Part shown: positions 1 to 64,000 of the stretch, piece by piece
Position numbering within the stretch: the first letter of the stretch is position 1
Layout of the letters: every line of letters starts with the position of its first letter
Assembly: GCF_003096835.1 (NCBI RefSeq)
Contig: NZ_QENZ01000005.1
Coordinates: forward strand, 124,001 to 188,000
Source: Balneicella halophila
GTDB taxonomy: Bacteria; Bacteroidota; Bacteroidia; Bacteroidales; Balneicellaceae
DNA length: 64,000 nucleotides
Reading direction: 5' to 3'
Notes under the pieces: generated by a model
The model's input: only the letters and a program-made list of their open reading frames with translations
The model's database searches: none
What the model was told of the DNA's origin: nothing
Position numbers and translations under genes: made by a program

Positions 1-1
1 T

Positions 2-124
2 GTATTGGTATATATTGTAGGTATTCCTTTCTCCTTTGCACTTGCCTTTAAGATAATGATTGGTTGTGCTATGATTGCGATGTCATACTACTATGTAGTG
101 AGCCGGAACCATGATTTAGATTAA
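2..124 (+). CDS. C-terminal tail of a membrane protein (partial, 5' end outside window)
   Basis: The frame starting at base 2 is open for 40 codons and stops with TAA at 122-124. The peptide is strongly hydrophobic (starting VLVYIVGIPFSF) and ends in the polar tail SRNHDLD, as expected for the last membrane helix and cytoplasmic end of an integral membrane protein. The other two forward frames contain early stops. The gene converges on the glycosyltransferase that ends at 129. Too little is present to name the family. Confidence 0.6.
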   Translation, partial: VLVYIVGIPFSFALAFKIMIGCAMIAMSYYYVVSRNHDLD

Positions 125-153
125 AAAACTACCCTTTTATAAAAGTTGTTTTT
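123..153. terminator. Possible terminator hairpin at the convergent gene ends
   Basis: An outer arm AAAAAAC (123-129) can pair with GTTTTT (148-153) around the inner palindrome CTTTTATAAAAG (134-145), with a small internal loop. It begins at the stop of the plus-strand membrane gene and runs into the 3' end of the minus-strand glycosyltransferase, so it could serve the plus-strand gene. The stem is AT-rich, so support is modest. Confidence 0.4.
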
Positions 154-1379
154 GTTAATTCTTCTCGCAGATAGTGGAGTAATACTTCGGGATTTGAGTA
201 TTGCCTTTTCCCTACGCTTGGCAGACATGCAATAGCATGAAAAATGCCTACTTTCTGCAAAAAATGAGTGTGCGTAAAGTTCAGATACTTTATGATTTGA
301 AAAATAGAAAAACTTTCAAAAAACTTTTTTGAAAACATCGCTTTTGATGCACAATTTGCATTTATCTGTTCTAGTTCTTTAAAGAAATCATTGGCAACAA
401 GCCAACTTTTTATTAAGCCCCCTAAGTCATTATAAATAATGTCTTCATAGGCTTCTTTTGTTATTTTGTAAAATGATGTGTGTTTATTAAAAAATACTTT
501 AAGTTCTTCGAAGGCTTTGAAACTATGGGTTTGAAGTTCCATATTATTACTAATTAATTCTTGTATTGCTTTACCAGTACCAAAAGGAACACGATTAGAT
601 ATTCGTGAAGAAGGATAAACACATGTAGAATTTAACTCAGAACATCTTCCTAATTGTAACATCTTTTGAATGAAATAAAAATCTTCACCAGCTTGTCGTC
701 GGTTCATGCCATTTTGTTTACAATAGGCTGTTGCTTTTACTGCAAAAGCAGAACCAATAGTGTGAAATGCATTTGGGTGACCTACATATCTGTATGCTAG
801 CGTCATATACCGTAAATACAATTCGTACTGAATGATTGCTAGTTGTTGCTCTTCAGACAGATTTTCTAGTTGATGCTGGTAGTTTATGATTAGGGTGTTT
901 GTTTTAGTAAAGGTTTTAAAATGGCGATAAATTTCCGACAAATAATTGTTTTCACAAAGAGTATCAGCATCTAAACTTACAATGATGCCGTCTTTTTGAT
1001 GATGAGCATATTGATTAATTGCTTCGTCCATGCCTAATTTTCTTGCTTCACCTACACCTGATGTGTTTTTTGGAAATTCAACCACAATAATTTCCAAAGT
1101 GCGCAAGCTGGTTTCGTACTTCTTTTTCCAGTTAACGAGTTCATGTAGAGTTTTTTTATTTTGAACTTTCACTGTATCAGGACTGTTGCTACTTTGATTT
1201 ATAACAACAATAGTGAGCAAATATTCATCATAAGATGTGTTGTTCCAAAGTGACGAAAGTGTATCTAAAATATGAGGTTCATCATAACAAGGAATCACTA
1301 CGATTATAGGAGCATAGTTAGAAATTGTGAGTCTTGGCTTAAAGTGTTGCCTGTTTAAATAGTCATTAAAAACTCTCAT
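129..1379 (-). CDS. GT-A fold family 2 glycosyltransferase
   Basis: This 416-residue protein has the layout of a soluble GT2 transferase. A first beta strand with VVIPCYDEP lies near residues 27-35, a nucleotide/metal-binding SLDADT lies at 135-140 (DAD 137-139), and RRQAGEDFYF near 230 fits the acceptor-side ED motif. GT2 enzymes move a sugar from a nucleotide donor to a lipid, polysaccharide or protein acceptor. No membrane helices or signal peptide are evident, so it should act at the cytoplasmic face. The ATG at 1377-1379 is the natural start. A terminator just upstream separates it from the OmpH gene, and no good promoter of its own is visible. The acceptor cannot be inferred. Confidence 0.8.
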   Translation of the reverse strand: MRVFNDYLNRQHFKPRLTISNYAPIIVVIPCYDEPHILDTLSSLWNNTSYDEYLLTIVVINQSSNSPDTVKVQNKKTLHELVNWKKKYETSLRTLEIIVVEFPKNTSGVGEARKLGMDEAINQYAHHQKDGIIVSLDADTLCENNYLSEIYRHFKTFTKTNTLIINYQHQLENLSEEQQLAIIQYELYLRYMTLAYRYVGHPNAFHTIGSAFAVKATAYCKQNGMNRRQAGEDFYFIQKMLQLGRCSELNSTCVYPSSRISNRVPFGTGKAIQELISNNMELQTHSFKAFEELKVFFNKHTSFYKITKEAYEDIIYNDLGGLIKSWLVANDFFKELEQINANCASKAMFSKKFFESFSIFQIIKYLNFTHTHFLQKVGIFHAIACLPSVGKRQYSNPEVLLHYLREELTKTTFIKG

Positions 1380-1395
1380 GATTTTGTGAAAATAA

Positions 1396-1429
1396 AAAAC
1401 TCTCTACAATTAGGATTGTAAAGAGTTTT
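1396..1429 (-). terminator. Intrinsic terminator of the OmpH/Skp gene
   Basis: Left arm 1396-1410 and right arm 1415-1429 form a 15-bp stem with one C/A mismatch and the 4-nt loop TAGG. Read on the minus strand the hairpin is followed by a T-rich run. It lies between the stop of the OmpH gene and the glycosyltransferase start. Confidence 0.75.
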
Positions 1430-1459
1430 AGAATTTATGAGTAGTAGAAACTCTTAAAT

Positions 1460-2095
1460 TTATTTTTCGGTATTTCCCTCTATTGTTTCTTCTGTGCTAA
1501 CTTTCATATCATTAGAATCATCGTCAGAAACATCCCCTTTATACCCTTTATTTAATTGATTTACGAATTCTTCAGTGATGTCTAATTCAGGTTTTCCATA
1601 CAAAACATTACCACCCTTAGTTGTACGTAGGATAAGGTCGTAGCCTGCCTTCTCATTGAACAATTCAAGCTCTTTCGAAATAGTGTCTTGCAATCTTGTG
1701 ATTATAGCTTGGTATTCTTCAGAAAGTTCATTTTTCAAGGTCTGGTCTAGTTCCATTAACTCTTGGCGTTTTTTCTCAATCTGCTTTTGCTCGTTTTCGG
1801 CACGAGTTCTGCTGGCAAAACCGTTATTCTGAAGACGATATTGGAAAGATTTTACCATATCTTCAAATTTCCTGGCTTTCACATTCAAATCAGCAGTCAT
1901 ATTTTCCTGCTTTTTTGTGAATTCCTCGTTAAGATCTTTAGCAAACTGGTACTTCTCCATAAGTGTATCTACATTCACATAGGCGATATTTCCTGTGCTT
2001 GAATCTGCATTTTTAGTAGAGTTAGATTGTGGTTGATTACACGCTACTAAACTTAAAACTAAGATAACCCAAAGAGTTAAATATTTACTTTTCAT
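1460..2095 (-). CDS. OmpH/Skp-family periplasmic chaperone-like lipoprotein
   Basis: The 211-residue protein begins with a lipoprotein signal peptide (hydrophobic residues 5-17, lipobox LVAC, Cys19). A typical OmpH/Skp body follows: a first strand GNIAYVNVDTLMEKY, a long charged coiled-coil with many K/E/Q residues (about 55-145), and a closing strand (YDLILRTTKGGNVLYG). Skp-type trimers hold unfolded outer-membrane proteins in the periplasm. The acidic, Asp/Glu-rich C-terminal tail beyond residue 185 is an addition to the core fold. The lipid anchor differs from soluble E. coli Skp but is a known variation in Bacteroidota. A -7-like element lies at 2128-2135. Confidence 0.85.
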   Translation of the reverse strand: MKSKYLTLWVILVLSLVACNQPQSNSTKNADSSTGNIAYVNVDTLMEKYQFAKDLNEEFTKKQENMTADLNVKARKFEDMVKSFQYRLQNNGFASRTRAENEQKQIEKKRQELMELDQTLKNELSEEYQAIITRLQDTISKELELFNEKAGYDLILRTTKGGNVLYGKPELDITEEFVNQLNKGYKGDVSDDDSNDMKVSTEETIEGNTEK

Positions 2096-2127
2096 ATCCA
2101 GTATTTCTTTTGAAATTATTAGTGGGA

Positions 2128-2135
2128 CAAATATA
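2128..2135 (-). promoter_or_regulatory. -7 promoter element for the OmpH gene
   Basis: The reverse complement reads TATATTTG, an exact match to the Bacteroidota TAnnTTTG element, 33 nt before the ATG at 2095. No clear TTG is seen at the -33 position. The rest of the 256-bp gap (2096-2351) is AT-rich and holds nothing else recognised. Confidence 0.45.
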
Positions 2136-2351
2136 AACTTATTATTCGAAATTAGAAAATGGAATCATTTTACATTATTGTATTTTTATAATGAATGCCA
2201 AAATATGTTAAACAACTATTGAATATTGATACTGAATTGATATTCAGTATGAAATAAAAAGCTATTTTTGCTATACTCTAAAGATGGTGAATGACATCGT
2301 CATTATGCCTTGGATTTAGTCTTATTGTTAAAATTCTAAAACCGTAATGTT

Positions 2352-3257
2352 ATGTTAACAAAATTAATATTGGCAATAATGCCAAAACTTCCCCAAAGTT
2401 TTATATGGAAATTTTCAAAGAAATATATTGTAGGCAAAACTCTTGATAAAGCCTTGGAAGTGTCAAAGTCGATGAATGATGATGGTTATATTATTACCAT
2501 TGATTTGTTGGGAGAGTTTATAAAAGACCGCAGTGAAGCGGAACAAACGAAGGAGGACTATTTGGAGATTGTAGAAGCACTTCACAAACATAATATCAAA
2601 GGAGGAATTTCTGTAAAACCTACATTTTTCGGCTTGTTGATTGATGAAGAACTATGCTTTACGAATATTAGGGAAGTCGTTAGAAAAGCCAATGAGTACA
2701 ATATATTTGTTCGTATCGATATGGAAGATTCTTCATGTACCGATAGGGAATTAGAGATATACGAAAAACTTCATGTTGAATTTCCCGGCATCGTTGGTAT
2801 AGTACTTCAGGCATACCTGCACCGCACGTATGATGACATAGAAAGACTCCAGAAGATTCATACCACTGAGAATCCTATTAATATCAGATTGTGTAAAGGT
2901 ATTTATATAGAGGATAAAAGCATAGCTTACCAGTCGTATGAGGATATCAATAATAATTTTATCAAGTTGTTGGACAAGCTCTTTGAGATAAGAGCATATG
3001 TGGGTATTGCTACACATGACAAAAACTTAGTCAAAGCTGCTTATGAATTGTTAGAAAAACATGAGGTGAGCAAGTCTCTTTATGAATTTCAAATGCTTTA
3101 TGGCGTAGAAACGAGATTACGCAAACGGATTCACAATCAAGGACATTTGATGAAAGTCTATCTGCCTTTTGGGAAAGACTGGTTTGGCTATTGTGTGCGC
3201 CGATTGCAAGAAAACCCCAATATGGTTAGCGATATCATTAAATCAATATTCAAGTAG
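2352..3257 (+). CDS. Proline dehydrogenase (monofunctional PRODH)
   Basis: The 301-residue protein is a stand-alone FAD-dependent proline dehydrogenase, which oxidises L-proline to pyrroline-5-carboxylate and passes electrons to the quinone pool. The family barrel motifs appear in order: SVKPT near residue 92, RIDMEDS, QAYLHRT, RLCKGIY, ATHD, FQMLYGV and, near the C terminus, FGKDWFGYCVRRLQENP, whose paired arginines bind the proline carboxylate. Length matches the short bacterial form lacking the P5C dehydrogenase half of PutA; no P5C dehydrogenase is in the window. The N-terminal residues are mildly amphipathic and could help membrane association. No clear promoter was found. Confidence 0.92.
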   Translation: MLTKLILAIMPKLPQSFIWKFSKKYIVGKTLDKALEVSKSMNDDGYIITIDLLGEFIKDRSEAEQTKEDYLEIVEALHKHNIKGGISVKPTFFGLLIDEELCFTNIREVVRKANEYNIFVRIDMEDSSCTDRELEIYEKLHVEFPGIVGIVLQAYLHRTYDDIERLQKIHTTENPINIRLCKGIYIEDKSIAYQSYEDINNNFIKLLDKLFEIRAYVGIATHDKNLVKAAYELLEKHEVSKSLYEFQMLYGVETRLRKRIHNQGHLMKVYLPFGKDWFGYCVRRLQENPNMVSDIIKSIFK

Positions 3258-3327
3258 CATTTCGTCATTATTTTATATTTCAATATTAAATACTTACTTT
3301 TGATACGTATTTAAAAATTATAATAAT

Positions 3328-3888
3328 ATGAAGATTGCAAAAGATGCTATGGTAGCATTACAATATGAATTGTATGGTAATGAAAAAGGTGACCTTATTG
3401 AGAAAACAAAAAAGGAAGAACCTTTAGTTTTTTTATTTGGTCAAGGCACTATGTTACCGTCATTTGAAAATCATGTGGAGGGGTTGAGAGAAGGAGATAC
3501 TTTTGATTTTAAATTGAAACCGGAAGAGGCATACGGAGAGTTCAATGAAGAAGCTGTTCAGGATTTAGATATCAATATTTTTAAGGGAGAAGATGGAAAT
3601 GTAGATACGAATATTATCAAAGAAGGTAATGTAGTTCCATTGATGACTCAAGATGGACAACGTCTACAGGCCGTAGTCATAGGTGTAACAGAAGATAAAG
3701 TAAAAATGGATTTCAATCATCCATTGGCAGGTGAGACATTGCATTTTAAAGGAACTGTTGCTGAAGTTCGTGAAGCTACTGAGGCTGAATTGTCTGCAGT
3801 TCAAAGTTGTGGCTGTGGAGAAGGAGGCAATTGCTGTGAAGATGAAAAAGGTCATGGTGAATGTAATGATGGTAATTGTTGTCACTAA
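3328..3888 (+). CDS. slyD: FKBP-type peptidyl-prolyl isomerase, SlyD-like
   Basis: The 186-residue protein has the SlyD layout: an N-terminal half of the FKBP domain with VFLFGQGTMLPSFE near residues 34-47, an inserted IF chaperone flap, the closing FKBP strands (NHPLAGETLHFKGTVAEVRE) and a metal-binding tail. The tail (about 161-186) has CGCG, NCCE, several His and a final NCCH, suited to Ni, Zn or Cu binding. SlyD speeds proline isomerisation, prevents aggregation and helps deliver metal to metalloenzymes. It lies 70 bp after proline dehydrogenase and 14 bp before the next small gene, so a shared transcript is plausible. Confidence 0.92.
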   Translation: MKIAKDAMVALQYELYGNEKGDLIEKTKKEEPLVFLFGQGTMLPSFENHVEGLREGDTFDFKLKPEEAYGEFNEEAVQDLDINIFKGEDGNVDTNIIKEGNVVPLMTQDGQRLQAVVIGVTEDKVKMDFNHPLAGETLHFKGTVAEVREATEAELSAVQSCGCGEGGNCCEDEKGHGECNDGNCCH

Positions 3889-3902
3889 AAAAATAAAAAC
3901 TT

Positions 3903-4169
3903 ATGGGAAGCATTAGAAGATTAAAGAAGGATATTAATTATCTCACTGATGAGATTGTTCAGCATAGTTTGTTAATAAATTTGCTTTATAAAGACAATGA
4001 TGATGAAATAAAGAAAGTGATAGAAACGGCTATGGAGAATAGAAATGATCTCATAAAGCGTGTGAATATTCGAAATCAATCAAAATCTGAATATAAGCAG
4101 ATAAGAGAAGACCTTATTGCTAAAACTGATAAGGCTTTCGAAGAATTATCTAAACTCACTGAAAAGTAG
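3903..4169 (+). CDS. Small conserved-looking hypothetical protein, helical
   Basis: This 88-residue ORF starts with ATG 14 bp after slyD and ends at TAG 4167-4169. It is rich in Lys, Glu, Asn and Ile and looks wholly alpha-helical, with heptad-like spacing of hydrophobics (for example [19 protein letters not shown]). There is no signal peptide, cysteine or recognisable motif. I recognise no named family; it resembles small uncharacterised Bacteroidales proteins. The downstream metalloprotease frame overlaps its end or begins just after it, pointing to co-translation in a slyD operon. Confidence 0.65.
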
Positions 4170-4878
4170 GTTTTTGGCTGATGTAAAAATACACATAAAG
4201 GGAATTTCACAAGATATTACCCTAAGAAGAAACACCCGAATCAAACGATTATCGATAAAGATAAGTTCACATTCGGGTGTTGTTGTATGCATTCCTTACT
4301 TAATTAGTGACAAAAAAGCCTTGCAATTTATCCACTCACAAAAAGAGTGGATAAACGAACATCTTAAGAGTGACAAATATAAGTCCCAAGAAATTCCTTC
4401 AAAAATACTTCTTGTCAATGATAAGAAAATTATCTTCCAAGAAACTGAACATAATGTATTCGATATCTCTGAGATAAATACTGTTACTGTTGTAACTTTT
4501 CCAAAGGCTCTAAATTTCAAAGAGAAAGAGCAGTTGAAAAAAAAAGGTTTAGAAAAGATTTTAAGAAAAGAAGCAAAGATATTTTTAACACAGAGAGTGG
4601 AGCAACTTGCTTCTATACATGGATTTACATACAGCAAACTCAGCTTTAGAAATCAAAAAACAAGATGGGGAAGTTGTTCCTATCATAATAATATTAGTCT
4701 AAATATTCAATTAATGAGACTTCCTATCCATTTATTGGACTATGTTATTATTCATGAATTGTGTCATACAGTTCATAAAGATCATTCTGCCAAATTCTGG
4801 CAATTAGTTTACAATAAAATAGGCAATAGTCTTTACAAAAGTAAAGAAGAAATAAAGACAGTAAGGATAGAATTGTAA
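4117..4878 (+). CDS. YgjP/WLM-type (DUF45) zinc metallopeptidase
   Basis: The protein ends with the family signature: the zinc-binding helix [18 protein letters not shown] contains HExxH (HELCH) with the third ligand supplied by the downstream HS..FW segment. This is preceded by [13 protein letters not shown] and [12 protein letters not shown], which are typical of YgjP/SprT-related proteases. The N-terminal strands ([24 protein letters not shown]) also fit. The start is uncertain. The ATG at 4117 gives 253 residues but overlaps the previous gene by 53 bp. A TTG at 4174, just after that gene's stop, would give a more typical N terminus. Substrate unknown; a cytoplasmic location is expected because no signal peptide is present. 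Confidence 0.85.
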
Positions 4879-5074
4879 ATACAGAAATCTACAATTATTG
4901 ATTTACATATATATATACACTTCTGTTTATAGTTTGTATAATAATGTATATCTAAACATTTAATTACAAAAACAAGATATTATATCAGATTAATCATCAT
5001 AATATCAACAACTTATAATGTTTATATATATTGTTTTATAGGTTTGACTCATTATAGAGTTATTCAGAGTCTAT

Positions 5075-5097
5075 AAAGTAAGCTAGTAACTTACTTT
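5075..5097. repeat. Perfect 8-bp inverted repeat in the 393-bp gap before the XRE gene
   Basis: AAAGTAAG (5075-5082) is mirrored by CTTACTTT (5090-5097) around the 7-nt spacer CTAGTAA. It is followed after a few bases by a short T-run, so it could be a late terminator for the metalloprotease gene or a regulator site. The surrounding gap 4879-5271 is very AT-rich and holds no ORF or RNA gene I could support. Confidence 0.4.
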
Positions 5098-5183
5098 GAG
5101 TGTTTTTAGTCAGTTACTTATAAATATTAATTCATCTTTATTATAGCGTTGTGGGCTGATAATTACATATTAATTTTAGCTCA

Positions 5184-5247
5184 ATTTACAAGATGTATAT
5201 AATTGTAAATCGTTAATGGTTTACAATTGTATTTATATGTTTGTAAA
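5184..5247. promoter_or_regulatory. Array of four TTTACA/TGTAAA half-sites, probable operator
   Basis: Half-sites alternate in orientation: TTTACA 5184-5189, TGTAAA 5204-5209, TTTACA 5220-5225, TGTAAA 5242-5247. The central pair is part of a perfect 9-bp inverted repeat, AATTGTAAA (5201-5209) with TTTACAATT (5220-5228), separated by 10 nt. The array sits directly upstream of the -7 element of the XRE regulator, the usual place for autoregulation. Which protein binds is inferred, not shown. Confidence 0.55.
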
Positions 5248-5255
5248 TAAAATTA

Positions 5256-5263
5256 TATATTTG
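5256..5263 (+). promoter_or_regulatory. -7 promoter element of the XRE gene (near-leaderless)
   Basis: TATATTTG matches TAnnTTTG exactly and ends only 8 nt before the ATG at 5272. A start of transcription at the usual distance would give a leader of a few bases at most. No TTG sits at the ideal -33 spacing; a TTTG at 5240-5243 is too close. The half-site array abuts this element. Confidence 0.45.
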
Positions 5264-5271
5264 TAATTGCT

Positions 5272-5706
5272 ATGGAACAGGAAGATAAAGATGTATTAGA
5301 TAGTATTACAGAGCGGATATTTCAATTTATAGATGCTGAAGGCTTAAGCAATGCTGATTTTGCAGCCTCTATTGATATTGGAGCTGCTGTAGTGTCGCAT
5401 ATGAAAAACGGACGAAATAAGGTTAGTTTAAATGTTTATGCAAAAATTTTAGATAGTTTTCCTAATTTGAATCCAGATTGGTTGCTTTTTGGAGAAGGAA
5501 TAATGTATAGAAGCGTAAATAAGCTAAAATCAGGGAATCCAATTACTGACGAGCCCAATTTATTTAATACTATTCGTAAGCAAGAAAGCAATGAAGTGGA
5601 AACCGATAGAGAAAAAACATCATCAGCACCGCCTGTTACTTCGAAGCGAGTACAGAAAATTGTTGTCTTTTATGATGATAATACTTTTCAAGAGTTTAGC
5701 TCTTAA
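5272..5706 (+). CDS. XRE-type helix-turn-helix transcriptional regulator
   Basis: The 144-residue protein has an N-terminal HTH of the Cro/CI class: residues 10-75 include GLSNADFAASIDIGAAVVSH and VSLNVYAKILDSFPNLNPDWLL, a pattern common in Bacteroidota phage-repressor-like and housekeeping regulators. A low-complexity polar linker follows (about 85-125). The short C-terminal strand segment RVQKIVVFYDDNTFQEF recurs in related regulators. No peptidase (LexA-like) domain is present. The gene is preceded by a half-site array and a -7 element that would give a near-leaderless mRNA. Its 3' end overlaps the convergent queA by 11 bp. Target genes unknown. Confidence 0.85.
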   Translation: MEQEDKDVLDSITERIFQFIDAEGLSNADFAASIDIGAAVVSHMKNGRNKVSLNVYAKILDSFPNLNPDWLLFGEGIMYRSVNKLKSGNPITDEPNLFNTIRKQESNEVETDREKTSSAPPVTSKRVQKIVVFYDDNTFQEFSS

Positions 5707-6886
5707 ATAGCAGAGAGCTGTCTCCATAGCTCAGAAATCGGAAGTTGTTTTTTAAAGCATAGTCGTAAATCTCCTTCCATTTATCTCCTACTAAGGCAGA
5801 AACTAAAAGAAGTAATGTACTTTGAGGTTGATGAAAATTAGTTAGCATTCCTGAAATAATGTGGAAATCATAGCCTGGTGCAATCAATATATCTGTTTTT
5901 GCTGTGAGTTCATTCACTCCTAAGCTCTTCATATGATTTTTTATGGCATTAATTGCTTTATCTTTATTATATTTTGGCAACTCATAGCTTTCCCACTGGG
6001 ATATATGCAAAGGACTTGCACTTTCCTGTATTAATTTAGCTCCGATTTGGTAAATACTTTCTAAGCTACGTACAGCAGTAGTGCCTACAGCAACTATATG
6101 TTCGTATTCTAAAATTTTGTCTAATAATTCAATTGAAAAACTAAACACTTCAGTGTGCATATGATGTTCTCCAATAGTTTCTGTTTTCACGGGTTTGAAA
6201 GTTCCTGCACCTACATGTAGCGTAAGTTGTGTAATATCTATTTGGTTTTGAGGTAATTTTTCTAAAAGCTCTGGAGTGAAATGTAGTCCAGCGGTAGGAG
6301 CAGCAACAGAGCCTTCATATTTAGAAAAAACAGTTTGATATCTTAATGTATCTATCTCTTCCGATGCTCTGTTTAAATATGGCGGAATCGGTATAGCTCC
6401 GGTTTTTTCTAATATCTGACTAAATGTAAATGTTTCGTTCCAATCAAACTGGATAATAAATGCGTCTTCCTTTCGTTCGATGATGCGGGCTTTGAGTGTG
6501 CAAGTATTATCAATCTTTAAGGCTATTTCAGATTCTTTCCAGCGTTTTAAATTACCTATTAAGCATTTCCATTGGCAAGTGTTTTTAGCCTGCAAGGCAA
6601 GAGCATAGTCTGAGGGCTGAAATGGTTCCAAGCAAAATATCTCAATAACGGCTCCTGTAGATTTTTTGAACTGCAATCTTGCACGTATCACTTTTGTTGT
6701 ATTAAAAACAAGCAGACTATTTTCAGGCAATTGGGCAGGCAATTCTCTAAAAATATGTTCCTGAATCGTTTCATGATTATAGACAAGCAGTTTTGATTCA
6801 TCACGAACTGGTAACGGATATTTGGCAATTCGATTTTCTGGTAAAGGGTAATTATAATCTTTAATACGGATATTTTTAGCTTGCAT
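5696..6886 (-). CDS. queA: S-adenosylmethionine:tRNA ribosyltransferase-isomerase
   Basis: QueA transfers the ribosyl moiety of SAM to 7-aminomethyl-7-deazaguanine in tRNA, giving epoxyqueuosine. The 396-residue protein starting at ATG 6884-6886 has the family N terminus (IKDYNYPLPENRIAKYPLPVRDESKLLVY) and the motifs LVFNTTKVIRARL, GSVAAPTAGLHFT, LHVGAGTFKPV, HTEVF and a C-terminal NFHQPQSTLLLLVSAL. The reading frame stays open upstream to 7018, but that extension runs across the divergent promoter and does not look like QueA, so the start at 6886 is chosen. The 3' end overlaps the XRE gene. Confidence 0.95.
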   Translation of the reverse strand: MQAKNIRIKDYNYPLPENRIAKYPLPVRDESKLLVYNHETIQEHIFRELPAQLPENSLLVFNTTKVIRARLQFKKSTGAVIEIFCLEPFQPSDYALALQAKNTCQWKCLIGNLKRWKESEIALKIDNTCTLKARIIERKEDAFIIQFDWNETFTFSQILEKTGAIPIPPYLNRASEEIDTLRYQTVFSKYEGSVAAPTAGLHFTPELLEKLPQNQIDITQLTLHVGAGTFKPVKTETIGEHHMHTEVFSFSIELLDKILEYEHIVAVGTTAVRSLESIYQIGAKLIQESASPLHISQWESYELPKYNKDKAINAIKNHMKSLGVNELTAKTDILIAPGYDFHIISGMLTNFHQPQSTLLLLVSALVGDKWKEIYDYALKNNFRFLSYGDSSLLFKS

Positions 6887-6910
6887 TGCTGAAATGTTTA
6901 TGATTGATTG

Positions 6911-6927
6911 CAAAAATAGTAACTTTG
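6911..6927. promoter_or_regulatory. Back-to-back -7 elements of the divergent queA and Smr genes
   Basis: On the minus strand 6911-6918 reads TATTTTTG, placed 24 nt before the queA ATG. On the plus strand 6920-6927 reads TAACTTTG, placed to serve the gene starting at 7012. Both match TAnnTTTG exactly and are one base apart, so polymerase could occupy only one of the two at a time. Confidence 0.5.
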
Positions 6928-7011
6928 CAGGACTTCTATCACTTTGATCAGACCAATCTGGTAGAATAATAAATCGAATGGATAAATTGACTGTTAAAAT
7001 AAGAGAATAAT

Positions 7012-7968
7012 ATGGCATTGCAAATAGGTGATAAGGTAAAGTTTTTAAATGAAGAGGGAGGAGGTAAAATCACACAATTAATTGATAAAGATACCGTTAT
7101 GGTACTCTCAGAAATAGATGATTTTGAAATCCCTGTATTAATAAGGGAATTGATTCCTCTACAGTCTAATGAAAGCGTTGACAACCAAGAAGTTAAAAAT
7201 CTTGAAAGTCATAAGCGAATATCTAAGGTGGAGCCATCTTCAGTGCTATTCGCAGAAGAAAAAGACTACTATAATTGCTACCTTTACAATGGAAAGAGTA
7301 CAACTTTGGTTTGTGCAGTTTTTGAGGAGATAGGTGAAAAAATTGAAGGTATTTTTTCGGGTATGATAGCTCCAGATTCTATACAAAAGATAGGGAGTTA
7401 CTCTCTTAAGGATTTTGATAGAATATCACAATGGAGATTACATGGTTTTTACTTTGAAAAGCATCCCGACACTCTGCAAGCGCCTATAAACTGTGTAGTT
7501 AAATTGCATAGTAAGAAATTGTTTAATGAAGGAAGTAAAATATTTATTGAAAAGCTTAATCAAAAAGCGATTTCTGTGCCAATTGAAGGAAAGGCGAAAG
7601 AAGTGAAATTAACTGCGAACGACTTGTTTGAGAGTGTACCAGAGCTTGCTAAGCCGAAAGAGGAAAAGGTAGTACGCAAGGATACTAGGGAGTTGTTAGA
7701 GGTTGATTTGCATATCCACCAATTGCTTGATACAACCCAAGGTATGACAAACGCAGAGATGCTAGAATACCAATTGGATACTTTTCGAAAAGTTTTAGAT
7801 GAGAATAAAAAGTACAAAGGGAAGAAGATTGTCTTTATTCATGGAGTGGGCAACGGTGTCTTAAAACAGCGCATACGTCATGAATTACAGAAACAACCAA
7901 GATATATGGTGCAAGATGCTTCATTCCAAGAATATGGCTGGGGAGCTACTATGGTTATCATCCGATAG
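7012..7968 (+). CDS. DUF2027/Smr-domain protein (MutS2-type Smr nuclease-like)
   Basis: The 318-residue protein has an N-terminal small barrel (IGDKVKFLNEEGGGKITQLID, residues 4-24), a middle all-beta DUF2027 region (about 70-190), a charged linker and a C-terminal Smr domain (about 228-318). The Smr part shows EVDLHIHQL, the FIHGVGNGVLKQRIR loop typical of the domain and the closing YGWGATMVII. Smr domains bind or nick nucleic acids, including collided-ribosome mRNA in several systems. This architecture is common in Bacteroidota, and its exact role is not established to my knowledge. It ends one base before the convergent metallopeptidase gene. Confidence 0.85.
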   Translation: MALQIGDKVKFLNEEGGGKITQLIDKDTVMVLSEIDDFEIPVLIRELIPLQSNESVDNQEVKNLESHKRISKVEPSSVLFAEEKDYYNCYLYNGKSTTLVCAVFEEIGEKIEGIFSGMIAPDSIQKIGSYSLKDFDRISQWRLHGFYFEKHPDTLQAPINCVVKLHSKKLFNEGSKIFIEKLNQKAISVPIEGKAKEVKLTANDLFESVPELAKPKEEKVVRKDTRELLEVDLHIHQLLDTTQGMTNAEMLEYQLDTFRKVLDENKKYKGKKIVFIHGVGNGVLKQRIRHELQKQPRYMVQDASFQEYGWGATMVIIR

Positions 7969-7969
7969 A

Positions 7970-8839
7970 TTACAATTCTTCCGAAAATGTATCGTGCTGT
8001 CTTAAGTCGCCCGTTTGAAATCCTTTCATAAACCATTTCATGCGTTGCTTAGAGGAACCGTGTGTGAATGAATCTGGCACGATGTGTCCTTGCATACGTT
8101 TTTGTATGGCATCATCACCAACAGCACGCGCTGCATCCATAGCTTCTTCAATATCACCTCTGTTGACTTCTAGGTAGTCCTTAGAGTAATGCGCCCAAAG
8201 TCCGGAATAAAAGTCTGCTTGCAACTCTAATGCCACAGAATATCTATTGGCTTCAGCTTCTGACCTGCTATTTTGTTGTGCTTTGTGTACCTTTTGTGAT
8301 GTACCCAGCAATGTTTGCACATGATGTCCTACTTCGTGTGCTATAACGTAAGCCACAGCGAAGTCGCCTCCTTTTGCGCCAAAGTCAGTACGCAACTTTT
8401 TAAAAAAATCCATATCTATGTACAGTTTGCGATCGGCAGGACAGTAGAATGGTCCAGTAGCAGCACTCGCACCACCGCAAGCAGATTGCGTAGATTGGCT
8501 AAAAAGGACCAACGTAGGTTTTTGGTAAACACCTAACTCGTATTTTCTAAAAATTTTTGTCCAAACTTCATCAGTGCTTGTGAGGATAACATCAACAAAT
8601 TGACCTATTTCTTTTTCTTCTTGGGTAAGTTTTCTGCTTTCTGCAGTTTGCTGTACTTGAGTTTGTTGGTTAAGTTGTTCTAATACCGGGGCAAGTTGTC
8701 TACCAGTATCACCTCCAAATATTTGAAACAATAATATTATAATACCAATTGCACCCCCGCCAATAGCAACTCTGCCTTTGTTGCTCATGCCTCTACGATC
8801 CTCAATATTTCCACTTTGTCTTTTTCCTCGCCATTTCAT
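7970..8839 (-). CDS. ypfJ: Neutral zinc metallopeptidase, YpfJ family
   Basis: The 289-residue protein begins with a basic, Gly/Arg-rich cytoplasmic stretch (KWRGKRQSGNIEDRRG). One membrane helix follows (about 27-44, VAIGGGAIGIIILLFQIFGG), then a catalytic ectodomain. The metal site AHEVGHHVQ has the HExxH signature, and the family-typical segments ACGGASAATGPFYCPADRKLYID and ELQADFYSGLWAHY are present. Length and order match the YpfJ/KPN_02809 family of putative neutral metallopeptidases (PF04228). The substrate is unknown. The ATG at 8837-8839 is used. Confidence 0.92.
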   Translation of the reverse strand: MKWRGKRQSGNIEDRRGMSNKGRVAIGGGAIGIIILLFQIFGGDTGRQLAPVLEQLNQQTQVQQTAESRKLTQEEKEIGQFVDVILTSTDEVWTKIFRKYELGVYQKPTLVLFSQSTQSACGGASAATGPFYCPADRKLYIDMDFFKKLRTDFGAKGGDFAVAYVIAHEVGHHVQTLLGTSQKVHKAQQNSRSEAEANRYSVALELQADFYSGLWAHYSKDYLEVNRGDIEEAMDAARAVGDDAIQKRMQGHIVPDSFTHGSSKQRMKWFMKGFQTGDLRQHDTFSEEL

Positions 8840-8884
8840 AAGATTTAATTTTAATGATATTTATTCAAAAATATATCTTTTTGT

Positions 8885-9766
8885 TTAAACTATAACATTT
8901 GAATTCAAATACATTTTCTTTTTAGTAAAAAGGATAGGATAGATGCCTGGAAGGGAAACTATCAAGCTTACAATAGTAAAAATGACTCCTACAGACACAG
9001 AGATCTGTGGTTCAAAATTAAAAAAAGGTGAAAATTTTAAAAAGATAAATTCTCTAATTCCTATTCCAGAGAATGAAAATATGCTTAACAGGGATGAGAC
9101 AAAAAACAGGATAAAATATGCCATGAATTGTTCATGCTGATGCAGTGACAGCAGTATAAAGTAAACAGCTCCCAATTGTAATCCTTGTATGATAAAGGAA
9201 TAAAGTAATAAATACGTATACTTCGGTGTGAAAGATGGAAATATTTTTGAAAACAAAACTTTCCCAATAATTACTCCGATGATAAGGAGGAGAGGTAGCC
9301 AGAGCAGACTATAAACAGTATGCAATTCTTTGATACTCATTGATAAGAGAACAATCCAACAGCAGATGGCTATTAATCCACTAGCTCTATCAGCAAGTAC
9401 TACTGCGCTTAATTTTTTTATTGACCACCTAAATTGCTTATTGAGTAGGTAAACTTTATATGCGTCGCCACCTATACCTCCGGGTACAAAAAAATTATAA
9501 AACATTCCAACTAAATAAAGTAATCGGTTACTCTTGGGTGAAATGTAAAAATCCATTTGATAAAAACACAGTAATAAACGTTTCGCTGATAACAATTGGG
9601 ATAGTGCATAAAAAACTAGTGCTATTATAAAAAAAATAGCCTTCGTCTCCTTAATGGTTTCAAGTACCAAAACAAAAGAAATTTTTGAATAAACGAGCCA
9701 TAGGAGTACCAGACTTATACTAATTTTCAATGAAGTTGAAAATGTTTTTTTGAGTATCTTATTCAC
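8885..9766 (-). CDS. Flippase-like membrane protein (LPG-synthase TM / UPF0104 family)
   Basis: The 293-residue protein consists of about seven or eight membrane helices with short basic loops. It contains the family hallmark GGIGGDAYKVYLL near residues 94-106 and a C-terminal FSGIGIREFIF, both characteristic of the stand-alone lysylphosphatidylglycerol-synthetase transmembrane family. The soluble synthetase domain of MprF is absent. Members are thought to move or handle lipids at the inner membrane, and no substrate can be read from the sequence. It is followed 45 bp later by the metallopeptidase on the same strand, so co-transcription is possible. Confidence 0.85.
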   Translation of the reverse strand: MNKILKKTFSTSLKISISLVLLWLVYSKISFVLVLETIKETKAIFFIIALVFYALSQLLSAKRLLLCFYQMDFYISPKSNRLLYLVGMFYNFFVPGGIGGDAYKVYLLNKQFRWSIKKLSAVVLADRASGLIAICCWIVLLSMSIKELHTVYSLLWLPLLLIIGVIIGKVLFSKIFPSFTPKYTYLLLYSFIIQGLQLGAVYFILLSLHQHEQFMAYFILFFVSSLLSIFSFSGIGIREFIFLKFSPFFNFEPQISVSVGVIFTIVSLIVSLPGIYPILFTKKKMYLNSNVIV

Positions 9767-9888
9767 TTTATGTTTTATAATGTTACATATGATTAGCTGC
9801 GAATGTACTAATTTTAAAAGTATCTACCGATTTGTAAGTTTTCAGAGAGGTTTATTGCATAATTTTTGAGGAATTCTCTAACTAAAAT

Positions 9889-9921
9889 ATTTGTATAGTT
9901 TTCAATAGAATGTTACTTTTA
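9889..9921 (+). promoter_or_regulatory. Probable promoter of the SOD gene
   Basis: TTTG (9889-9892) and TACTTTTA (9914-9921) are separated by 21 nt. The second element differs from TAnnTTTG only in its last base. The ATG follows at 9943. Confidence 0.4.
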
Positions 9922-9942
9922 ACAAAATAAAAAGCGAATACT

Positions 9943-10671
9943 ATGAAAAGGAAAGATTTTTTAGTAAAAACAGGAATAGCATGTGTAGGTGTTAGTTTAC
10001 TGCCTACGGTTTCTTGTACAAATTCAAAACAAAAAGATACGAAACAGATCGGATCATTTGAACTGCCTGAGTTGGGTTATCCTTATGATGCATTAGAACC
10101 AGCTATAGATGCGCGTACTATGGAAATACACCATTCCAAACACCATGCTGGTTATGTGAAAAAACTAAATAAAGCACTTGAGAATCATCAGTTAAAAGGT
10201 CAAAATATAGAATCTATTTGTAAAAATGTCACTGCTAAAGATAAAGATACTGCTGTATTGAACAATGCAGGCGGTCATTATAATCATTCTCTTTTCTGGG
10301 AAGTAATAAAGCCCGGGGGGAGTAAAAACCCTGAAGGCGATTTGATGAAACGCATTAAACAAGATTTTGGTAGCTACAGTACTTTTGAAGATGAGTTTTC
10401 TAAAGCTGCGTCTTCAGTATTTGGTTCAGGATGGGCATGGTTAATTACTGATAATAAAGGTAAACTATCCATAACAGCAACTGAAAATCAAGAAAATCCA
10501 TTGATGGAGAACGTAGTAGATCAACTTGGTACTCCGATTTTAGGCATAGATGTATGGGAGCACGCATATTACTTGCATTATAAAAATAAGCGTACTGACT
10601 ATATCTCTAACTTTATGTCCATCATTAATTGGGATATGGTAGCAGATAAATATCAAAGTTCTTTATCTTAA
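9943..10671 (+). CDS. Exported lipoprotein superoxide dismutase, Mn-type
   Basis: The 242-residue protein is a complete Fe/Mn superoxide dismutase with a leader. Ligands align as His63 (in EIHHSKHH), His115 (HYNHSLFW), Asp203 and His207 (IDVWEHAYY). Gly111 and Gln183 match the Gly77/Gln146 pair of E. coli Mn-SOD rather than the Fe-type pattern, so manganese or cambialistic use is inferred. The leader has KRKDFLVK, close to a twin-arginine motif with the second Arg replaced by Lys, then a hydrophobic core and a lipobox-like TVSC with Cys25. It should therefore sit outside the cytoplasm as a lipoprotein and remove superoxide there. Confidence 0.92.
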   Translation: MKRKDFLVKTGIACVGVSLLPTVSCTNSKQKDTKQIGSFELPELGYPYDALEPAIDARTMEIHHSKHHAGYVKKLNKALENHQLKGQNIESICKNVTAKDKDTAVLNNAGGHYNHSLFWEVIKPGGSKNPEGDLMKRIKQDFGSYSTFEDEFSKAASSVFGSGWAWLITDNKGKLSITATENQENPLMENVVDQLGTPILGIDVWEHAYYLHYKNKRTDYISNFMSIINWDMVADKYQSSLS

Positions 10672-10710
10672 AATTCTAAATACTTTTTAATAAAAGTGCA
10701 ATACTTATTG

Positions 10711-10718
10711 TACTTTTG
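10711..10718 (+). promoter_or_regulatory. -7 promoter element for the CNNM/CBS gene
   Basis: TACTTTTG matches TAnnTTTG exactly and lies 21 nt before the ATG at 10740. It overlaps the TTG at 10716 that would otherwise extend the ORF, which argues for the ATG start. Confidence 0.5.
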
Positions 10719-10739
10719 CAGGGAATTAATAAACTAGCT

Positions 10740-11822
10740 ATGACATTACTTCTATTATATCTATTTTTAGCATTATTCGTTTCAGGACTCTGTTCTATTA
10801 TGGAATCTGTTTTGCTTTCCACGCCAAAGGCTTTTTTAATGGTCAAAGAAGAGAAAGGCAATGCATGGGCAACGAGTTTTTTAAATCTTAAAACCAATGT
10901 AGATAAGCCTTTATCTGCGATATTGTCTCTGAATACAATTGCTCATACAATAGGTGCTGCCGGAGTTGGTGCACAGGCAGTTAAGGTATTTGGAGAAGAG
11001 TATTTTGGTCTCGTTTCCGCTATTTTAACGATATTAATCTTAATAGTTACTGAGATTATTCCGAAAACGATAGGTGCTAGGTATTGGAGAAAACTAGCTA
11101 AAGCTACTTCAAAAATAATAGGAGTGATGATTATCATTACCTACCCATTGGTTTGGCTTTCCGCTTTCATTACTAAATTATTTTCAAAGAATGCTCATTC
11201 CAGTTCTACCAGTCGTGAGGAGATTTCAGCTTTAGCTAGCTTAGGAGCTGACGAGGGAGTTTTTAATGAAAAGGAGCATAAAATCATTCAAAATCTACTT
11301 CGACTAAAAAATGTTTTCGTTACAGAAATCATGACACCGCGTATTGTAGTTGAAAAGGCTGATGATACAATGACATTACAAGACTTTTTTGAGAATAAAG
11401 ATTTGTTGAGATTTTCACGTATTCCTGTCTATCATGAAAGTGAAGAAAACATTACCGGATATGTTTTCAGACAAGAGGTTTTTGAAAAAATAGCTGAAGG
11501 CGAATCTGAGCTTCAGTTGAAAAGTATAAGCAGACCAATTGTAACTGTCTCAAATAACAAAACTCTTTTTAGAGTTTGGGAGACTCTTTTAGAAAAAAGA
11601 GAACACATAGCACTCATCAGAGATGAGTTTGGTGGAATGGAAGGTATTGTAACTCTAGAAGATGTTATCGAAACCTTGCTCGGTTTGGAAATTGTCGATG
11701 AAAAAGATACAGTTGATGACATGCAAGAGTACGCCCGTAAACGTTGGAAGCAACGTCAAGCTAAGTATAATCAAATAAAAAATCTCAAGAAAAAGAATGA
11801 CGAAAGTTCTCCGGCTAATTAG
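10740..11822 (+). CDS. CNNM/CorC (HlyC)-type membrane protein with CBS domains
   Basis: The 360-residue protein has an N-terminal DUF21/CNNM membrane domain of three to four helices (LFLALFVSGLCSIMESVLL, AILTILILIVTEIIPKTIGA, VMIIITYPLVWLSAFI). A helical linker follows (EHKIIQNLLRLKNVFVTEIMTPR), then two CBS motifs (about 190-320) with FSRIPVY and LIRDEFGGMEGIVTLEDVIE. The C-terminal CorC_HlyC domain of longer relatives is missing, giving a short form. Members transport or sense Mg2+/Co2+ or regulate ion efflux with nucleotide-binding CBS pairs. The start at ATG 10740 is favoured over the upstream TTG by promoter position. Confidence 0.88.
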   Translation: MTLLLLYLFLALFVSGLCSIMESVLLSTPKAFLMVKEEKGNAWATSFLNLKTNVDKPLSAILSLNTIAHTIGAAGVGAQAVKVFGEEYFGLVSAILTILILIVTEIIPKTIGARYWRKLAKATSKIIGVMIIITYPLVWLSAFITKLFSKNAHSSSTSREEISALASLGADEGVFNEKEHKIIQNLLRLKNVFVTEIMTPRIVVEKADDTMTLQDFFENKDLLRFSRIPVYHESEENITGYVFRQEVFEKIAEGESELQLKSISRPIVTVSNNKTLFRVWETLLEKREHIALIRDEFGGMEGIVTLEDVIETLLGLEIVDEKDTVDDMQEYARKRWKQRQAKYNQIKNLKKKNDESSPAN

Positions 11823-12513
11823 CCAGATTATTGTAATAATCTATTACTTTACTTAAATCTTTTGGGTCTTTTGTAGAAATTTTATTCTTCTTGATAAATT
11901 TTGACAACTCTTCCTGATGTGAAGGGAAGAGTTTAGCTAAATCACGTCTTCGTTTTATTAATTGTGCAGGTTTATCTCCAAATTTTACATAAAGTGTACT
12001 GCTTACTACTTCAAATCTAGGATGTTTTGCTACTATATATCCTTTAGATTTTTCAGCTTGTTTAAAAAACACCTTTTCTTTTTCTAGCAGTTGTACTTCA
12101 CCATCCTTGTTAAGGATAAAATACGTAGTGTGAACCTTATTATTATGTATGTAAGCGGTATGCGTATAAACTTTGTCACCTATCTTTATAGTGGCTATTT
12201 TAGAAGGATTAACAATGTAGTAAGGTGTATTATCTTTTTCAAACTCCATCTACTCTTTATAAATGTTATAACGAAGAGGTATATTTGAGAAGACGTAGCT
12301 ATCTTTCATCTTGACTTGACCTTTGATAAATTTTTCATTACTATAAGGTGACCCTTCGTAATTGACGTATCTTTCAGTGCCTGTTGCTTTTTCTACATTT
12401 TTAGATGAGCGAAACTGGTTGAAAAAGTCATAGGGTACAGTACTACTCTTTTGAGAAAAGAGAAAAATACAAGACATGAGTAAAAGGACAATAAAAAAAA
12501 GTAGTCTTTTCAT
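11815..12513 (-). pseudogene. Secreted hypothetical protein interrupted by an in-frame TAG
   Basis: One reading frame runs from the ATG at 12513 to the stop at 11815 (232 codons including the break), split by TAG at 12250-12252 with ATG as the very next codon (12247-12249). The first part (87 aa) has a signal peptide, then SSKNVEKATGTERYVNYEGSPY and ends IPLRYNIYKE. The second part (144 aa) starts MEFEKD and ends KKISTKDPKDLSKVIDYYN. The intact neighbour at 12523-13221 aligns along its whole length and is also 232 codons long; there IPLRYNIFDDA runs straight into IEFVKD. This is a single nonsense codon, not a frameshift. The adjacent ATG might allow re-initiation. Function unknown. Confidence 0.8.
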
Positions 12514-12522
12514 GTAACTTTT

Positions 12523-13221
12523 CTAATTTCTAGCGCTAATCGAATTGAAATACTGAATTGCCTCAATTAAATCATCTGTATCTTTTGTAGAAATTTTCTT
12601 CTGCTTTACAAATTTCTCTATTTCTTCTTGATGAGAAGGGAATAATTTTAGAAAACCTTTTTTATTTTTTATTTCACGTGCAGAGTTTTCACCTACTTTT
12701 AAGTAAAGATCACTATTCTTTTTTGCAAATCTAGCCGGTTTTGCCTCTTTAAAGACATCTGGTTTTTCAGCTTCCTTAAATTCAACTTGCTCTTTCTCCA
12801 AGAGTTGAGCTTCTCCAGCATTATGGAGTAAGAAGAACGTATTTTTAAGTTCATTCTTATATTCATATGGAGCATATACGTAAGTTTTCCCATTAAAGTT
12901 AACTCTTGATATATTTTCAGGGTTTGGAACTTGGTAAACTTTTTTGTCTTTCACAAATTCTATAGCATCATCAAAGATGTTATATCTTAATGGTATTGCA
13001 TCATAGGTATCACCGTTTTTCATCGTGATACTACCCAATACAAAATATTCATCATTATATGGTGAGCCTTTAATATCCCCATATCTATCTTTCATAAACT
13101 CTCCATTAATGTATCTCTCATTTTCGACATTTTCCACCAAATCTCTAAGATTAAAGCCTGTTTGTGCCCAGATGGTAGTTGTTATGCAAATGGTAACTAA
13201 AATCAATAATATACGTTTCAT
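12523..13221 (-). CDS. Secreted hypothetical protein, intact tandem paralogue
   Basis: The 232-residue protein starts at ATG 13219-13221 with a cleavable signal peptide (MKRILLILVTICITTTIWAQ). The longer frame to 13293 adds an unlikely leader. The mature part has a repeat-like first half (RYINGEFMKDRYGDIKGSPYNDEYFVLGSITMKNG...), a central beta-rich stretch and a Lys/Glu-rich helical C terminus (LFPSHQEEIEKFVKQKKISTKDTDDLIEAIQYF). I recognise no named family. The same organisation occurs in the interrupted copy only 9 bp downstream, so this is a tandem duplication with substantial divergence. The likely location is the periplasm or outer surface. Confidence 0.75.
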   Translation of the reverse strand: MKRILLILVTICITTTIWAQTGFNLRDLVENVENERYINGEFMKDRYGDIKGSPYNDEYFVLGSITMKNGDTYDAIPLRYNIFDDAIEFVKDKKVYQVPNPENISRVNFNGKTYVYAPYEYKNELKNTFFLLHNAGEAQLLEKEQVEFKEAEKPDVFKEAKPARFAKKNSDLYLKVGENSAREIKNKKGFLKLFPSHQEEIEKFVKQKKISTKDTDDLIEAIQYFNSISARN

Positions 13222-13334
13222 TAGATACTTTTTTTTATTGTTGATTCTCAAAGATAATGAAATATAAAAAACGAGACTAATAAATTGCCCCAAAAGTGAT
13301 ACTTAAAAAATTACTTTTAATCAATGAAATCTTG

Positions 13335-13342
13335 TATTTTTG
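13335..13342 (+). promoter_or_regulatory. -7 promoter element for pheT
   Basis: TATTTTTG matches TAnnTTTG exactly, 35 nt before the pheT ATG at 13378. No unambiguous TTG lies at the -33 position. Confidence 0.45.
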
Positions 13343-13377
13343 TAGGAATTTAAAATTTGTATAGAATTTAATGCCTT

Positions 13378-15828
13378 ATGAAGATAGCGTACAGTTGGTT
13401 AAAAGATTACATTAAGACAGATATTGCACCTGAAAAGATTGCAAACATACTTACTCAAACAGGCTTAGAAGTTGGAAGTATTGAAAAAATAGAGGCAATA
13501 AAGGGTGGATTAAATGGTGTTGTCGTTGGTGAAGTAAAGGAGTGCATGCCTCACCCCAACTCTGATCATCTAAATTTAACGAAAGTTGATGTAGGAAGTG
13601 GTGACTTATTACCAATTGTTTGTGGGGCACCTAATGTTGCTACCGGACAAAAAGTTATGGTTGCTACTGTTGGTACGATTTTCTATGATGAGGATAAAGA
13701 GTTTGTCATAAAAAAAGCGAAGCTCAGAGGAGAACCATCGGAAGGGATGATTTGCTCTGAAGCAGAATTGGGTGTAGGTAACGATGCCTCAGGAATCATG
13801 GTTTTACCACAAGAGGCAGTTATAGGCACACCAGCAAAGGAGTATTTTAATTTAAAAGACGACTATGCTATTGAAATAGATTTAACACCTAATCGCATAG
13901 ATGGTGCATCGCACATTGGTGTAGCTCGGGATTTAGCAGCTTTTCTGAAAGTACATAATGAACCTACAGAATACACGAAACCTTCAGTAGCTGATTTCCA
14001 TGAAGCTACAGCTATGAATCCTGTGAAAATTGTGGTAGATAGTTCTGAAAGCTGCCCTAGATATGCAGGAATAAGCTTGGATAATATCACAGTGAAACCA
14101 TCACCCGATTGGTTGCAGAACCGCTTAAGAACAATCGGACTTACACCGATAAATAATGTAGTAGATATTACAAATTATGTGCTTTTTGAGACAGGACAAC
14201 CGTTGCATGCGTTTGACAGAGTTCAAGTAGGTGATACTATACAAGTGAAAACACTTCCTGAAGGAACTAAATTTATAACACTTGATGGTGTTGAGCGTGA
14301 ACTAAATGGCGAGGATTTGATGATTTGCAATTCTGAAAAACCGATGTGTATTGCAGGAGTTTTTGGAGGTATTGAGTCTGGCGTTACTGATGAGACGACA
14401 TCCATCTTCCTAGAATCTGCATATTTTAATCCTGTGCAAGTGAGAAAGACTGCACGAAGACATGCTTTAAATACTGACGCTTCTTTTCGTTTTGAAAGAG
14501 GAGTTGATCCGGATATAACGATATACGCTCTTAAAAGAGCAACTTTGCTATTGCAAGAGATAACAGGTGCTACTATCAGCTCTGAGATTGCTGATTATTA
14601 TCCCAAAAAGATTAAAGGAGCCACAGTTACACTTGCTTTATCGCAGGTAGAGCGACTAACGGGTGTGAAAATTCCTAAGCAGAAAATTATAGAGATATTA
14701 AAGGCTTTAGAAATCACTGTTACTGAAAATAGAGACGATGCCCTATTACTGGAAATACCGGCGTACAGAGTTGATGTGACTCGTGAAGCTGATGTTATAG
14801 AGGAAATATTACGTATCTATGGTTATGATAATATTCCTGTAAAATCTCAAGTAAATTCAGTATTGAGTTATGCTAAAAAGCCAGATACTTACCAGTTGAA
14901 AAATACAATAGGTGATTATCTTTCGGCAAATGGCTTCAATGAAATAATGAATAATTCATTAACAAAATCATTATATTACCAAGGCATAGAGGAAGTTGTG
15001 GAAGGGACAGAAGTGCTTTTAAAAAATCCATTAAGTCAAGATTTAGATTCGATGAGACGATCATTAGTTTTTGGTGGTTTGGAAAGCATCGCATATAATT
15101 CAAATAGAAAACGCAGTGATCTCAAATTTTATGAATTTGGTAAAACCTATCATTATTTTCACGATGAAGATGCCAGTCATCCTGTGAAAAACTATTCAGA
15201 ATTTGACAAACTTGCGATTTTTATCACAGGAAAGACTACTGAGCAGTCTTGGAATGTAACTGCTACAGTTTCTGACTTTTATTATTTAAAAGCTTATACT
15301 TTTAATATCCTTGAAAAATTAGGCATAAATAAGGAGAGTATAGTAGAGGAAGATTTTTCAAACGAGTTATACGTAGAAGGTTTAAAGCTAACTATAGGCA
15401 AAAACATCATTGGGTATTTAGGACAATTGAAAAAACAAATAGTAAAGGTAGCCGATGTGTCGCAAGATGTATTTTATGCGGAAATAAACTGGGAAGTAGT
15501 GCTGGATTTGATAAAGACTCACAATATTGTTTTTAAGCCTTTAGCAAAGTACCCTGAAGTTCGTAGAGATTTTGCTTTATTGCTTGATGAAAAAATAACT
15601 TTCAAAGAGGTGAAGAAATTGATCAAACAAACAGAGCGAAAATTATTGAAAAACATCCAGTTGTTTGATGTGTACACTGGAGATAAGTTGCCTGAAGGGA
15701 AAAAATCATATGCTGTTGCAGTAATATTGCAAGATGAGAACGCAACCCTTACCGATAAGCAAATTGATAAAGTAAGTCAAAAACTCCAAAGGGCTTTTGA
15801 AAAACAATTAGGAGCGAGTTTGAGGTAA
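13378..15828 (+). CDS. pheT: Phenylalanine--tRNA ligase beta subunit
   Basis: The 816-residue protein is a full-length PheT. In order it shows an N-terminal B1 start (MKIAYSWLKDYIKTD), the EMAP/tRNA-binding B2 domain (VVVGEVKECMPHPNSDHLNLTKVD, CGAPNVATGQK), B3/B4 editing domains (EIDLTPNRIDGASHIGVARDLAA, VDITNYVLFETGQPLHAFD), the B5 domain (VTREADVIEEILRIYGYDNIP), the catalytic-like core and the C-terminal anticodon-binding B8 domain (KYPEVRRDFALLLDE, LQDENATLTDKQIDK). It pairs with PheS, which is not in this window, to charge tRNA-Phe. The gene stands alone and ends at a strong bidirectional terminator. Confidence 0.97.
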   Translation: MKIAYSWLKDYIKTDIAPEKIANILTQTGLEVGSIEKIEAIKGGLNGVVVGEVKECMPHPNSDHLNLTKVDVGSGDLLPIVCGAPNVATGQKVMVATVGTIFYDEDKEFVIKKAKLRGEPSEGMICSEAELGVGNDASGIMVLPQEAVIGTPAKEYFNLKDDYAIEIDLTPNRIDGASHIGVARDLAAFLKVHNEPTEYTKPSVADFHEATAMNPVKIVVDSSESCPRYAGISLDNITVKPSPDWLQNRLRTIGLTPINNVVDITNYVLFETGQPLHAFDRVQVGDTIQVKTLPEGTKFITLDGVERELNGEDLMICNSEKPMCIAGVFGGIESGVTDETTSIFLESAYFNPVQVRKTARRHALNTDASFRFERGVDPDITIYALKRATLLLQEITGATISSEIADYYPKKIKGATVTLALSQVERLTGVKIPKQKIIEILKALEITVTENRDDALLLEIPAYRVDVTREADVIEEILRIYGYDNIPVKSQVNSVLSYAKKPDTYQLKNTIGDYLSANGFNEIMNNSLTKSLYYQGIEEVVEGTEVLLKNPLSQDLDSMRRSLVFGGLESIAYNSNRKRSDLKFYEFGKTYHYFHDEDASHPVKNYSEFDKLAIFITGKTTEQSWNVTATVSDFYYLKAYTFNILEKLGINKESIVEEDFSNELYVEGLKLTIGKNIIGYLGQLKKQIVKVADVSQDVFYAEINWEVVLDLIKTHNIVFKPLAKYPEVRRDFALLLDEKITFKEVKKLIKQTERKLLKNIQLFDVYTGDKLPEGKKSYAVAVILQDENATLTDKQIDKVSQKLQRAFEKQLGASLR

Positions 15829-15846
15829 GCAATATAATCATTTTAC

Positions 15847-15885
15847 AAAAAAAGGACGACACTAATACAGTGTCGTCCTTTTTTT
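15847..15885. terminator. Strong bidirectional terminator between pheT and PPi-PEPCK
   Basis: GGACGACACT (15854-15863) pairs with AGTGTCGTCC (15869-15878) around the loop AATAC, flanked by seven A on the left and seven T on the right. It can therefore end both the plus-strand pheT and the minus-strand PEPCK transcripts. Confidence 0.9.
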
Positions 15886-15900
15886 ACTAATCTGATCAAC

Positions 15901-18900
15901 TTATCCTTTGTAGATCAAATCAGCTCCAATAGTTCCAACTAATTTTTGCAAATATTCGTCAGATTTAAAGTAAGCTAGTTTTTGCTCTGCTAGACTCAAG
16001 CGTTTTTTCAATTTCAATTTATTAACTACTTCTTCATTATTAGGCTTCGACATATACTCTTTGATATAAGTAATGAAGTTAATAGTTGTCGAAATATCAA
16101 TCTGCTGTTTGCGTTTTAGGCGTTCTTGATACCAATCAGAATTGATAACATACTCCCTATCAAACAATCCTCTTAACTCTGGGTCAGAGATATCTTTGTT
16201 TTCGTAATGCCCATGAGCCATGATGTGTAATAAAACCTTTAATGGCGGAATGGTTGCTTCTACACTTCCATCTTTAAAGTAGTTTAATGCTACTCGTTGT
16301 TGTGTTTCAGTAATATTGTTGATTCCATCAACAAATTCCTCCATGCTTTGTAGCTCTGGTTTTAACATTTCCTCAGTGAAAACTGCTTGTGGCTCATTGA
16401 ACACACGATTCATGTACTTGAAGCAGAAAGTCGAATTAATTCTATATCCTAATCTGCTTGCTAATACTTTCTTGCCGTTGTATTCAAAATCCTCTAGTTT
16501 TTCGAGAGCATTTTCTGCAATGAAGCTTTTCGCATTACGCTCCTCAGGTTTGATGCGCGACCATATCTCAGGCATCAATAATGAAATATCATGATCAAAT
16601 CTATAGTTTCGTCCAATATATCCTGCAGCTGAAGTAAAGCCCTCGTAACCTGTCAGAATATATGACAAAAGTGCATTGTTAAGGTCTGCAGTTGCATTCA
16701 GCATATTGAATGGCGCTTTAGTCAAGGCACCTTCAGAACCAGCACCCGTTGTGGATGGTGATTTCCCGGTTAAACTAGTAATAAAGTCCATAAATAACTC
16801 TGGCAATTCCTGATAATGAATAGGATTATAAACTGCTAGAGGTCTGATTCCTTTTTCTGGTTCTGCAGGATTATTTCTTCTTCCTGCAAGCACTGCGTCA
16901 ACACCTATTTTTACAGGTGTGCCACATGGAATTTTCTTAGAGAACCTTACGCTAGTATCCGTCATATATTCTTCCAGAGGATCTACCAAATCAGGTCTAA
17001 CTTGTAGATACCTTGGGTTTGTAGAACGTGAGCCATCTTCCAATACACGAGTATGAGAAGGACTAATAAAGTATAAATCTTTATTTTTTGCTCCTTTCTT
17101 AATCAATTTTTTGATTGGATCGGTATATTTATCAAAATTGATAGCATCTGCAATGATTTCCTCAGCATCAGAGGCTGATAAAGGCTCGTAATTTGAGGTG
17201 AAATTCCCCTCTAACGAAAGGTCACGTTCGGCATCTTTATCATAACCTCTATGAATAGCTTCATCAGGTCTCTGGAAGAATTTCTCTTCACAGTTTTCCG
17301 TTAGTTTTAAACTAGGATAATTAGCTCCGTAGTTACCAATGTGCTGTAATTGATCTCTTGGTATCACGATAGATGCAGTGATATCATCTTCTGTCTGAAT
17401 CTTTGATGCTGCCACGAAGTCCGTACGAAGTTTGTGTAGCAACCAAGAACCATCTTTGCTAAATCCTACACGAAGGTAGCTACCTAATATCTTACGACCA
17501 TTGAAAATAAGCTCTTTACCATTGCGTCCGTTGACTTTATCAACAGTGAAAAACTCTTTCCAATCCGCATTGTGACGTTCTGGTCTGTAAAAACGTTTCA
17601 CAAATAAAACTAAAGACTTGATATGTTCTGGAATGGAAGATATAAAATCATTGTACTCGTCTGTATATTGTATAGAAGGGGTAAGTAATTTTATCGCCGA
17701 GCCCAAAGTACGGGTACTGTCCAAAATCGAAAGATTATCACCTTTGTCAAATTCTGGTTTACTGCGCTTAGAATAGTCGTAGTTGATGATTTCATCAGCT
17801 CTCTTAAAATCATTTTCGAAATCATCAATAGCAAAAGGACTATAGATGATAGCATTTTGCAATGATTTAGAAATCTCGGACTTACCACCACCGGATACCG
17901 TACAAGGTTTGTGACAAAACGTACCGTCAGCAAATGTACTTACAAGTCGCCATGATGCAGTACCAGAAGGTGTTTTCTCTAAAGTTAAGCGATGTCCACT
18001 AGGATAAATATAATATTTCTCAGGTGAAAGTTTGAAGCTATGAGTCTTGCCGCCATATTCCCACCAAATATCTCCCTTGTAGATGTCAATCTTACTGTTT
18101 TCTGGGATATAAACAATCTCACTATTCTTTTTATCAACACCATAATTCTCTGGCATGATATTCATTATCTCACCATAGTGTTGCTTTATTTCTTCAAAAT
18201 TATAAAAGTCCTTTTTAAGTTTCTTTTGGAATAATTCACCATCAAACTGAGTACCTAAGTTCTTGCGTGGGAAAGCAATGGCACCACCAGCATGTTCTTC
18301 TTCTGCTAAACCGAATAGATTTGCAGAATATGTTATCATTGTTTTGATTTCTTTCTTAGAATAACCAAAGTAGTTATCTGCAATTAGTGTGACTGCCACA
18401 CCACTTGCATCACGACAAGTAAGTTTGAAAGCAGAACCATTATTATATAATTCATTTTCATCTTTCCAGCACATACCTTCTGCACGCTGACGTTCTGTAG
18501 CATCATCATAATGAGGTAAGCCTACATCCTTTTTCTTCATTTTTGTAAGGTGGGGAGCAAGGATAACACAGCCAGAATGCCCAGTCCAATGTTCGACATC
18601 AAGCCCAGCATCGTTTTCCGGATGGTTTGGATTTCCTGCATTACCAAAAATAGATTCCACAAAATCTAAATTGCTCACGAAATTACCTGGCACGAAAAAG
18701 CGTACCTCTAATGATTTTTCTTCAATAACTCCCTCAACCTTTGGAGAAACGATAGGACGTGCCAAAAAGGACACAAATGTAGCTGCTTCAGATCCATTCG
18801 TAGAAGTAAACGGAAGCTTCATCATTTCCTTTGGTGGATTAAGTGCTGCTTTTAATAGGTGAGCATACGTAATCTTAGGCACAAGAAATTTTTCAGGTGG

Positions 18901-19359
18901 CACAGGAAGTCCTTCATCTGCAATATGAAAAGAACCTTTTGTAGTACGTCTATCATGCTCAGGGTTGTGCAAAACCCCTTGTTGTATTCTGTATGAATGA
19001 ATGTTCTGTGTATGAAATTCATTTGCATCAGGTGGTAAACTAAGTTCCCGTGCAATGCCTCTTTGGTCAAGAATGAAGGACTTAGAAGGCACTTTTAATT
19101 CCTCAACAAAATCAATATCATTAAAATACCTGCTTAGAAAGTTATTGATACGTTTGTCTGCAGGGCAATAGTAATCTACAAGATTTCGAGATTTACTACG
19201 GTAATTCTCAATAAGATTATTCGCTATCTTTAAAAACTTTTTATCTGAGATAGCCTTTATATCTGAATCCTTCTTTATTACAGGATCAAATCCAAGAGCT
19301 ACCAACTTCATGTTGATATATTGAATAATGTCCTCTCGTTGTTGTTCTTTTTTACTCAT
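15901..19359 (-). CDS. Pyrophosphate-dependent phosphoenolpyruvate carboxykinase
   Basis: The enzyme interconverts oxaloacetate plus pyrophosphate with PEP, CO2 and phosphate, in place of ATP/GTP-PEPCK. At 1152 residues it matches the unusually long PPi type described from Propionibacterium and Entamoeba, not the 530-620-residue ATP/GTP types. Segments I recognise from that family include VLHNPEHDRRTT (129-140), NLDFVESIFGNAGNP (230-244), PENDAGLD (247-254), HWTGHSGCVILAPHLT (257-272), PHYDDATERQR (282-292), IADNYFGY (326-333) and EEEHAGGA (353-360). A glycine-rich SGGGKSEISKS lies at 489-499. It is cytosolic and stands alone with its own promoter and terminator. A generic 'hypothetical protein' label would miss this. 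The assignment is from memory of the family, with no search run. Confidence 0.88.
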   Translation of the reverse strand: MSKKEQQREDIIQYINMKLVALGFDPVIKKDSDIKAISDKKFLKIANNLIENYRSKSRNLVDYYCPADKRINNFLSRYFNDIDFVEELKVPSKSFILDQRGIARELSLPPDANEFHTQNIHSYRIQQGVLHNPEHDRRTTKGSFHIADEGLPVPPEKFLVPKITYAHLLKAALNPPKEMMKLPFTSTNGSEAATFVSFLARPIVSPKVEGVIEEKSLEVRFFVPGNFVSNLDFVESIFGNAGNPNHPENDAGLDVEHWTGHSGCVILAPHLTKMKKKDVGLPHYDDATERQRAEGMCWKDENELYNNGSAFKLTCRDASGVAVTLIADNYFGYSKKEIKTMITYSANLFGLAEEEHAGGAIAFPRKNLGTQFDGELFQKKLKKDFYNFEEIKQHYGEIMNIMPENYGVDKKNSEIVYIPENSKIDIYKGDIWWEYGGKTHSFKLSPEKYYIYPSGHRLTLEKTPSGTASWRLVSTFADGTFCHKPCTVSGGGKSEISKSLQNAIIYSPFAIDDFENDFKRADEIINYDYSKRSKPEFDKGDNLSILDSTRTLGSAIKLLTPSIQYTDEYNDFISSIPEHIKSLVLFVKRFYRPERHNADWKEFFTVDKVNGRNGKELIFNGRKILGSYLRVGFSKDGSWLLHKLRTDFVAASKIQTEDDITASIVIPRDQLQHIGNYGANYPSLKLTENCEEKFFQRPDEAIHRGYDKDAERDLSLEGNFTSNYEPLSASDAEEIIADAINFDKYTDPIKKLIKKGAKNKDLYFISPSHTRVLEDGSRSTNPRYLQVRPDLVDPLEEYMTDTSVRFSKKIPCGTPVKIGVDAVLAGRRNNPAEPEKGIRPLAVYNPIHYQELPELFMDFITSLTGKSPSTTGAGSEGALTKAPFNMLNATADLNNALLSYILTGYEGFTSAAGYIGRNYRFDHDISLLMPEIWSRIKPEERNAKSFIAENALEKLEDFEYNGKKVLASRLGYRINSTFCFKYMNRVFNEPQAVFTEEMLKPELQSMEEFVDGINNITETQQRVALNYFKDGSVEATIPPLKVLLHIMAHGHYENKDISDPELRGLFDREYVINSDWYQERLKRKQQIDISTTINFITYIKEYMSKPNNEEVVNKLKLKKRLSLAEQKLAYFKSDEYLQKLVGTIGADLIYKG

Positions 19360-19394
19360 TATTTTATATTTTATTGAAAATAAAAAAATCTTTT

Positions 19395-19402
19395 CAAAGT
19401 TA
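19395..19402 (-). promoter_or_regulatory. -7 promoter element of the PPi-PEPCK gene
   Basis: The minus strand reads TAACTTTG, an exact TAnnTTTG match, about 35 nt before the ATG at 19359. No TTG was seen at the ideal -33 spacing. Confidence 0.45.
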
Positions 19403-19453
19403 GTATAATACTTTATAAAAATAAACTTTTTTTACAACACTTTACGGGTAGTT

Positions 19454-19471
19454 GCAATCTAAAACGATTGC
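19454..19471. promoter_or_regulatory. Inverted repeat upstream of marR, possible operator
   Basis: GCAATC (19454-19459) and GATTGC (19466-19471) form a perfect 6-bp inverted repeat with a 6-nt spacer in the 200-bp divergent region between the PEPCK and MarR genes. MarR proteins commonly bind short palindromes in this position, but the distance to the -7 element (about 55 nt) is large, so this is tentative. Confidence 0.25.
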
Positions 19472-19525
19472 GTATTTTTAACAATATTTTCACTGATTTT
19501 TTTCATCGATTTAATTCAAATTACA

Positions 19526-19533
19526 TACATTTG
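19526..19533 (+). promoter_or_regulatory. -7 promoter element of the marR-efflux operon
   Basis: TACATTTG matches TAnnTTTG exactly, 27 nt before the marR ATG at 19560. A -33 TTG is not evident. Confidence 0.5.
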
Positions 19534-19559
19534 CACCGTGAAATATTGATAGTGCAACT

Positions 19560-20018
19560 ATGTTAAGTGAAGACGTAAAAAAATATAAGGACAAGAGTAT
19601 TTCATATCAGATTAATCAACTGCGGTTAATGATGTCGAAATCGTTTAACCGTTGCCTAAAGAAATGTTCTGTGGATTTAACACAAGAGCAAATGCAATTG
19701 CTGGGTTTATTGCTTGAGAAAGATGCTTTTTTTATGCATGAAATTTCAAATGAGCTTATGGTTGATAATTCAGCGATAACTCGTTTGGTAGATGCATTAG
19801 AAAAAAAAGGATTTGTGAGCCGAAAAGTTTCAAAACAAGACAGAAGACTTCGAGTAATTGCGATTACTGAATCTGGAAAGAAAGAAATTTGCAAGGCAAA
19901 AGAACTTACAGAAATCCACAAAGAGGTTTTGATAAAGGGGATTGAGAGTAGCGAACAAGAGCAATTCATGAATACGCTAAGAAAGATGAAATCTAATATG
20001 GAGCAAAGTTATAAGTGA
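19560..20018 (+). CDS. MarR-family transcriptional regulator
   Basis: The 152-residue protein is a winged-helix MarR regulator. It has a helical dimer arm (residues 12-40), the recognition helix region MHEISNELMVDNSAITRLVDALEKKGFVSRK (about 60-90), the wing with KQDRRLRVIAITESGKK, and a C-terminal dimerisation helix. It opens an apparent operon with TolC, adaptor and RND pump genes (spacings 43, 29 and -14 bp), the classic layout of a drug- or metabolite-responsive repressor that controls its own efflux system. The inducer is unknown. Confidence 0.92.
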   Translation: MLSEDVKKYKDKSISYQINQLRLMMSKSFNRCLKKCSVDLTQEQMQLLGLLLEKDAFFMHEISNELMVDNSAITRLVDALEKKGFVSRKVSKQDRRLRVIAITESGKKEICKAKELTEIHKEVLIKGIESSEQEQFMNTLRKMKSNMEQSYK

Positions 20019-20061
20019 TAATAGTTTTGTTTTAGTTTGAGTAAATATTAAAAATAAATAA

Positions 20062-21429
20062 ATGAAAAAGATATTTATAACAATTTTTATAGCATTACTG
20101 GGGACTGTATTCGTGGTAGCTCAGGAGAATTCTGAGACTACTGTTAAGAATAGTTTTACGATTGAGGAGGCCACAGAATTTGCCAAAAAACATGCTTATG
20201 AAGTGATTAGTACAGGTTATGAGATGCAACAAGCCAAAAAGAAAATTTGGGAAACCATAGCCACTGGATTGCCCCAGGTTAGTGCAGAAGCAAATTATAA
20301 TGACAATTTGGAGTTACAAACCTCTCTGCTTCCAGCAAAAATTTTCGACCCCGAAGCAGGAGATGATGCATTTGTGCCTGTGAAGTTTGGGCAACAATAT
20401 ACATCTGATGCTTCAATCACAGCTACACAGCTTATATTTGATGGTACATATATAGTAGGATTGAAAGCTTCTAAAGTTTACTATCAACTGTCTGCTGACA
20501 AGATGGATAAGGTGAAGGAAGGTATTCAAGAAGGAGTTATGCTAGCTTATTATTACGTATTGGCTGCCGAAGACAATTATGAAACATTGAAAGAAACTTT
20601 AGCAAGCAGTAAGAAAATTTATGAAGAAGCTAAAGCATATTACGAGGAAGGACTTCGCGAGGATACAGATGCAGACCAAGCAGCTCTATCTGTTGCAAAT
20701 ATTACAGCAAAAGTCAATGAGGCACAACGAAGTATTGTTACTGCACGAATGGCACTAAAATACTTAATGGGGTTAGATGTGAATAGCCGAATAGAGCTGG
20801 AAAGTACACTTGATCAATTAATTAATTATGTGCTAATTACTGAACAGCAACAAGCATTAGATTTTTCTACTCACATTGATTATAGAATTTTGGAAACACA
20901 ACTGCAAGCACAGCAATTGATGGTGAAAAAAGAACAAGCCACATATTTGCCTACGTTGTCAGCATTTTATCGATATGGTAAAAATGCCTCAACAAACGAG
21001 TGGAATGTTTTTGATAAGGATACAGAATGGTTCACGTCATCTATTCTAGGTTTCAAAATAAGTCTGCCGGTTTTTTCTTCAGGGATTCGTTATTCTAAAG
21101 TGATGCAACAAAAATTGGCTTTGTATGAAGTGGAAAATCAAATCGATCAAAAGTTGCAAGAGATGAAGCAAAATAAGTTGGTGGCAGAAAATGATTTAGC
21201 AACAGCCAAAGCAAACTATTTTACGAGCGAAAAAAGCAAACAGTTAGCCAAGAAAATATTCGATAAAACTAAACTGAAATACACAGAAGGCGTAAGTAAT
21301 AGTTTTGAGTTAAGCCAAAACGAGCAACAATACTTGGAAGCGCACTCTACTCATGTAGAAGCAACTTTAGAATTGCTAAAAGCGAATATTGCCTACGAAA
21401 AGGCTATCGGGATATTATTAAACGAATAA
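20062..21429 (+). CDS. TolC-family outer-membrane efflux protein
   Basis: The 455-residue protein has a Sec signal peptide (MKKIFITIFIALLGTVFVVAQ) and two copies of the TolC outer-membrane-factor repeat with long alpha-helical hairpins. The first helix region starts TIEEATEFAKKHAYEVISTGYEMQQAKKKIWE, with beta-barrel strands around LPQVSAEANYNDN; the second repeat ends with LKYTEGVSNSFELSQNEQQYLEAHSTHVEATLELLKANIAYEKAIG. It forms the trimeric outer channel of the RND system encoded by the next two genes. Confidence 0.93.
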   Translation: MKKIFITIFIALLGTVFVVAQENSETTVKNSFTIEEATEFAKKHAYEVISTGYEMQQAKKKIWETIATGLPQVSAEANYNDNLELQTSLLPAKIFDPEAGDDAFVPVKFGQQYTSDASITATQLIFDGTYIVGLKASKVYYQLSADKMDKVKEGIQEGVMLAYYYVLAAEDNYETLKETLASSKKIYEEAKAYYEEGLREDTDADQAALSVANITAKVNEAQRSIVTARMALKYLMGLDVNSRIELESTLDQLINYVLITEQQQALDFSTHIDYRILETQLQAQQLMVKKEQATYLPTLSAFYRYGKNASTNEWNVFDKDTEWFTSSILGFKISLPVFSSGIRYSKVMQQKLALYEVENQIDQKLQEMKQNKLVAENDLATAKANYFTSEKSKQLAKKIFDKTKLKYTEGVSNSFELSQNEQQYLEAHSTHVEATLELLKANIAYEKAIGILLNE

Positions 21430-21458
21430 TTAGAATAAAAAATTAAATAAAATATTTT

Positions 21459-22640
21459 ATGAAACGGTTAGTTTATGCAATCACCATCGTTGTCTTGATG
21501 GCAAGTTGTGGTAAAGAGCGCAAGAGAAATTCTGTTGAACATCTTATTGCAAAGCAAGATATTGAAGGCTTAAAAGAAAAGCAAACAGAATTGCAAGAAG
21601 AGTATAATGAAGTTACTGCAAAGTTGACGGAAATTCGGGATGCTTTAGATGAATTGGAAGGAGAAAATCAGAATCCTATCGTTACAACATTTGCTGTTGT
21701 AGATACTTTATTTGAACATAAAATTCAAGTGCAAGGAAACGTTGATACAAAAAACAATACGATGCTTTTCCCTGAATTTTCAGGAGTATTAACAAACCTA
21801 TACGTTAAAAAAGGGCAACGAGTTGGGAAAGGACAAATTATTGCGAAGGTAGATGATGGAGGTTTGTCACAACAACTTGGACAGGCTGAAGTGCAGTATG
21901 ATTTAGCCAAGACAACCTTTGAAAGACAAGAGCGTCTATGGGATAAAAAAATAGGATCTGAGATACAATATCTTCAATCTAAAGCCAATATGGAAGCAGC
22001 AGAGCGTGCAGTAAACCAACTTAAATCACAGTTGTCTAAAGCAACAATTCGTGCACCATTTGCAGGTGTCGTGGATGACGTACCCGTTAAGCAAGGTTCA
22101 GTGGTGTTGCCGGGCCAAACACCAATTGCACGTTTGGTCAATCTGAACGATATGTATGTACGAGCCGACTTAGCAGAGACCTATTTGGGCAAGATAAAGG
22201 TAGGAACTCCCGTTTTGGTGAAATTCCCTGCTATAGGTGAAGAAATAAGTAGCAAGGTAAGACAAGTCGGAAACTTTATTAATCCACAAAATAGAACTTT
22301 TTATATTGAAATAGATATTCCAAACAAGGGTGGAGTTATAAAACCAAACCTAATGGCAATATTAGAAATTGCTGATTATAGTAATGAGAATGCATTAATC
22401 GTTCCTGTGAATGTTGTACATGAAGATAGTGAAGGACGATCTTATGTTTATACTATCAAGAATGAAGATGGTAAGAAAATCGCATCAAAAGTGCATGTTA
22501 CAAAAGGCTTCACTCAGAATGATTACGTGGAGATCACAGAAGGTTTGGAAAAAGACATGATTGTGATCAACAAAGGAAGTCAAGGAATGCAAGAAGGAAT
22601 AGAAATTGAAGTTAAAAACACAGAAGATGAAGGTAGATAA
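21459..22640 (+). CDS. RND efflux periplasmic adaptor (membrane fusion protein)
   Basis: The 393-residue protein begins with a lipoprotein signal (lipobox MASC, Cys17) and a coiled-coil N-terminal stretch rich in K/E/Q (about 28-65). The adaptor core follows: a split lipoyl half-motif (VTTFAVVDTLFEHKIQVQGNVD, LYVKKGQRVGKGQIIAKVDDG), the alpha-hairpin (LGQAEVQYDLAKTTFERQERL), ATIRAPFAGVVDDVPVKQGSVVLPG, then beta-barrel and membrane-proximal domains. It links the inner-membrane pump with the TolC channel. The extra N-terminal coiled-coil before the lipoyl domain is longer than in AcrA. Its end overlaps the pump gene by 14 bp. Confidence 0.93.
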   Translation: MKRLVYAITIVVLMASCGKERKRNSVEHLIAKQDIEGLKEKQTELQEEYNEVTAKLTEIRDALDELEGENQNPIVTTFAVVDTLFEHKIQVQGNVDTKNNTMLFPEFSGVLTNLYVKKGQRVGKGQIIAKVDDGGLSQQLGQAEVQYDLAKTTFERQERLWDKKIGSEIQYLQSKANMEAAERAVNQLKSQLSKATIRAPFAGVVDDVPVKQGSVVLPGQTPIARLVNLNDMYVRADLAETYLGKIKVGTPVLVKFPAIGEEISSKVRQVGNFINPQNRTFYIEIDIPNKGGVIKPNLMAILEIADYSNENALIVPVNVVHEDSEGRSYVYTIKNEDGKKIASKVHVTKGFTQNDYVEITEGLEKDMIVINKGSQGMQEGIEIEVKNTEDEGR

Positions 22641-25600
22641 GGAATTTTCAATATCATCCTGGGCGATAAACAATAGAAATACTGTATTTATTATTGTAGC
22701 CATCCTGTTTATTGGAGGATTGGTATCATATAATGCAATGCCTCGTGAATCACTTCCTGAGGTGAATATTTCTACAATATTTGTAAGCACTGTTTATCCG
22801 GGAAACTCTGCAGAGGATGTAGAGAAGTTTGTCTCTGAACCTTTAGAGGAAGAGATTAAAAATATCACAGGAATTCGAGAAATCAAGTCAACCTCTAAAC
22901 AAGATTATTCACTGATAGAAATTGAGTTTGAAGAGGACATTACTTCCCAAGACGCCAAGCAGAAAGTAAAAGATAAGGTTGATATTGTGACTGGACAAAG
23001 TGACTGGCCTACGCTAGATGGAGGCTCAAAACTTGATCCATACATTATGGATATCAACATCAGTGAGCTTGTTCCAATAATGAATATTAACTTGAGCGGA
23101 AACTATACTCCTCAGCAATTGAAAGAATATGGAGAGCTCTTGCAAGAGGATATTGAGATGCTTTCTGAAATCAAAGAGGTCAATATTCGCGGGGTGGAAG
23201 AAATGGAGGTAGAAGTAGCTGTAGATATTTATAAAATGACAGCAGCTACTGTCACTATGGGTGATATAATAGGAGCCATACAGCGCGAAAATGTTACTAT
23301 CTCTGGCGGTAATATTGTGATGAACGACCAACGAAGGAATATTCGCGTTATTGGTCAGATAACAGAGCCTAAAGAATTAAATGATATTATTGTAAAAAAT
23401 GAAGGCGGGTCTGTTTATTTAAGAGATGTAGCGGATATCAACTTCAGACATAAAGACAAAACAACCTATGCTAGAGAATATGGCAATGCGGTAGTTATGC
23501 TAGATGTCATGAAAAAAGCAGGTAGAAACCAGCTTGATGCTGCTGATAAAATTTATGAACTTGTAGATGATTTTAAAGATAAAGAACTGCCGCAAAATGT
23601 TCATGTTTCTATTACAAGTGATATGTCCACACGTACAAAAGCACAAGTTTCTGAGATGGAAAACAACATTCTCTTTGGTGTCTTCTTAGTGGTTGGAGTA
23701 TTAATGTTCTTTTTAGGCGTTCGCAATTCGTTATTTGTGGGTATCGCTATTCCACTTTCTATGCTGATGTCTATTATGATATTGTCAGCGATGGGGCTTA
23801 CGCTTAATACCATGACATTGTTTGCATTGGTGATGGGACTTGGTATGCTGGTAGATAATGGTATTGTTGTCGTCGAGAATGTTTATAGGCTCATGGACGA
23901 AGGCATGCCACGTAAACAAGCAGCAAAACAGGGTGTTGGAGAAATTGCATGGCCTATTATCGCCTCTACAGCTACTACATTAGCTGCTTTTGCTCCTTTA
24001 GGTTTTTGGCCAGGTGTAGTAGGGCAATTTATGATGTATTTCCCAATTACGCTTTCTATTGTTTTAGGTTCCTCATTATTTGTGGCATTAATCATCAATT
24101 CGATGATTACCTCAAGATTTATGATTGTAGATGAAAAAAATATGTCCAATAAGAAATTATTTATTTCTGTGGGGATTATGGCAGGGATTGGAATTATTTT
24201 ATTGATTATAGGCTTTTCAATCGTTAACAAACTCATGATTGGTTTTGGTAATGTGATGATACTATTAGCAATCATGTTTATCTTACAGCGTTATGTCTTT
24301 TCTCATGTGGTTGATTATTTCCAAAGAAGATTTTTGCCACGATTAGAAAATGCCTATGAAAAGTTTTTAACTTTTGCATTAAGCGGAAAGAGAGCATACT
24401 TTTTCTTCTTCGGAACTATTATTTCACTAATATTAACTATCATATTGTTGGTACTCTTACAACCAAGAGTTTTATTTTTCCCAGAGTCTGACCCAAATAA
24501 GGCGATTGCTTATATTGAATTTCCTGAAGGTACAGATATTGAAAAGACGAATAGGTTTACTAAGCAAATTGAAGAAAACGTCTTCAATGTTCTAAAAGAG
24601 TATGAGGAAAAAAGAGATGACGGATCGGTATACAACTACATGGCAGAGAGTATTATTGCACAAGTAGGTGAAGGTGCTGGAAATCCTCAGGTTGATGGAG
24701 CATCACAAGCTGAAATGCTCAACAAAGGTAAGGTAACAGTGCTTTTCCGAGAATATAAATATCGAAGAGGCAAAAGTAGTGCTGATGTATTGACGGATAT
24801 TAGAGAAGCTGTAAAGGGATACGCAGGCGTGAATATTGTTGTTGATAAAGACCAAAATGGTCCTCCGACAGGTTATCCTATAAACTTAGAATTGAAAGGT
24901 GATGATTATAATGTATTGATGAAAACGGCTCAAAACATCAGAGAGCAAATCAATGCATCTGGAATTCCGGGAATCGAAGAGTTAAATATAGACGTGAATC
25001 AGAATAAGATGGAGCGACAGGTTATTGTAGATCGTCAAAAGGCCGGACAGTTAGGCTTGTCAACCGGTCAGGTAGGTTCTGCACTGCGTGAAGCTATTTA
25101 TGGTTTCGACGCTTCAACTTTCAAGGATGGGGAAGATGAATACGATATTATGGTGCGCTTTAATGCCGACAACAGGTATGATATGTCTGCTTTGATGCAT
25201 CAAGAGCTCATGTTTAGAAATAGCCAAGGTCTATTGTATAAAGTGCCTATTGCTTCAGTGGCTTCTGTTAAAGATGTTGCAACATTTAGTTCTATTAAAC
25301 GGAAAGATCTAAAACGTGTGATAACTATTTATTCGAATGTTTTAGAGGGATATAATGCTAACGAGATTGTACAAAAAATGAATACGAACCTTGAAGGCTA
25401 TGATTTCCCAGAAGGTATAACTTATGAGTTTACGGGTGAGCAGGAAAAAATGAAGGACAATATGGACTTTCTCTCTAGGGCGCTGTTAGTCGCATTAGCA
25501 CTGATTATGCTGATTATTGTAACACAGTTTAACTCTATTAGTAAACCAATATTAATCATGCTTTCAGTACTCTTTAGTTTTATTGGAGTATTCTTAGGAA

Positions 25601-26091
25601 TGTTGATTTTTGGTAATGATTTTGTGATTATGATGACTATGATGGGAGTCATCGCATTGGCTGGTATTGTGGTAAATAACGCGATTGTATTGATTGACTA
25701 TACTCAATTACTAATTGATCGAAAGAAACGAGAATTGGGTATAGATGAAGAAATGCTGTTGCCAAAAGAAGAGTACTATAAAGCCATCGTTCAAGGAGGA
25801 AAATCAAGGCTGCGTCCTGTATTATTAACAGCTATTACAACGATTTTCGGATTGATTCCTTTGGCTATTGGGTTCAACTTTGACTTTTTCTCCTTCTTTA
25901 CTACCTATAATCCTGATATACATTTCGGAGGTGACAATACAAAGTTTTGGGGACCACTGTCTTGGACAATCGTCTATGGATTGACCTTTGCCACGTTCTT
26001 AACTTTGATTATTGTTCCTGTGATGTTTTATCTTTTAAATAGAGGGAAAATACGCGTAAAAGGTGAAAAAGCAGTTGGTGAAGTTAAGTAA
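22627..26091 (+). CDS. RND efflux pump permease (AcrB/HAE1-like)
   Basis: The protein is about 1154 residues from ATG 22627; the longer frame to a TTG at 22606 is not preferred. It has the twelve-helix RND layout: a first helix in NRNTVFIIVAILFIGGLVSYNAMPRESLPEV, two large periplasmic loops, the helix-4 segment FALVMGLGMLVDNGIVVVENVYRL with the proton-relay aspartates, and the later GVIALAGIVVNNAIVLIDY and RLRPVLLTAITTIFGLIPLA motifs. It exceeds AcrB (1049 aa), partly through an inserted pair of hydrophobic segments near residues 510-560 (KLFISVGIMAGIGIILLIIG) and a longer last loop. It exports small molecules using the proton gradient; substrate unknown. Confidence 0.93.
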   Translation: MKVDKEFSISSWAINNRNTVFIIVAILFIGGLVSYNAMPRESLPEVNISTIFVSTVYPGNSAEDVEKFVSEPLEEEIKNITGIREIKSTSKQDYSLIEIEFEEDITSQDAKQKVKDKVDIVTGQSDWPTLDGGSKLDPYIMDINISELVPIMNINLSGNYTPQQLKEYGELLQEDIEMLSEIKEVNIRGVEEMEVEVAVDIYKMTAATVTMGDIIGAIQRENVTISGGNIVMNDQRRNIRVIGQITEPKELNDIIVKNEGGSVYLRDVADINFRHKDKTTYAREYGNAVVMLDVMKKAGRNQLDAADKIYELVDDFKDKELPQNVHVSITSDMSTRTKAQVSEMENNILFGVFLVVGVLMFFLGVRNSLFVGIAIPLSMLMSIMILSAMGLTLNTMTLFALVMGLGMLVDNGIVVVENVYRLMDEGMPRKQAAKQGVGEIAWPIIASTATTLAAFAPLGFWPGVVGQFMMYFPITLSIVLGSSLFVALIINSMITSRFMIVDEKNMSNKKLFISVGIMAGIGIILLIIGFSIVNKLMIGFGNVMILLAIMFILQRYVFSHVVDYFQRRFLPRLENAYEKFLTFALSGKRAYFFFFGTIISLILTIILLVLLQPRVLFFPESDPNKAIAYIEFPEGTDIEKTNRFTKQIEENVFNVLKEYEEKRDDGSVYNYMAESIIAQVGEGAGNPQVDGASQAEMLNKGKVTVLFREYKYRRGKSSADVLTDIREAVKGYAGVNIVVDKDQNGPPTGYPINLELKGDDYNVLMKTAQNIREQINASGIPGIEELNIDVNQNKMERQVIVDRQKAGQLGLSTGQVGSALREAIYGFDASTFKDGEDEYDIMVRFNADNRYDMSALMHQELMFRNSQGLLYKVPIASVASVKDVATFSSIKRKDLKRVITIYSNVLEGYNANEIVQKMNTNLEGYDFPEGITYEFTGEQEKMKDNMDFLSRALLVALALIMLIIVTQFNSISKPILIMLSVLFSFIGVFLGMLIFGNDFVIMMTMMGVIALAGIVVNNAIVLIDYTQLLIDRKKRELGIDEEMLLPKEEYYKAIVQGGKSRLRPVLLTAITTIFGLIPLAIGFNFDFFSFFTTYNPDIHFGGDNTKFWGPLSWTIVYGLTFATFLTLIIVPVMFYLLNRGKIRVKGEKAVGEVK

Positions 26092-27280
26092 AAATGTAGC
26101 GGGTAGCGTAAAGCTACCTGCTTCTAAAAGTATCTCTAATCGTGTGTTATTAATACGAGCATTGAGTTATAGTTTCTTACCAATTCATAATCTCTCTGAA
26201 GCAGAAGATACCCTTTTATTAGACAAAGCACTTAACTCGAACACGAACCGCTTTTATACAGGTGATGGTGGCACCACATTTCGGTTTATAACGGCATTTT
26301 TGTCTAAAATAGTTGGGGAGTGGTACATTGACTGCTCTGAACGAATGAAAGAGAGACCTGTGAAGGTATTGGTAGATGCTCTCAATGAACTAGGAGCACA
26401 AATTACATATACCGAGAAAGAAGGCTATCCGCCTCTGCATATTCTAGGTTCTAATTTAAATAAGAGCAAACTTTCTATTGATGGGAGTATTAGTTCGCAA
26501 TATATTACAGCACTTTTGCTTATTGCACCAAGTTTAGTGAATGGCTTAGAACTCAAAATTAAAGGAAATATTGCTTCACGCCCCTATATGGAGATGACTC
26601 TAAAACTCATGGAGGAGTTTGGGGTGAAAACATCATTTGTAGATAATAAAATTTCTATAGCTCCACAAGATTATCAATTTAAGCCGTTTACAGTAGAAGC
26701 TGACTGGTCAGGAGCTTCATATTTTTACGAACTGCTTTCTTTATCGGAAAAAGGAGAATTGTTTCTTGTCGGCCTTACAAGAAATAGTTTGCAAGGAGAT
26801 GCGCAACAAGTAGAATTGTGGAAACAGTTAGGAATTCAAACTAGCTACGAAGAAACAGGAGTGAGGCTAACTAAAGTTCCACGAACTATTGAAAAGTTGC
26901 ATTTTGATTTTTCAGATATGCCAGATTTGGTACAAACTTTTGCTGTCGTTTGTTGTTTCAAAAATATTCCATTTCAATTTACGGGTGTAGAAACGTTGAA
27001 GATTAAAGAAACCAACCGAATAAAGGCTTTGATTCAGGAACTGAAAAAGTTTGGCTATTTACTAACTGAGCAGAAAGAAGGAACTTTGTCGTGGTATGGT
27101 AAAAGAAAAGGTATTGATGAGAAAATGGTGAGCATTAAAACTTACGGTGATCATCGTATGGCGATGGCATTTGCTCCAGTAGCAATTATCCATAGCATTG
27201 AAATTAAAAATCCTGAGGTTGTGAAAAAATCGTTTCCTGATTTTTGGCAAGAATTAAGAAAATTCGATTGCAACCAATGA
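26063..27280 (+). CDS. aroA: 3-phosphoshikimate 1-carboxyvinyltransferase (EPSP synthase)
   Basis: AroA joins PEP and shikimate-3-phosphate to give EPSP in the chorismate pathway. The 405-residue protein has the N-terminal GSVKLPASKSISNRVLLIRALS, TGDGGTTFRFITAFLS with the PEP-binding loop, ERPVKVLVDALNELGA, SISSQYITALLLIAP, the EADWSGASYFYEL segment, IKETNRIKALIQEL and the C-terminal TYGDHRMAMAFAPVAI. No ATG is available near the 5' end. The likely start is GTG 26063, with TTG 26075 or GTG 26078 as alternatives. This puts its first codons inside the end of the pump gene, so it may be translationally coupled to the efflux operon. Confidence 0.95.
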   Translation: MKKQLVKLSKNVAGSVKLPASKSISNRVLLIRALSYSFLPIHNLSEAEDTLLLDKALNSNTNRFYTGDGGTTFRFITAFLSKIVGEWYIDCSERMKERPVKVLVDALNELGAQITYTEKEGYPPLHILGSNLNKSKLSIDGSISSQYITALLLIAPSLVNGLELKIKGNIASRPYMEMTLKLMEEFGVKTSFVDNKISIAPQDYQFKPFTVEADWSGASYFYELLSLSEKGELFLVGLTRNSLQGDAQQVELWKQLGIQTSYEETGVRLTKVPRTIEKLHFDFSDMPDLVQTFAVVCCFKNIPFQFTGVETLKIKETNRIKALIQELKKFGYLLTEQKEGTLSWYGKRKGIDEKMVSIKTYGDHRMAMAFAPVAIIHSIEIKNPEVVKKSFPDFWQELRKFDCNQ

Positions 27281-27308
27281 TAGAATGATATCGTTAGAAA
27301 AGACGCTC

Positions 27309-28181
27309 TTATTTTTCTTCTGTCAATTTATCTTTTGCAATGTCAAGACGTTCTTCCTCTTCTTTAGAGATTTCAGGGTATTCAAGATTCATATCTTCAA
27401 GTGCCTCAATTATAATTTGGCAGGCAGTCATTCGCGTAAACCATTTTTTATCAGCAGGCAAGATATACCAAGGCGCATAATCTTTTGAGGTTTCGTTTAT
27501 AGCATCTTCATAAGCTTTTTGATAATCGTCCCACAATGCACGTTCGTTCATATCTGCAGAAGAAAATTTCCAATTCTTATCGTCTTCATTTATCCTGTCA
27601 AGAAAACGCTCTTTTTGTTCTTCTGGTGAAACGTGCAAAAACAGTTTAATGATTTTAGTGCCATTATTGGCTAAGTGTTTTTCGAAGTTGCGAATGCTCT
27701 GATAGCGATTATTCCAAAATTCTTGATCAAAATCACTTACGTCATCCCAAACCTTTTCATTCAAATTGTATTCCGGATGCACTTTGCATACTAAAACACT
27801 TTCGTAATGGGAGCGATTAAAAATACCAATTTTACCTTTTCGAGGCAATTCCAAATAATGTCTCCACAGAAAATCGTGAGCATAATCATTAGACGTAGGC
27901 GTTTTAAAGCTAGAAACTCTGCATCCTTGAGGATTTACTCCACTCATTACATGCTCTATAAGGCTGTCTTTCCCAGCAGCATCCATAGCTTGCAATACTA
28001 TTAATAGAGATTGACTGCCATCGGCATAGAGTTTTTCCTGCAAATCATACAGGCGTTCTTTTTCAACCACTAGAAGTTTTTTGCCTTCACTCTTAGTGAG
28101 TTCGCCTTTATAAGTGGTTGGAAAATCTTTAAGTTTTATATCCTTTTTTACAAGAAAATCTTTTGAAAAATTAATTTTCAT
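27309..28181 (-). CDS. ppk2: Polyphosphate kinase 2 family protein
   Basis: The 290-residue protein is a single-domain PPK2: a Walker A-like QAMDAAGKDSLIEHVMSGVNPQGC (residues 64-87), lid residues WRHYLELPRKGKIGIFNRSHYESVLV with the Walker B-like segment, and a catalytic region FLHVSPEEQKERFLDR. PPK2 enzymes move phosphate between polyphosphate and nucleoside mono- or diphosphates. The subtype (AMP-, ADP- or both-using) cannot be fixed by eye. Its ATG lies inside the end of hemA (11-bp overlap), so the two are co-translated. It converges on aroA with a 28-bp gap. Confidence 0.93.
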   Translation of the reverse strand: MKINFSKDFLVKKDIKLKDFPTTYKGELTKSEGKKLLVVEKERLYDLQEKLYADGSQSLLIVLQAMDAAGKDSLIEHVMSGVNPQGCRVSSFKTPTSNDYAHDFLWRHYLELPRKGKIGIFNRSHYESVLVCKVHPEYNLNEKVWDDVSDFDQEFWNNRYQSIRNFEKHLANNGTKIIKLFLHVSPEEQKERFLDRINEDDKNWKFSSADMNERALWDDYQKAYEDAINETSKDYAPWYILPADKKWFTRMTACQIIIEALEDMNLEYPEISKEEEERLDIAKDKLTEEK

Positions 28182-29487
28182 GATGTCTGTTTTTATGCTC
28201 TTTTTTCAAGCTGTGAGGATGAATACCAGCTGATTGTTTTGCATAGTCACCAAACATTTTTGAGAGTACTTCTCTGCTTCTTTTTTCGGTTTTAAAAACG
28301 TCTTTAATGTGGGAAATGCTCATTCTAGCTATACGGTTTACAATATTTGATGCAATCAAATCAACTTTTTCGAACTCTTCGTCTGTTAAGTTTGTCCGAT
28401 GGTAAGCCAGCTCTTGTTCTTTCATTTTGTTTAGCCCCATTTGTACACCTTTAAAAATAGGAGAGAGGTGTTGCATTTCAATCCATTCGTGGAGCTCTTC
28501 GCTATTCTGTTTGATGATGTCCTCTGCTAAGGGCACATTTTTAATTCGCAATTCAAGTACCTCGTTATTAACCTGAGACAATTCGTCGATATCAACTAAT
28601 TTTATGTTAGGTAATTTAGAGACATTTGTTGCAACATTTCGTGGTACAGAAAGATCTAAAATAAGTTTTCGTTCCGTATTTCCTTTGAAAAACTCTTTGG
28701 CAACTGTCGGATTTTGAGCACCAGTAGCAACTATGATTACATCTGCTTTCGCGATCTCTTGTGGCAATTCTTTTTCAGATTTGTAAGAAATACTGTATTT
28801 TTCGGCTAAGCTTGCTGCTTTGTCCTCACTGCGATTGACTAAAGTGAGCGTTTTTTTATTCATGTGTCTAACTAAGTTATCACATGTTGTTTTGCCAATT
28901 TCTCCAGTACCATACAGCAGGAAATTCACTTGGTCTAAATCAACTACATTCTCTTTAATATATTGCACAGCAGCATGCGATACAGAAGCTGCTCCATGAC
29001 TTAATTCTGTTTGATTTTTAATCTTTTTACTTGCTTGGAATACATGTGCGAAAATGCGATTGAGCATAGTGTTCACCATTTTCATCTTCTCAGACAGGCG
29101 GTAAGCATTCTTTAGTTGCCCGATAATTTGGAAATCTCCTAAGATTTGTGAATCCAAACCTGCACCAACTCTATATAAATGATTTACAGCTTCGTCTCCA
29201 ACAATATGATAACCGAATTCTTCAAACAGTTTCATAGGACCATTGGAATATTTAACCAACAGTCTCTTTACTAAGTCAATATTATCTGTTTGTGTATATA
29301 CTTCGGTACGATTGCAAGTAGATAGAATAACTACGTTTTCTAACCCGAGAGATTGAGCATCTTTTAAAAAAGCTATTTGCTCATCATTACTTACTGAAAA
29401 AAGTTCTCTGATGTCAACGGGCGTTTGTAAATAACTAACGCCAATAATGTGAAAATTTTTCAATATATCTTGTGTCTTAAATTCCAT
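28171..29487 (-). CDS. hemA: Glutamyl-tRNA reductase
   Basis: HemA reduces glutamyl-tRNA to glutamate-1-semialdehyde, the first committed step of C5 tetrapyrrole synthesis. From ATG 29485-29487 the protein has 438 residues. It shows the N-terminal FHIIGVSYLQTPVDIRELFS, the catalytic cysteine in VILSTCNRTEVY, the substrate loop EILGDFQIIGQLKNAY, the NADPH-binding domain (NFLLYGTGEIGKTTCDNL, LTLVNRSEDKA, IIVATGAQNP, ILDLSVPRNV) and a helical dimerisation tail. A TTG at 29523 extends the frame but would start within a few bases of the predicted transcription start, so the ATG is preferred. Confidence 0.95.
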   Translation of the reverse strand: MEFKTQDILKNFHIIGVSYLQTPVDIRELFSVSNDEQIAFLKDAQSLGLENVVILSTCNRTEVYTQTDNIDLVKRLLVKYSNGPMKLFEEFGYHIVGDEAVNHLYRVGAGLDSQILGDFQIIGQLKNAYRLSEKMKMVNTMLNRIFAHVFQASKKIKNQTELSHGAASVSHAAVQYIKENVVDLDQVNFLLYGTGEIGKTTCDNLVRHMNKKTLTLVNRSEDKAASLAEKYSISYKSEKELPQEIAKADVIIVATGAQNPTVAKEFFKGNTERKLILDLSVPRNVATNVSKLPNIKLVDIDELSQVNNEVLELRIKNVPLAEDIIKQNSEELHEWIEMQHLSPIFKGVQMGLNKMKEQELAYHRTNLTDEEFEKVDLIASNIVNRIARMSISHIKDVFKTEKRSREVLSKMFGDYAKQSAGIHPHSLKKEHKNRHHEN

Positions 29488-29535
29488 AACAACTTTTTCA
29501 ATATCAAACAACCCGTTTTTCAAACTAGGTTTTTA

Positions 29536-29565
29536 CAAAAATAACTAAAATCACATCAGAAGCAA
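29536..29565 (-). promoter_or_regulatory. Promoter of hemA-ppk2
   Basis: On the minus strand a TTG (29563-29565) precedes TATTTTTG (29536-29543) by 19 nt, a full match to the Bacteroidota promoter. Transcription would start near 29530, giving a leader of about 40 nt before the hemA ATG at 29487. Confidence 0.6.
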
Positions 29566-29750
29566 TGTGTAATGCCATTGATTGAGATATTTAGAACTAT
29601 TAAAAATAAAGGGATGTACGATATTTTTATTTTTAATTTACTTTTTGTTTTCATGAGCAAAATACCCCATTAACCCTGCTAAATAATTTCCTTAAAAAAA
29701 CGACATTTTTTACTCTAAAATATGCTCTGTAGCCATTCTGCTTAAGAATA

Positions 29751-29782
29751 TTGTCAATTATAGGCTTTTTTTGTACTTTTGT
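29751..29782 (+). promoter_or_regulatory. Promoter of mutA-mutB
   Basis: TTG (29751-29753) and TACTTTTG (29775-29782) are separated by 21 nt and precede the mutA ATG at 29816. The rest of the 328-bp hemA-mutA divergent region (29488-29815) contains nothing else I recognise. Confidence 0.6.
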
Positions 29783-29815
29783 TGCTGGTAACATTAGATA
29801 TTAAATATAAACAAT

Positions 29816-31678
29816 ATGACCTTAGGAAAAGATTTTTTTAAAGAGTTTCCACCCATTTCTACAGAGCAATGGATGGATAAAATCAATGCAGACCTGAAAG
29901 GTGCAGATTTTAATAGGAAATTAGTATGGCGCACACAGGAGGGGTTCAATGTAAATCCTTTCTATCGTTCAGAAGATTTAGAAGAAATAAATCATCTAGG
30001 CACACTTCCTGGTGAATTTCCATTTGTGAGAGGAAATAAGAAAGGAAAGAATGATTGGTTTATTCGCCAAGACATTAAAGTAAACGATCTTAAAGAAGCC
30101 AACAAAAAAGCATTGAATGTGCTGATGCGTGGTGCTGACAGTATTGGATTTATTCTGGATTGCAAAAAGGAATACACTAAAGAGGATATCAAGACATTGA
30201 TTAATGAATTTCATCTTGAAGTTATTGAGGTGAATTTCATGAATGCTTCTGGAAAAGTATTACCTCACTTTGTAGAAATCGTTGATGAGCTTGGCGTTGA
30301 TAAAACCAAAGTTCGAGGTGGTGTTTGCTTTGCACCGTTCAAGAGATTGAACTGTAAAGGATCATTCAAAAGCACTGCTAAAGAGCAATTCGAAAAGGCT
30401 AAAATGCTTATCGAAGTTAGCAAAGACCTGCCTAACTTTAAGGTCATAAACTTGCAAGCCAAGGTTTTCAATAATGCTGGTTCTTCTATTATTCAAGAGG
30501 TAGGATATTCTCTTGCAATGGGAGTAGAGCTACTAGAAGGTCTATTAGCTGAAGGCTTAAAAATTGAAGAAATTACTCCGAAGATTCGTTTCCACTATGC
30601 AGTTGGGACAACTTATTTTATGGAGATTGCTAAATTCCGAGCTTTACGTTTATTGTGGGCTAAGATTGTAGAAGCTTATAAACCAAAAAATACAGATTAT
30701 TGTAAAATGCACATCCATGCTGAAACATCAGACTGGAACAAAACAGTTTACGATCCATACGTAAATATGTTGCGCACACAAACTGAAGGAATGTCTGCCG
30801 TATTAGGTGGTGTTGATTCTTTTGTATTGAAACCTTTTGATACAGTATTTGAAGAATCTGCAGAATTCTCAGAGCGTATTGCAAGAAATCAACAATTATT
30901 GCTTAAAGAAGAAGTAAATCTGGATAAAGTTGTTGACCCTGCCGGAGGAGCCTATTATATTGAATATCTAACACAAGCTATTGCTGAACATGGTTGGGAT
31001 ATCTTCCTACAGGTGCAAGATCTTGGTGGTTATATCAAAGCTTTTAACGAAGGTTTTGTTAAAAAACACATTACAGAAACGGCTAGAAAGCGTGATATGA
31101 ATATCGCAACCCGTCGCGAAAATTTACTAGGAACCAACCAGTTTCCTAATTTCGAAGAAATGATTACTAACAAAGACAAAATTGCAGATAAGAATACTTG
31201 TTGTTGTTCAAGTAAATCTAATGACAATGGGTTGGAAATCTATCGTGGTGCCGAGGCTTTCGAAGAGTTGCGTCTGAAAACTGATGCTTATTCTGAAAAG
31301 AATGGACGTCCTAAGGTGCAGATGTTAACTATCGGGCATTTAAATATGCGTAAAGCGAGAGCACAATTTGCGTGTAACTTTTTTGCTTGCGCAGGATTTG
31401 AAGTGCATGATCATAATGGATTTAACAGCATTGAAGAGGGAGTGAAATATTGCGAAGAGCAAAAAGCAAAAATTGTAGTGCTGTGTAGTTCTGACGATGA
31501 ATATGCTACGTTAGCTCCAGAAGCCTATGAGAAATTGGATAAAGATGTCATTTTTGTTGTAGCGGGTGCACCTGCTTGTATGGATGAATTAAAAGAAAAA
31601 GGAATTACTAATTTCGTCCACGTAAAATGCAATCTATTAGAGACTTTACAACAGTATCAATCAAAACTTGGAATATAA
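29816..31678 (+). CDS. mutA: Methylmalonyl-CoA mutase small (beta) subunit
   Basis: The 620-residue protein is the non-catalytic partner in the MutA/MutB heterodimer that interconverts succinyl-CoA and methylmalonyl-CoA, part of propionate formation or use. It has the barrel-domain start FFKEFPPISTEQWMDKINADLKGADFNRKLVWRT, the HIHAETSDWNKTVYDPYVNMLRTQTEGMSAVLGG region and the C-terminal flavodoxin-like domain. As expected for the small subunit, that domain lacks the cobalamin DxHxxG motif (it reads IGHLNMRKARA...DHNGFNS instead). A run of three cysteines, NTCCCSSKSND, sits in the interdomain linker near residue 463. mutB follows 57 bp later in the same operon. Confidence 0.95.
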   Translation: MTLGKDFFKEFPPISTEQWMDKINADLKGADFNRKLVWRTQEGFNVNPFYRSEDLEEINHLGTLPGEFPFVRGNKKGKNDWFIRQDIKVNDLKEANKKALNVLMRGADSIGFILDCKKEYTKEDIKTLINEFHLEVIEVNFMNASGKVLPHFVEIVDELGVDKTKVRGGVCFAPFKRLNCKGSFKSTAKEQFEKAKMLIEVSKDLPNFKVINLQAKVFNNAGSSIIQEVGYSLAMGVELLEGLLAEGLKIEEITPKIRFHYAVGTTYFMEIAKFRALRLLWAKIVEAYKPKNTDYCKMHIHAETSDWNKTVYDPYVNMLRTQTEGMSAVLGGVDSFVLKPFDTVFEESAEFSERIARNQQLLLKEEVNLDKVVDPAGGAYYIEYLTQAIAEHGWDIFLQVQDLGGYIKAFNEGFVKKHITETARKRDMNIATRRENLLGTNQFPNFEEMITNKDKIADKNTCCCSSKSNDNGLEIYRGAEAFEELRLKTDAYSEKNGRPKVQMLTIGHLNMRKARAQFACNFFACAGFEVHDHNGFNSIEEGVKYCEEQKAKIVVLCSSDDEYATLAPEAYEKLDKDVIFVVAGAPACMDELKEKGITNFVHVKCNLLETLQQYQSKLGI

Positions 31679-31735
31679 TCCAATAAAAAAGATTGTAGCA
31701 AAATTAGTAAGTAGTTAATCAAAAACAACAAAAAA

Positions 31736-33877
31736 ATGAAACCCAATTTTAAAGATATAGATATAAAAACAAAGAACTCAGGATCTGCTCCATCTCCAAA
31801 AGCAGAGAGCACATGGATGACTGCAGAACAAATTCCTGTAAAACCGACATATACGAAAGAAGATTTAGAAGGGTTAGAGCATTTAGAATATGCAGCCGGT
31901 CTTCCACCATATTTAAGGGGACCTTATTCTGCTATGTATGCGATGCGCCCATGGACAATCCGTCAGTATGCTGGTTTCTCGACAGCTGAAGAGTCTAATG
32001 CATTCTATAGAAGAAACTTAGCTGCAGGTCAAAAAGGACTTTCAATTGCCTTTGACTTGGCCACTCACCGTGGATATGATTCGGATCATGAACGTGTAGT
32101 GGGTGATGTGGGTAAAGCTGGTGTAGCTGTGGACTCTATCCTAGATATGGAAATCTTATTTGACCAAATTCCTTTGGATAAGATGTCTGTTTCCATGACA
32201 ATGAATGGTGCTGTTCTTCCTATTATGGCTTTCTACATCGTTGCAGGTTTGGAGCAAGGCTGTAAGCTTGAGCAACTTTCAGGAACTATTCAAAATGATA
32301 TCTTAAAGGAATTTATGGTGCGTAATACATACATTTATCCACCAGAATTTTCAATGAAAATTATTGCAGATATTTTTGAATACACATCTAAACATATGCC
32401 TAAATTCAACTCAATCTCTATCTCTGGTTACCATATGCAAGAGGCAGGTGCAACCGCTGATATAGAGTTAGCATATACTTTAGCTGATGGTTTAGAGTAT
32501 TTGAAAACTGGTACTAAAGCAGGATTGGATGTTGACGCCTTTGCGCCACGTTTATCTTTCTTCTGGGCGATTGGAATGAATCACTTTATGGAAATTGCTA
32601 AGATGCGTGCTGGACGTTTACTTTGGGCGAAGATTGTAAAAGAATTCAATCCTAAAAATCCAAAGTCTTTAGCATTACGTACGCACTCTCAAACTTCAGG
32701 TTGGTCATTGACAGAGCAAGACCCTTTCAACAATGTGGGACGCACATGTATAGAAGCGATGGCGGCAGCATTAGGTCACACTCAATCATTGCACACCAAT
32801 GCGTTAGATGAGGCGATTGCATTGCCAACGGACTTCTCAGCACGTATTGCACGTAACACACAGCTGTACATTCAAATGGAAACAGAAACTTCACGTTCTC
32901 TTGACCCATGGGCTGGTTCCTATTATGTAGAAGCATTGACTAATGAGTTAGTAGAAAAAGCATGGGCACACATCGAAGAGGTTGAAAGTCTTGGAGGTAT
33001 GGCGAAAGCTATTGAATCTGGTGTGCCAAAACTTAGAATTGAAGAAGCAGCAGCCCGTACACAAGCTAAGATTGATGCAGGACATCAGACTATCGTGGGT
33101 ACTAACAAATACCGATTGGCAAAAGAAGATCCATTGGATATTTTAGAGGTAGACAATACGACAGTTCGTTTAGCACAGATTGAAAGATTGAAAAAATTGC
33201 GTGCTAACCGTAACGAAAAGGAAGTTCAGAAGGCATTACAAGCGATAACTGAGTGTGCAAGAACAGGTAAAGGCAACTTGCTAGAGTTAGCTGTTGATGC
33301 AGCTAAGAAGCGTGCATCATTAGGGGAGATTTCAGATGCCTGTGAAGAGGTATGTGGTAGATATAAAGCAAAAATTCAAACAGTGTCAGGAGTATATTCA
33401 TCAGAAGCAAGAGAAGATAAAGATTTCAAAGAAGCGCAAAGATTAGCAGACGAATTTGCAGATATGACAGGACGTCGTCCTCGTATCATGATTGCTAAAA
33501 TGGGACAGGATGGTCACGATAGAGGTGGTAAAGTTGTCGCTACAGGTTTTGCTGATATAGGTTTTGACGTGGATATGGGACCATTGTTCCAAACGCCAGC
33601 TGAGACTGCAAAACAAGCAGTTGAGAATGATGCACATATTGTAGGTGTATCTTCATTGGCAGCTGGTCACAAAACATTAGTTCCAAATCTTATCGAAGAG
33701 CTTACAAAGTTGGGAAGAGAGGATATTATGGTATATGTTGGTGGAGTAATTCCTCATCAAGACTATGATTTTTTATACGAAGCAGGAGCTATTGGAGTAT
33801 TTGGACCTGGAACCAAAATCCCAGCATGTGCAGTTGAAATTCTGAAGATTCTTATTGAATCATATAAAGAAGAGTAA
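31736..33877 (+). CDS. mutB: Methylmalonyl-CoA mutase large (alpha) subunit, cobalamin-binding
   Basis: The 713-residue catalytic subunit starts with a substrate-threading N-terminal arm and the barrel region [62 protein letters not shown]. Active-site segments [30 protein letters not shown] and [26 protein letters not shown] follow. The C-terminal B12 domain has [15 protein letters not shown], the DxHxxG cobalt-ligand motif, then GVSSLAAGH and YVGGVIP. It needs adenosylcobalamin. The epimerase and MeaB chaperone often found nearby are not in the window. A strong terminator follows. Confidence 0.97.
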
Positions 33878-33902
33878 TACATAGTTCACATAATTATCTT
33901 GG

Positions 33903-33937
33903 AAGGGCGTAGCATTTTTTTGTCTACGCCCTTTTTT
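33903..33937 (+). terminator. Intrinsic terminator after mutB
   Basis: GGGCGTAG (33905-33912) pairs with CTACGCCC (33924-33931), extended by A-T pairs, and is followed by six T (33932-33937). Confidence 0.9.
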
Positions 33938-34005
33938 AGGCTCTAACTCGTTGTAGATTTAGGAAGTCTTAACAACTTACAAATGGCAAAAACAAATATT
34001 TTAGC

Positions 34006-34013
34006 TATCTTTG
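34006..34013 (+). promoter_or_regulatory. -7 promoter element of the short glycogen synthase gene
   Basis: TATCTTTG is an exact TAnnTTTG match 28 nt before the ATG at 34042. A -33 TTG is not evident. Confidence 0.45.
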
Positions 34014-34041
34014 TATTCTCATATATAGTTAAATAAATTTT

Positions 34042-34854
34042 ATGGAAAAGACTAAGGTTTTATATATCTCACAAGAAATAACACCATTTTTACCAGAGTC
34101 TGTAATTTCAAACATCAGCCGACATTTACCACAAGGAGTTCAAGAATCCGATATGGAGATTCGTACTTTTATGCCTCGTTATGGGGTCATCAATGAGAGA
34201 CGAAATCAATTGCATGAAGTGATTCGCCTTTCTGGAATGAATATTATCATTGATGATTATGACCATCCGTTGATTATAAAAGTTGCCTCAATACAAGCAG
34301 CTAGAATGCAAGTATATTTTATTGATAATGAAGACTTTTTTCATCGAAAGCATGTTTTAAAAGATAAAAAGACAGGAAAATTTTTTGATGACAACGATGA
34401 AAGAGCCTTGTTTTTTGCACGTGGTGTACTGGAAACAGTGAATAAGCTACAGTGGAGACCGGATATTATTCATTGTCATGGATGGTTTACCTTTGCTGTA
34501 CCTTTATTATTAAAGAAAATGTACAGTTACAACACCTTGTTTTCTGATGCTAAAATCGTATATTCATTATACGAAGATAAGTTTGATGGAAAACTCTCTG
34601 AAAATTTAAAAAATAAAATTGAGGATGAAAATATCAAAGAGAGCGATCTGAAATGGCTTGAAGATCCTGATTTTAATGCTGTTTCAAAATTTGCTATTGA
34701 TAGTAGTGATGCTTTCGTAATAGCTGAAGAAGGAGTGAATGAGGAACTAAAAGATTATGTAAAGCAAACAGAGAAGCCAGTCCTAGACACACCTGGACTC
34801 GAGGATTACACAGGGAAGTATGTCGACTTCTACAATTCATTAATTAATAAATAA
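34042..34854 (+). CDS. Short glycogen/starch synthase-like protein (GT5 N-terminal domain only)
   Basis: The 270-residue protein matches only the N-terminal Rossmann half of GT5 glycogen synthases: KVLYISQEITPFLPESVISNISRHLPQGVQ at the start (the ADP-glucose-side loop region), EIRTFMPRYGVINER, a VYFIDNEDFFHRK segment and the conserved DIIHCHGWFTFAVPLLL. The C-terminal GT-B domain with the E-x7-E motif is absent, and the usual KTGGL lysine motif is replaced. Such short proteins recur in Bacteroidales, so this is not a recent truncation. Whether it is catalytic is unclear. It is followed 14 bp later by a DUF4270 lipoprotein gene in the same direction. Confidence 0.82.
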   Translation: MEKTKVLYISQEITPFLPESVISNISRHLPQGVQESDMEIRTFMPRYGVINERRNQLHEVIRLSGMNIIIDDYDHPLIIKVASIQAARMQVYFIDNEDFFHRKHVLKDKKTGKFFDDNDERALFFARGVLETVNKLQWRPDIIHCHGWFTFAVPLLLKKMYSYNTLFSDAKIVYSLYEDKFDGKLSENLKNKIEDENIKESDLKWLEDPDFNAVSKFAIDSSDAFVIAEEGVNEELKDYVKQTEKPVLDTPGLEDYTGKYVDFYNSLINK

Positions 34855-34868
34855 TTCAAACTATTTTT

Positions 34869-36257
34869 ATGAAACATTTATATTTAGCTGTTCTGCTATT
34901 ATTAGGTAGCCTTTGTTTTTTTTCAGCTTGTTCTGATGATGAGGGGTCTGTAGGAGAGGAGTTGTTAGGCACCAGTAAAGTAAATGTCTCCTACGTGGAA
35001 GAAGATAATATCACGATTACTACTAATGAAGATAGACTTTCTGATTTATCAAGTATTTCCACAATTTTAGTTGGTACACTCAATGATGAAGTCTTTGGGA
35101 AAACGAGAAGTGGTGCCGCTTTTCAAGTAAGACTTCCAGGTTCGGTTCGTTTAGACAGGGCAACTATAGATTCTGTTAAGCTTTTTTTAGCGTATAGTGA
35201 TTATTACGGTCGAGACTCATTAATAAACCAAACCGCAAGGGTTTATTTGCTGAAAGATGATATTCAGTATGCTAAAATTTATAATGCTTCAAGCGAAATA
35301 GCTTCAATAATAGGAGAAGACGTAGGCAGTGTTTCATTCAATAAAAAGATGGCGAGTGATACTATTTATTTAAAATCCGAAATTGATAATACACAAGATT
35401 CTTTGATAGATTCCGTAAAGCAAATAGATACTGTGCTACAACACCTTACTGTGAAACTAGATAAGGATAAGGTAGGACAATTTATTTTAGATGCCCCTGA
35501 GGAAGTATTTGAAAGCAGTGCTAATTTTATAGAATATTTCAAAGGTTTTTATGTTAATTCTGATGATATTTCTCAATCTTTAGGAGGTATTTATAGTTTT
35601 AATGTTTATTATTCTTACTTACAATTATATTATAAAAACCACGCTACATCTTCAAGTACTGGGAATGATACAGTTTACGAAGCTAAGTTTGCTCTACCAA
35701 TAACCGATAACTCTGCAAGATTTAATATGCCAGAGTTCAACACACCTGATGATGTTTTGACATCTTCAGAATATATTTATCTGCAAGGAATACATGGAAC
35801 AAAGGCAAAAATTCAAATGCCTGAGCTTAGAACATGGAAAGACTCCACTCAAGTGAGTATAAATAAAGCTCAGCTTAACTTTAATATTGCCATAGATAGT
35901 CTTGAGCGTACAAAGTACCCGTTGCCTTATCGCTTAGAGTTGTTAGCTGTTGATAAGAATGGTGATAAAATACCATTACGATACAATTCTTCTTTTGGAA
36001 ATATTCCTACAGGTTTATTGGATTTGAGCACAAACACCTACACATTTGAAATCCCTGAATTGTTGCAAATGATTATTGATAATGAATTTGATTTTGATTA
36101 CTTTGAGTTGTCAACAGGAACTATTGAACAAAGGTTGTCAGGATCGAATGAAAGAACAAGTTATCCCGGTGATGCAAAGAACTCCGTTTCGAGAGCAATT
36201 TTGCATAATTCAGGAGAAAAGAAACCCACATTAAAAGTTACTTATACACATTATTAA
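34869..36257 (+). CDS. DUF4270 family lipoprotein
   Basis: The 462-residue protein has a lipoprotein signal (hydrophobic 4-19, lipobox FSAC, Cys21). The mature part is beta-rich: an N-terminal GEELLGTSKVNVSYVEEDNITITT, GTLNDEVFGKTRSGAAFQVRLPG, a domain of about 370 residues with many short strands, and a C-terminal PTLKVTYTHY. This is the DUF4270 family, typical of Bacteroidota and without an established function. It should be anchored in the outer membrane or periplasm. The gene forms a two-gene unit with the short glycogen synthase, a pairing seen in related genomes as I recall. Confidence 0.82.
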   Translation: MKHLYLAVLLLLGSLCFFSACSDDEGSVGEELLGTSKVNVSYVEEDNITITTNEDRLSDLSSISTILVGTLNDEVFGKTRSGAAFQVRLPGSVRLDRATIDSVKLFLAYSDYYGRDSLINQTARVYLLKDDIQYAKIYNASSEIASIIGEDVGSVSFNKKMASDTIYLKSEIDNTQDSLIDSVKQIDTVLQHLTVKLDKDKVGQFILDAPEEVFESSANFIEYFKGFYVNSDDISQSLGGIYSFNVYYSYLQLYYKNHATSSSTGNDTVYEAKFALPITDNSARFNMPEFNTPDDVLTSSEYIYLQGIHGTKAKIQMPELRTWKDSTQVSINKAQLNFNIAIDSLERTKYPLPYRLELLAVDKNGDKIPLRYNSSFGNIPTGLLDLSTNTYTFEIPELLQMIIDNEFDFDYFELSTGTIEQRLSGSNERTSYPGDAKNSVSRAILHNSGEKKPTLKVTYTHY

Positions 36258-36290
36258 TTTTCTCCAACAAAGAGAATCGTTACAGAATAA

Positions 36291-36329
36291 AAAAGAGGGT
36301 GTTTCAAAAAGTTTTGAGCACCCTCTTTT
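36291..36329. terminator. Bidirectional terminator between convergent lipoprotein genes
   Basis: AAAAGAGGGTG (36291-36301) pairs with CACCCTCTTTT (36319-36329) across a 17-nt loop. The A/T-rich flanks allow use in both directions, for the DUF4270 gene and the convergent lipoprotein gene. Confidence 0.8.
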
Positions 36330-36347
36330 CTTGTGCACTTCCATAGA

Positions 36348-37070
36348 TTACTTACCCCATACAATATTTTTTGTGGCTATAAATTCTCCTGTAATTTTAT
36401 TGATATCACCATTCTTAAGATTAAATGCATGAACAGAAACAATGTAAACTTCACCATTTTGTGCCGCTGAAAACCATTTTAATGTCGATTTTTTGATGGT
36501 GGTAGTCAATTGCGTATTCTCTTCAATCTCTTCAGTGTCTGGAATTAAATTAAAACTTTGAAATATAGGTGATTCAGTAAGGTTTGTGGAAATTTGGACG
36601 ATAAACATATCGGCATTCGTATTTTCCCATGAAACTATCAACTCAGATCTTTCTGAGATATAATTAGTCTCGGTAATTTTAAAAGGTTCAGGAACAGTTG
36701 ACAAAGAAATTGATGCATTTTTTTCAATATTCTGTTCTGTATCTTCAAATATCGCTGTGAATTTGAAAGTGTTTTCCTCCAGAGGTGCTTTTGAATAATC
36801 AGTCTCTATAGGTATCCAGCGATAGGAATAGTCTCCTGCCCAATAAGATTCAAGCACATACTTATCTTCATTTTTATCAATAGCTGTCAAACTGACAGGT
36901 TTAGGATTGAATTCTGCAATTAATACAGGTGCATAAACTGCTGTATCATTTAGATAGATTCCTTGAAAATAGGCACCCACTTCTAAATTGTAATTAACTA
37001 CATCATCGTCATTACACCCTATAAAAGCCATGACTATAAGCACTATTAATGAAAATCTACAATAATTCAT
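36348..37070 (-). CDS. Hypothetical lipoprotein, beta-rich
   Basis: The 240-residue protein has a clear lipoprotein signal (hydrophobic 5-17, lipobox FIGC, Cys19) followed by an Asp-rich spacer NDDD. The mature part has no catalytic motif I recognise. It contains Ig/fibronectin-like strand patterns (ITETNYISERSELIVSWENTNADMFIVQIS and EVYIVSVHAFNLKNGDI), suggesting one or two beta-sandwich domains. It ends at the shared terminator with the DUF4270 gene and faces away from clpC. Its role is unknown; location is most likely the cell envelope. Confidence 0.72.
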   Translation of the reverse strand: MNYCRFSLIVLIVMAFIGCNDDDVVNYNLEVGAYFQGIYLNDTAVYAPVLIAEFNPKPVSLTAIDKNEDKYVLESYWAGDYSYRWIPIETDYSKAPLEENTFKFTAIFEDTEQNIEKNASISLSTVPEPFKITETNYISERSELIVSWENTNADMFIVQISTNLTESPIFQSFNLIPDTEEIEENTQLTTTIKKSTLKWFSAAQNGEVYIVSVHAFNLKNGDINKITGEFIATKNIVWGK

Positions 37071-37144
37071 TATCTTTAAATTACTAGTTTAACGTGCTCC
37101 AAAGGTAATAAAAATAAGAAAAGCAACGTTTTCTTGGCAGATTT

Positions 37145-37176
37145 TTTGATAATTGTAAGGTATAATGGTAATTTTA
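37145..37176 (+). promoter_or_regulatory. Probable clpC promoter
   Basis: TTTG (37145-37148) and TAATTTTA (37169-37176) are 20 nt apart; the second element differs from TAnnTTTG at its last base. An AGAGGA stretch (37194-37199) before the ATG at 37208 is one of the few purine-rich Shine-Dalgarno-like sites in the window. Confidence 0.4.
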
Positions 37177-37207
37177 CCAATAATAAGCAAAGTAAGAGGA
37201 ATAGTAA

Positions 37208-39694
37208 ATGAAGAATTTTTCACAGAGAATAAAAAATATCATCTCATACAGTAGAGAAGAGGCAGAACGCCTAGGCAATGATGCTGTTGGGGTTTCACAT
37301 CTATATTTAGGGATTTTAAGAGAAGGTGCTGGCGAAGCATTTGATTATCTTAAAGAACTAGATGTTGATATACCAAAAACCAAAAAACTTATAGAAAGTA
37401 ATATTAAACAAAACGAAATATCTCGTTTAAATGAGCATATGATCCCATTTGATACTGATGCACAACGAGTGTTGAAGTTTATTACACTGGAAGCCCGAAG
37501 CCTTAAGGACGAAACGATTGACACTGAACATCTTCTATTAGCAATACTAAAAGATGACACTTCAGAAGTTGCAAAAGTACTCAATGAGTATGACGTAAAT
37601 TATCATTCCATGAAAAAAGACATGAGTTTATCGACCCGAATGCAAAGTGAGGAAACAAGTGGTGATTTACATGAAGGAGAAGGGAAATCAAAAGGTGTGC
37701 ATACTGAAGGTAGTCGGACGAAGTCAACTACGCCTGCATTGGATAGTTTTGGTTTTGATATCACCAATGCGGCCAAAGAAGGCGCATTAGATCCTATTGT
37801 GGGGCGTCAAAAAGAAATAGAGCGTCTCGTACAGATATTAAGCAGACGCAAAAAGAATAATCCTATTTTGATTGGTGAGCCCGGAGTGGGTAAATCAGCT
37901 ATAGCTGAAGGACTTGCTCTGCGAATTATTGACAAGAAGGTTTCACGTGTATTGTATGATAAACGTGTGTTGTCATTGGATTTAGCCTCGATAGTTGCAG
38001 GTACAAAATATCGGGGACAATTCGAAGAGCGCATGAAAGCCATCATCACAGAATTGCAGAAAAATAAAGATATTATTCTGTTTATAGACGAAATTCACAC
38101 CTTGGTTGGAGCTGGTGGTTCTACGGGTTCTTTAGACGCGGCAAATATGTTAAAACCTGCCTTGGCAAGGGGTGAGATACAATGTATAGGTGCAACAACT
38201 TTAGATGAGTATCGACAGCATATAGAGAAGGACGGAGCGCTTGATCGCAGGTTTCAAAGAGTAATGGTCTCACCAACTACTGTCGAAGAGACTCTTGAAA
38301 TACTTGAGAACATTAAAGAGAAATATGAAGAGCATCATAATGTAACTTATACTAAAGAAGCTTTAGAAGCTTGTGTAAAACTTACCGAACGTTACGTTTC
38401 TGATAGAAATTTACCGGATAAAGCTATTGATGCATTAGATGAAGCAGGTTCTAGAGTTCATATTGCTAACTTAGTTGTATCTCCGAAAATTGAGAAAATA
38501 GAAGAATCATTAGAAGAAGTTAAAAAGAAAAAAATAGAAGCCGTAAAAGTACAGGACTTTGAATTAGCAGCAAGATTTAGAGATAAAGAAAAAGCTCTAA
38601 CAGAACAACTCCAAGCTGAAAAGAAGATTTGGGAAGTTGAACTAAAAGCACACAAGCAGACAGTAGATGAGGAACATATCGCCGAGGTTGTAGCTATGAT
38701 GACAGGCGTTCCTGCAAAACGTATTGCACAAGCTGAAGGCATTCGTTTGAGAAGCATGAATGATATCCTAAAAAGTAAAGTGATTGGTCAAGATAAAGCA
38801 ATTGAAAAGATTGTTCGCTCTATAAAGAGAAACAGAGCCGGTTTAAAAGATCCTGATAGACCAATTGGTTCATTCATCTTTTTAGGACCTACAGGAGTGG
38901 GTAAAACACAATTAGCAAAAATTCTTTCAGAGTATTTATTCGATACTAAAGATGCACTGATACGCATAGATATGAGTGAATATATGGAGAAATTTGCAGT
39001 CTCTCGCTTAGTTGGAGCACCTCCGGGATATGTGGGTTATGAAGAAGGCGGACAACTTACTGAAAAGGTTCGAAGAAAGCCATATTCTATCGTTTTATTA
39101 GATGAAATAGAAAAAGCGCACCCTGATATATATAATATTCTATTGCAAGTGCTTGATGAAGGACAATTGACAGATAGCTTAGGAAGAAAAGTAGATTTTC
39201 GAAATACGATTATCATTATGACTTCGAATATTGGCTCACGTCAGTTGAAAGATTTTGGTCGTGGAATCGGTTTTGAAAGTTCACAAAGTGAAAGTCATTC
39301 ATCGTATGCGAAGGGGGTGATTGAGAAAGCTCTAAAGCGTACTTTTGCCCCTGAATTTTTAAATAGGGTTGATGATGTAGTCTTATTTGATTCTTTAGAT
39401 AAAGAGTCTATTCGCAAGATCATTGATATTGAACTAGAGGATGTGTATAGTCGAGTTTCAGAAATAGGATATACTCTTCAAATCACTGATGAAGTAAAAG
39501 ATTTTATTGCCGATAAAGGGTTTGATAAGGAATTTGGAGCACGTCCGCTAAAACGCGCCATCCAAAAATATATTGAAGAGGAATTGGCTGAAGTGATTAT
39601 TGAAACAGATTTGGAAACAGGAGATACAATTATAGCTGATTTAGATAAAAAAGAATCAACGATTGTTATTCATAAAAAGGAATTGCATGTCTAA
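37208..39694 (+). CDS. clpC: ClpC-type AAA+ unfoldase of the Clp protease
   Basis: The 828-residue protein has two N-terminal Clp repeats (about 1-145), a linker, AAA module 1 (Walker [14 protein letters not shown], Walker B FIDEIHTL), a UVR-type segment in the middle ([19 protein letters not shown]) that defines the ClpC rather than ClpB type, AAA module 2 ([29 protein letters not shown]) and the D2-small domain ([23 protein letters not shown]). It unfolds substrates for ClpP, with adaptors. The last codons overlap the hemH start (8 bp), coupling the two genes. Confidence 0.95.
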
Positions 39695-40727
39695 ATCTCG
39701 TAAGTGCCTGCTTTTGTTGAATGTAGGCACTCCTGATAGTCCTGAAAAATCAGATGTACGCAGATATCTTACGCAGTTTTTGAATGATAAACGCGTGATA
39801 GATTTGCCATGGCTTGGACGTAAAATTTTAGTAAATGGTATTATCATCCCTTTTCGAGTAAATACTTCAGTCAAGATTTATTCAGAGTTGTGGGCAAAGC
39901 ACGGAAGAATTTTAGACACGCTCACTCAACGATTAACGATGAAATTACAAAAACATTTTGAGGGAGACTTGGCGGTGAAATATGCCATGCGTTATGGAAA
40001 TCCTTCTATGGACAAGGCATTTGATGAAATAAAAGAGGAAGGGTATGATGAGCTAATACTCTTTCCTTTATTTCCACAATATGCAATGTCAACCACTCAA
40101 ACATGTTTAGAAGAAGCTCATAGACTGATAAAGAAAAAAGGGGTGAAGCTTAGGACTGAGATTGTACCAAGTTTTTTTAATGATGAACTATTTGTTGAAG
40201 GAATAGCAAAACAGGCAAAAACTCAATTTGATATTGAAGCATATGATCATATCCTATTTTCCTATCACGGTTTGCCAAATAGACATTTGAGAAAGGCTCA
40301 TAAAAATATAGGCTATTCTTCTAATACCATTGAAGGCTGTAGTTGTGAGAAACGGTTAGAGGGCTTCAAAATAGGTTGCTATAAAGCGGAATGTTACGAA
40401 ACCTCAAGGTTGTTAGCAAAAGAGTTAAATATTTCAGAAAAGAATTATACTGTTGCCTTTCAATCACGGTTGAGTAAGGATTGGCTGAAACCTTTTTCCG
40501 ATGTCACTGTCACAGAATTGGCAAAACAAGGAGCAAAAAAAGCACTTGTTTTCACACCTTCTTTTACGATTGATTGCCTCGAAACACTTAATGAGATAGG
40601 CGAGGAGTATGCCGAGGAATTTTACAAGGCGGGAGGGAAGCAACTCGATTTAGTTCCTTGCCTAAATGATAGTGATGAAATGGTGAAATTGGCAGATTCG
40701 TTGCTTAAAAACGTTGTTTCTGAATAA
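39687..40727 (+). CDS. hemH: Ferrochelatase
   Basis: HemH inserts ferrous iron into protoporphyrin IX, the last step of haem b synthesis. From ATG 39687 the protein has 346 residues. It shows the start KCLLLLNVGTPDSPEKSDVRRYLTQFLNDKRV, the segment MRYGNPSM, LFPLFPQYAMSTT and the catalytic histidine in HILFSYHGLPNRHL. The C-terminal acidic face is FTPSFTIDCLETLNEIGEEY. CSCEKRLEGFKIGCYKAECYETSRLL adds a cluster of cysteines, but whether it binds an iron-sulfur cluster cannot be told by eye. The longer frame to 39663 is not preferred. Overlap with clpC suggests linked expression. Confidence 0.95.
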   Translation: MSKSRKCLLLLNVGTPDSPEKSDVRRYLTQFLNDKRVIDLPWLGRKILVNGIIIPFRVNTSVKIYSELWAKHGRILDTLTQRLTMKLQKHFEGDLAVKYAMRYGNPSMDKAFDEIKEEGYDELILFPLFPQYAMSTTQTCLEEAHRLIKKKGVKLRTEIVPSFFNDELFVEGIAKQAKTQFDIEAYDHILFSYHGLPNRHLRKAHKNIGYSSNTIEGCSCEKRLEGFKIGCYKAECYETSRLLAKELNISEKNYTVAFQSRLSKDWLKPFSDVTVTELAKQGAKKALVFTPSFTIDCLETLNEIGEEYAEEFYKAGGKQLDLVPCLNDSDEMVKLADSLLKNVVSE

Positions 40728-40728
40728 A

Positions 40729-40772
40729 AAAAGGTGAATAGATTATCTCCTACGAATAATCTTTCACCTTTT
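40729..40772. terminator. Terminator between convergent hemH and hemL
   Basis: AAAAGGTGAA (40729-40738) pairs with TTCACCTTTT (40763-40772), and AGATTAT (40740-40746) pairs with ATAATCT (40756-40762), with one bulged T and a 9-nt loop. It can act in both directions. Confidence 0.8.
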
Positions 40773-40795
40773 ACTAATTTTAGATAATCTAAATT

Positions 40796-42091
40796 TTAAT
40801 CAAACTTCATTCTGGCTAAGCTTTCTATAGTTGCGTTGATGATATGGTCCAACTGTTCATAAGACAAAGAATTCGCTAAGAAATAAGATTCATAAGGAGA
40901 AGGTGGCAAATAAACACCTCTGTTCAGCATCGCATGGAAAAACTTGCCAAAGAGTTCACTGTTGTTTTGTGAAGCGGTATCGAAATCAACCACATCTACA
41001 TCTACAAAAAATACATTTATCATTGAACCAATATGGTTGATTCTATAGTCGTAAATGCTTTCAGAGAATACTCGTTCTAATCCTTCTGCTAAATATGTTG
41101 TCTTTTCTGCTAATCCCTCATATATTTGAGGATTTTGATACAATTCTTTGAGCATAGTATAACCGGCTATCATTGCAATAGGATTTCCGGATAGTGTTCC
41201 CGCTTGGTACACTGGACCATCAGGAGAGAGGTAATTCATAATTTCCTCACGACCTCCGAATGCGCCGACAGGCATGCCTCCGCCAATAACTTTACCGTAG
41301 GTAACTAAGTCTGCATTTATTCCAAAATATTCCTGAGCACCACCTTGTGCTAATCGGAACCCTGTCATTACTTCATCAAAAATGAGCAATAATTCATACT
41401 TATCACATAGCTCGCGAATACCTTCCAGAAACCCTTCTTTCGGCAATACACATCCCATATTTCCACAAACAGGCTCTAAGATAATGGCAGCTACTTCGCC
41501 TTTATTCTCTTCCAGTAGTCTTGCAACATCTTCTAAGTCATTATAGCGAGCTGTTAATGTGTCATTTGCAGTTCCTTTAGTAACTCCTGGACTGTTCGGC
41601 ACACCAAAAGTGGAAGCTCCACTACCAGCTTTTATGAGAAAACTGTCGCTGTGCCCATGATAGCAACCGTCAAATTTGATAAATTTATCTCGCCCAGTGT
41701 AGCCTCTTGCTAACCTTATAGCACTCATACAAGCCTCTGTACCAGAATTCACCATACGAATTTTGTCAATATTCGGAGCCATTTTAGTGATAAGCTCAGC
41801 TATCGCAATTTCAATCTCAGTGGGAGCGCCAAAGGAGGTAGAATATTCCACTTTATTGTTAATAGCTTCCGCAATTTTAGGATTCGCATGACCAAGAATC
41901 ATCGGACCCCAAGAAGCGATTAGGTCGATATATTCATTGTCATCTTCGTCAGTTAATATGCTACCTGATGCTTTTTTAATGAATAGGGGAGTCCCTCCAA
42001 CTGATTTAAATGCTCTAACTGGAGAATTCACACCGCTAGGAATCACGTTTCTTGCTCTATTGTATAAATAGGTACTTCGGCTAATGTTCAT
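40796..42091 (-). CDS. hemL: Glutamate-1-semialdehyde 2,1-aminomutase
   Basis: HemL converts glutamate-1-semialdehyde to 5-aminolevulinate with PLP. The 431-residue class-III aminotransferase-fold protein has [49 protein letters not shown], the [37 protein letters not shown] phosphate-binding region, [13 protein letters not shown] with the cofactor aspartate, and the PLP lysine in [19 protein letters not shown]. It works directly after HemA, encoded at 28.2 kb. The gene is the last of a three-gene unit (regulator, hemD, hemL; gaps 14 and 4 bp). Confidence 0.97.
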
Positions 42092-42095
42092 TGTT

Positions 42096-42770
42096 TTAAT
42101 TTTTATAATGTTCTTCTAAATAATTAAGCATACTATCTATTGTTGCTTTCTTGGCAACATGTATTCTGTTTTTGTGACTATTTAATACTTTTGCTGTCGT
42201 ATTGCCTATGCAGAGAATATCCTGATGTGGCAATAGTTCATATTTCGTTAAAAAACTTTCTATTGACGATGGACTGCAAAAGCATAGCCATTGGTAGTTT
42301 TTTGTATCTAAATTTGAAGGAGGAGAGAGGATCGTGTCATAAACCTCAATCACTTGATGCTTTTTTTGATTTGTTTTAAAATAATCTTCTAATTTTGGGA
42401 GTCGTTTCTTCCCACAGAAATAACGAAAATTATTACTGTTATTTTGTTCAAATAATTCAATTAATCCTTCGGCATTATATTGATTATAGGGAACTTGTAT
42501 GTTTTTAAAAGCTGCGTATTCTAACAGTTTGGCTTTGGTAGACTTTCCAACTGCGTAAATTGATTGCGTTGTATTGATTTCATATTGGGAAAGAACAGCA
42601 TCTACAGCATTCTTGCTAGTAAATACGAAATGAGAAGCAGGAGTAGTGGTGGGGAAATGAAAATCCAACATTTCAATAGAAATAAAATCATAGCAATCCA
42701 GAGCAATATTAATACTATTTTTCTGATTATTAGTAATTTTCTTCGTAAACAATACCCTTGATTGTGTCAT
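42096..42770 (-). CDS. hemD: Uroporphyrinogen-III synthase
   Basis: HemD cyclises hydroxymethylbilane to uroporphyrinogen III. The family is poorly conserved in sequence. The call rests on length (224 aa), the bilobal pattern with VLFTKKI at the start and [17 protein letters not shown] ending the first strand-helix set, [15 protein letters not shown], then the second lobe with [15 protein letters not shown] and [29 protein letters not shown] and [10 protein letters not shown], plus its position 4 bp upstream of hemL. hemC, hemB and hemG/N are not in the window. Confidence 0.88.
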
Positions 42771-42784
42771 AATTATCTATAAAA

Positions 42785-43834
42785 TTATAAATAAATTTCA
42801 TGATTCCATAAATAATGTACGGGCAATCGGTAAGAAGAAAACCAAAGTGTGATAGATTGTTTGTTTTTAGGACTTTCAGAAGGGGCTACTTTCTGGATTA
42901 ACATAGGTTTATAACCTATCATTCCACCTCTTTGGACATCACAACTACTTGGAAAAGTATTGTTTGTTATCAATTTAACTTCTAGTGGACTCAATTCTCG
43001 CTGATGAGAGCCGGGGATCACTTGCAATGCACCAGTTTGACAGTTTACATCCTTTAGGAATAATTGGATAATGAATGTTTCTTCAAACAATTTAGGCATA
43101 TCAGGGGTCTCATGTTTTTCTTCTGCAGGATATCCCCAGAGAGTTAAATTCTGAGGAATCCTTCGCTGCCGCATGGGTAAACTTAACTCTTGCTTGAAGT
43201 CAAAAGCTTCTTGATAATCATTATAAACAGCATCAACTAAGAAAGCTCTAGGATTAATTTTTTTTATGAGGTTTTTCAATTTTGTATTCAGCACAGAGTA
43301 CAGTAAAGTTTCGTCTTCTATAAAACTTTGTTTATGAGTAAGTTTATGATATCGAACAAGGTTATTTATCTTTTTGAATTCAGAAGCATTTATGAACGAC
43401 TGACTTGTAAAGAAACCTTCATTGGAAAGTTGCTGCACGCAAAACTTAACATAATCTAATGACTTAGATTTGTCTTTACGGGGTCTAATAGAATGTAATG
43501 TGTCTTTATAATGCTTGTATTTTGGGAAATCACTTATTTCTTTTACAAAGTCGATGCATTCAATGAACTGATCCTCTAGCTTTTGTGGAATCTTATTTTT
43601 TAATATACTATAATTCGGATCTTTGTACGTGTAATATTTTCTATCATTGACGATTACAGGCGCACCGTTATCTCTTAAAAATTGAATATCTGATTGAATT
43701 GACCTTTTACTAATATTTTCATCTAAAATTCTTGAGCAATGTACAATGAGCATCTCTAATGTCCATTTCTTTTTACTACGAAAACATTTATCAAGTGTTT
43801 TATAACGTAAGAGTATTTTATGACCGGGAAGCAT
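42785..43834 (-). CDS. WYL-type HTH fused to a degenerate PhyH-like (2OG oxygenase) domain
   Basis: Residues 8-78 resemble the winged-helix N terminus of Bacteroidota WYL regulators (RYKTLDKCFRS, SKRSIQSDIQFLR, YYTYKDPNYSI). The WYL sensor is missing. Instead residues 135-335 follow a phytanoyl-CoA dioxygenase-like fold: LSNEGFFTSQSFINASEFKKI, IIQLFLKDVNCQTGALQVIPGSHQ and GGMIGYKPMLIQKV...ITLWFSS. Where active members have HxD I see K214-Q-E216 (DFKQELSL); where the distal His is expected I see Gln314. The metal site therefore looks lost and the domain more likely senses than catalyses. It heads the hemD-hemL operon 14 bp upstream of hemD, so control of haem synthesis is inferred. Alignments are by eye. 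Confidence 0.72.
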   Translation of the reverse strand: MLPGHKILLRYKTLDKCFRSKKKWTLEMLIVHCSRILDENISKRSIQSDIQFLRDNGAPVIVNDRKYYTYKDPNYSILKNKIPQKLEDQFIECIDFVKEISDFPKYKHYKDTLHSIRPRKDKSKSLDYVKFCVQQLSNEGFFTSQSFINASEFKKINNLVRYHKLTHKQSFIEDETLLYSVLNTKLKNLIKKINPRAFLVDAVYNDYQEAFDFKQELSLPMRQRRIPQNLTLWGYPAEEKHETPDMPKLFEETFIIQLFLKDVNCQTGALQVIPGSHQRELSPLEVKLITNNTFPSSCDVQRGGMIGYKPMLIQKVAPSESPKNKQSITLWFSSYRLPVHYLWNHEIYL

Positions 43835-43945
43835 AACTGTGCCAATTTTTCCTCTAAATTACGAAATTTATTCCTACTGCGCACTATGAATACATAGAAA
43901 CTAAATTAAGAGCTTACTAATTAGAATATCCCACATTGTGTTTTC

Positions 43946-43965
43946 AACATAATTTATATTATGTT
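43946..43965. promoter_or_regulatory. Perfect palindrome upstream of the regulator-hemD-hemL operon
   Basis: AACATAAT (43946-43953) and ATTATGTT (43958-43965) are exact inverted repeats with spacer TTAT. The site lies about 112 bp upstream of the regulator ATG at 43834 and past the terminator of the opposite-end neighbour, in a 174-bp gap (43835-44008) with no ORF. It is a candidate operator; the binding protein is unknown. Confidence 0.45.
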
Positions 43966-43985
43966 CAATTGTGTAGGTGTTGAGA

Positions 43986-44006
43986 AAAGAGGCATCTTAC
44001 CTCTTT
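43986..44006 (-). terminator. Terminator of the pepD-bfd unit
   Basis: AAAGAGG (43986-43992) pairs with CCTCTTT (44000-44006) with a 7-nt loop, directly after the BFD stop at 44009. On the minus strand the stem ends in a short T-rich run, so strength is moderate. Confidence 0.55.
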
Positions 44007-44008
44007 CC

Positions 44009-44185
44009 TTAACTTGATCTCTTACTTAGAATTTGCTTTACTTGTGTAGAACAACGTCCGCAACCCATAGCAACAGCTGTTAATTTTTGAATATCTTCCA
44101 AACGAATAGCTCCAGCATTGATTGCTTCGTGCATTTCACCAAGCGTAACTTGAGAGCAATTACAGATTATAGAAACCTTTTGCAT
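44009..44185 (-). CDS. BFD-like [2Fe-2S]-binding protein
   Basis: This is a 58-residue ORF from ATG 44183-44185 to TAA 44009-44011. It carries four cysteines in the BFD pattern: Cys8 and Cys10 (IICNCSQVTLGEMHEAI) and Cys42 and Cys45 (MGCGRCSTQVK), with the helix-turn-helix spacing of bacterioferritin-associated ferredoxin and of the BFD domains in nitrite reductases. BFD mobilises iron from bacterioferritin by electron transfer. No bacterioferritin gene is in the window. It begins 4 bp after the pepD stop and is followed by a terminator, so it is co-transcribed with pepD. It sits beside the haem-synthesis genes, which may be relevant to iron supply. Confidence 0.85.
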   Translation of the reverse strand: MQKVSIICNCSQVTLGEMHEAINAGAIRLEDIQKLTAVAMGCGRCSTQVKQILSKRSS

Positions 44186-44189
44186 CAAT

Positions 44190-45644
44190 TTACTTATCTT
44201 TGGGAAGATGTACTAGCATATCTAGTAGATGTTTCCAAAATTTCTGAGTGGATTCTATGTGTAATCGTTCATCGGGTGAATGTGCACCTTTAATATCGGG
44301 ACCTATGGAAATCATATCCCAGTGCGGATATTTCTCTAAAAATAGACCGCATTCTAGCCCTGCATGAATTGAACGAACTACTAAATCCTTCCCAAACAAT
44401 CTTTTATAGCTCTCAACAGCTACCTCCATTATTGGAGAATCCGGGTTGGGCGTCCAGCCAGGATATCCATCAGAATGTTTTACATCAGCACCTGCTAGAT
44501 GAAATACGCTTGAGACCATTTGTGCCATATTAAATTTCTGAGAATCAACTTCACTGCGTTGAGAAGTCGTAATGATGATTTCATTATCCTCTTGTTTTAT
44601 AGCTGCTAAATTTGTTGAAGTCTCTACCATTCCTTCAATGGATTGACTCATTGAGAAAACACCATAAGGACAGGCATATATTGTATGCAACAAGGTGTTT
44701 TTTAGCTCCTTGTCCCAAACAGTTGTGTTCATTTTAGTACTTCCTAATTCAAAATGAATTTTTGGTTCTGTTTTTTTCCAAAGCTTTTCTTGCTCCACTG
44801 AATACACATTGAAAGCTGCACGAATATCTTCTTTAAATTCATTATTACATAAAACTATTGCTTCTGCTTCACGGGCTATGGCATTTCGTAAATTCCCTCC
44901 TTTGAAAGAAACTATTTCAATGTCATATTTCTGATTGATTTCCCATAGAAAACGGCCTAGTAATTTAATGGCATTACCCCTGCCCTTGTCAATATCATCC
45001 CCTGAGTGCCCACCAAGCAAACCGGTTACTTCTATTTTGATAGGAAAATATTTTGTTTCATCTACAGTAGTGGTTTTAAGTGGAAAACGAGCAACAGTGT
45101 CTATTCCTCCCGCACAACCAATAAAGGCTTCTCCATCATCTTCAGAATCTAAATTCAATAGTATTTCCCCTTTTAATATGTTGGGTTCTAAGTGAAAGGC
45201 TCCTGTAAGTCCTGTTTCTTCATCAACAGTAAATAAACACTCTATAGGGCCATGTGCTATATCTTCACTTGCTAAAACAGCCAACTGAGCTGCCACTCCT
45301 ATCCCATTATCTGCACCCAAAGTAGTTCCTTTGGCTTTTACCCACTCACCATCTACATAGGTAGAAATTGGGTCTTTATCAAAGTCGTGTTCAGTACCTT
45401 CATTTTTCTCACAAACCATATCTACATGAGATTGTAAAACCACCGGTGTTAAATCTTCATATCCTTTCGTGGCAGGCTTACGCATTATCACATTACCGAT
45501 ACTATCTTTTTGTGTCTCTATATTATGCTTTTTACCAAACTCAATTAAGTATTGAATAATCTTCTCTTCCTTCTTTGAAGGTCTTGGAATTTGGCATATT
45601 TGATGGAAATAATCAAATAGAATCTTAGGCTCTAAGTTTAACAT
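44190..45644 (-). CDS. pepD: Aminoacyl-histidine dipeptidase (cytosol nonspecific dipeptidase, M20)
   Basis: The 484-residue protein is a PepD-type M20C di-zinc dipeptidase, which splits Xaa-His and many other dipeptides in the cytoplasm. Metal and catalytic segments appear in order: ICQIPRPSKKEEKIIQYL, VVLQSHVDMV (His ligand and Asp), TTLGADNGIGVA (bridging Asp), FTVDEETGLTGAF (catalytic Glu and ligand) and, late, SIHAGLECGLFLEKYPHWDMISIGPDIKGAHSPDERL with the last His ligand. There is no signal peptide. The small BFD-like gene follows 4 bp downstream. Confidence 0.95.
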   Translation of the reverse strand: MLNLEPKILFDYFHQICQIPRPSKKEEKIIQYLIEFGKKHNIETQKDSIGNVIMRKPATKGYEDLTPVVLQSHVDMVCEKNEGTEHDFDKDPISTYVDGEWVKAKGTTLGADNGIGVAAQLAVLASEDIAHGPIECLFTVDEETGLTGAFHLEPNILKGEILLNLDSEDDGEAFIGCAGGIDTVARFPLKTTTVDETKYFPIKIEVTGLLGGHSGDDIDKGRGNAIKLLGRFLWEINQKYDIEIVSFKGGNLRNAIAREAEAIVLCNNEFKEDIRAAFNVYSVEQEKLWKKTEPKIHFELGSTKMNTTVWDKELKNTLLHTIYACPYGVFSMSQSIEGMVETSTNLAAIKQEDNEIIITTSQRSEVDSQKFNMAQMVSSVFHLAGADVKHSDGYPGWTPNPDSPIMEVAVESYKRLFGKDLVVRSIHAGLECGLFLEKYPHWDMISIGPDIKGAHSPDERLHIESTQKFWKHLLDMLVHLPKDK

Positions 45645-45774
45645 TATTTATGAGTTTTATTAAAATATGGTTAAGTATTGCAAAAGTAACAATATATTCT
45701 TAGGTATAAAATAGTCTAATCAATCAAGTTTTCTTATCTTTAAGGACTAATAATATTATTGAAACATTTACAAT

Positions 45775-47724
45775 ATGCCTTATTTAAAATTTGACAAATT
45801 AGAATTAGTAAATTTACAATATTCTACTTCGAAAGAGCTATTACGAACTAACCGTTCTGGATCTTATTCCAATACTACAGTTAGTGGTTGTAATACTCGA
45901 AAATACCATGGGTTGTTGGTAAGTCCTATCGAGGCATTTAACAACTCTATGCACGTGCTTCTCTCCTCTTTAGATATTTCTGTGATTCAACATGAACAAG
46001 AGTTTAATTTGGGATTGCATAAGTATGCTGGAAATCATTATAAGCCTAAGGGACATAAGTATTTGAAAGATTTCAGTGTTGATACTATCCCATTATTTAC
46101 CTTTCGCGTTGGTGGTGTTGTCCTCAGATTAAGTAAAATATTGGTAGAAAAAAATGAACAAGTTTTAGTACGCATAAGTTTAGATAAAGCACATTCGAAA
46201 ACCAAGATACGTCTAAAACCAATGCTTACATTTAGAAACATACACGAGCTTACTAAAGAGAATATGCATGCGAATACGCGAGTGCAACCGACCAACAATG
46301 GTGTTATTGCTAAGCTATATGAGAACTATCCGGAGCTTTATATGCAGACCTCCAAGAAAGGTGAATTTGTCTCTATCCCTTTGTGGTATAAAGATGTTGA
46401 ATACATAGAAGAACAAAAACGTGGCTACGCTTACAAAGAAGATTTGTTTTCACCGGGATATTTTGAATTGCCGATTGAGCCAGGAGAAACAATTTATTTT
46501 TCTGCTTCACTGAAAAAGAAAGTGCCTTCAAAATTTGAGTCATCCTTTGATGAATCTAAAAATAAGAGAGTTGACAGAGGCAGTTTCTTGAAGTGTTTGC
46601 ATAATGCAGCACAACAATTTATTCGTAAAAAAGGCAAAAGTATTGAACTCGTTGCAGGATTTCCTTGGTATGATGTAATCCCTCGTGATACTTTGATAGC
46701 AGCACCTACACTTTTATTTGAAAACAATGACAAAAACAACTACAAAAGTTTAATTAGCAACTTAGTTGATAATCTAGAGCTCGAGACTGGAGAGATATGG
46801 GGCAGTAAGCAAGTAAGTGTAGATGCTCCATTATGGTTGTTCTATTCGCTCTATCAATATGAACAATATAAATCTAAATCTAATATTTGGAAAGATTATC
46901 GGAAAGTAATAAAACAAATACTAACAGCTTACCGAGAAAATCAATTAAAACATATAGAATATCGTGATAATGGACTTTTGTATATAACTAATGAGCAACT
47001 GCCTCTTACTTGGATGAATAGTAATATTAATGGCAGGGCTGTCGTAAAACGACATGGCTATGTGGTGGAAGTTTGCGCACTATGGTACAATGCTATTTTC
47101 ACAGCAATGCAATGGGCAAAGAAAGCAAAGGATGCTAGCTTTATCAGGGAGTGGGCACCAATTGCTCAATTGATTGAAGAGAATTTCAAAAAAACGTTTT
47201 CTGACGAATCACATAGCTACTTAGCAGATTACGTCACGAATGATTATCAAAACTTTGACTTCAGACCCAACCAACTGATAGCTATCGGCCTCCCCTATAC
47301 TCCCTTAGAGAGAGAGGATATTCTTATCATAAAAAGATTGGTAAAACAAGAACTACTTACACCTAAGGGAGTTCGTACTTTGTCACCACAAAATAATATG
47401 TATTCTAAAAGCTATGAGGGGAACCATCTCGAGCGTGAGCAAAAAGCTCATCAAGGTACGGTTTATCCATGGCTATTGTTGTTTTATTGTGAGGCGTATT
47501 TAAAATTGCATTATAGAAGCATTCCCGGTGTCTTGCAAGAGATTATTGATAATTTCGAAGAGGATGTAACTGTTTACGGAATTGGAACGATAAATGAAAT
47601 GTACGATGCAGATCCGCCACAGACACCAAGAGGAGCTATTTCTATGGCAACTTCTGTAGCTGCAATCTTGAGAATTTATCGATTGCGCGAACAGTGGATG
47701 GCTACACACACGATTGAAGAATAA
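45775..47724 (+). CDS. Glycogen debranching enzyme (amylo-alpha-1,6-glucosidase type)
   Basis: The 649-residue protein has the bacterial GDE layout. An N-terminal beta domain includes ELLRTNRSGSYSNTTVSGCNTRKYHGLLVSP. The C-terminal GH133-like (alpha/alpha)6 domain includes ELVAGFPWYDVIPRDTLIAAPTL, SVDAPLWLFYSLYQYEQYK, LPLTWMNSNINGRAVVKRHGYVVEVCALWYNA, FRPNQLIAIGLPYTPL and AHQGTVYPWLLLFYCEAYLK. The PWYDVIPRDT and LTWMN acidic residues are the expected active-site region. It removes alpha-1,6 branches from glycogen. It starts a four-gene glucan cluster; the next gene is 19 bp away. Confidence 0.9.
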   Translation: MPYLKFDKLELVNLQYSTSKELLRTNRSGSYSNTTVSGCNTRKYHGLLVSPIEAFNNSMHVLLSSLDISVIQHEQEFNLGLHKYAGNHYKPKGHKYLKDFSVDTIPLFTFRVGGVVLRLSKILVEKNEQVLVRISLDKAHSKTKIRLKPMLTFRNIHELTKENMHANTRVQPTNNGVIAKLYENYPELYMQTSKKGEFVSIPLWYKDVEYIEEQKRGYAYKEDLFSPGYFELPIEPGETIYFSASLKKKVPSKFESSFDESKNKRVDRGSFLKCLHNAAQQFIRKKGKSIELVAGFPWYDVIPRDTLIAAPTLLFENNDKNNYKSLISNLVDNLELETGEIWGSKQVSVDAPLWLFYSLYQYEQYKSKSNIWKDYRKVIKQILTAYRENQLKHIEYRDNGLLYITNEQLPLTWMNSNINGRAVVKRHGYVVEVCALWYNAIFTAMQWAKKAKDASFIREWAPIAQLIEENFKKTFSDESHSYLADYVTNDYQNFDFRPNQLIAIGLPYTPLEREDILIIKRLVKQELLTPKGVRTLSPQNNMYSKSYEGNHLEREQKAHQGTVYPWLLLFYCEAYLKLHYRSIPGVLQEIIDNFEEDVTVYGIGTINEMYDADPPQTPRGAISMATSVAAILRIYRLREQWMATHTIEE

Positions 47725-47743
47725 AAATAAATAAAAATATCAT

Positions 47744-49030
47744 ATGAAAGTACTAATGTTTGGGTGGGAATTTCCCCCACATATTTCAGGAGGCTTAGGA
47801 ACCGCTTGCTATGGTCTTACTAGAGGGCTATCCACTTTTGAAGATATGGATATACTGTTTGTCGTGCCCAAAACGCACGGAGATGAAGAACCTAAAAGAA
47901 TGGAACTTCTAGGTGCTGAGAATGTTGCTATTGATTTTTCAAAATTAAATACCAATCGCTTTAAGAAGTTGCAGGTCTATTCTCATCTTGTTCCCTATAC
48001 TTCCCCTGATGAATATTATGCCTTTCAAGAACAAAGTGAAGAGAGTCAAATCAAACACATAAAATCCAGGGGGAAGACATTCTTTAATTTCACAGGGAAA
48101 TATGGGAAAAATTTGATGGAAGAAATTTCAGACTATAGCATTGTAGCTTATAACATCGCGCAAGAGCACGACTTTGATATCATCCATTCGCATGACTGGC
48201 TCACCTACCCCGCGGGCATAGTGGCTAAGGAGGCTACTGGAAAACCATTAGTAATTCATGTGCATGCTACAGACTTTGATCGTAGTGGCGGGAATGTGAA
48301 TCCTGATGTATTTAAAATCGAGAAAGACGGCATGGAGGCCGCAGACAGTATTATTACAGTAAGTAACCTAACTAGAGATACCGTTATTCATAAATATGGA
48401 ATATCACCGGAGAAGGTAACTACGGTTTATAATGCTGTAGAACCTTTGAAATTGTCTGATAATATTAAAAAAGAATCTAAGTTAGACGAAAAGATCGTCA
48501 CATTTTTGGGTAGAATAACGCATCAAAAAGGACCTACATACTTTATAGAAGCAGCAAAAAAGGTTTTAGACAAAACAGATAATGTCCGTTTTGTAATGGC
48601 AGGAAGTGGTGATATGATGGAGAAAATGATTCGGCATGCGGCTAGTTTAGGCATAACCGACAAATTCTACTTTACCGGATTTCTAAAAGGTGACGATGTC
48701 TTTAAGATGTTTTATCAAAGTGATGTATATGTGATGCCCTCAGTTTCAGAACCTTTTGGGATTTCTCCCTTAGAAGCTATGCAAACTGATGTTCCTACTA
48801 TTATTTCATATCAATCAGGAGTGGCAGAGGTGGTAAAACATGCTTTAAAAGTGAACTATTGGGATACCGATGCGTTGGCAAACGCTATTTACGGATTGAT
48901 TACTTATCCTTCTATGGCAAAGACATTTAAGGAGTTTGGTCGTAAAGAGGTGGAAAGCCTAAAATGGGAAAATTCTGCGGCAAATGTGAGAGATGTTTAT
49001 TTTAAAACATTAGAAAAAACCAATAACTAA
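47744..49030 (+). CDS. GT4-family glycosyltransferase of the glycogen cluster
   Basis: The 428-residue GT-B protein has the N-terminal glycine-rich loop MFGWEFPPHISGGLGTACYGLTRGL, the donor-side EKVTTVYNAVEP and FLGRITHQKGPTYFIEAAKKVL, and SVSEPFGISPLEAMQTDVPTIIS with the E-x7-E retaining motif. Gene order places it between the debranching enzyme and a GH57 amylase. In Bacteroidota this slot is usually called glycogen synthase-like or alpha-glucan GT4, and a role in glucan elongation or maltosyl transfer is likely but not proven here. It overlaps no neighbour (gaps 19 and 63 bp). Confidence 0.88.
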   Translation: MKVLMFGWEFPPHISGGLGTACYGLTRGLSTFEDMDILFVVPKTHGDEEPKRMELLGAENVAIDFSKLNTNRFKKLQVYSHLVPYTSPDEYYAFQEQSEESQIKHIKSRGKTFFNFTGKYGKNLMEEISDYSIVAYNIAQEHDFDIIHSHDWLTYPAGIVAKEATGKPLVIHVHATDFDRSGGNVNPDVFKIEKDGMEAADSIITVSNLTRDTVIHKYGISPEKVTTVYNAVEPLKLSDNIKKESKLDEKIVTFLGRITHQKGPTYFIEAAKKVLDKTDNVRFVMAGSGDMMEKMIRHAASLGITDKFYFTGFLKGDDVFKMFYQSDVYVMPSVSEPFGISPLEAMQTDVPTIISYQSGVAEVVKHALKVNYWDTDALANAIYGLITYPSMAKTFKEFGRKEVESLKWENSAANVRDVYFKTLEKTNN

Positions 49031-49093
49031 ATAAAGTAACAGACTACATACTTTTGAGAAATGAAGTTAGACTAGTCATAAATTTGTAATTCC

Positions 49094-50386
49094 ATGAAAA
49101 ACATATGTTTATATTTTCAAGTTCATCAACCGTTTCGTTTCAAGAAATATTCTTTCTTCGATATGGGAAAAGAACATTATTACTACGATGATTTTTTGAA
49201 TGAGAGTGTGATGAGAAAAGTAGCTGAGAAATGCTATTTGCCTGCAAATAATCTTTTACTAAAGCTTATTGAACAAAATAAAGGCGAGTTTAAAGTCACA
49301 TTCTCTATATCAGGAACAGCTCTTGATCAATTTGAATTGTATGCCCCTGAAGTACTAGAGAGTTTTCAGAAACTGGCAGAGACTGGTTGTGTTGAGTTTT
49401 TAGCGGAGACCTATTCACACTCGCTAGTATCATTACACAATAAAGATCTTTTCAAAGAGGAAGTTAAAAAGCATACTAAAGCCCTTAAAAACCTGCTGGG
49501 AATAAAAAAACCTAAAGTTTTTAGAAACACAGAGTTGATTTATTCTGATATGCTGGGTAAGGATATTTTTGAAATGGGATTCAAAGGAGTTCTTGCAGAA
49601 GGTGCAAAACATATTCTTGGATGGAAAAGCCCTAACTATATATATTGTAATCCTTTAGAGCCAAAGTTGAAACTCTTGTTGCGAAATTATAATTATAGTG
49701 ATGATATTGCATTCCGATTCTCAGACACCTCGTGGACAGAATACCCACTTACGGCAAAGAAATTTGCATCATGGATTGCTTCAGATGAAAATGAAGAGAG
49801 CCAAATCGTAAATCTATTTATGGATTATGAGACCTTTGGGGAACATCATAATGCAGCTACAGGAATTTTTGATTTTTTAGAACACCTGCCGACAGCAGTT
49901 CTTGAAGAAGAGCTGAAATTCATCACACCTTCTGAAGCTGTCAGTAGTTTAGACACCGTCTCTCCTATGTCTATGCCCTATCCTACCTCATGGGCTGATG
50001 AAGAGCGTGATGTTTCAGCGTGGTTAGGAAACGAGATGCAGAAAGAAGCTTTTGATAAATTGTATCAGCTAGCTCCATTGATAAAGAAGATAGACAATAA
50101 GAAGTTGAAAAGAGATTGGGAATATTTACAGACTAGTGATGCATTTTATTATATGTCAACAAAATGGTTTACTGATGGTGATGTTCACACATACTTTAAT
50201 CCTTACCCATCCGCCTACGATGCGTTTCTGAATTATATGAATATCTTGAGTGATTTCTCACAAGAGGTACATAAGTTGATTTCTCCAAGCAACAAAAAAG
50301 ATGATATCATTGCTGAGTTGAAAGAAGAGTTGAAACATAAAGAGAAGCAACTGAAAGAATATCAAGAAATCATAAAATCATTATAG
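49094..50386 (+). CDS. Glycoside hydrolase family 57 (alpha-amylase / 4-alpha-glucanotransferase type)
   Basis: The 430-residue protein has the GH57 conserved regions: HQPFRF near residue 12, EFLAETYSHSLVSLH, GFKGVLAEGAKHILGW with the likely nucleophile Glu169, and VNLFMDYETFGEHH with the likely acid/base Asp244. A helical bundle and a charged coiled-coil tail (KKDDIIAELKEELKHKEKQLKEYQEI) complete it. The GH57 core is complete, so it should hydrolyse or rearrange alpha-1,4 glucan. Its place in the glycogen cluster and the lack of a signal peptide argue for cytoplasmic action. Confidence 0.9.
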   Translation: MKNICLYFQVHQPFRFKKYSFFDMGKEHYYYDDFLNESVMRKVAEKCYLPANNLLLKLIEQNKGEFKVTFSISGTALDQFELYAPEVLESFQKLAETGCVEFLAETYSHSLVSLHNKDLFKEEVKKHTKALKNLLGIKKPKVFRNTELIYSDMLGKDIFEMGFKGVLAEGAKHILGWKSPNYIYCNPLEPKLKLLLRNYNYSDDIAFRFSDTSWTEYPLTAKKFASWIASDENEESQIVNLFMDYETFGEHHNAATGIFDFLEHLPTAVLEEELKFITPSEAVSSLDTVSPMSMPYPTSWADEERDVSAWLGNEMQKEAFDKLYQLAPLIKKIDNKKLKRDWEYLQTSDAFYYMSTKWFTDGDVHTYFNPYPSAYDAFLNYMNILSDFSQEVHKLISPSNKKDDIIAELKEELKHKEKQLKEYQEIIKSL

Positions 50387-50459
50387 GTTTTATGGAAATG
50401 TTTGCATGCACTTTTTATGAGAAGTTTTAATAAAAATAGGGTAGCCTATACTAAAGGGT

Positions 50460-50467
50460 TATTTTTG
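50460..50467 (+). promoter_or_regulatory. -7 promoter element of the synthase-phosphorylase gene
   Basis: TATTTTTG is an exact TAnnTTTG match 17 nt before the ATG at 50485, suggesting an internal promoter within the glycogen cluster. A -33 element is not clear. Confidence 0.4.
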
Positions 50468-50484
50468 TAAAAGTTGATAACGAT

Positions 50485-53400
50485 ATGAAACAATACGAAG
50501 AAATAGATTTTATTTTTGAAACAAGCTGGGAAGTTTGTAATAAAGTGGGTGGTATCCATACTGTCATTAAAAGTAAACTCCCACACCTTCAAAAAATAAT
50601 TGGAGATAATCTCGTCTATATAGGTCCTGATATTTGGAAAAAAGACAACACTTCCCCTGAGTTTATAGAAGATACTAATCTTTATAGCGCATGGAAACAC
50701 AAAGCAACCAGTGAAGGACTGCGTGTACGAACAGGCTATTGGAATATCGAGGGAAAACCAAAGGTCATTTTAGTTGATTTTACCACTTTCATTCATGAGA
50801 AAGATAATCTTTTAGCGAAATTGTGGGAAGATTACTCCTTAGACTCACTTACGGGTGGCTGGAATTACGTAGAATCTGTACTGTTCGGATACGCTGCGAG
50901 TAAGGTGATAGAGAGTTTTGTTGATTTTGAAACTTCATACACGGATAAAATTCTTGCCCATTTTCATGAATGGATGACGGCTTCAGGTGTTTTATACTTA
51001 AAAAAATATTTACCTCATATAGCCACAGTATTTACAACACATGCTACAAGTTTAGGACGCTCTATTTGCAGCAACAATCAAAAACTTTATAATTATTTAG
51101 AGGCAGACAAACAACATCCGAAAAATAAAGCTCGAGAATTAAATATTTTCTCTCAACATTCTATCGAAAAGAAAGCTGCCGAGCATTCCGATGCTTTTAC
51201 AACTGTAAGCGACATTACCGGGAAAGAATGTAAAGTTTTACTTGGCAAAAAGCCAGACGTCATTACACCTAATGGATTTTGGAGTGAGGACAATCAACAA
51301 TTAGCAGGGAAACGAGATAGCGCTAGGATAAAACTGAAGGATGTTGCTAGAGCTTTAACGGGTTCAGTATCTGACGATGCACTTCTTATTGCAACCAGCG
51401 GACGTTATGAGTTCAGAAACAAAGGTCTCGACTTATTTATTGATGCACTAACTAATCTTCGCGAGCAAAATATTGAAAAAGAAGTTGTAGCATTTATTCT
51501 GGTACCGGCTTGGCAAAAGAATGTTAATTTAGAATTACAAAGGAAGCTGGCTGGAGAAGATGTGGAAATTTATAATAAAATGCTGACACATCACCTGATG
51601 GATGAGGCTAATGATAAAATTCTAAACTCATTAGCTTATCATCAATTTTATAATGCCGAGGAAGATAAAGTGAAAATCATTTTCGCCCCAGTCTATTTGG
51701 ACGGTAACGATGGTATCTTCAATCAAGAGTATTATGATTTGTTAGCAGGATTTGATCTTACGCTCTTCCCCTCCTACTATGAACCATGGGGCTATACTCC
51801 ATTAGAGAGTGTGGCTTATGGTGTTCCTACGCTTACCTCATCTCTTGCCGGATTTGGAGTTTGGTCAAAAGAGAATACTGCGAATCAGTTGATAGATGGT
51901 ATAAAAGTAATCGAGCGTAATGATGAGAATTATAAACAAGCAGAACAACAACTAGCTGATGAAATAGCTAGTTATGCATCATATTCTAACGAAACTTATG
52001 AGCAAGCAAGAAATAGCGCTTTTAAAGTTGCAGAAAAAGCACTTTGGGAGAATTTCTTTGACAACTATAAACAGGCATACAGCATTGCTATAAGTAAAGT
52101 TGAAGATAGAATTTCAACAATTATAGATACAAAAAAGAAAAAAGAAAGTCGAATTATAAAAGAAATGGAAATAGAGAACACACCTAACTGGAAGAAATTA
52201 ATTGTACAGTCTGATTTACCAGACAATTTAGATAAACTAGAGGAATTATCCATGAACCTATGGTGGGTATGGAATGATGAAGCTCAAGAACTTTTTGAAG
52301 AAATAGACCCTGACGGATGGGTAGATTGCAAGAAAAACCCCCTGGCGATCCTTAGAATGGCTGATACTGAGCGTTTGGCAGAAATAGGCAGAAATGAAGA
52401 GTACATTAATAAACTTGACCGAGTTTATAATGATTTTAAGGAATATATGTCCTCAAAACCTGCACCTGATGCTAACCATATTGGTTACTTTAGTATGGAA
52501 TATGGTTTGACTAATTTACTTAAAATCTATTCTGGGGGTTTAGGTATTTTAGCTGGTGATTATTTGAAAGCAGCAAGTGATACCAATCAGCCTTTGGTTG
52601 CTGTAGGATTTATGTATCGCTATGGTTACTTTACACAACGCCTCTCTGCAGAAGGATATCAAATTTCAGAATATGAATCGCAGGTTTTTAGCGAACTGCC
52701 CGCAAAGATGCTAAGAGATAATACAGGTGAACCTTTACGTCTATCAGTGAGTTTCCCCGGTCGTGATGTGTATTTTAGAATATGGCAAGTGCAGGTTGGT
52801 CGTGTTGATTTATATCTTTTGGATACCGATACACATTTTAATACCGTTGAAGACCGATCAATTTCTTATAAACTCTATGGTGGAGACTGGGAAAACCGCA
52901 TCAAACAAGAGTTAGTCTTAGGTATGGGTGGAATGAAATTGCTGCGTGAGCTAAATGTAAAGACAAACATTTACCACCTGAACGAAGGACATGCGGCATT
53001 TGCAAACTTAGAGCGTTTGACGTACAATATGGAGCAATATAATCTTTCATTTGATGAAGCACTCGAAGTTGTGAGAGCAGCGTCTCTATTTACCACACAT
53101 ACTCCAGTACCTGCAGGGCATGATTCATTTTCTGAAGACTTTATTCGCACGTATCTGCGTCACATGCCAGAGCGCCTTAATATTTCTTGGGAAGCATTTC
53201 TTGGCTTAGGTCGATTCAATCCGTCTGATAGTGGAGAAAAGTTTAGCATGAGTGTCTTTGCTGCAAAAACCTCCTCAGAAATCAATGGAGTAAGTAAGTT
53301 GCATGGAAAAGTGAGTCGCGAGATGTTTGCACATCTATGGCCAGGTTTCGCTTCCAATGAGTTAGCATTAGGGCACGTAACCAATGGTGTCCATTATTCT

Positions 53401-54717
53401 ACTTGGACAGCTAAAGAATGGAAAGATATTCATAAAAGAATCTTAGGAGAAGAATACATTCATGATTTATCCAATAAAGAAATATGGAGTAGAATATATA
53501 ATTTAGATGATGCAGAAATTTGGGAGGTTCGTAATTCGCTACGTAAAAATCTGATTGATTTTATTAAGAGAAAAATAGTGAAGAACTGGATTAGACGCCA
53601 TGAAGACCCAAGTACATTAGTCGATATTCAGGAAAATCTAAGTGACAAGACGCTTACCTTAGGTTTTGCTCGTAGATTTGCTACTTACAAAAGAGCACAC
53701 TTATTGTTCACAGATTTAGATCGGCTTAATCGACTATTAAATGCGCCTGACCGCCCTGTTCAGATTCTTTTTGCCGGGAAAGCACACCCTGCTGATAAAG
53801 CGGGACAGGATTTAATCAAAAATATTGTAGAAATATCTAGAAAGCCTGAATTCGTTGGTAAGATTCTATTCTTAGAAAACTATGATATGGATTTGGCAAA
53901 GCATCTCATCAGTGGCGTAGATGTTTGGCTCAATAACCCTACCCGACCATTAGAAGCGAGTGGTACCAGCGGGCAAAAGGCTGAGATGAATGGTGCGCTT
54001 AACTTTAGTGTGCTTGATGGCTGGTGGGTAGAAGGTTATAAAGAAGGTGCAGGCTGGGCACTTCCGGAGGAACGAACTTACGAGGAGCAGTTTATGCAAG
54101 ATAAATTGGATGCCGCCACTATTTATCACAAACTCGAGAATGAGGTGATACCATTGTTTTATGATAGAGATGAAAATCATATCCCTCATGGCTGGATTCA
54201 ATACATTAAGAAATCATTTGCAGAAATAGCTCCGGAGTTTACGACCAAACGAATGATAGATGATTATAACAACAAATTCTATAAAAAGTTGCACATACGT
54301 GCTTCAGAAATGCGTGCTGACAACTTTAAGCAAGCTGAAGATTTAGCGGCTTGGAAAAAGAAGATTCAAAACGGTTGGGATAAAATTGAGGTGGTGAAAT
54401 ATGAGTTTCCAGATACTGTCTTAAATCCTTACATTTCAGGAGAACAATTTGCAGGAACTATAGTTTTAGACCTTAAGGAACTGCAAGAGCAGAATATTGG
54501 TGTTGAGATGGTCTTTACCAATTCAAAACGTGCAGATAATATGGAAATAGAGGATGTTCAAGAACTTAAGCTTGATAGAATGGAAGGCAGTTTGGCATAC
54601 TATACTACTCAATTCAATTTAAGCAGACCGGGAGTGTATGATTATGGATTACGCATCTTCCCCAAGAATGAAAAACTCGCTCACAGACAAGATTTCCCTA
54701 TCCTAAAATGGATATAG
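50485..54717 (+). CDS. Glycogen synthase (GT3) - alpha-glucan phosphorylase (GT35) fusion
   Basis: One 1410-residue chain carries two enzymes. Residues 1-560 match eukaryote-type GT3 glycogen synthase: FIFETSWEVCNKVGGIHTVI at the donor loop, FTTHATSLGRSI and LFPSYYEPWGYTPLESVAYGVPTL with E-x7-E. From about 575 the DUF3417 head of alpha-glucan phosphorylase follows (LEELSMNLWWVWNDEAQELF). The GT35 core has YKLYGGDWENRIKQELVLGMGGMKLL, HLNEGHAAFANLE and GTSGQKAEMNGALNFSVLDGWW, with Lys1165 as the likely PLP lysine. A helical linker with KKKKESRIIKEMEIEN joins them near 545-570. Synthesis and phosphorolysis thus sit on one polypeptide. The order matches a known Bacteroidota arrangement. Confidence 0.9.
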   Translation: MKQYEEIDFIFETSWEVCNKVGGIHTVIKSKLPHLQKIIGDNLVYIGPDIWKKDNTSPEFIEDTNLYSAWKHKATSEGLRVRTGYWNIEGKPKVILVDFTTFIHEKDNLLAKLWEDYSLDSLTGGWNYVESVLFGYAASKVIESFVDFETSYTDKILAHFHEWMTASGVLYLKKYLPHIATVFTTHATSLGRSICSNNQKLYNYLEADKQHPKNKARELNIFSQHSIEKKAAEHSDAFTTVSDITGKECKVLLGKKPDVITPNGFWSEDNQQLAGKRDSARIKLKDVARALTGSVSDDALLIATSGRYEFRNKGLDLFIDALTNLREQNIEKEVVAFILVPAWQKNVNLELQRKLAGEDVEIYNKMLTHHLMDEANDKILNSLAYHQFYNAEEDKVKIIFAPVYLDGNDGIFNQEYYDLLAGFDLTLFPSYYEPWGYTPLESVAYGVPTLTSSLAGFGVWSKENTANQLIDGIKVIERNDENYKQAEQQLADEIASYASYSNETYEQARNSAFKVAEKALWENFFDNYKQAYSIAISKVEDRISTIIDTKKKKESRIIKEMEIENTPNWKKLIVQSDLPDNLDKLEELSMNLWWVWNDEAQELFEEIDPDGWVDCKKNPLAILRMADTERLAEIGRNEEYINKLDRVYNDFKEYMSSKPAPDANHIGYFSMEYGLTNLLKIYSGGLGILAGDYLKAASDTNQPLVAVGFMYRYGYFTQRLSAEGYQISEYESQVFSELPAKMLRDNTGEPLRLSVSFPGRDVYFRIWQVQVGRVDLYLLDTDTHFNTVEDRSISYKLYGGDWENRIKQELVLGMGGMKLLRELNVKTNIYHLNEGHAAFANLERLTYNMEQYNLSFDEALEVVRAASLFTTHTPVPAGHDSFSEDFIRTYLRHMPERLNISWEAFLGLGRFNPSDSGEKFSMSVFAAKTSSEINGVSKLHGKVSREMFAHLWPGFASNELALGHVTNGVHYSTWTAKEWKDIHKRILGEEYIHDLSNKEIWSRIYNLDDAEIWEVRNSLRKNLIDFIKRKIVKNWIRRHEDPSTLVDIQENLSDKTLTLGFARRFATYKRAHLLFTDLDRLNRLLNAPDRPVQILFAGKAHPADKAGQDLIKNIVEISRKPEFVGKILFLENYDMDLAKHLISGVDVWLNNPTRPLEASGTSGQKAEMNGALNFSVLDGWWVEGYKEGAGWALPEERTYEEQFMQDKLDAATIYHKLENEVIPLFYDRDENHIPHGWIQYIKKSFAEIAPEFTTKRMIDDYNNKFYKKLHIRASEMRADNFKQAEDLAAWKKKIQNGWDKIEVVKYEFPDTVLNPYISGEQFAGTIVLDLKELQEQNIGVEMVFTNSKRADNMEIEDVQELKLDRMEGSLAYYTTQFNLSRPGVYDYGLRIFPKNEKLAHRQDFPILKWI

Positions 54718-54739
54718 AAATTCATTGAAGATGTTAATA

Positions 54740-54778
54740 AAAAAGAGCAGTATGGATTATTTTCCTACTGCTCTTTTT
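54740..54778. terminator. Bidirectional terminator after the synthase-phosphorylase gene
   Basis: AGAGCAGTA (54744-54752) pairs with TACTGCTCT (54766-54774), extended by A-T pairs, with a 13-nt loop and T/A runs on both sides. It lies between convergent genes. Confidence 0.85.
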
Positions 54779-54803
54779 CTCTTTGTGAAAGATTAATTAA
54801 CTA

Positions 54804-55829
54804 CTATTTTTTTGTTGTTATTAAGATGACGCCATTTTTAGCTTTTTCTCCGTAAAGAGTTATAGCTGCTTTATCCTTCAATATTGTGATATTTCGTATG
54901 GAATCCGGAGAAATTTCCTTTAGCACCGTTGCGTCTGCAAACACACCGTCTATAATATAAAGAGGTGCACCACTCTTGCCTTTAAGAAATAGATTCTTTT
55001 TTTTTGTGTCTTTTTCCATCACTATAAGTGTTTCTTCGTTTTCTGATGGAGAATGTAACTCCATTTTTAAGAAATCATTATCCAATGAGTCGTCCACCCT
55101 GTCATCTATTGGTATTTCTTTATCACCAATAATTAGACTTGCACTTTTCCTGTAAGGCATTTTACCGATGATTTTTATACGATTACTATTCAATTTTATT
55201 CTCGCTCCTTTTATTTCTGTATTATCTGTAACCGGGATTTTCTTATCGTCTATTTCGACAAAAACCTTTTTTCCTGCAATATCTTTAGATTTATAGAGCA
55301 TCTTCGAGATGGTGAACTTTATCCCATTTGGAGTGCCTTTTGTTAAATAATCTACATGTAGGTTTTTGCCAACACTAATTACGTAAAAGTATTCACCATC
55401 AGCTAATTTATCATACTCAGCTTGGGACATAAAATCCTTAAAATTAAGTTTGGTGTCAGGTAATTTAACATCTTGCTTTTCAAAAACCTTAGTATTAGTC
55501 TCATCAAAAAGCATTATTTTATTAGATTTTGCAATGTCAAACATTGTGTTTAACTGAACGTTTATGAGGTTCTTACCATCACATACTTTTTCGACAGAAG
55601 GTACTCCTACCATTGAAAAAACGAGCGTATCTCCTTTCTTTGGAACTTCTATGCTATAATTTCCTTCTATGTCTGTCACTGTTCCCACTGTTGTGTTTTT
55701 AACTGTAACACTGGCACCAAAAATTCCTTTGTTTGCTTTGTCTATTACTTTTCCTGTTACTTTGATTTTTGCATTTGCTGATAGCGTTATTAATAAAAAA
55801 GTCAATAGACTTACTATTATTCTTTTCAT
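54804..55829 (-). CDS. Carboxypeptidase-regulatory-like plus TonB-plug protein without a barrel
   Basis: The 341-residue protein has a Sec signal peptide (MKRIIVSLLTFLLITLSANA) and a CarboxypepD_reg-like beta domain (KVTGKVIDKANKGIFGASVTVKNTTVGTVTDIEGNYSI, about 22-95). A beta-rich middle follows, then a C-terminal TonB plug half (PLYIIDGVFADATVLKEISPDSIRNITILKDKAAITLYG...NGVILITTKK). The 600-residue beta-barrel of SusC/TonB receptors is entirely absent, so it cannot be a transporter. It is the third gene after an ECF sigma factor and a small membrane protein, 54 bp downstream, so a role in envelope signalling is inferred. Confidence 0.8.
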   Translation of the reverse strand: MKRIIVSLLTFLLITLSANAKIKVTGKVIDKANKGIFGASVTVKNTTVGTVTDIEGNYSIEVPKKGDTLVFSMVGVPSVEKVCDGKNLINVQLNTMFDIAKSNKIMLFDETNTKVFEKQDVKLPDTKLNFKDFMSQAEYDKLADGEYFYVISVGKNLHVDYLTKGTPNGIKFTISKMLYKSKDIAGKKVFVEIDDKKIPVTDNTEIKGARIKLNSNRIKIIGKMPYRKSASLIIGDKEIPIDDRVDDSLDNDFLKMELHSPSENEETLIVMEKDTKKKNLFLKGKSGAPLYIIDGVFADATVLKEISPDSIRNITILKDKAAITLYGEKAKNGVILITTKK

Positions 55830-55883
55830 TATTTTTAAATTTTAATTGGTAAAATATTTAATTATTGAGCTCATTTCTTTTGA

Positions 55884-56162
55884 TTATTCTTGCATATAGA
55901 TGATAAAATCATCATCCTCGTAAAGAATTTCTGTCTGTGCTATTTGTTTTTTATGATGTATATTTTGTACTGCCCACAGAGAAAGTCCCAAGGCAATAAG
56001 TACCGTTGCTGCAATAGGTATTGCCAACTTTCTTAAAGTAAAATTCCTTTTTTGTATGGTTTGTGATGCTATTCTAGCTTTTAGTTTATCACTATCTGAA
56101 CTTCTTTTTTCCTTTTCGAAATAGTCCGAAAGTTGTTTTTCTGTATTTTTTTTTGATTTCAT
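55884..56162 (-). CDS. Small single-helix membrane protein, probable anti-sigma-like partner
   Basis: The 92-residue protein has a charged cytoplasmic N-terminal half (about 1-45, many K/E/S), one membrane helix (LAIPIAATVLIALGLSLWAV, about 46-65) and a short acidic outside tail ending in DDDFIIYMQE. Its start codon overlaps the sigma-factor stop in the string TAATG, indicating translational coupling. Size, topology and position match the small anti-sigma-like proteins that follow ECF sigma genes in Bacteroidota. There is no zinc-finger motif, so the function is inferred from context. Confidence 0.68.
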   Translation of the reverse strand: MKSKKNTEKQLSDYFEKEKRSSDSDKLKARIASQTIQKRNFTLRKLAIPIAATVLIALGLSLWAVQNIHHKKQIAQTEILYEDDDFIIYMQE

Positions 56163-56647
56163 TATTTCAGTCCTTTAGGTAGTATTTCTTGCAATGTTTT
56201 TTTAGCTCTTGATAATAATACTCTCACATGTGCTTCTTTCAATTCCAGCAGTTCGCTAATCTCATAAAATTCTAAGCCATCAATTTCCCGCATATTTATT
56301 ACCTTTTGCTGTAATTCGAGGAGTGTCCTAATGCACTTCGTAATCCAATCTCTGGTATCAAAATCATCAGTAGTGGAGGTTGCTATATCTCTATATTCTT
56401 TATTGATTTCAAAATTCAGTTTGTTATTCTGTTTTAATGTATCCAAACATTTATTTCTCACGCTTTGGTATAGGAAAGCTTTGTAGCTTGTTTTTATATG
56501 CACTTCTTTCCGCCTTTCCCACAGTGAAAGCATAACTTCTTGTACAACATCTTCTGCCTTAGATGTACAGCCTAACATCCGACATGCCATTGGAAGCACA
56601 TTATCAACTGCAGGCAACAAGTATTTTGCGTACTCTTTTCTGGTCAT
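56162..56647 (-). CDS. ECF-family RNA polymerase sigma factor
   Basis: The 161-residue protein has sigma-2 (AEDVVQEVMLSLWERRKEVHIKTSYKAFLYQSVRNKCLDTLK, about 31-75) and sigma-4 (INMREIDGLEFYEISELLELKEAHVRVLLSRAKKTL, about 117-152) regions, with no sigma-1 or sigma-3, as in ECF sigma factors. It is followed by a coupled small membrane protein and a plug-domain protein. The trio resembles ECF/anti-sigma/receptor units, but the receptor barrel and FecR-like anti-sigma are absent. Regulated promoters unknown. Confidence 0.92.
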   Translation of the reverse strand: MTRKEYAKYLLPAVDNVLPMACRMLGCTSKAEDVVQEVMLSLWERRKEVHIKTSYKAFLYQSVRNKCLDTLKQNNKLNFEINKEYRDIATSTTDDFDTRDWITKCIRTLLELQQKVINMREIDGLEFYEISELLELKEAHVRVLLSRAKKTLQEILPKGLK

Positions 56648-56710
56648 ATATCTTTAAGACGATTTTGAAAGCTATTTTGCAACAAGGTACACGAGATTTT
56701 ATTCAAATAA

Positions 56711-56739
56711 AAAAGCGGTGCTACAATAGCACCGCTTTT
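56711..56739 (-). terminator. Terminator of the outer-membrane barrel gene
   Basis: AAAAGCGGTGCTA (56711-56723) pairs with TAGCACCGCTTTT (56727-56739) with a 3-nt loop, a 13-bp perfect stem. On the minus strand the T-rich arm runs into further T residues. It ends the gene at 56766-57332. Confidence 0.9.
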
Positions 56740-56765
56740 CATCAACGTTTATTGATCTATTTCTC

Positions 56766-57332
56766 TTAGAACATATAACCAACAGAAAATTGGATAACAC
56801 TGTTTTTAGCGTCAACGTCACCTTCATCAAACACCTCAGTTAAACCAAGGTTGTAACGAGCATCAACGAAAATATTATTGTAAAATTTATAGCCTAATCC
56901 AAAATTCAAGCCGAAATCAACCGTTTTAAATACATCGTCAGTATCTGGACTTACAGAAACATCACCTAAACTAGCTTCGTAGTCGTCATTTACTAAAAAT
57001 CCTACTTGTGGTCCAGCCTGTAATGAAAAACCTGGAGCTACATAGTATTTAAACATAACTGGAACAGTTATATAATCTAAAGTTAATTCTGTATTGTCTT
57101 CATCAGCTCCTTGTGCAGAATACAACACCTCTGGCTGGATTGAGAACTGTTCGTTAACCATGAATTCAGCTAACACACCAAGATTGAATTTTGTTTTCAT
57201 ATCGGCATCTACGTCATCACCAGTCAAATTCGTAAAGTTAACTCCACCTTTAACACCAAAATTAAAGTCTTGAGCAATTCCTTGAGTTGCAAAAAATGCA
57301 ACAGCAACTACTACTAAAAAAATCTTTTTCAT
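56766..57332 (-). CDS. Outer-membrane beta-barrel (PorT/OmpA-like porin family)
   Basis: The 188-residue protein has a signal peptide (MKKIFLVVVAVAFFATQGIAQ) and eight or so alternating beta strands: FNFGVKGGVNFTNLTG, FNLGVLAEFMVNEQFSIQPEVLYSAQG, YITVPVMFKYYVAPGFSLQAGPQVGFLV, FGLNFGLGYKFYNNIFVDARYNLGL and a closing strand ending in GYMF, with the terminal aromatic residue typical of barrels. This is the PorT/outer_membrane_beta-barrel family common in Bacteroidota. The acidic loops suggest cation interaction at most. A strong terminator separates it from the ECF gene downstream. Confidence 0.88.
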   Translation of the reverse strand: MKKIFLVVVAVAFFATQGIAQDFNFGVKGGVNFTNLTGDDVDADMKTKFNLGVLAEFMVNEQFSIQPEVLYSAQGADEDNTELTLDYITVPVMFKYYVAPGFSLQAGPQVGFLVNDDYEASLGDVSVSPDTDDVFKTVDFGLNFGLGYKFYNNIFVDARYNLGLTEVFDEGDVDAKNSVIQFSVGYMF

Positions 57333-57456
57333 AATCTTAATTTTTTAAATTTAAATTGTTTTCAAACTTTACTGTTATTATGAATAACATACGGAATGAT
57401 GCAAAGTGTGTGCCAAAGGCATAGTATTTTTCTCCAAATACTTTACTAGCTTTTCG

Positions 57457-58440
57457 TTATGCCATCAGGTTGCACCCACGAATATCAGAGGTGTCAAACC
57501 GACCTAATACAGAAAAACTTCCATCGTCATAGCGACGCCCCAGATCCTTTGTTTCAATAAATGAGCAACTAAAGAGATTCGCTAAGTCAATAATATTGAT
57601 TCCTCCCGTTATTTCTTCTTCCACATAGCTAAAAGGATCATTCGCTTCTCTAATATACACTTGCATCCATGGCTGGCAGTGATAAATACCTTCTTTTTGA
57701 GAATAGGCTTGGGAAAGTAATTCTGTCATGCCATACTCTGAGTGGATTTGTTGAGTTCCGAAAGCTTGACAAAGTTCTGAGTGTAATTCTTCGCGGGTGA
57801 TTTCCTTCCTTCTCCCCTTCATTCCGCCAGTTTCAACAACCTTCGTATGTTTTAGATTGAGATGATATTTCTCCGTGAAATCCAGTAAAGCAAAACTTAC
57901 CCCAAACAACAAAGTCGGCTGTCCTTGTGCTTCCAATTCTTGCAGTTTTTCAAACAATTCTTCGTGATTATACAAATAGAAGCCATTATTGGGATGTTTA
58001 CTCTCCTCCATCAAGCGATTGACCATATATACCAATGAGGAATTTTGGCGCTCCAAATAATTAGGTAATAATGCTAAGAAACAATAGTTGGACGCCTTAC
58101 CGAAAGCTTGTTCAAAACTTTTTAAAAGACTTTCCTCATACATTGAGATCTTCGTAATATAATGCTTACTATTGATAGAGCCTGTCGTTCCGCTACTCTC
58201 AAAAGTCTGTTGAACAGGAGCTTCAGGAGCAAGAATGCGTTGCGATTTAAAAAACTCAATAGGAAGAAAAGGAATTTCTGAAAGATGCTGAACATCTTCC
58301 GATTTTACTCCCAAACTATCCACGTATTCACGATAAACAGAGCCGTGCTGATATTGAAAACGAAATACTTCTAAAGCTAAACGCTCGAAATTTGTTGCAT
58401 TAACTTCAAATATTTGTTTCTCTAAATTCATTATTCCCAA
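57457..58440 (-). CDS. LuxE/PaaK-type acyl-protein synthetase-like protein
   Basis: The 327-residue protein resembles the acyl-protein synthetase half of the LuxE/AMP-binding superfamily. It has the adenylation loop FESSGTTGSINSKH (about 81-94), IPFLPIEFFKSQ before it, VETGGMKGRRKEITREEL, HSEYGMTELLSQAYS as the A5-like motif, and DLGRRYDDGSFSVLGRFDTSDIRGCNL at the C terminus. LuxE activates fatty acids; no reductase (LuxC) is in the window, so the substrate is open. Start ATG 58438-58440 gives MGIMN, with a second ATG three codons later as an alternative. It follows hemE by 4 bp. Confidence 0.8.
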   Translation of the reverse strand: MGIMNLEKQIFEVNATNFERLALEVFRFQYQHGSVYREYVDSLGVKSEDVQHLSEIPFLPIEFFKSQRILAPEAPVQQTFESSGTTGSINSKHYITKISMYEESLLKSFEQAFGKASNYCFLALLPNYLERQNSSLVYMVNRLMEESKHPNNGFYLYNHEELFEKLQELEAQGQPTLLFGVSFALLDFTEKYHLNLKHTKVVETGGMKGRRKEITREELHSELCQAFGTQQIHSEYGMTELLSQAYSQKEGIYHCQPWMQVYIREANDPFSYVEEEITGGINIIDLANLFSCSFIETKDLGRRYDDGSFSVLGRFDTSDIRGCNLMA

Positions 58441-58444
58441 AGAA

Positions 58445-59470
58445 TTATCGTTGCCAATCAGATTTTTTAATTAAATCGACTAAGAATTTTGCATTTTCAG
58501 CAGGGATTTCAGGAATCATGCCATGTCCTAAGTTAATAATCCATTTCTTCTCCTTGCGACCAAATTTTAAATAAGGTTGAAATTCTTTTTCAATCGTTTT
58601 TTTATCCGTCAAAAGTAACCGAGGGTCTATATTTCCTTGCAACACAACCTCCTCTCCCACAAATTTCCTCACATCAAACAATGATGTTTGCCAGTCAATA
58701 CTAATACAATCAGCAACATCATAATTCATCAAAGAAAGACCGGTTCCTATTCCCATGGGGAAATAGATTACAGCTGTGTTAGTACTTCGCACGGCATTGG
58801 TTATTCTTTTTACAGCTGGAAGAAATAACTCTTTATAAAGCTCTAAAGGAATTATACCAGCATGAGTATCGAACAATTCAAAGGCTTGTATACCTGCTCG
58901 TACTTGCTCTTTTGCATAGTGGATAGCCATTTCTGTTATCTCTTCGATAACGTTCTTTAGTTCTTTTTTATTTTGATACAATGCAGGAACTAGTGCTGGG
59001 AAATTTTGTTTTTTACTAAAGCCTTGATACATATAACAAAGCGTAGTTAATGGAGCGCCGCAAAATCCAATTAAATCAACATTATCCGGTTTGTCTTTTT
59101 TTATAATCTTTATGGCTTCGTAAATATGCTCTAATTTTTCTGGTTGTCTTTCCAGCAAATCCATAGGATTTTCTACATCCTTCAGAGCAGGATGAAATGA
59201 GGGCTTCGGGTCAAAAGTTAAATTCATGCCTAACGCCTCAGGTACAACCAATATATCTGAAAATAAGATAGCGGCATCTACACCTAAATCGTAAATAGGC
59301 AACAACGTAACTTCTGCAGCTAATTCAGGGGTATCCATCATATGCTTAAAACCATACTGATCTCGCAACTTCATATAAGAAGGCAAAATCCGTCCTGCCT
59401 GTCTTTTAAACCATACAGGTGGTCTATCTGTTACTTTTCCTTGTAGTGTTTCTGTAAATATATTTGCCAT
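58445..59470 (-). CDS. hemE: Uroporphyrinogen decarboxylase
   Basis: HemE removes four acetate carboxyls from uroporphyrinogen III to give coproporphyrinogen III. The 341-residue protein shows RPPVWFKRQAGRILPSYMKLR (the RQAGR substrate site), AAILFSDILVVPEALGMNL with the catalytic Asp, GFCGAPLTTLCYM, AFELFDTHAGIIPLELYKELFLP and LGHGMIPEIPAENAKFLVDLI. It lies between the LuxE-like gene (4 bp) and prfC (2 bp), so the three are likely one operon. This adds the fifth haem-pathway gene in the window. Confidence 0.97.
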   Translation of the reverse strand: MANIFTETLQGKVTDRPPVWFKRQAGRILPSYMKLRDQYGFKHMMDTPELAAEVTLLPIYDLGVDAAILFSDILVVPEALGMNLTFDPKPSFHPALKDVENPMDLLERQPEKLEHIYEAIKIIKKDKPDNVDLIGFCGAPLTTLCYMYQGFSKKQNFPALVPALYQNKKELKNVIEEITEMAIHYAKEQVRAGIQAFELFDTHAGIIPLELYKELFLPAVKRITNAVRSTNTAVIYFPMGIGTGLSLMNYDVADCISIDWQTSLFDVRKFVGEEVVLQGNIDPRLLLTDKKTIEKEFQPYLKFGRKEKKWIINLGHGMIPEIPAENAKFLVDLIKKSDWQR

Positions 59471-59472
59471 TG

Positions 59473-61062
59473 CTATGCTTCTTTTTGAACTAATTCTGAG
59501 GTGAAATTAAATGTAATTTTTGGATAATTGCTTTGTGCCATTTGCAGTAAATATTGTGACTCTGCTAAAAAAACATCATTACCATGTTTATCTTTTGCAA
59601 TATACTGATACTTATGCTTTTTGAAATTCTCTAATTGTTCTTGGTCATCTGAACTTATCCAACAAGCTTTGTACATATTCATAGGTGTCCAACGGCATGA
59701 TGCTCCGTATTCATGCAAAAGTCGGTACTCTATCACCTCAAATTGTAACGCCCCCACAGTTCCAATCAACTTACGACCATTAAAATCCAAAGTAAAGAGC
59801 TGTGCCACACCTTCATCCATTAATTGGTCTATCCCTTTAGCTAACTGCTTGTATTTCATCGGGTCAGCATTGTCTATATATTTAAACATTTCAGGTGAAA
59901 AACTTGGTAACCCTTTAAAATGCAATTCTTCTCCACCGGTTATGGTATCGCCTATCTTAAAGTTGCCATTGTCTGGCAGACCGACAATATCCCCTGGATA
60001 TGCTTCATCAATGATGGATTTTTTCTCAGCCATAAATGCTGTTGGGCTAGAGAACTTCATTTTCTTGCCCATTCTCACATGATAATAATTGGTATTTCGT
60101 TCGAATTTACCGGAACATACTTTTACAAAAGCTAAACGATTACGATGATTTGGGTCCATATTAGCATGGATTTTAAAGATATACCCGGTAAACTCTTCTT
60201 CCATCGGCTTGACTACGCGTTCTATGGCCTTAGTTGGCAGTGGTGAAGGTGCTATTTCTACAAAACAATCTAATAACTCTTTCACTCCAAAATTGTGTAG
60301 CGCAGAACCAAAAAACACTGGTGCTATTTCAGCATCAAAATACTCCTCATTATTAAAAGGGGGATAAACCCCATCAACTAACTCGAGATGCTCACGCAAC
60401 GTATCTGCATCACTCCCAATCTGTTCATCAAGTTCAGGAGTATTTATATCTTCAAAGTCAATAGCTTCGGTAATACTCTGGATATCTGCCCGGTATAAAG
60501 ACAGATTTTTGCGATAGATATTATAAACCCCTTTAAAGTCAGGACCAGAATTAATAGGCCAAGTCAATGGACATACTTGTATTTGCAATTCCTTTTCAAT
60601 TTCATCCATTAAATCAAAAGGATCACGACCAATACGGTCTAATTTATTTACTAAAACGATTACAGGTGTTTTTCTCATCCGACAAACTTGCATCAATTTA
60701 CGAGTTTGTGCTTCCACTCCTTTCGCTGAGTCGACTACGATAATTACACTATCGCAGGCGGTAAGCGTACGGAACGTATCTTCCGCAAAATCTTGGTGAC
60801 CTGGGGTATCTAAGATGTTGATTTTGTACCCTTCGTACTCAAAACCCATTACTGAAGTGGCAACAGAAATTCCTCTTTGTCGCTCTATCTCCATGAAGTC
60901 TGAAGTGGCTGTTTTCTTAATTTTATTGCTTTTTACGGCTCCTGCCACATTAATAGCACCACCAAATAGCAGTAATTTTTCAGTTAATGTTGTTTTTCCT
61001 GCATCTGGATGACTAATAATACCAAAGGTTCTACGTCTTTTTATTTCTTCTTCTCTCGTCAT
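59473..61062 (-). CDS. prfC: Peptide chain release factor 3 (RF3)
   Basis: RF3 is a translational GTPase that recycles RF1/RF2 from the ribosome. The 529-residue protein has the P-loop [26 protein letters not shown] (switch I side), [16 protein letters not shown] and [13 protein letters not shown] in the G domain, then domain-2 strands and C-terminal RF3 segments ([25 protein letters not shown]). The gene is full length. Downstream hemE starts 2 bp after its stop. Confidence 0.97.
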
Positions 61063-61149
61063 TTAATAATTTCTCTTTTTAGGATTGCAAAGGTAAGGAT
61101 AATTGAAATGATGAGAAAGTATAAAAAATAAGAATCTAGTGCATAAAAA

Positions 61150-61179
61150 AAGACAACACCTTGTTTTTAATGTTGTCTT
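61150..61179 (-). terminator. Terminator after the small HTH gene
   Basis: AAGACAACA (61150-61158) pairs with TGTTGTCTT (61171-61179) with a 12-nt loop. The minus strand continues with seven T. It ends the gene at 61197-61454. Confidence 0.8.
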
Positions 61180-61196
61180 CCTTAGTTTATCTTCTG

Positions 61197-61454
61197 CTAG
61201 GCTTCTTGAAGCTCTGATAACATTTTTTTAGCTTCTTCAAAAATTGTGTCATCATCCATACGTACAACACCACCGCCACCTTGTTCAAAATGTACTCCTG
61301 CACTTTCTCCAGAATTAAAATCTTGTCCTCCAAAGTAGTTGCGTACTGTTTGAACATTAATTCCTAATCTATCTGCAAGTTTTTGAGTACTTCCTTTTGG
61401 TAAACTATCTTTTACTTTTCTAAACTCTATGAATGATATTGTTCTCTGCGCCAT
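61197..61454 (-). CDS. Small putative DNA-binding (HTH) protein
   Basis: The 85-residue protein has a helix-turn-helix-like core (FIEFRKVKDSLPKGSTQKLADRLGINVQTVRNYFGG, residues 8-43), then a Gly-rich turn (HFEQGGGGVVRMDDDTIF) and a final helix. Similar small proteins are common in Bacteroidota and are annotated only as DNA-binding or hypothetical. The terminator behind it and the 114-bp gap in front suggest its own transcript. Targets unknown. Confidence 0.75.
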   Translation of the reverse strand: MAQRTISFIEFRKVKDSLPKGSTQKLADRLGINVQTVRNYFGGQDFNSGESAGVHFEQGGGGVVRMDDDTIFEEAKKMLSELQEA

Positions 61455-61568
61455 AATTTTTTATTTTTTTGAAGTTTATAACACCATAAAATTAACAAAA
61501 AAATATTATTAGGCAAGGATTTTTATTTTTTTATCTCAAAAAAAATGTTAAGAATCTGAAAAACAAAA

Positions 61569-61883
61569 TTACTGATTTACTTCTCCAATTCTTTTTTCGA
61601 TAGAAGCTATTTTTTGTTGCATACCATCTACTCTATCTTTTCGGATATCGATAGTAATCGAAGAATAGATTCGATCAGCATCAGGCTCTAAAATATCATA
61701 AGCTTTTTGTACCATAGCTAACGCTTCTTGCATCGTAGCTGTCTCGATAGTCGTTCCCATAGGATTCAGTTTATACGACACACCGCTCTCGTCTATCATA
61801 TTAATGACTTTACTCACATATTTACTGATGCCTTTTCCGCCTTTATCGGTTGGAAACATGGCAAAATTTAATAATACTGACAT
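61569..61883 (-). CDS. MTH1187/UPF0045-type thiamine-binding protein
   Basis: The 104-residue protein matches the small ferredoxin-fold UPF0045/MTH1187 family: an N-terminal strand LLNFAMFPTDKGGKGISKYVSKVINMIDESGV, the conserved YKLNPMGTTIETATMQEALAMVQKAYDIL and ADRIYSSITIDIRKDR. Related proteins bind thiamine or its derivatives, and a role in vitamin handling is inferred from the family only. It stands alone between hflX and the small HTH gene. Confidence 0.85.
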   Translation of the reverse strand: MSVLLNFAMFPTDKGGKGISKYVSKVINMIDESGVSYKLNPMGTTIETATMQEALAMVQKAYDILEPDADRIYSSITIDIRKDRVDGMQQKIASIEKRIGEVNQ

Positions 61884-61998
61884 AATTCTATTGTTTACAA
61901 ATGATATAGTTAAAGATACAAAATATTTCTAATTTTCTAGAGAAACATAAGTTGTTATGTTGAAAAACTAAAGAGTTATTTTAATGCTTATTTCGTTG

Positions 61999-63225
61999 CT
62001 ACTCCTCTTCTTCAGTCAATTGAGAATAATCTTGATACAAGTAATCGTTGTAAGGAAAACGAGTGGCATGAATCTCTTTCACCATATCATAGAGTTTCTC
62101 TCTGAGTTCGTCAATATTTTGCTTTTCCTTAGCAGAAATAAAAATAGTTTCGTATTCATCCTTTGCCATCCATGTTTTTTTCCATTCGTCGAGACTGAAA
62201 TTCTCTTTTAGTTTTGGAGTCAAATCATCTTCATCTTTTTTTATGTATGAAAAGGCATCCACTTTATTAAACACTAAGAGCATTGGCTTAGAATACTTGT
62301 CAATCTCTGCTAATGTTTCGTTTACAATCTGTACTTGCTCTTCGAAATTCGGGTGAGAAATATCTACAACGTGCATCAAAATATCAGCTTCCCTAACCTC
62401 ATCTAAGGTGGATTTGAATGACTCTACCAAGTGGTGGGGCAACTTACGAATAAAACCTACGGTGTCGGCTAATAAAAAAGGAATATTGTGTACGACAACT
62501 TTACGAACGGTAGTATCTAAGGTTGCAAACAGCTTATTTTCAGCAAACACTTCAGATTTACTCAATAGATTCATCAAGGTGGATTTCCCAACGTTCGTAT
62601 AACCTACTAGAGCAACGCGAACTAACTTTCCTCGGTTTTTCCGTTGGGTAGCCATTTGCTTATCAATCTTCTCTAGTTGCTTTTTCAATCGAGCTATTTT
62701 ATCGCGGATAATACGGCGGTCGGTCTCAATCTCAGTTTCCCCAGGTCCTCTCATACCAATACCACCTCGTTGACGCTCCAAGTGTGTCCACATACGAGTA
62801 AGTCTAGGCAATAAATACTGATATTGAGCTAATTCTACTTGCACTTTTGAGTGAGCAGTTTGAGCTCTGCTGGCAAATATGTCCAATATTAAATTTGTAC
62901 GATCAAGAATACGGACTTTAAACGCACGTTCTAGGTTTCTTAATTGTGAGGGTGTTAATTCATCATCAAAAATCAAAAGACTTATTTCTTCGTGGTCTGA
63001 AAGACATTCTTTAATTTCTTCAATTTTACCTGGTCCTACAAAAGTGACAGGATGTGCTGTGTCTAGTTTTTGTATAAAACGTTTTTGAATATCTACACCT
63101 GCTGTATCAGCTAAAAATTCTAACTCATCTAAATATTCTTTTAGTAACTGTTCTGTTACTCCTGCTGATCTATCAACTAATCCAATTATTACTGCTTTCT
63201 CTCTCTTCGGTGTTCTATCAATCAT
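61999..63225 (-). CDS. hflX: Ribosome-associated GTPase HflX
   Basis: HflX splits stalled or stressed ribosomes. The 408-residue protein has an N-terminal HflX domain (LDTAHPVTFVGPGKIEEIKECL, LIFDDELTPSQLRNLERAF), a coiled-coil linker with GRIRGPGETEIE-like RGPGETEIETDRRIIRDKI, and the GTPase domain with P-loop VALVGYTNVGKSTLMNLL, ATLDTTVRK, DTVGFIRKLPHHLVESFKSTL and NKVDAF. It follows the transketolase gene by 10 bp on the same strand, suggesting co-transcription. Confidence 0.95.
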   Translation of the reverse strand: MIDRTPKREKAVIIGLVDRSAGVTEQLLKEYLDELEFLADTAGVDIQKRFIQKLDTAHPVTFVGPGKIEEIKECLSDHEEISLLIFDDELTPSQLRNLERAFKVRILDRTNLILDIFASRAQTAHSKVQVELAQYQYLLPRLTRMWTHLERQRGGIGMRGPGETEIETDRRIIRDKIARLKKQLEKIDKQMATQRKNRGKLVRVALVGYTNVGKSTLMNLLSKSEVFAENKLFATLDTTVRKVVVHNIPFLLADTVGFIRKLPHHLVESFKSTLDEVREADILMHVVDISHPNFEEQVQIVNETLAEIDKYSKPMLLVFNKVDAFSYIKKDEDDLTPKLKENFSLDEWKKTWMAKDEYETIFISAKEKQNIDELREKLYDMVKEIHATRFPYNDYLYQDYSQLTEEEE

Positions 63226-63235
63226 AGAGTGATTC

Positions 63236-64000
63236 CTATCTTTTTACATATTTCATAATTTCTGCAGCAACTTGCTCAGCTGTGAATCCAAATTTTTCAT
63301 CTAAAACCTTAGCTGGTGCAGAGTATCCGAAATGATTTAGTCCAAAAACCGCGCCATTATCACCAACTAAGCCTTCAAGAGTTACGGGCAAGCCAGCAGT
63401 AAGCCCAAATCGGAATTTATCTTTTGGTAAAATTCTTTCTTGATATTCTTTATCTTGGTTGCGGAAGATGCCTTCTGACGGAACAGAAACTAAGCTTACA
63501 TTTACACCTTTTTCATTGAGTATTTGTTTTGCATCCCAAAGCGTTGAAACTTCTGAACCACTTGCTAATAATACCATCTCTGCATTTTCATCTTCATCAA
63601 TAATATAGGCACCTTTCTGTGCTCCTAATGCTTGATTGTATCGATCATCTACAGGAATAGATGGAATATTTTGGCGGGAAAGAATCAAACAAGTTGGAGT
63701 TTTTTTGTTTTCCATTGCCATTTTCCATGCTACGGTAGTTTCGTCAGCATCACAAGGTCGAACAACCATCACAGAAGGTTCTCCAGAGTGATTTTTTAAT
63801 TTCTCCAATAAACGAATTTGTGCTTCGTGCTCAATGGGTTGGTGCGTCGGTCCGTCTTCTCCCACACGGAAAGCATCATGAGTCCAAATATATTTTACAG
63901 GCAACTCCATAAGTGCTGAAAGTCTAACGGCAGGCTTCATATAATCAGAAAATACGAAGAAGGTTCCACACGCAGCAATGACACCACCATGAAGCGCCAT
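63236..64000 (-). CDS. tkt: Transketolase, C-terminal portion (5' end outside window)
   Basis: The 254 residues visible cover the end of the pyrimidine-binding domain (MALHGGVIAACGTFFVFSDYMKPAVRLSALM, YIWTHDAFRVGEDGPTHQPIEHEA) and the C-terminal domain (MVVRPCDADETTVAWKMA, LILSRQNIP, GSEVSTLWDAKQIL, GLNHFGYSAPAKVLDEKFGFTAEQV). Transketolase transfers two-carbon units in the pentose-phosphate pathway using thiamine diphosphate. The open frame reaches the window edge, so the Met at the edge is internal and the N-terminal ThDP-binding half lies beyond. Confidence 0.95.
   Translation of the reverse strand: MALHGGVIAACGTFFVFSDYMKPAVRLSALMELPVKYIWTHDAFRVGEDGPTHQPIEHEAQIRLLEKLKNHSGEPSVMVVRPCDADETTVAWKMAMENKKTPTCLILSRQNIPSIPVDDRYNQALGAQKGAYIIDEDENAEMVLLASGSEVSTLWDAKQILNEKGVNVSLVSVPSEGIFRNQDKEYQERILPKDKFRFGLTAGLPVTLEGLVGDNGAVFGLNHFGYSAPAKVLDEKFGFTAEQVAAEIMKYVKR

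Follow-up and report, generated by a model that had tools for sequence, protein, structure and literature searches.

Interrupted reading frames and the layout of the locus

In programmed UAG read-through and pyrrolysine-type recoding, an in-frame UAG is read through. The locus that we describe here, in the genome of Balneicella halophila, shares the in-frame UAG with these systems but differs from them in that no UAG-reading tRNA was found and that UAG is an ordinary terminator. With the nonsense pseudogenes of bacteria it shares a single in-frame stop that falls long before the point where family members normally end (codon 88 of 232), homology of both flanks to an intact paralogue as well as to relatives, and the absence of this stop from the relatives listed; nothing essential sets it apart from them, and the interrupted copy, which carries no further lesion, would stand at the very start of decay if the lesion is real. 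A survey of bacterial genomes argues that purifying selection acts on many in-frame stops, and describes them as tending to persist only briefly, on the scale of polymorphism (PMC7918605). The stop studied here resembles those of the survey in being a single in-frame TAG in an otherwise conserved gene, as is the stop in the survey's worked example, but the evidence given there rests on stops common to several species, whereas ours was seen in one genome only (PMC7918605).

The window (the whole stretch of DNA analysed, 64,000 nucleotides) holds the two genes of interest in tandem, with copy B followed by copy A in the order of the minus strand and each made up of 232 codons plus a TAG terminator. 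The features are as follows:

12523-13221, minus strand: copy B, an intact 232-codon gene with a signal-peptide-like start and a TAG terminator, matched by no Pfam or NCBIfam model over cut-off
12514-12522, minus strand: gap of 9 nt between B and A
11815-12513, minus strand: copy A, a paralogue of the same length as B, interrupted at codon 88, with its normal end at the TAG in 11815-11817
12253-12513, minus strand: N-terminal part of A, 87 codons with a signal-peptide-like start, scoring 57.2 bits against the family profile
12250-12252, minus strand: the in-frame TAG, codon 88 of A
12247-12249, minus strand: ATG, codon 89 of A, at the family's own Met/Leu/Ile position
11815-12249, minus strand: C-terminal part of A, 144 open codons plus the stop, with no export signal seen, scoring 90.5 bits against the family profile

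An earlier note on this DNA, which gave no strand, had reported tandem copies of 232 codons, a TAG as codon 88 of one of them, an ATG directly after it and 144 open codons beyond; these coordinates and counts are right, and the paralogy of the two copies is borne out by 39% identity over query residues 1-229 (E = 1.8e-49). A and B are the only copies that a sequence search found in the 2.09-Mb genome, a profile search likewise giving two, and on the tree of the family they are sisters (support 99/97, with branches of 0.83 for A and 0.69 for B). The open frame of 144 codons is more than a chance occurrence, since the probability of such a stretch staying open in a random frame of this base composition is about 2.6e-5 and since the C-terminal part on its own reaches its 90.5 bits with a profile in which only other genomes are represented. 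Both copies start with a hydrophobic stretch that by eye resembles a signal peptide, and the gene seems to encode an exported protein. The short gap between B and A would be consistent with co-transcription.

Some further features of the surroundings were considered. A and B lie in one reading frame with only TAGs between them, and we rejected a hidden B-A fusion across these TAGs because a TGA follows 9 codons past the end of A and TAG is a common terminator here. A repeat-based switch at the stop site was also rejected, as inspection of repeats revealed none at 12250 and only short two-copy repeats elsewhere. The 3' end of A overlaps by 8 bases (11815-11822) a convergent gene at 10716-11822 whose product looks by eye like a CBS-domain membrane protein. 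Elsewhere in the window, an ORF of 1410 codons (50485-54717) appears by eye to join a glycogen-synthase-like half to a phosphorylase-like half. The methylmalonyl-CoA mutase gene of the window puts the genome in Bacteroidales, its best matches (83%) being to Bacteroidales SIG110, Marinifilum and Butyricimonas.

TAG ends 12 of the 45 ORFs in the window (A counted once, at its normal end). Across 844 kb of the genome, 614 ORFs reach 150 codons or more; TAG terminates 135 of them, TAA 421 and TGA 38, and the other 20 run off an end. RF1 is present, scoring 495 bits (over the curated cut-off) with no stop inside, and a CTA anticodon was found in none of the 36 tRNA matches, all read by ARAGORN (150 of 159 candidates scored; genome 98.2% complete). 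Recoding of TAG was rejected on these grounds. That an acyl-ACP thioesterase gene of the same genome is also cut by a single in-frame TAG would fit a reassignment of TAG to an amino acid, but genes here are cut by TAA and TGA as well, and together with the terminator counts, RF1 and the tRNAs this leaves reassignment with a probability close to nil.

The family, the stop column and the state of copy A

The two genes belong to an unnamed Bacteroidota family that is widespread. Using a 17-row profile and counting the organism's own genome, we found the family in 125 of 295 genomes drawn from the order and in 94 of 395 genomes drawn from the phylum, and tandem copies recur, examples being the groups of four copies in G382:C1 530643-534064 and in G657:C1 467908-472002. 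No Pfam or NCBIfam model matched A or B over cut-off; the matches below it, to FtsH_ext (20.8 of 25.5 bits) and ABC2_membrane_3 (13 of 31.6) on the N-terminal part of A and to PF03965 (13.1 of 22.6 bits) and TIGR02077 (9.9 of 22.95) on B, were taken as chance. The best match in a PDB sequence search had an E value of 0.32, a search for named relatives with B as the query confirmed none, and structure prediction of B from its single sequence gave an unusable model (mean pLDDT 39).

We then aligned A and B with 30 family members of other genomes, most of them top-scoring loci of the order search, each row being a stop-free ORF. Among the 31 rows besides A, the residue aligned with the stop is Gln in 13 rows, Glu in 11 and Asn in 2, with Ala, Lys, Ile, Arg and Asp occurring once each. 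In the next column 14 rows have Met, 9 have Leu and 6 have Ile, and Trp and Val occur once each. Because 14 of these 31 rows have Met and 9 have Leu in the latter column, the ATG after the TAG is, judging from the alignment, the family's own residue and no new start. A start codon at this place is thus not specific to the split form, being found in 14 of 31 unsplit members, and a stop in the column before would precede Met in nearly half of the aligned rows, so that the stop-start appearance needs no special mechanism.

Two profile searches, each returning at least 150 matches, together list 296 matches from other genomes once the organism's two own genes are taken from each; some of these cover only part of the profile, and stops outside the matched part, like frameshifts, go unflagged. 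An internal stop was flagged in 15 of the 296 (2 from the order search and 13 from the phylum search), and all 15 were read. In 14 of them the stop is the normal gene end, falling on the final or penultimate codon of the match; the remaining one (G665) has a TGA close to the N-terminus, as codon 20 of its match. A mid-gene stop was therefore seen in none of the 296 matches listed, and the idea that such a stop is common to the family was rejected on this count. Four listed matches begin at profile position 75 or later, two of them at contig ends (G066 and G264) and two as whole ORFs (G209 and G484). All 59 other genomes in the relatives search belong to families other than the organism's own.

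The only other break known near the place of A's stop is of a different kind. In the distant member G055 (L262:415-1087, G055:C65), which comes from the relatives search and is not among the 296 listed matches, a frameshift splits the gene: the N-terminal part lies in one frame and the sequence from shortly before the family's Met onward lies in the next, with a run of seven A at the switch. This break may reflect an error in the sequence of the homopolymer, a lesion, or a site at which frameshifting occurs, and its position near that of A's stop could hint that breaks fall there more often than by chance.

To compare the two copies beyond the stop, we scored them against a profile made from 15 sequences of other genomes, after replacing the stop of A by X. 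The whole proteins score 156.7 (A) vs. 161.1 bits (B), the C-terminal parts 90.5 vs. 96.0 and the N-terminal parts 57.2 vs. 51.0, and by these scores A is otherwise undecayed in both halves. Progressive decay of both halves among relatives, which the earlier note had named as the sign of a plain pseudogene, is not what we found: nearly all relatives seen are intact, G055 with its frameshift being the exception. The codon-usage score is 0.281 for the C-terminal part of A and 0.331 for the whole of B; for the N-terminal part of A it is 0.067, below the first percentile (0.099) of sampled genes in this genome, a point that weighs against the reading preferred below.

About 4.3% of random substitutions in A would create another stop, and the lack of a second one limits neutral substitutions to at most about 69 in 699 nt (10%) at 95%. 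It follows that the lesion is young, if it is real and the gene unused. Sequence alone does not separate three cases, namely a young lesion, a lesion absent from the living cell, and a gene that remains in use; damage confined to one codon would be expected equally if A works and the sequence is wrong, or if selection maintains the gene.

Other interrupted genes in the genome

We also screened 844 kb (40% of the genome) for same-frame neighbours parted by one stop, which left 118 places after filters. From these, candidates were picked by eye where the protein seemed to continue past the stop, a selection that was not blind, and their pieces were searched separately against profiles. In this way eight more genes seem to be interrupted by in-frame stops, among which TAA, TAG and TGA all occur; profiles support these cases fully or in part:

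acyl-ACP thioesterase, L121:489-1268 (G000:C4, near 200211), TAG: PF01643 positions 2-79, then 91-127 (the second just under cut-off)
amidohydrolase, TAA: PF07969 positions 1-206, then 210-472
peptide-exporter-like ABC protein, TAA: TIGR01846 positions 220-412, then 421-693 (below the cut-off for the whole protein, which pieces are not expected to reach)
type III glutamine synthetase, TAA: GSIII_N positions 38-160, then Gln-synt_C positions 71-175
SusD-like protein, TAA: PF14322 positions 4-135, then 143-189 (the second match under cut-off)
TonB receptor, TGA, TAG and TAA: plug before and barrel after, with two middle pieces lacking a match
FAD oxidase / 4Fe-4S protein, TAG: FAD oxidase piece followed directly by a 4Fe-4S piece, matches under cut-off (partial support)
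arginase-family gene, TGA: match on the second piece only (partial support)
places of the genes apparently cut by TAA, TAG or TGA other than the thioesterase: L137:3165-4970, L126:323-1765, L099:7771-9060, L091:15625-16884, L095:17838-20000, L124:16150-18810 and L101:4724-5392

With A, this makes nine genes apparently cut, two of them with partial support only. The glutamine synthetase gene is probably broken elsewhere too, and a frameshift in the arginase-family gene is also likely by eye. Among other candidates, a SusC-like piece and an HsdS-like gene each had one piece that matched no profile, neither piece of an unnamed gene in L135 matched one, and an adhesin-like gene in L131 gave TSP3 and CHU_C matches on its second piece, the sole piece searched. 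The acyl-ACP thioesterase gene, with pieces of 85 and 174 codons that are otherwise open, is the closest parallel to A in the same genome.

An automatic screen looked for coding sequence that continues past a stop with no ATG nearby, a design that misses A, whose stop precedes an ATG. It returned 13 places in 844 kb here, 5 of which are by eye ordinary neighbouring genes, vs. 1 in 400 kb of the genome G223 (P = 0.033, simple binomial). In a further genome, G194, it returned 17 places in 400 kb at that genome's own threshold of -0.015, of which the printed rows keep 2 at the threshold of 0.145 that applies to the organism's own genome. The G194 count goes against an excess here, and the control is uneven, so that the claim of other broken genes rests on the profile matches obtained for this genome's candidates. 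The genome may be in active gene loss.

Accounts of the interruption and their meaning

A nonsense substitution in one of two paralogues explains the locus without any special mechanism, and we consider it probable that A acquired a nonsense mutation recently, in a genome undergoing gene loss. A single base substitution would have changed the sense codon before a family-conserved hydrophobic residue (Met here) to TAG. Translation would then stop after 87 residues, leaving a short fragment that may be exported, and the rest of A would probably not be made, or would be made in the cytoplasm by chance restart, lacking an export signal. The function of the family is presumably still carried out by the intact B, and we propose that the loss of A is tolerated for this reason; the other genes cut by TAA, TAG and TGA are what a lineage losing dispensable genes would be expected to show. 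The earlier note had offered four options for the locus, and among these a fresh nonsense mutation is best supported, the stop-start that yields two chains is weakened, and read-through is left without positive support.

The fourth of these options, an error of sequence or consensus, is the main rival, and we regard it as unlikely. In that case 12250-12252 would be a sense codon in the living cell and A would be a working gene; the same picture would arise if the assembly had picked up a minority variant. Such an error would agree with the profile scores, by which each half of A fits the family as well as that of B, and the assembly, in 11 contigs with 98.2% completeness, might carry a base-level fault from which the many interrupted genes could come; if many of the other lesions are errors of this kind, the lesion in A is suspect too. 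Arguing mildly against base-level errors are the kinds of genes cut, which by eye are often dispensable ones (SusD-like, TonB receptor, HsdS-like, amidohydrolase, exporter) and not those of core translation. The undecayed state of A bears equally on the possibility that the TAG is a leaky or switchable stop kept by selection, so that the cell would make, in addition to B, a short exported fragment and either traces of full-length A or a C-terminal chain from a restart. This may also be compatible with the distant member G055 being broken near the same place, and we hold it to be decidedly improbable.

Low-rate reading of the UAG by a near-cognate tRNA, which would yield a little full-length A by leaky or regulated read-through, could likewise account for the lack of decay after the stop, and the survey's argument for purifying selection on many bacterial in-frame stops lends it some plausibility, although the same survey has such stops tending to persist for short times only (PMC7918605). 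The stop is kept in none of the 296 matches listed, all of them from outside the organism's own family, none of the 36 tRNAs found has a CTA anticodon, and RF1 is present, although near-cognate leakage would be compatible with both; we judge this account very unlikely. A restart at UAG AUG, with two chains working together, appears still more improbable to us. The ATG directly after the TAG, the bases just upstream, which are rich in A and G, and the split of G055, also just before the family's Met, would favour it, but that Met is the family's own residue at this column, the second chain would have no export signal, no stop stands there in the matches listed, and the G055 break is of another kind.

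With a recent nonsense mutation as the preferred reading, A in itself is one more young nonsense lesion and carries little weight alone. Its family is widespread in Bacteroidota and tandem in several genomes, with no Pfam or NCBIfam model that matches it over cut-off. The setting may matter more broadly: this is a 2.1-Mb Bacteroidales genome with nine genes apparently cut in the 40% sampled (two with partial support), for which the alternative is an assembly with base-level faults. If early gene loss is the true explanation, the organism would offer a practical lineage in which to test how long broken genes stay translated.

Follow-up and report, generated by a model that had tools for sequence, protein, structure and literature searches.

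Organization of the locus

The window, by which we mean the whole 64,000-nucleotide stretch of the Balneicella halophila genome analysed here, carries on its minus strand a gene for a 349-residue protein that lies directly ahead of two genes of haem synthesis. The reading frame, coordinates and strand given in the earlier note, which was made from the sequence alone, are correct. The gene and its surroundings consist of the following elements.

42785..43834, minus strand: HTH-PhyH protein, 349 aa, apparent derivative of the HTH-WYL-PhyH regulator family, without WYL domain and without active site
43610..43834, minus strand: winged helix-turn-helix (wHTH), residues 1-75 (32-40% identity to the HTHs of HTH-WYL-PhyH fusions; wHTH in the AlphaFold2 model)
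43670..43708, minus strand: recognition helix, residues 43-55, KRSIQSDIQFLRD (helix in the model and alignment with 14 fusions)
43463..43609, minus strand: remnant linker, residues 76-124, with the WYL and WCX domains missing (alignment and model pLDDT)
42788..43462, minus strand: PhyH-fold domain, residues 125-349, without Fe/2-oxoglutarate ligands (alignment, model and fold comparison)
42096..42770, minus strand: hemD, uroporphyrinogen-III synthase (PF02602, E 2.7e-27), 14 bp downstream of the regulator gene
40796..42091, minus strand: hemL, glutamate-1-semialdehyde aminomutase (TIGR00713, above cut-off), 4 bp after hemD

The proposal that the gene leads hemD and hemL is borne out by the two short gaps and by the profile matches of both hem genes; the operon of the pair with the regulator is read from spacing alone. 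Spacings of 14 and 4 bp are too short to hold a terminator, so that autoregulation would extend to hemD and hemL. An assembly or frameshift chimera is unlikely, given a single ORF with no internal stop inside a 386-kb contig.

In relatives from the same order, hemL lies in haem clusters of different gene order, beside other haem genes, and no such regulator was found in these hemL clusters. Elsewhere in the window, hemA (glutamyl-tRNA reductase; 28171-29523, minus strand) is separated from hemH by about 10 kb and does not adjoin the hemD-hemL pair. Another iron-related gene near the haem genes encodes a 58-residue Bfd-like [2Fe-2S] protein (44012-44185, minus strand; Fer2_BFD, E 1.6e-12) and is flanked by a peptidase M20 gene on one side and by the regulator gene, on the same strand, on the other. 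A cluster of amylo-glucosidase, glycosyltransferase and GH57-like genes (45775-50386) lies 2 kb from the regulator gene. A plain WYL regulator of another member of the order (locus L162, genome G004) adjoins the same glucosidase-type cluster, which may be coincidence.

Structure of the window protein

The AlphaFold2 model of the window protein has a mean pLDDT of 82.6 and comprises a confident three-helix winged HTH (residues 3-70) and a PhyH fold (residues 125-349), joined by a linker that is disordered at residues 103-123 (pLDDT < 50). Pfam returned a weak HTH_11 match and a PhyH match confined to residues 251-290 (E 3.7e-4; 21.3 bits, the cut-off being 22), and found no WYL domain (PF13280), as the earlier note had stated. 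The WYL-type character that it assigned to the N-terminal HTH is upheld by sequence as well as by the model: residues 1-118 share about 23-37% identity with the N-terminal part of WYL regulators of about 340 aa from the window genome's own order. Within and just before the recognition helix, S42, R44, Q47, D49, Q51 and R54 are invariant between the window protein and 14 fusions. In the alignment, residues 107-124 of the window protein correspond to residues 118-322 of the fusions, a gap that spans the WYL and WCX domains.

A PDB sequence search found no match for the window protein or for the HTH profile, and fold comparisons were used for this reason. The PhyH-fold part matches SnoN, proline hydroxylase H11, GriE, human PHYH and PHYHD1 with Z scores of 18-20, in keeping with the PhyH-like body that had been proposed while the Pfam score falls just below the cut-off. 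The HTH part alone matches TM1602/NiaR, BirA-type and PafBC wHTHs with Z scores of 8.0-9.7; the CapW and BrxR chains are not among the 50 HTH fold matches listed, which is no evidence against kinship. PHROGs and PADLOC gave no match for the window protein. Independent support from sequence and fold rules out a chance match to HTH or PhyH.

The PhyH domain differs from its relatives at the positions that would form the active site.

43187..43195, minus strand: K214-Q-E216 replacing H-Q-D (H/Q/D in 80/80 relatives)
42893..42895, minus strand: Q314 replacing the distal metal-ligand His (aligned columns)
42860..42862, minus strand: K325 replacing the presumed 2-oxoglutarate-binding Arg (R in 80/80 relatives)

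The columns of K214, E216, Q314 and K325 read H, D, H and R in all 52 fusions and all 28 stand-alone PhyH proteins compared. The loss of the three metal ligands is thus exactly as first read, and the loss extends further than was then seen: R325, R326, H329 and E331 are replaced in the window protein by K, Q, T and W. Two further small deletions are present in the domain. As judged from these substitutions, the PhyH domain is predicted to be enzymatically dead.

A family of HTH-WYL-PhyH regulators beside RNA-repair genes

The closest relatives of the window protein are HTH-WYL-PhyH fusions of about 575 aa, which are widespread in Bacteroidota. When the C-terminal part was searched in 395 genomes of the phylum, the matches comprised stand-alone PhyH proteins of about 240 aa and, as the best match, a 577-residue HTH-WYL-PhyH protein (L020, P0002); fusions occur in 13 of 349 genomes of the family to which the latter belongs. 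A scan of named genomes yielded 80 loci, 52 with fusions and 28 with stand-alone PhyH, drawn from Flavobacteriaceae, Crocinitomicaceae, Chitinophagaceae, Flammeovirgaceae, Cyclobacteriaceae, Hymenobacteraceae and others. In two fusions examined, WYL, WCX and PhyH all score above the Pfam cut-off. The view that this architecture had no precedent is not supported as it stood, the nearest relatives being HTH-WYL-PhyH regulators with an intact His/Asp/His site. WYL domains are known in fusions with several enzymes (PMC4012209). Within the literature covered, we found no paper that links a WYL domain to phytanoyl, nor any relevant one on phytanoyl-CoA dioxygenase in an HTH fusion; to that extent, the HTH-WYL-PhyH family is apparently undescribed.

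Most of the fusion genes are accompanied by RNA-repair genes. RtcB lies beside 43 of the 52, on the opposite strand and mostly upstream, and at least one RNA-repair gene is present in 46 of the 52 loci. Further neighbours among these 52 loci are slipin (26), PrfH (10), an RlaP-type nucleotidyltransferase (9), TROVE/Ro60 (5), RNA ligase (5) and PNK-HD (4). In the order of the window genome, plain WYL relatives (G028, G026 and G024) are likewise neighbours of RtcB. In the window genome itself, a single 98%-complete assembly, neither RtcB nor any WYL protein was found.

None of the 80 loci contains hemD, hemL or hemH, which rules out a haem linkage conserved across the family. The homologues with an intact triad are unlinked to haem genes, one of the outcomes that the earlier note had named as refuting its proposal, so that haem control by the window protein could only be a local repurposing. 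The earlier note had proposed that an oxygenase fold was turned into a ligand-sensing domain; a sensor of haem or 2-oxoglutarate made from scratch finds no support, the relatives being regulators that already carry an intact PhyH domain.

Two loci depart from the general pattern. In Chryseosolibacter (L094:7962-8696), a stand-alone PhyH protein that is nested among the fusion PhyH domains lies in an RtcB-slipin island; no WYL gene was found adjoining it, and the oxygenase may work alone in RNA repair. In Sporocytophaga (L108:6824-8558), HTH-WYL and PhyH occupy two overlapping frames, either because the gene is split or because of a frameshift in the sequencing.

The family operator and its putative copy upstream of the window gene

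An inverted repeat, ACTRCGCA-N7-TGCGYAGT, is common to the upstream regions of the fusions. A strong copy lies within 160 nt upstream in 37 of 51 fusions, almost always 26-40 nt before the start, and at least one copy is present in 49 of the 52 fusion loci, where it is also seen upstream of RtcB, RlaP and TROVE genes. The stand-alone PhyH loci are without the operator, the exceptions being L141 and two loci in RNA-repair islands, L094 and L108. The operator is present, too, at two plain WYL-RtcB pairs (L159 and L160). In L080, L082, L088, L127, L148 and other fusion loci, one operator recurs across several promoters of islands that include RtcB, slipin, Ro60/TROVE, PrfH, RlaP, RNA ligase and PNK-HD, which suggests that RNA-repair islands with the common operator form a regulon.

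A putative copy of this operator precedes the window gene.

43876..43898, no strand assigned: putative retained operator ACTGCGCA-CTATGAA-TACATAGA, 41 nt upstream of the ATG

The site has the 7-nt spacer of the family, one good and one degenerate half-site, and a PWM score of 9.9; it was not among the sites used in building the matrix, which score 16-33. Only two sites scoring as high were found in the 718 kb of stretches from the rest of the same genome that served as background, and the chance of so good a site in a 16-nt slot is roughly 5e-5. In a whole-genome pattern search, the window site was the only match without mismatch, a descriptive result, as the pattern had been loosened to admit it. 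Since the site lies close to the family position (41 nt upstream, against 26-40 nt in most fusions) and the recognition-helix residues are invariant, the window protein likely still binds its own promoter.

A proposed route to control of hemD and hemL

We postulate, with moderate confidence, that the window protein descends from an RNA-repair regulator, has lost both the WYL domain and enzyme activity, still regulates its own promoter and so controls hemD and hemL directly downstream. Its ancestor would have been a regulator of the HTH-WYL-PhyH type from the RNA-repair (RtcB) islands of Bacteroidota, which had its WYL/WCX sensor part deleted in frame and all residues of PhyH that bind iron or 2-oxoglutarate replaced. 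RtcB would have been lost from the genome, as its absence from one 98%-complete assembly indicates, while the wHTH persisted together with part of its operator. The present protein would dimerise through the domains that remain, with the dead PhyH domain perhaps acting as a dimerisation or ligand module. It would most likely repress, and less likely activate, its own promoter, and read-through would set the expression of hemD and hemL. Control of haem synthesis by the window protein is plausible on this basis. Of the haem control first put forward, an ancestral role does not hold, whereas a local repurposing is to some extent favoured by the putative operator upstream of the gene and by two further operator-like sites in hem genes.

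42550..42572, no strand assigned: operator-like site inside hemD, PWM 19.6 (matrix scan)
39755..39777, no strand assigned: operator-like site within hemH, towards its 5' end, PWM 15.9 (matrix scan)

The own-promoter, hemD and hemH sites lie within 4.1 kb of one another, compared with the two equally good sites in 718 kb. The 64-kb window holds six sites of PWM 9.9 or above, where 0.18 would be expected from the genome background. It also contains seven of the genome's 13 matches to a loose operator core (1098, 3289, 12146, 30756, 39755, 42550 and 43876), with 0.31 expected and one match for a control pattern, although the patterns of the whole-genome and loose-core searches were partly chosen after the window site was seen. 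Most of the seven lie inside coding sequence, those at 1098, 3289, 12146 and 30756 mostly in unrelated genes, and the hemH site overlies a conserved ferrochelatase motif. Because the hemD and hemH sites are within coding sequence and some of the other sites fall in unrelated genes, we regard the two as suggestive only.

These sites lend some weight to a broader reading, in which the dead PhyH domain takes 2-oxoglutarate, succinate, a porphyrin or another acid as its ligand and, in response to this ligand, the protein controls hemD and hemL and, through the hemD and hemH sites, ferrochelatase as well. A former Fe(II)/2-oxoglutarate oxygenase would then serve as the sensor, and an RNA-repair switch stripped of WYL and of activity would have been rewired to haem through the three sites. 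The position of the gene at the head of the hemD-hemL pair, the local excess of sites and a lysine at 325 that could still hold a carboxylate are all consistent with it. Every ligand residue of the pocket is changed, however, the relatives are tied to RNA repair and not to haem, and the two sites in hem genes may be chance; we consider both the sensing and this wider rewiring unlikely.

Descent of the window protein

The autoregulating descendant that we favour presupposes a protein that still functions. The alternative is a relic drifting without function since the loss of RtcB, its place before hemD and hemL being an accident that supplies a promoter and nothing else. The absence of RtcB and WYL genes from the genome, the domain deletion, the two small PhyH deletions, the total loss of the active site and the half-degenerate operator would all suit such decay, as would the very long branches and the lack of kin among 374 order genomes. 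Against it, all 349 codons remain open with every gap in frame, the recognition helix and wing are conserved, the PhyH fold is still confidently predicted over most of its length, and a putative operator is kept close to the family position. A decaying relic is rather improbable in our estimation, somewhat more so than the sensor reading.

With regard to ancestry, the window protein sits on a very long branch of the PhyH tree (8.8 changes per column), and a tree with it held beside the stand-alone PhyH proteins is not rejected (AU p 0.58). Because the long branch left the placement in the tree undecided, profile scores and diagnostic columns were used. The window PhyH domain scores 88.6 bits against the fusion profile and 70.1 against the stand-alone profile, a difference of 18.5, and 12 of 13 informative diagnostic columns, among them those of the loop GSHxxxLxxxEIKLI, are of the fusion type, with one of the stand-alone type. 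The HTH half, independently, scores highest against the fusion HTHs, and the putative operator upstream of the gene is of the same family's type. A separate joining of a wHTH to a stand-alone PhyH protein, outside HTH-WYL-PhyH descent, would agree with the unrejected tree but is contradicted by all of these features, and we think it very improbable. On sequence grounds, loss of WYL/WCX from a fusion ancestor appears to be the simplest history.

A scan of the genome contigs with the window protein alone found no relatives, and its C-terminal part, searched against 393 genomes of the order, was found only in its own. Among 374 order genomes sampled, this kind of PhyH occurs only in the window genome, the one other weak match (E 6.8e-4) lying within a 759-residue frame, and no second genome with the short HTH-PhyH form was found. 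As only one genome of the order has this kind of PhyH, acquisition of the gene by transfer is possible. That the protein is an active oxygenase with a different site is hardly credible: the PhyH fold is intact in the model, but the positions of H214, D216, H314, R325, R326, H329 and E331, invariant or nearly so in the 80 relatives, are all replaced.

Comparison with known systems

The nearest relatives of both halves of the window protein are the HTH-WYL-PhyH regulators, such as L020/P0002 and that of Ohtaekwangia koreensis (L082), with which it shares the N-terminal wHTH, the C-terminal PhyH and, putatively, the operator. These regulators keep WYL, WCX and the Fe/2-oxoglutarate site and adjoin RNA-repair genes, whereas the window protein lacks both WYL/WCX and the site and has haem genes as its neighbours. 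The PhyH-family Fe(II)/2-oxoglutarate dioxygenases human PHYH, SnoN and GriE have the same fold; unlike them, the window protein is without metal ligands and the 2-oxoglutarate arginine, and is joined to a wHTH. BirA likewise consists of a wHTH fused to an enzyme fold and is a regulator whose enzyme domain senses, but its fold is a different one and it is active as a ligase.

CapW belongs to the WYL family; as a homodimer it represses bidirectionally, its site being a palindrome of about 20 bp that overlaps the -10 element (PMC9122588). On this precedent, the window protein would be expected to act likewise, but without a WYL sensor. Like the window protein, CapW and BrxR are built on a wHTH and have an operator palindrome of about 20 bp near the promoter (PMC9122588), which for the window protein is putative. 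Their targets are CBASS or BREX, and where they carry WYL and WCX domains, a PhyH fold is found in the window protein. RtcR, which regulates the rtcBA RNA-repair operon, is the functional counterpart of the likely role of the parent family in RtcB control, yet it is a sigma-54 activator with a CARF domain and is unrelated in architecture to HTH-WYL-PhyH.

As a whole, the locus exposes a widespread Bacteroidota regulator family that combines a wHTH-WYL part with a seemingly active 2-oxoglutarate oxygenase domain and has a defined operator over RtcB islands, so that it offers a counterpart of RtcR that is open to direct test. The window protein itself would be a natural experiment in rewiring, with the sensor deleted, the enzyme killed and the DNA-reading part kept, while genes of haem synthesis took the place of RNA-repair genes as its neighbours.
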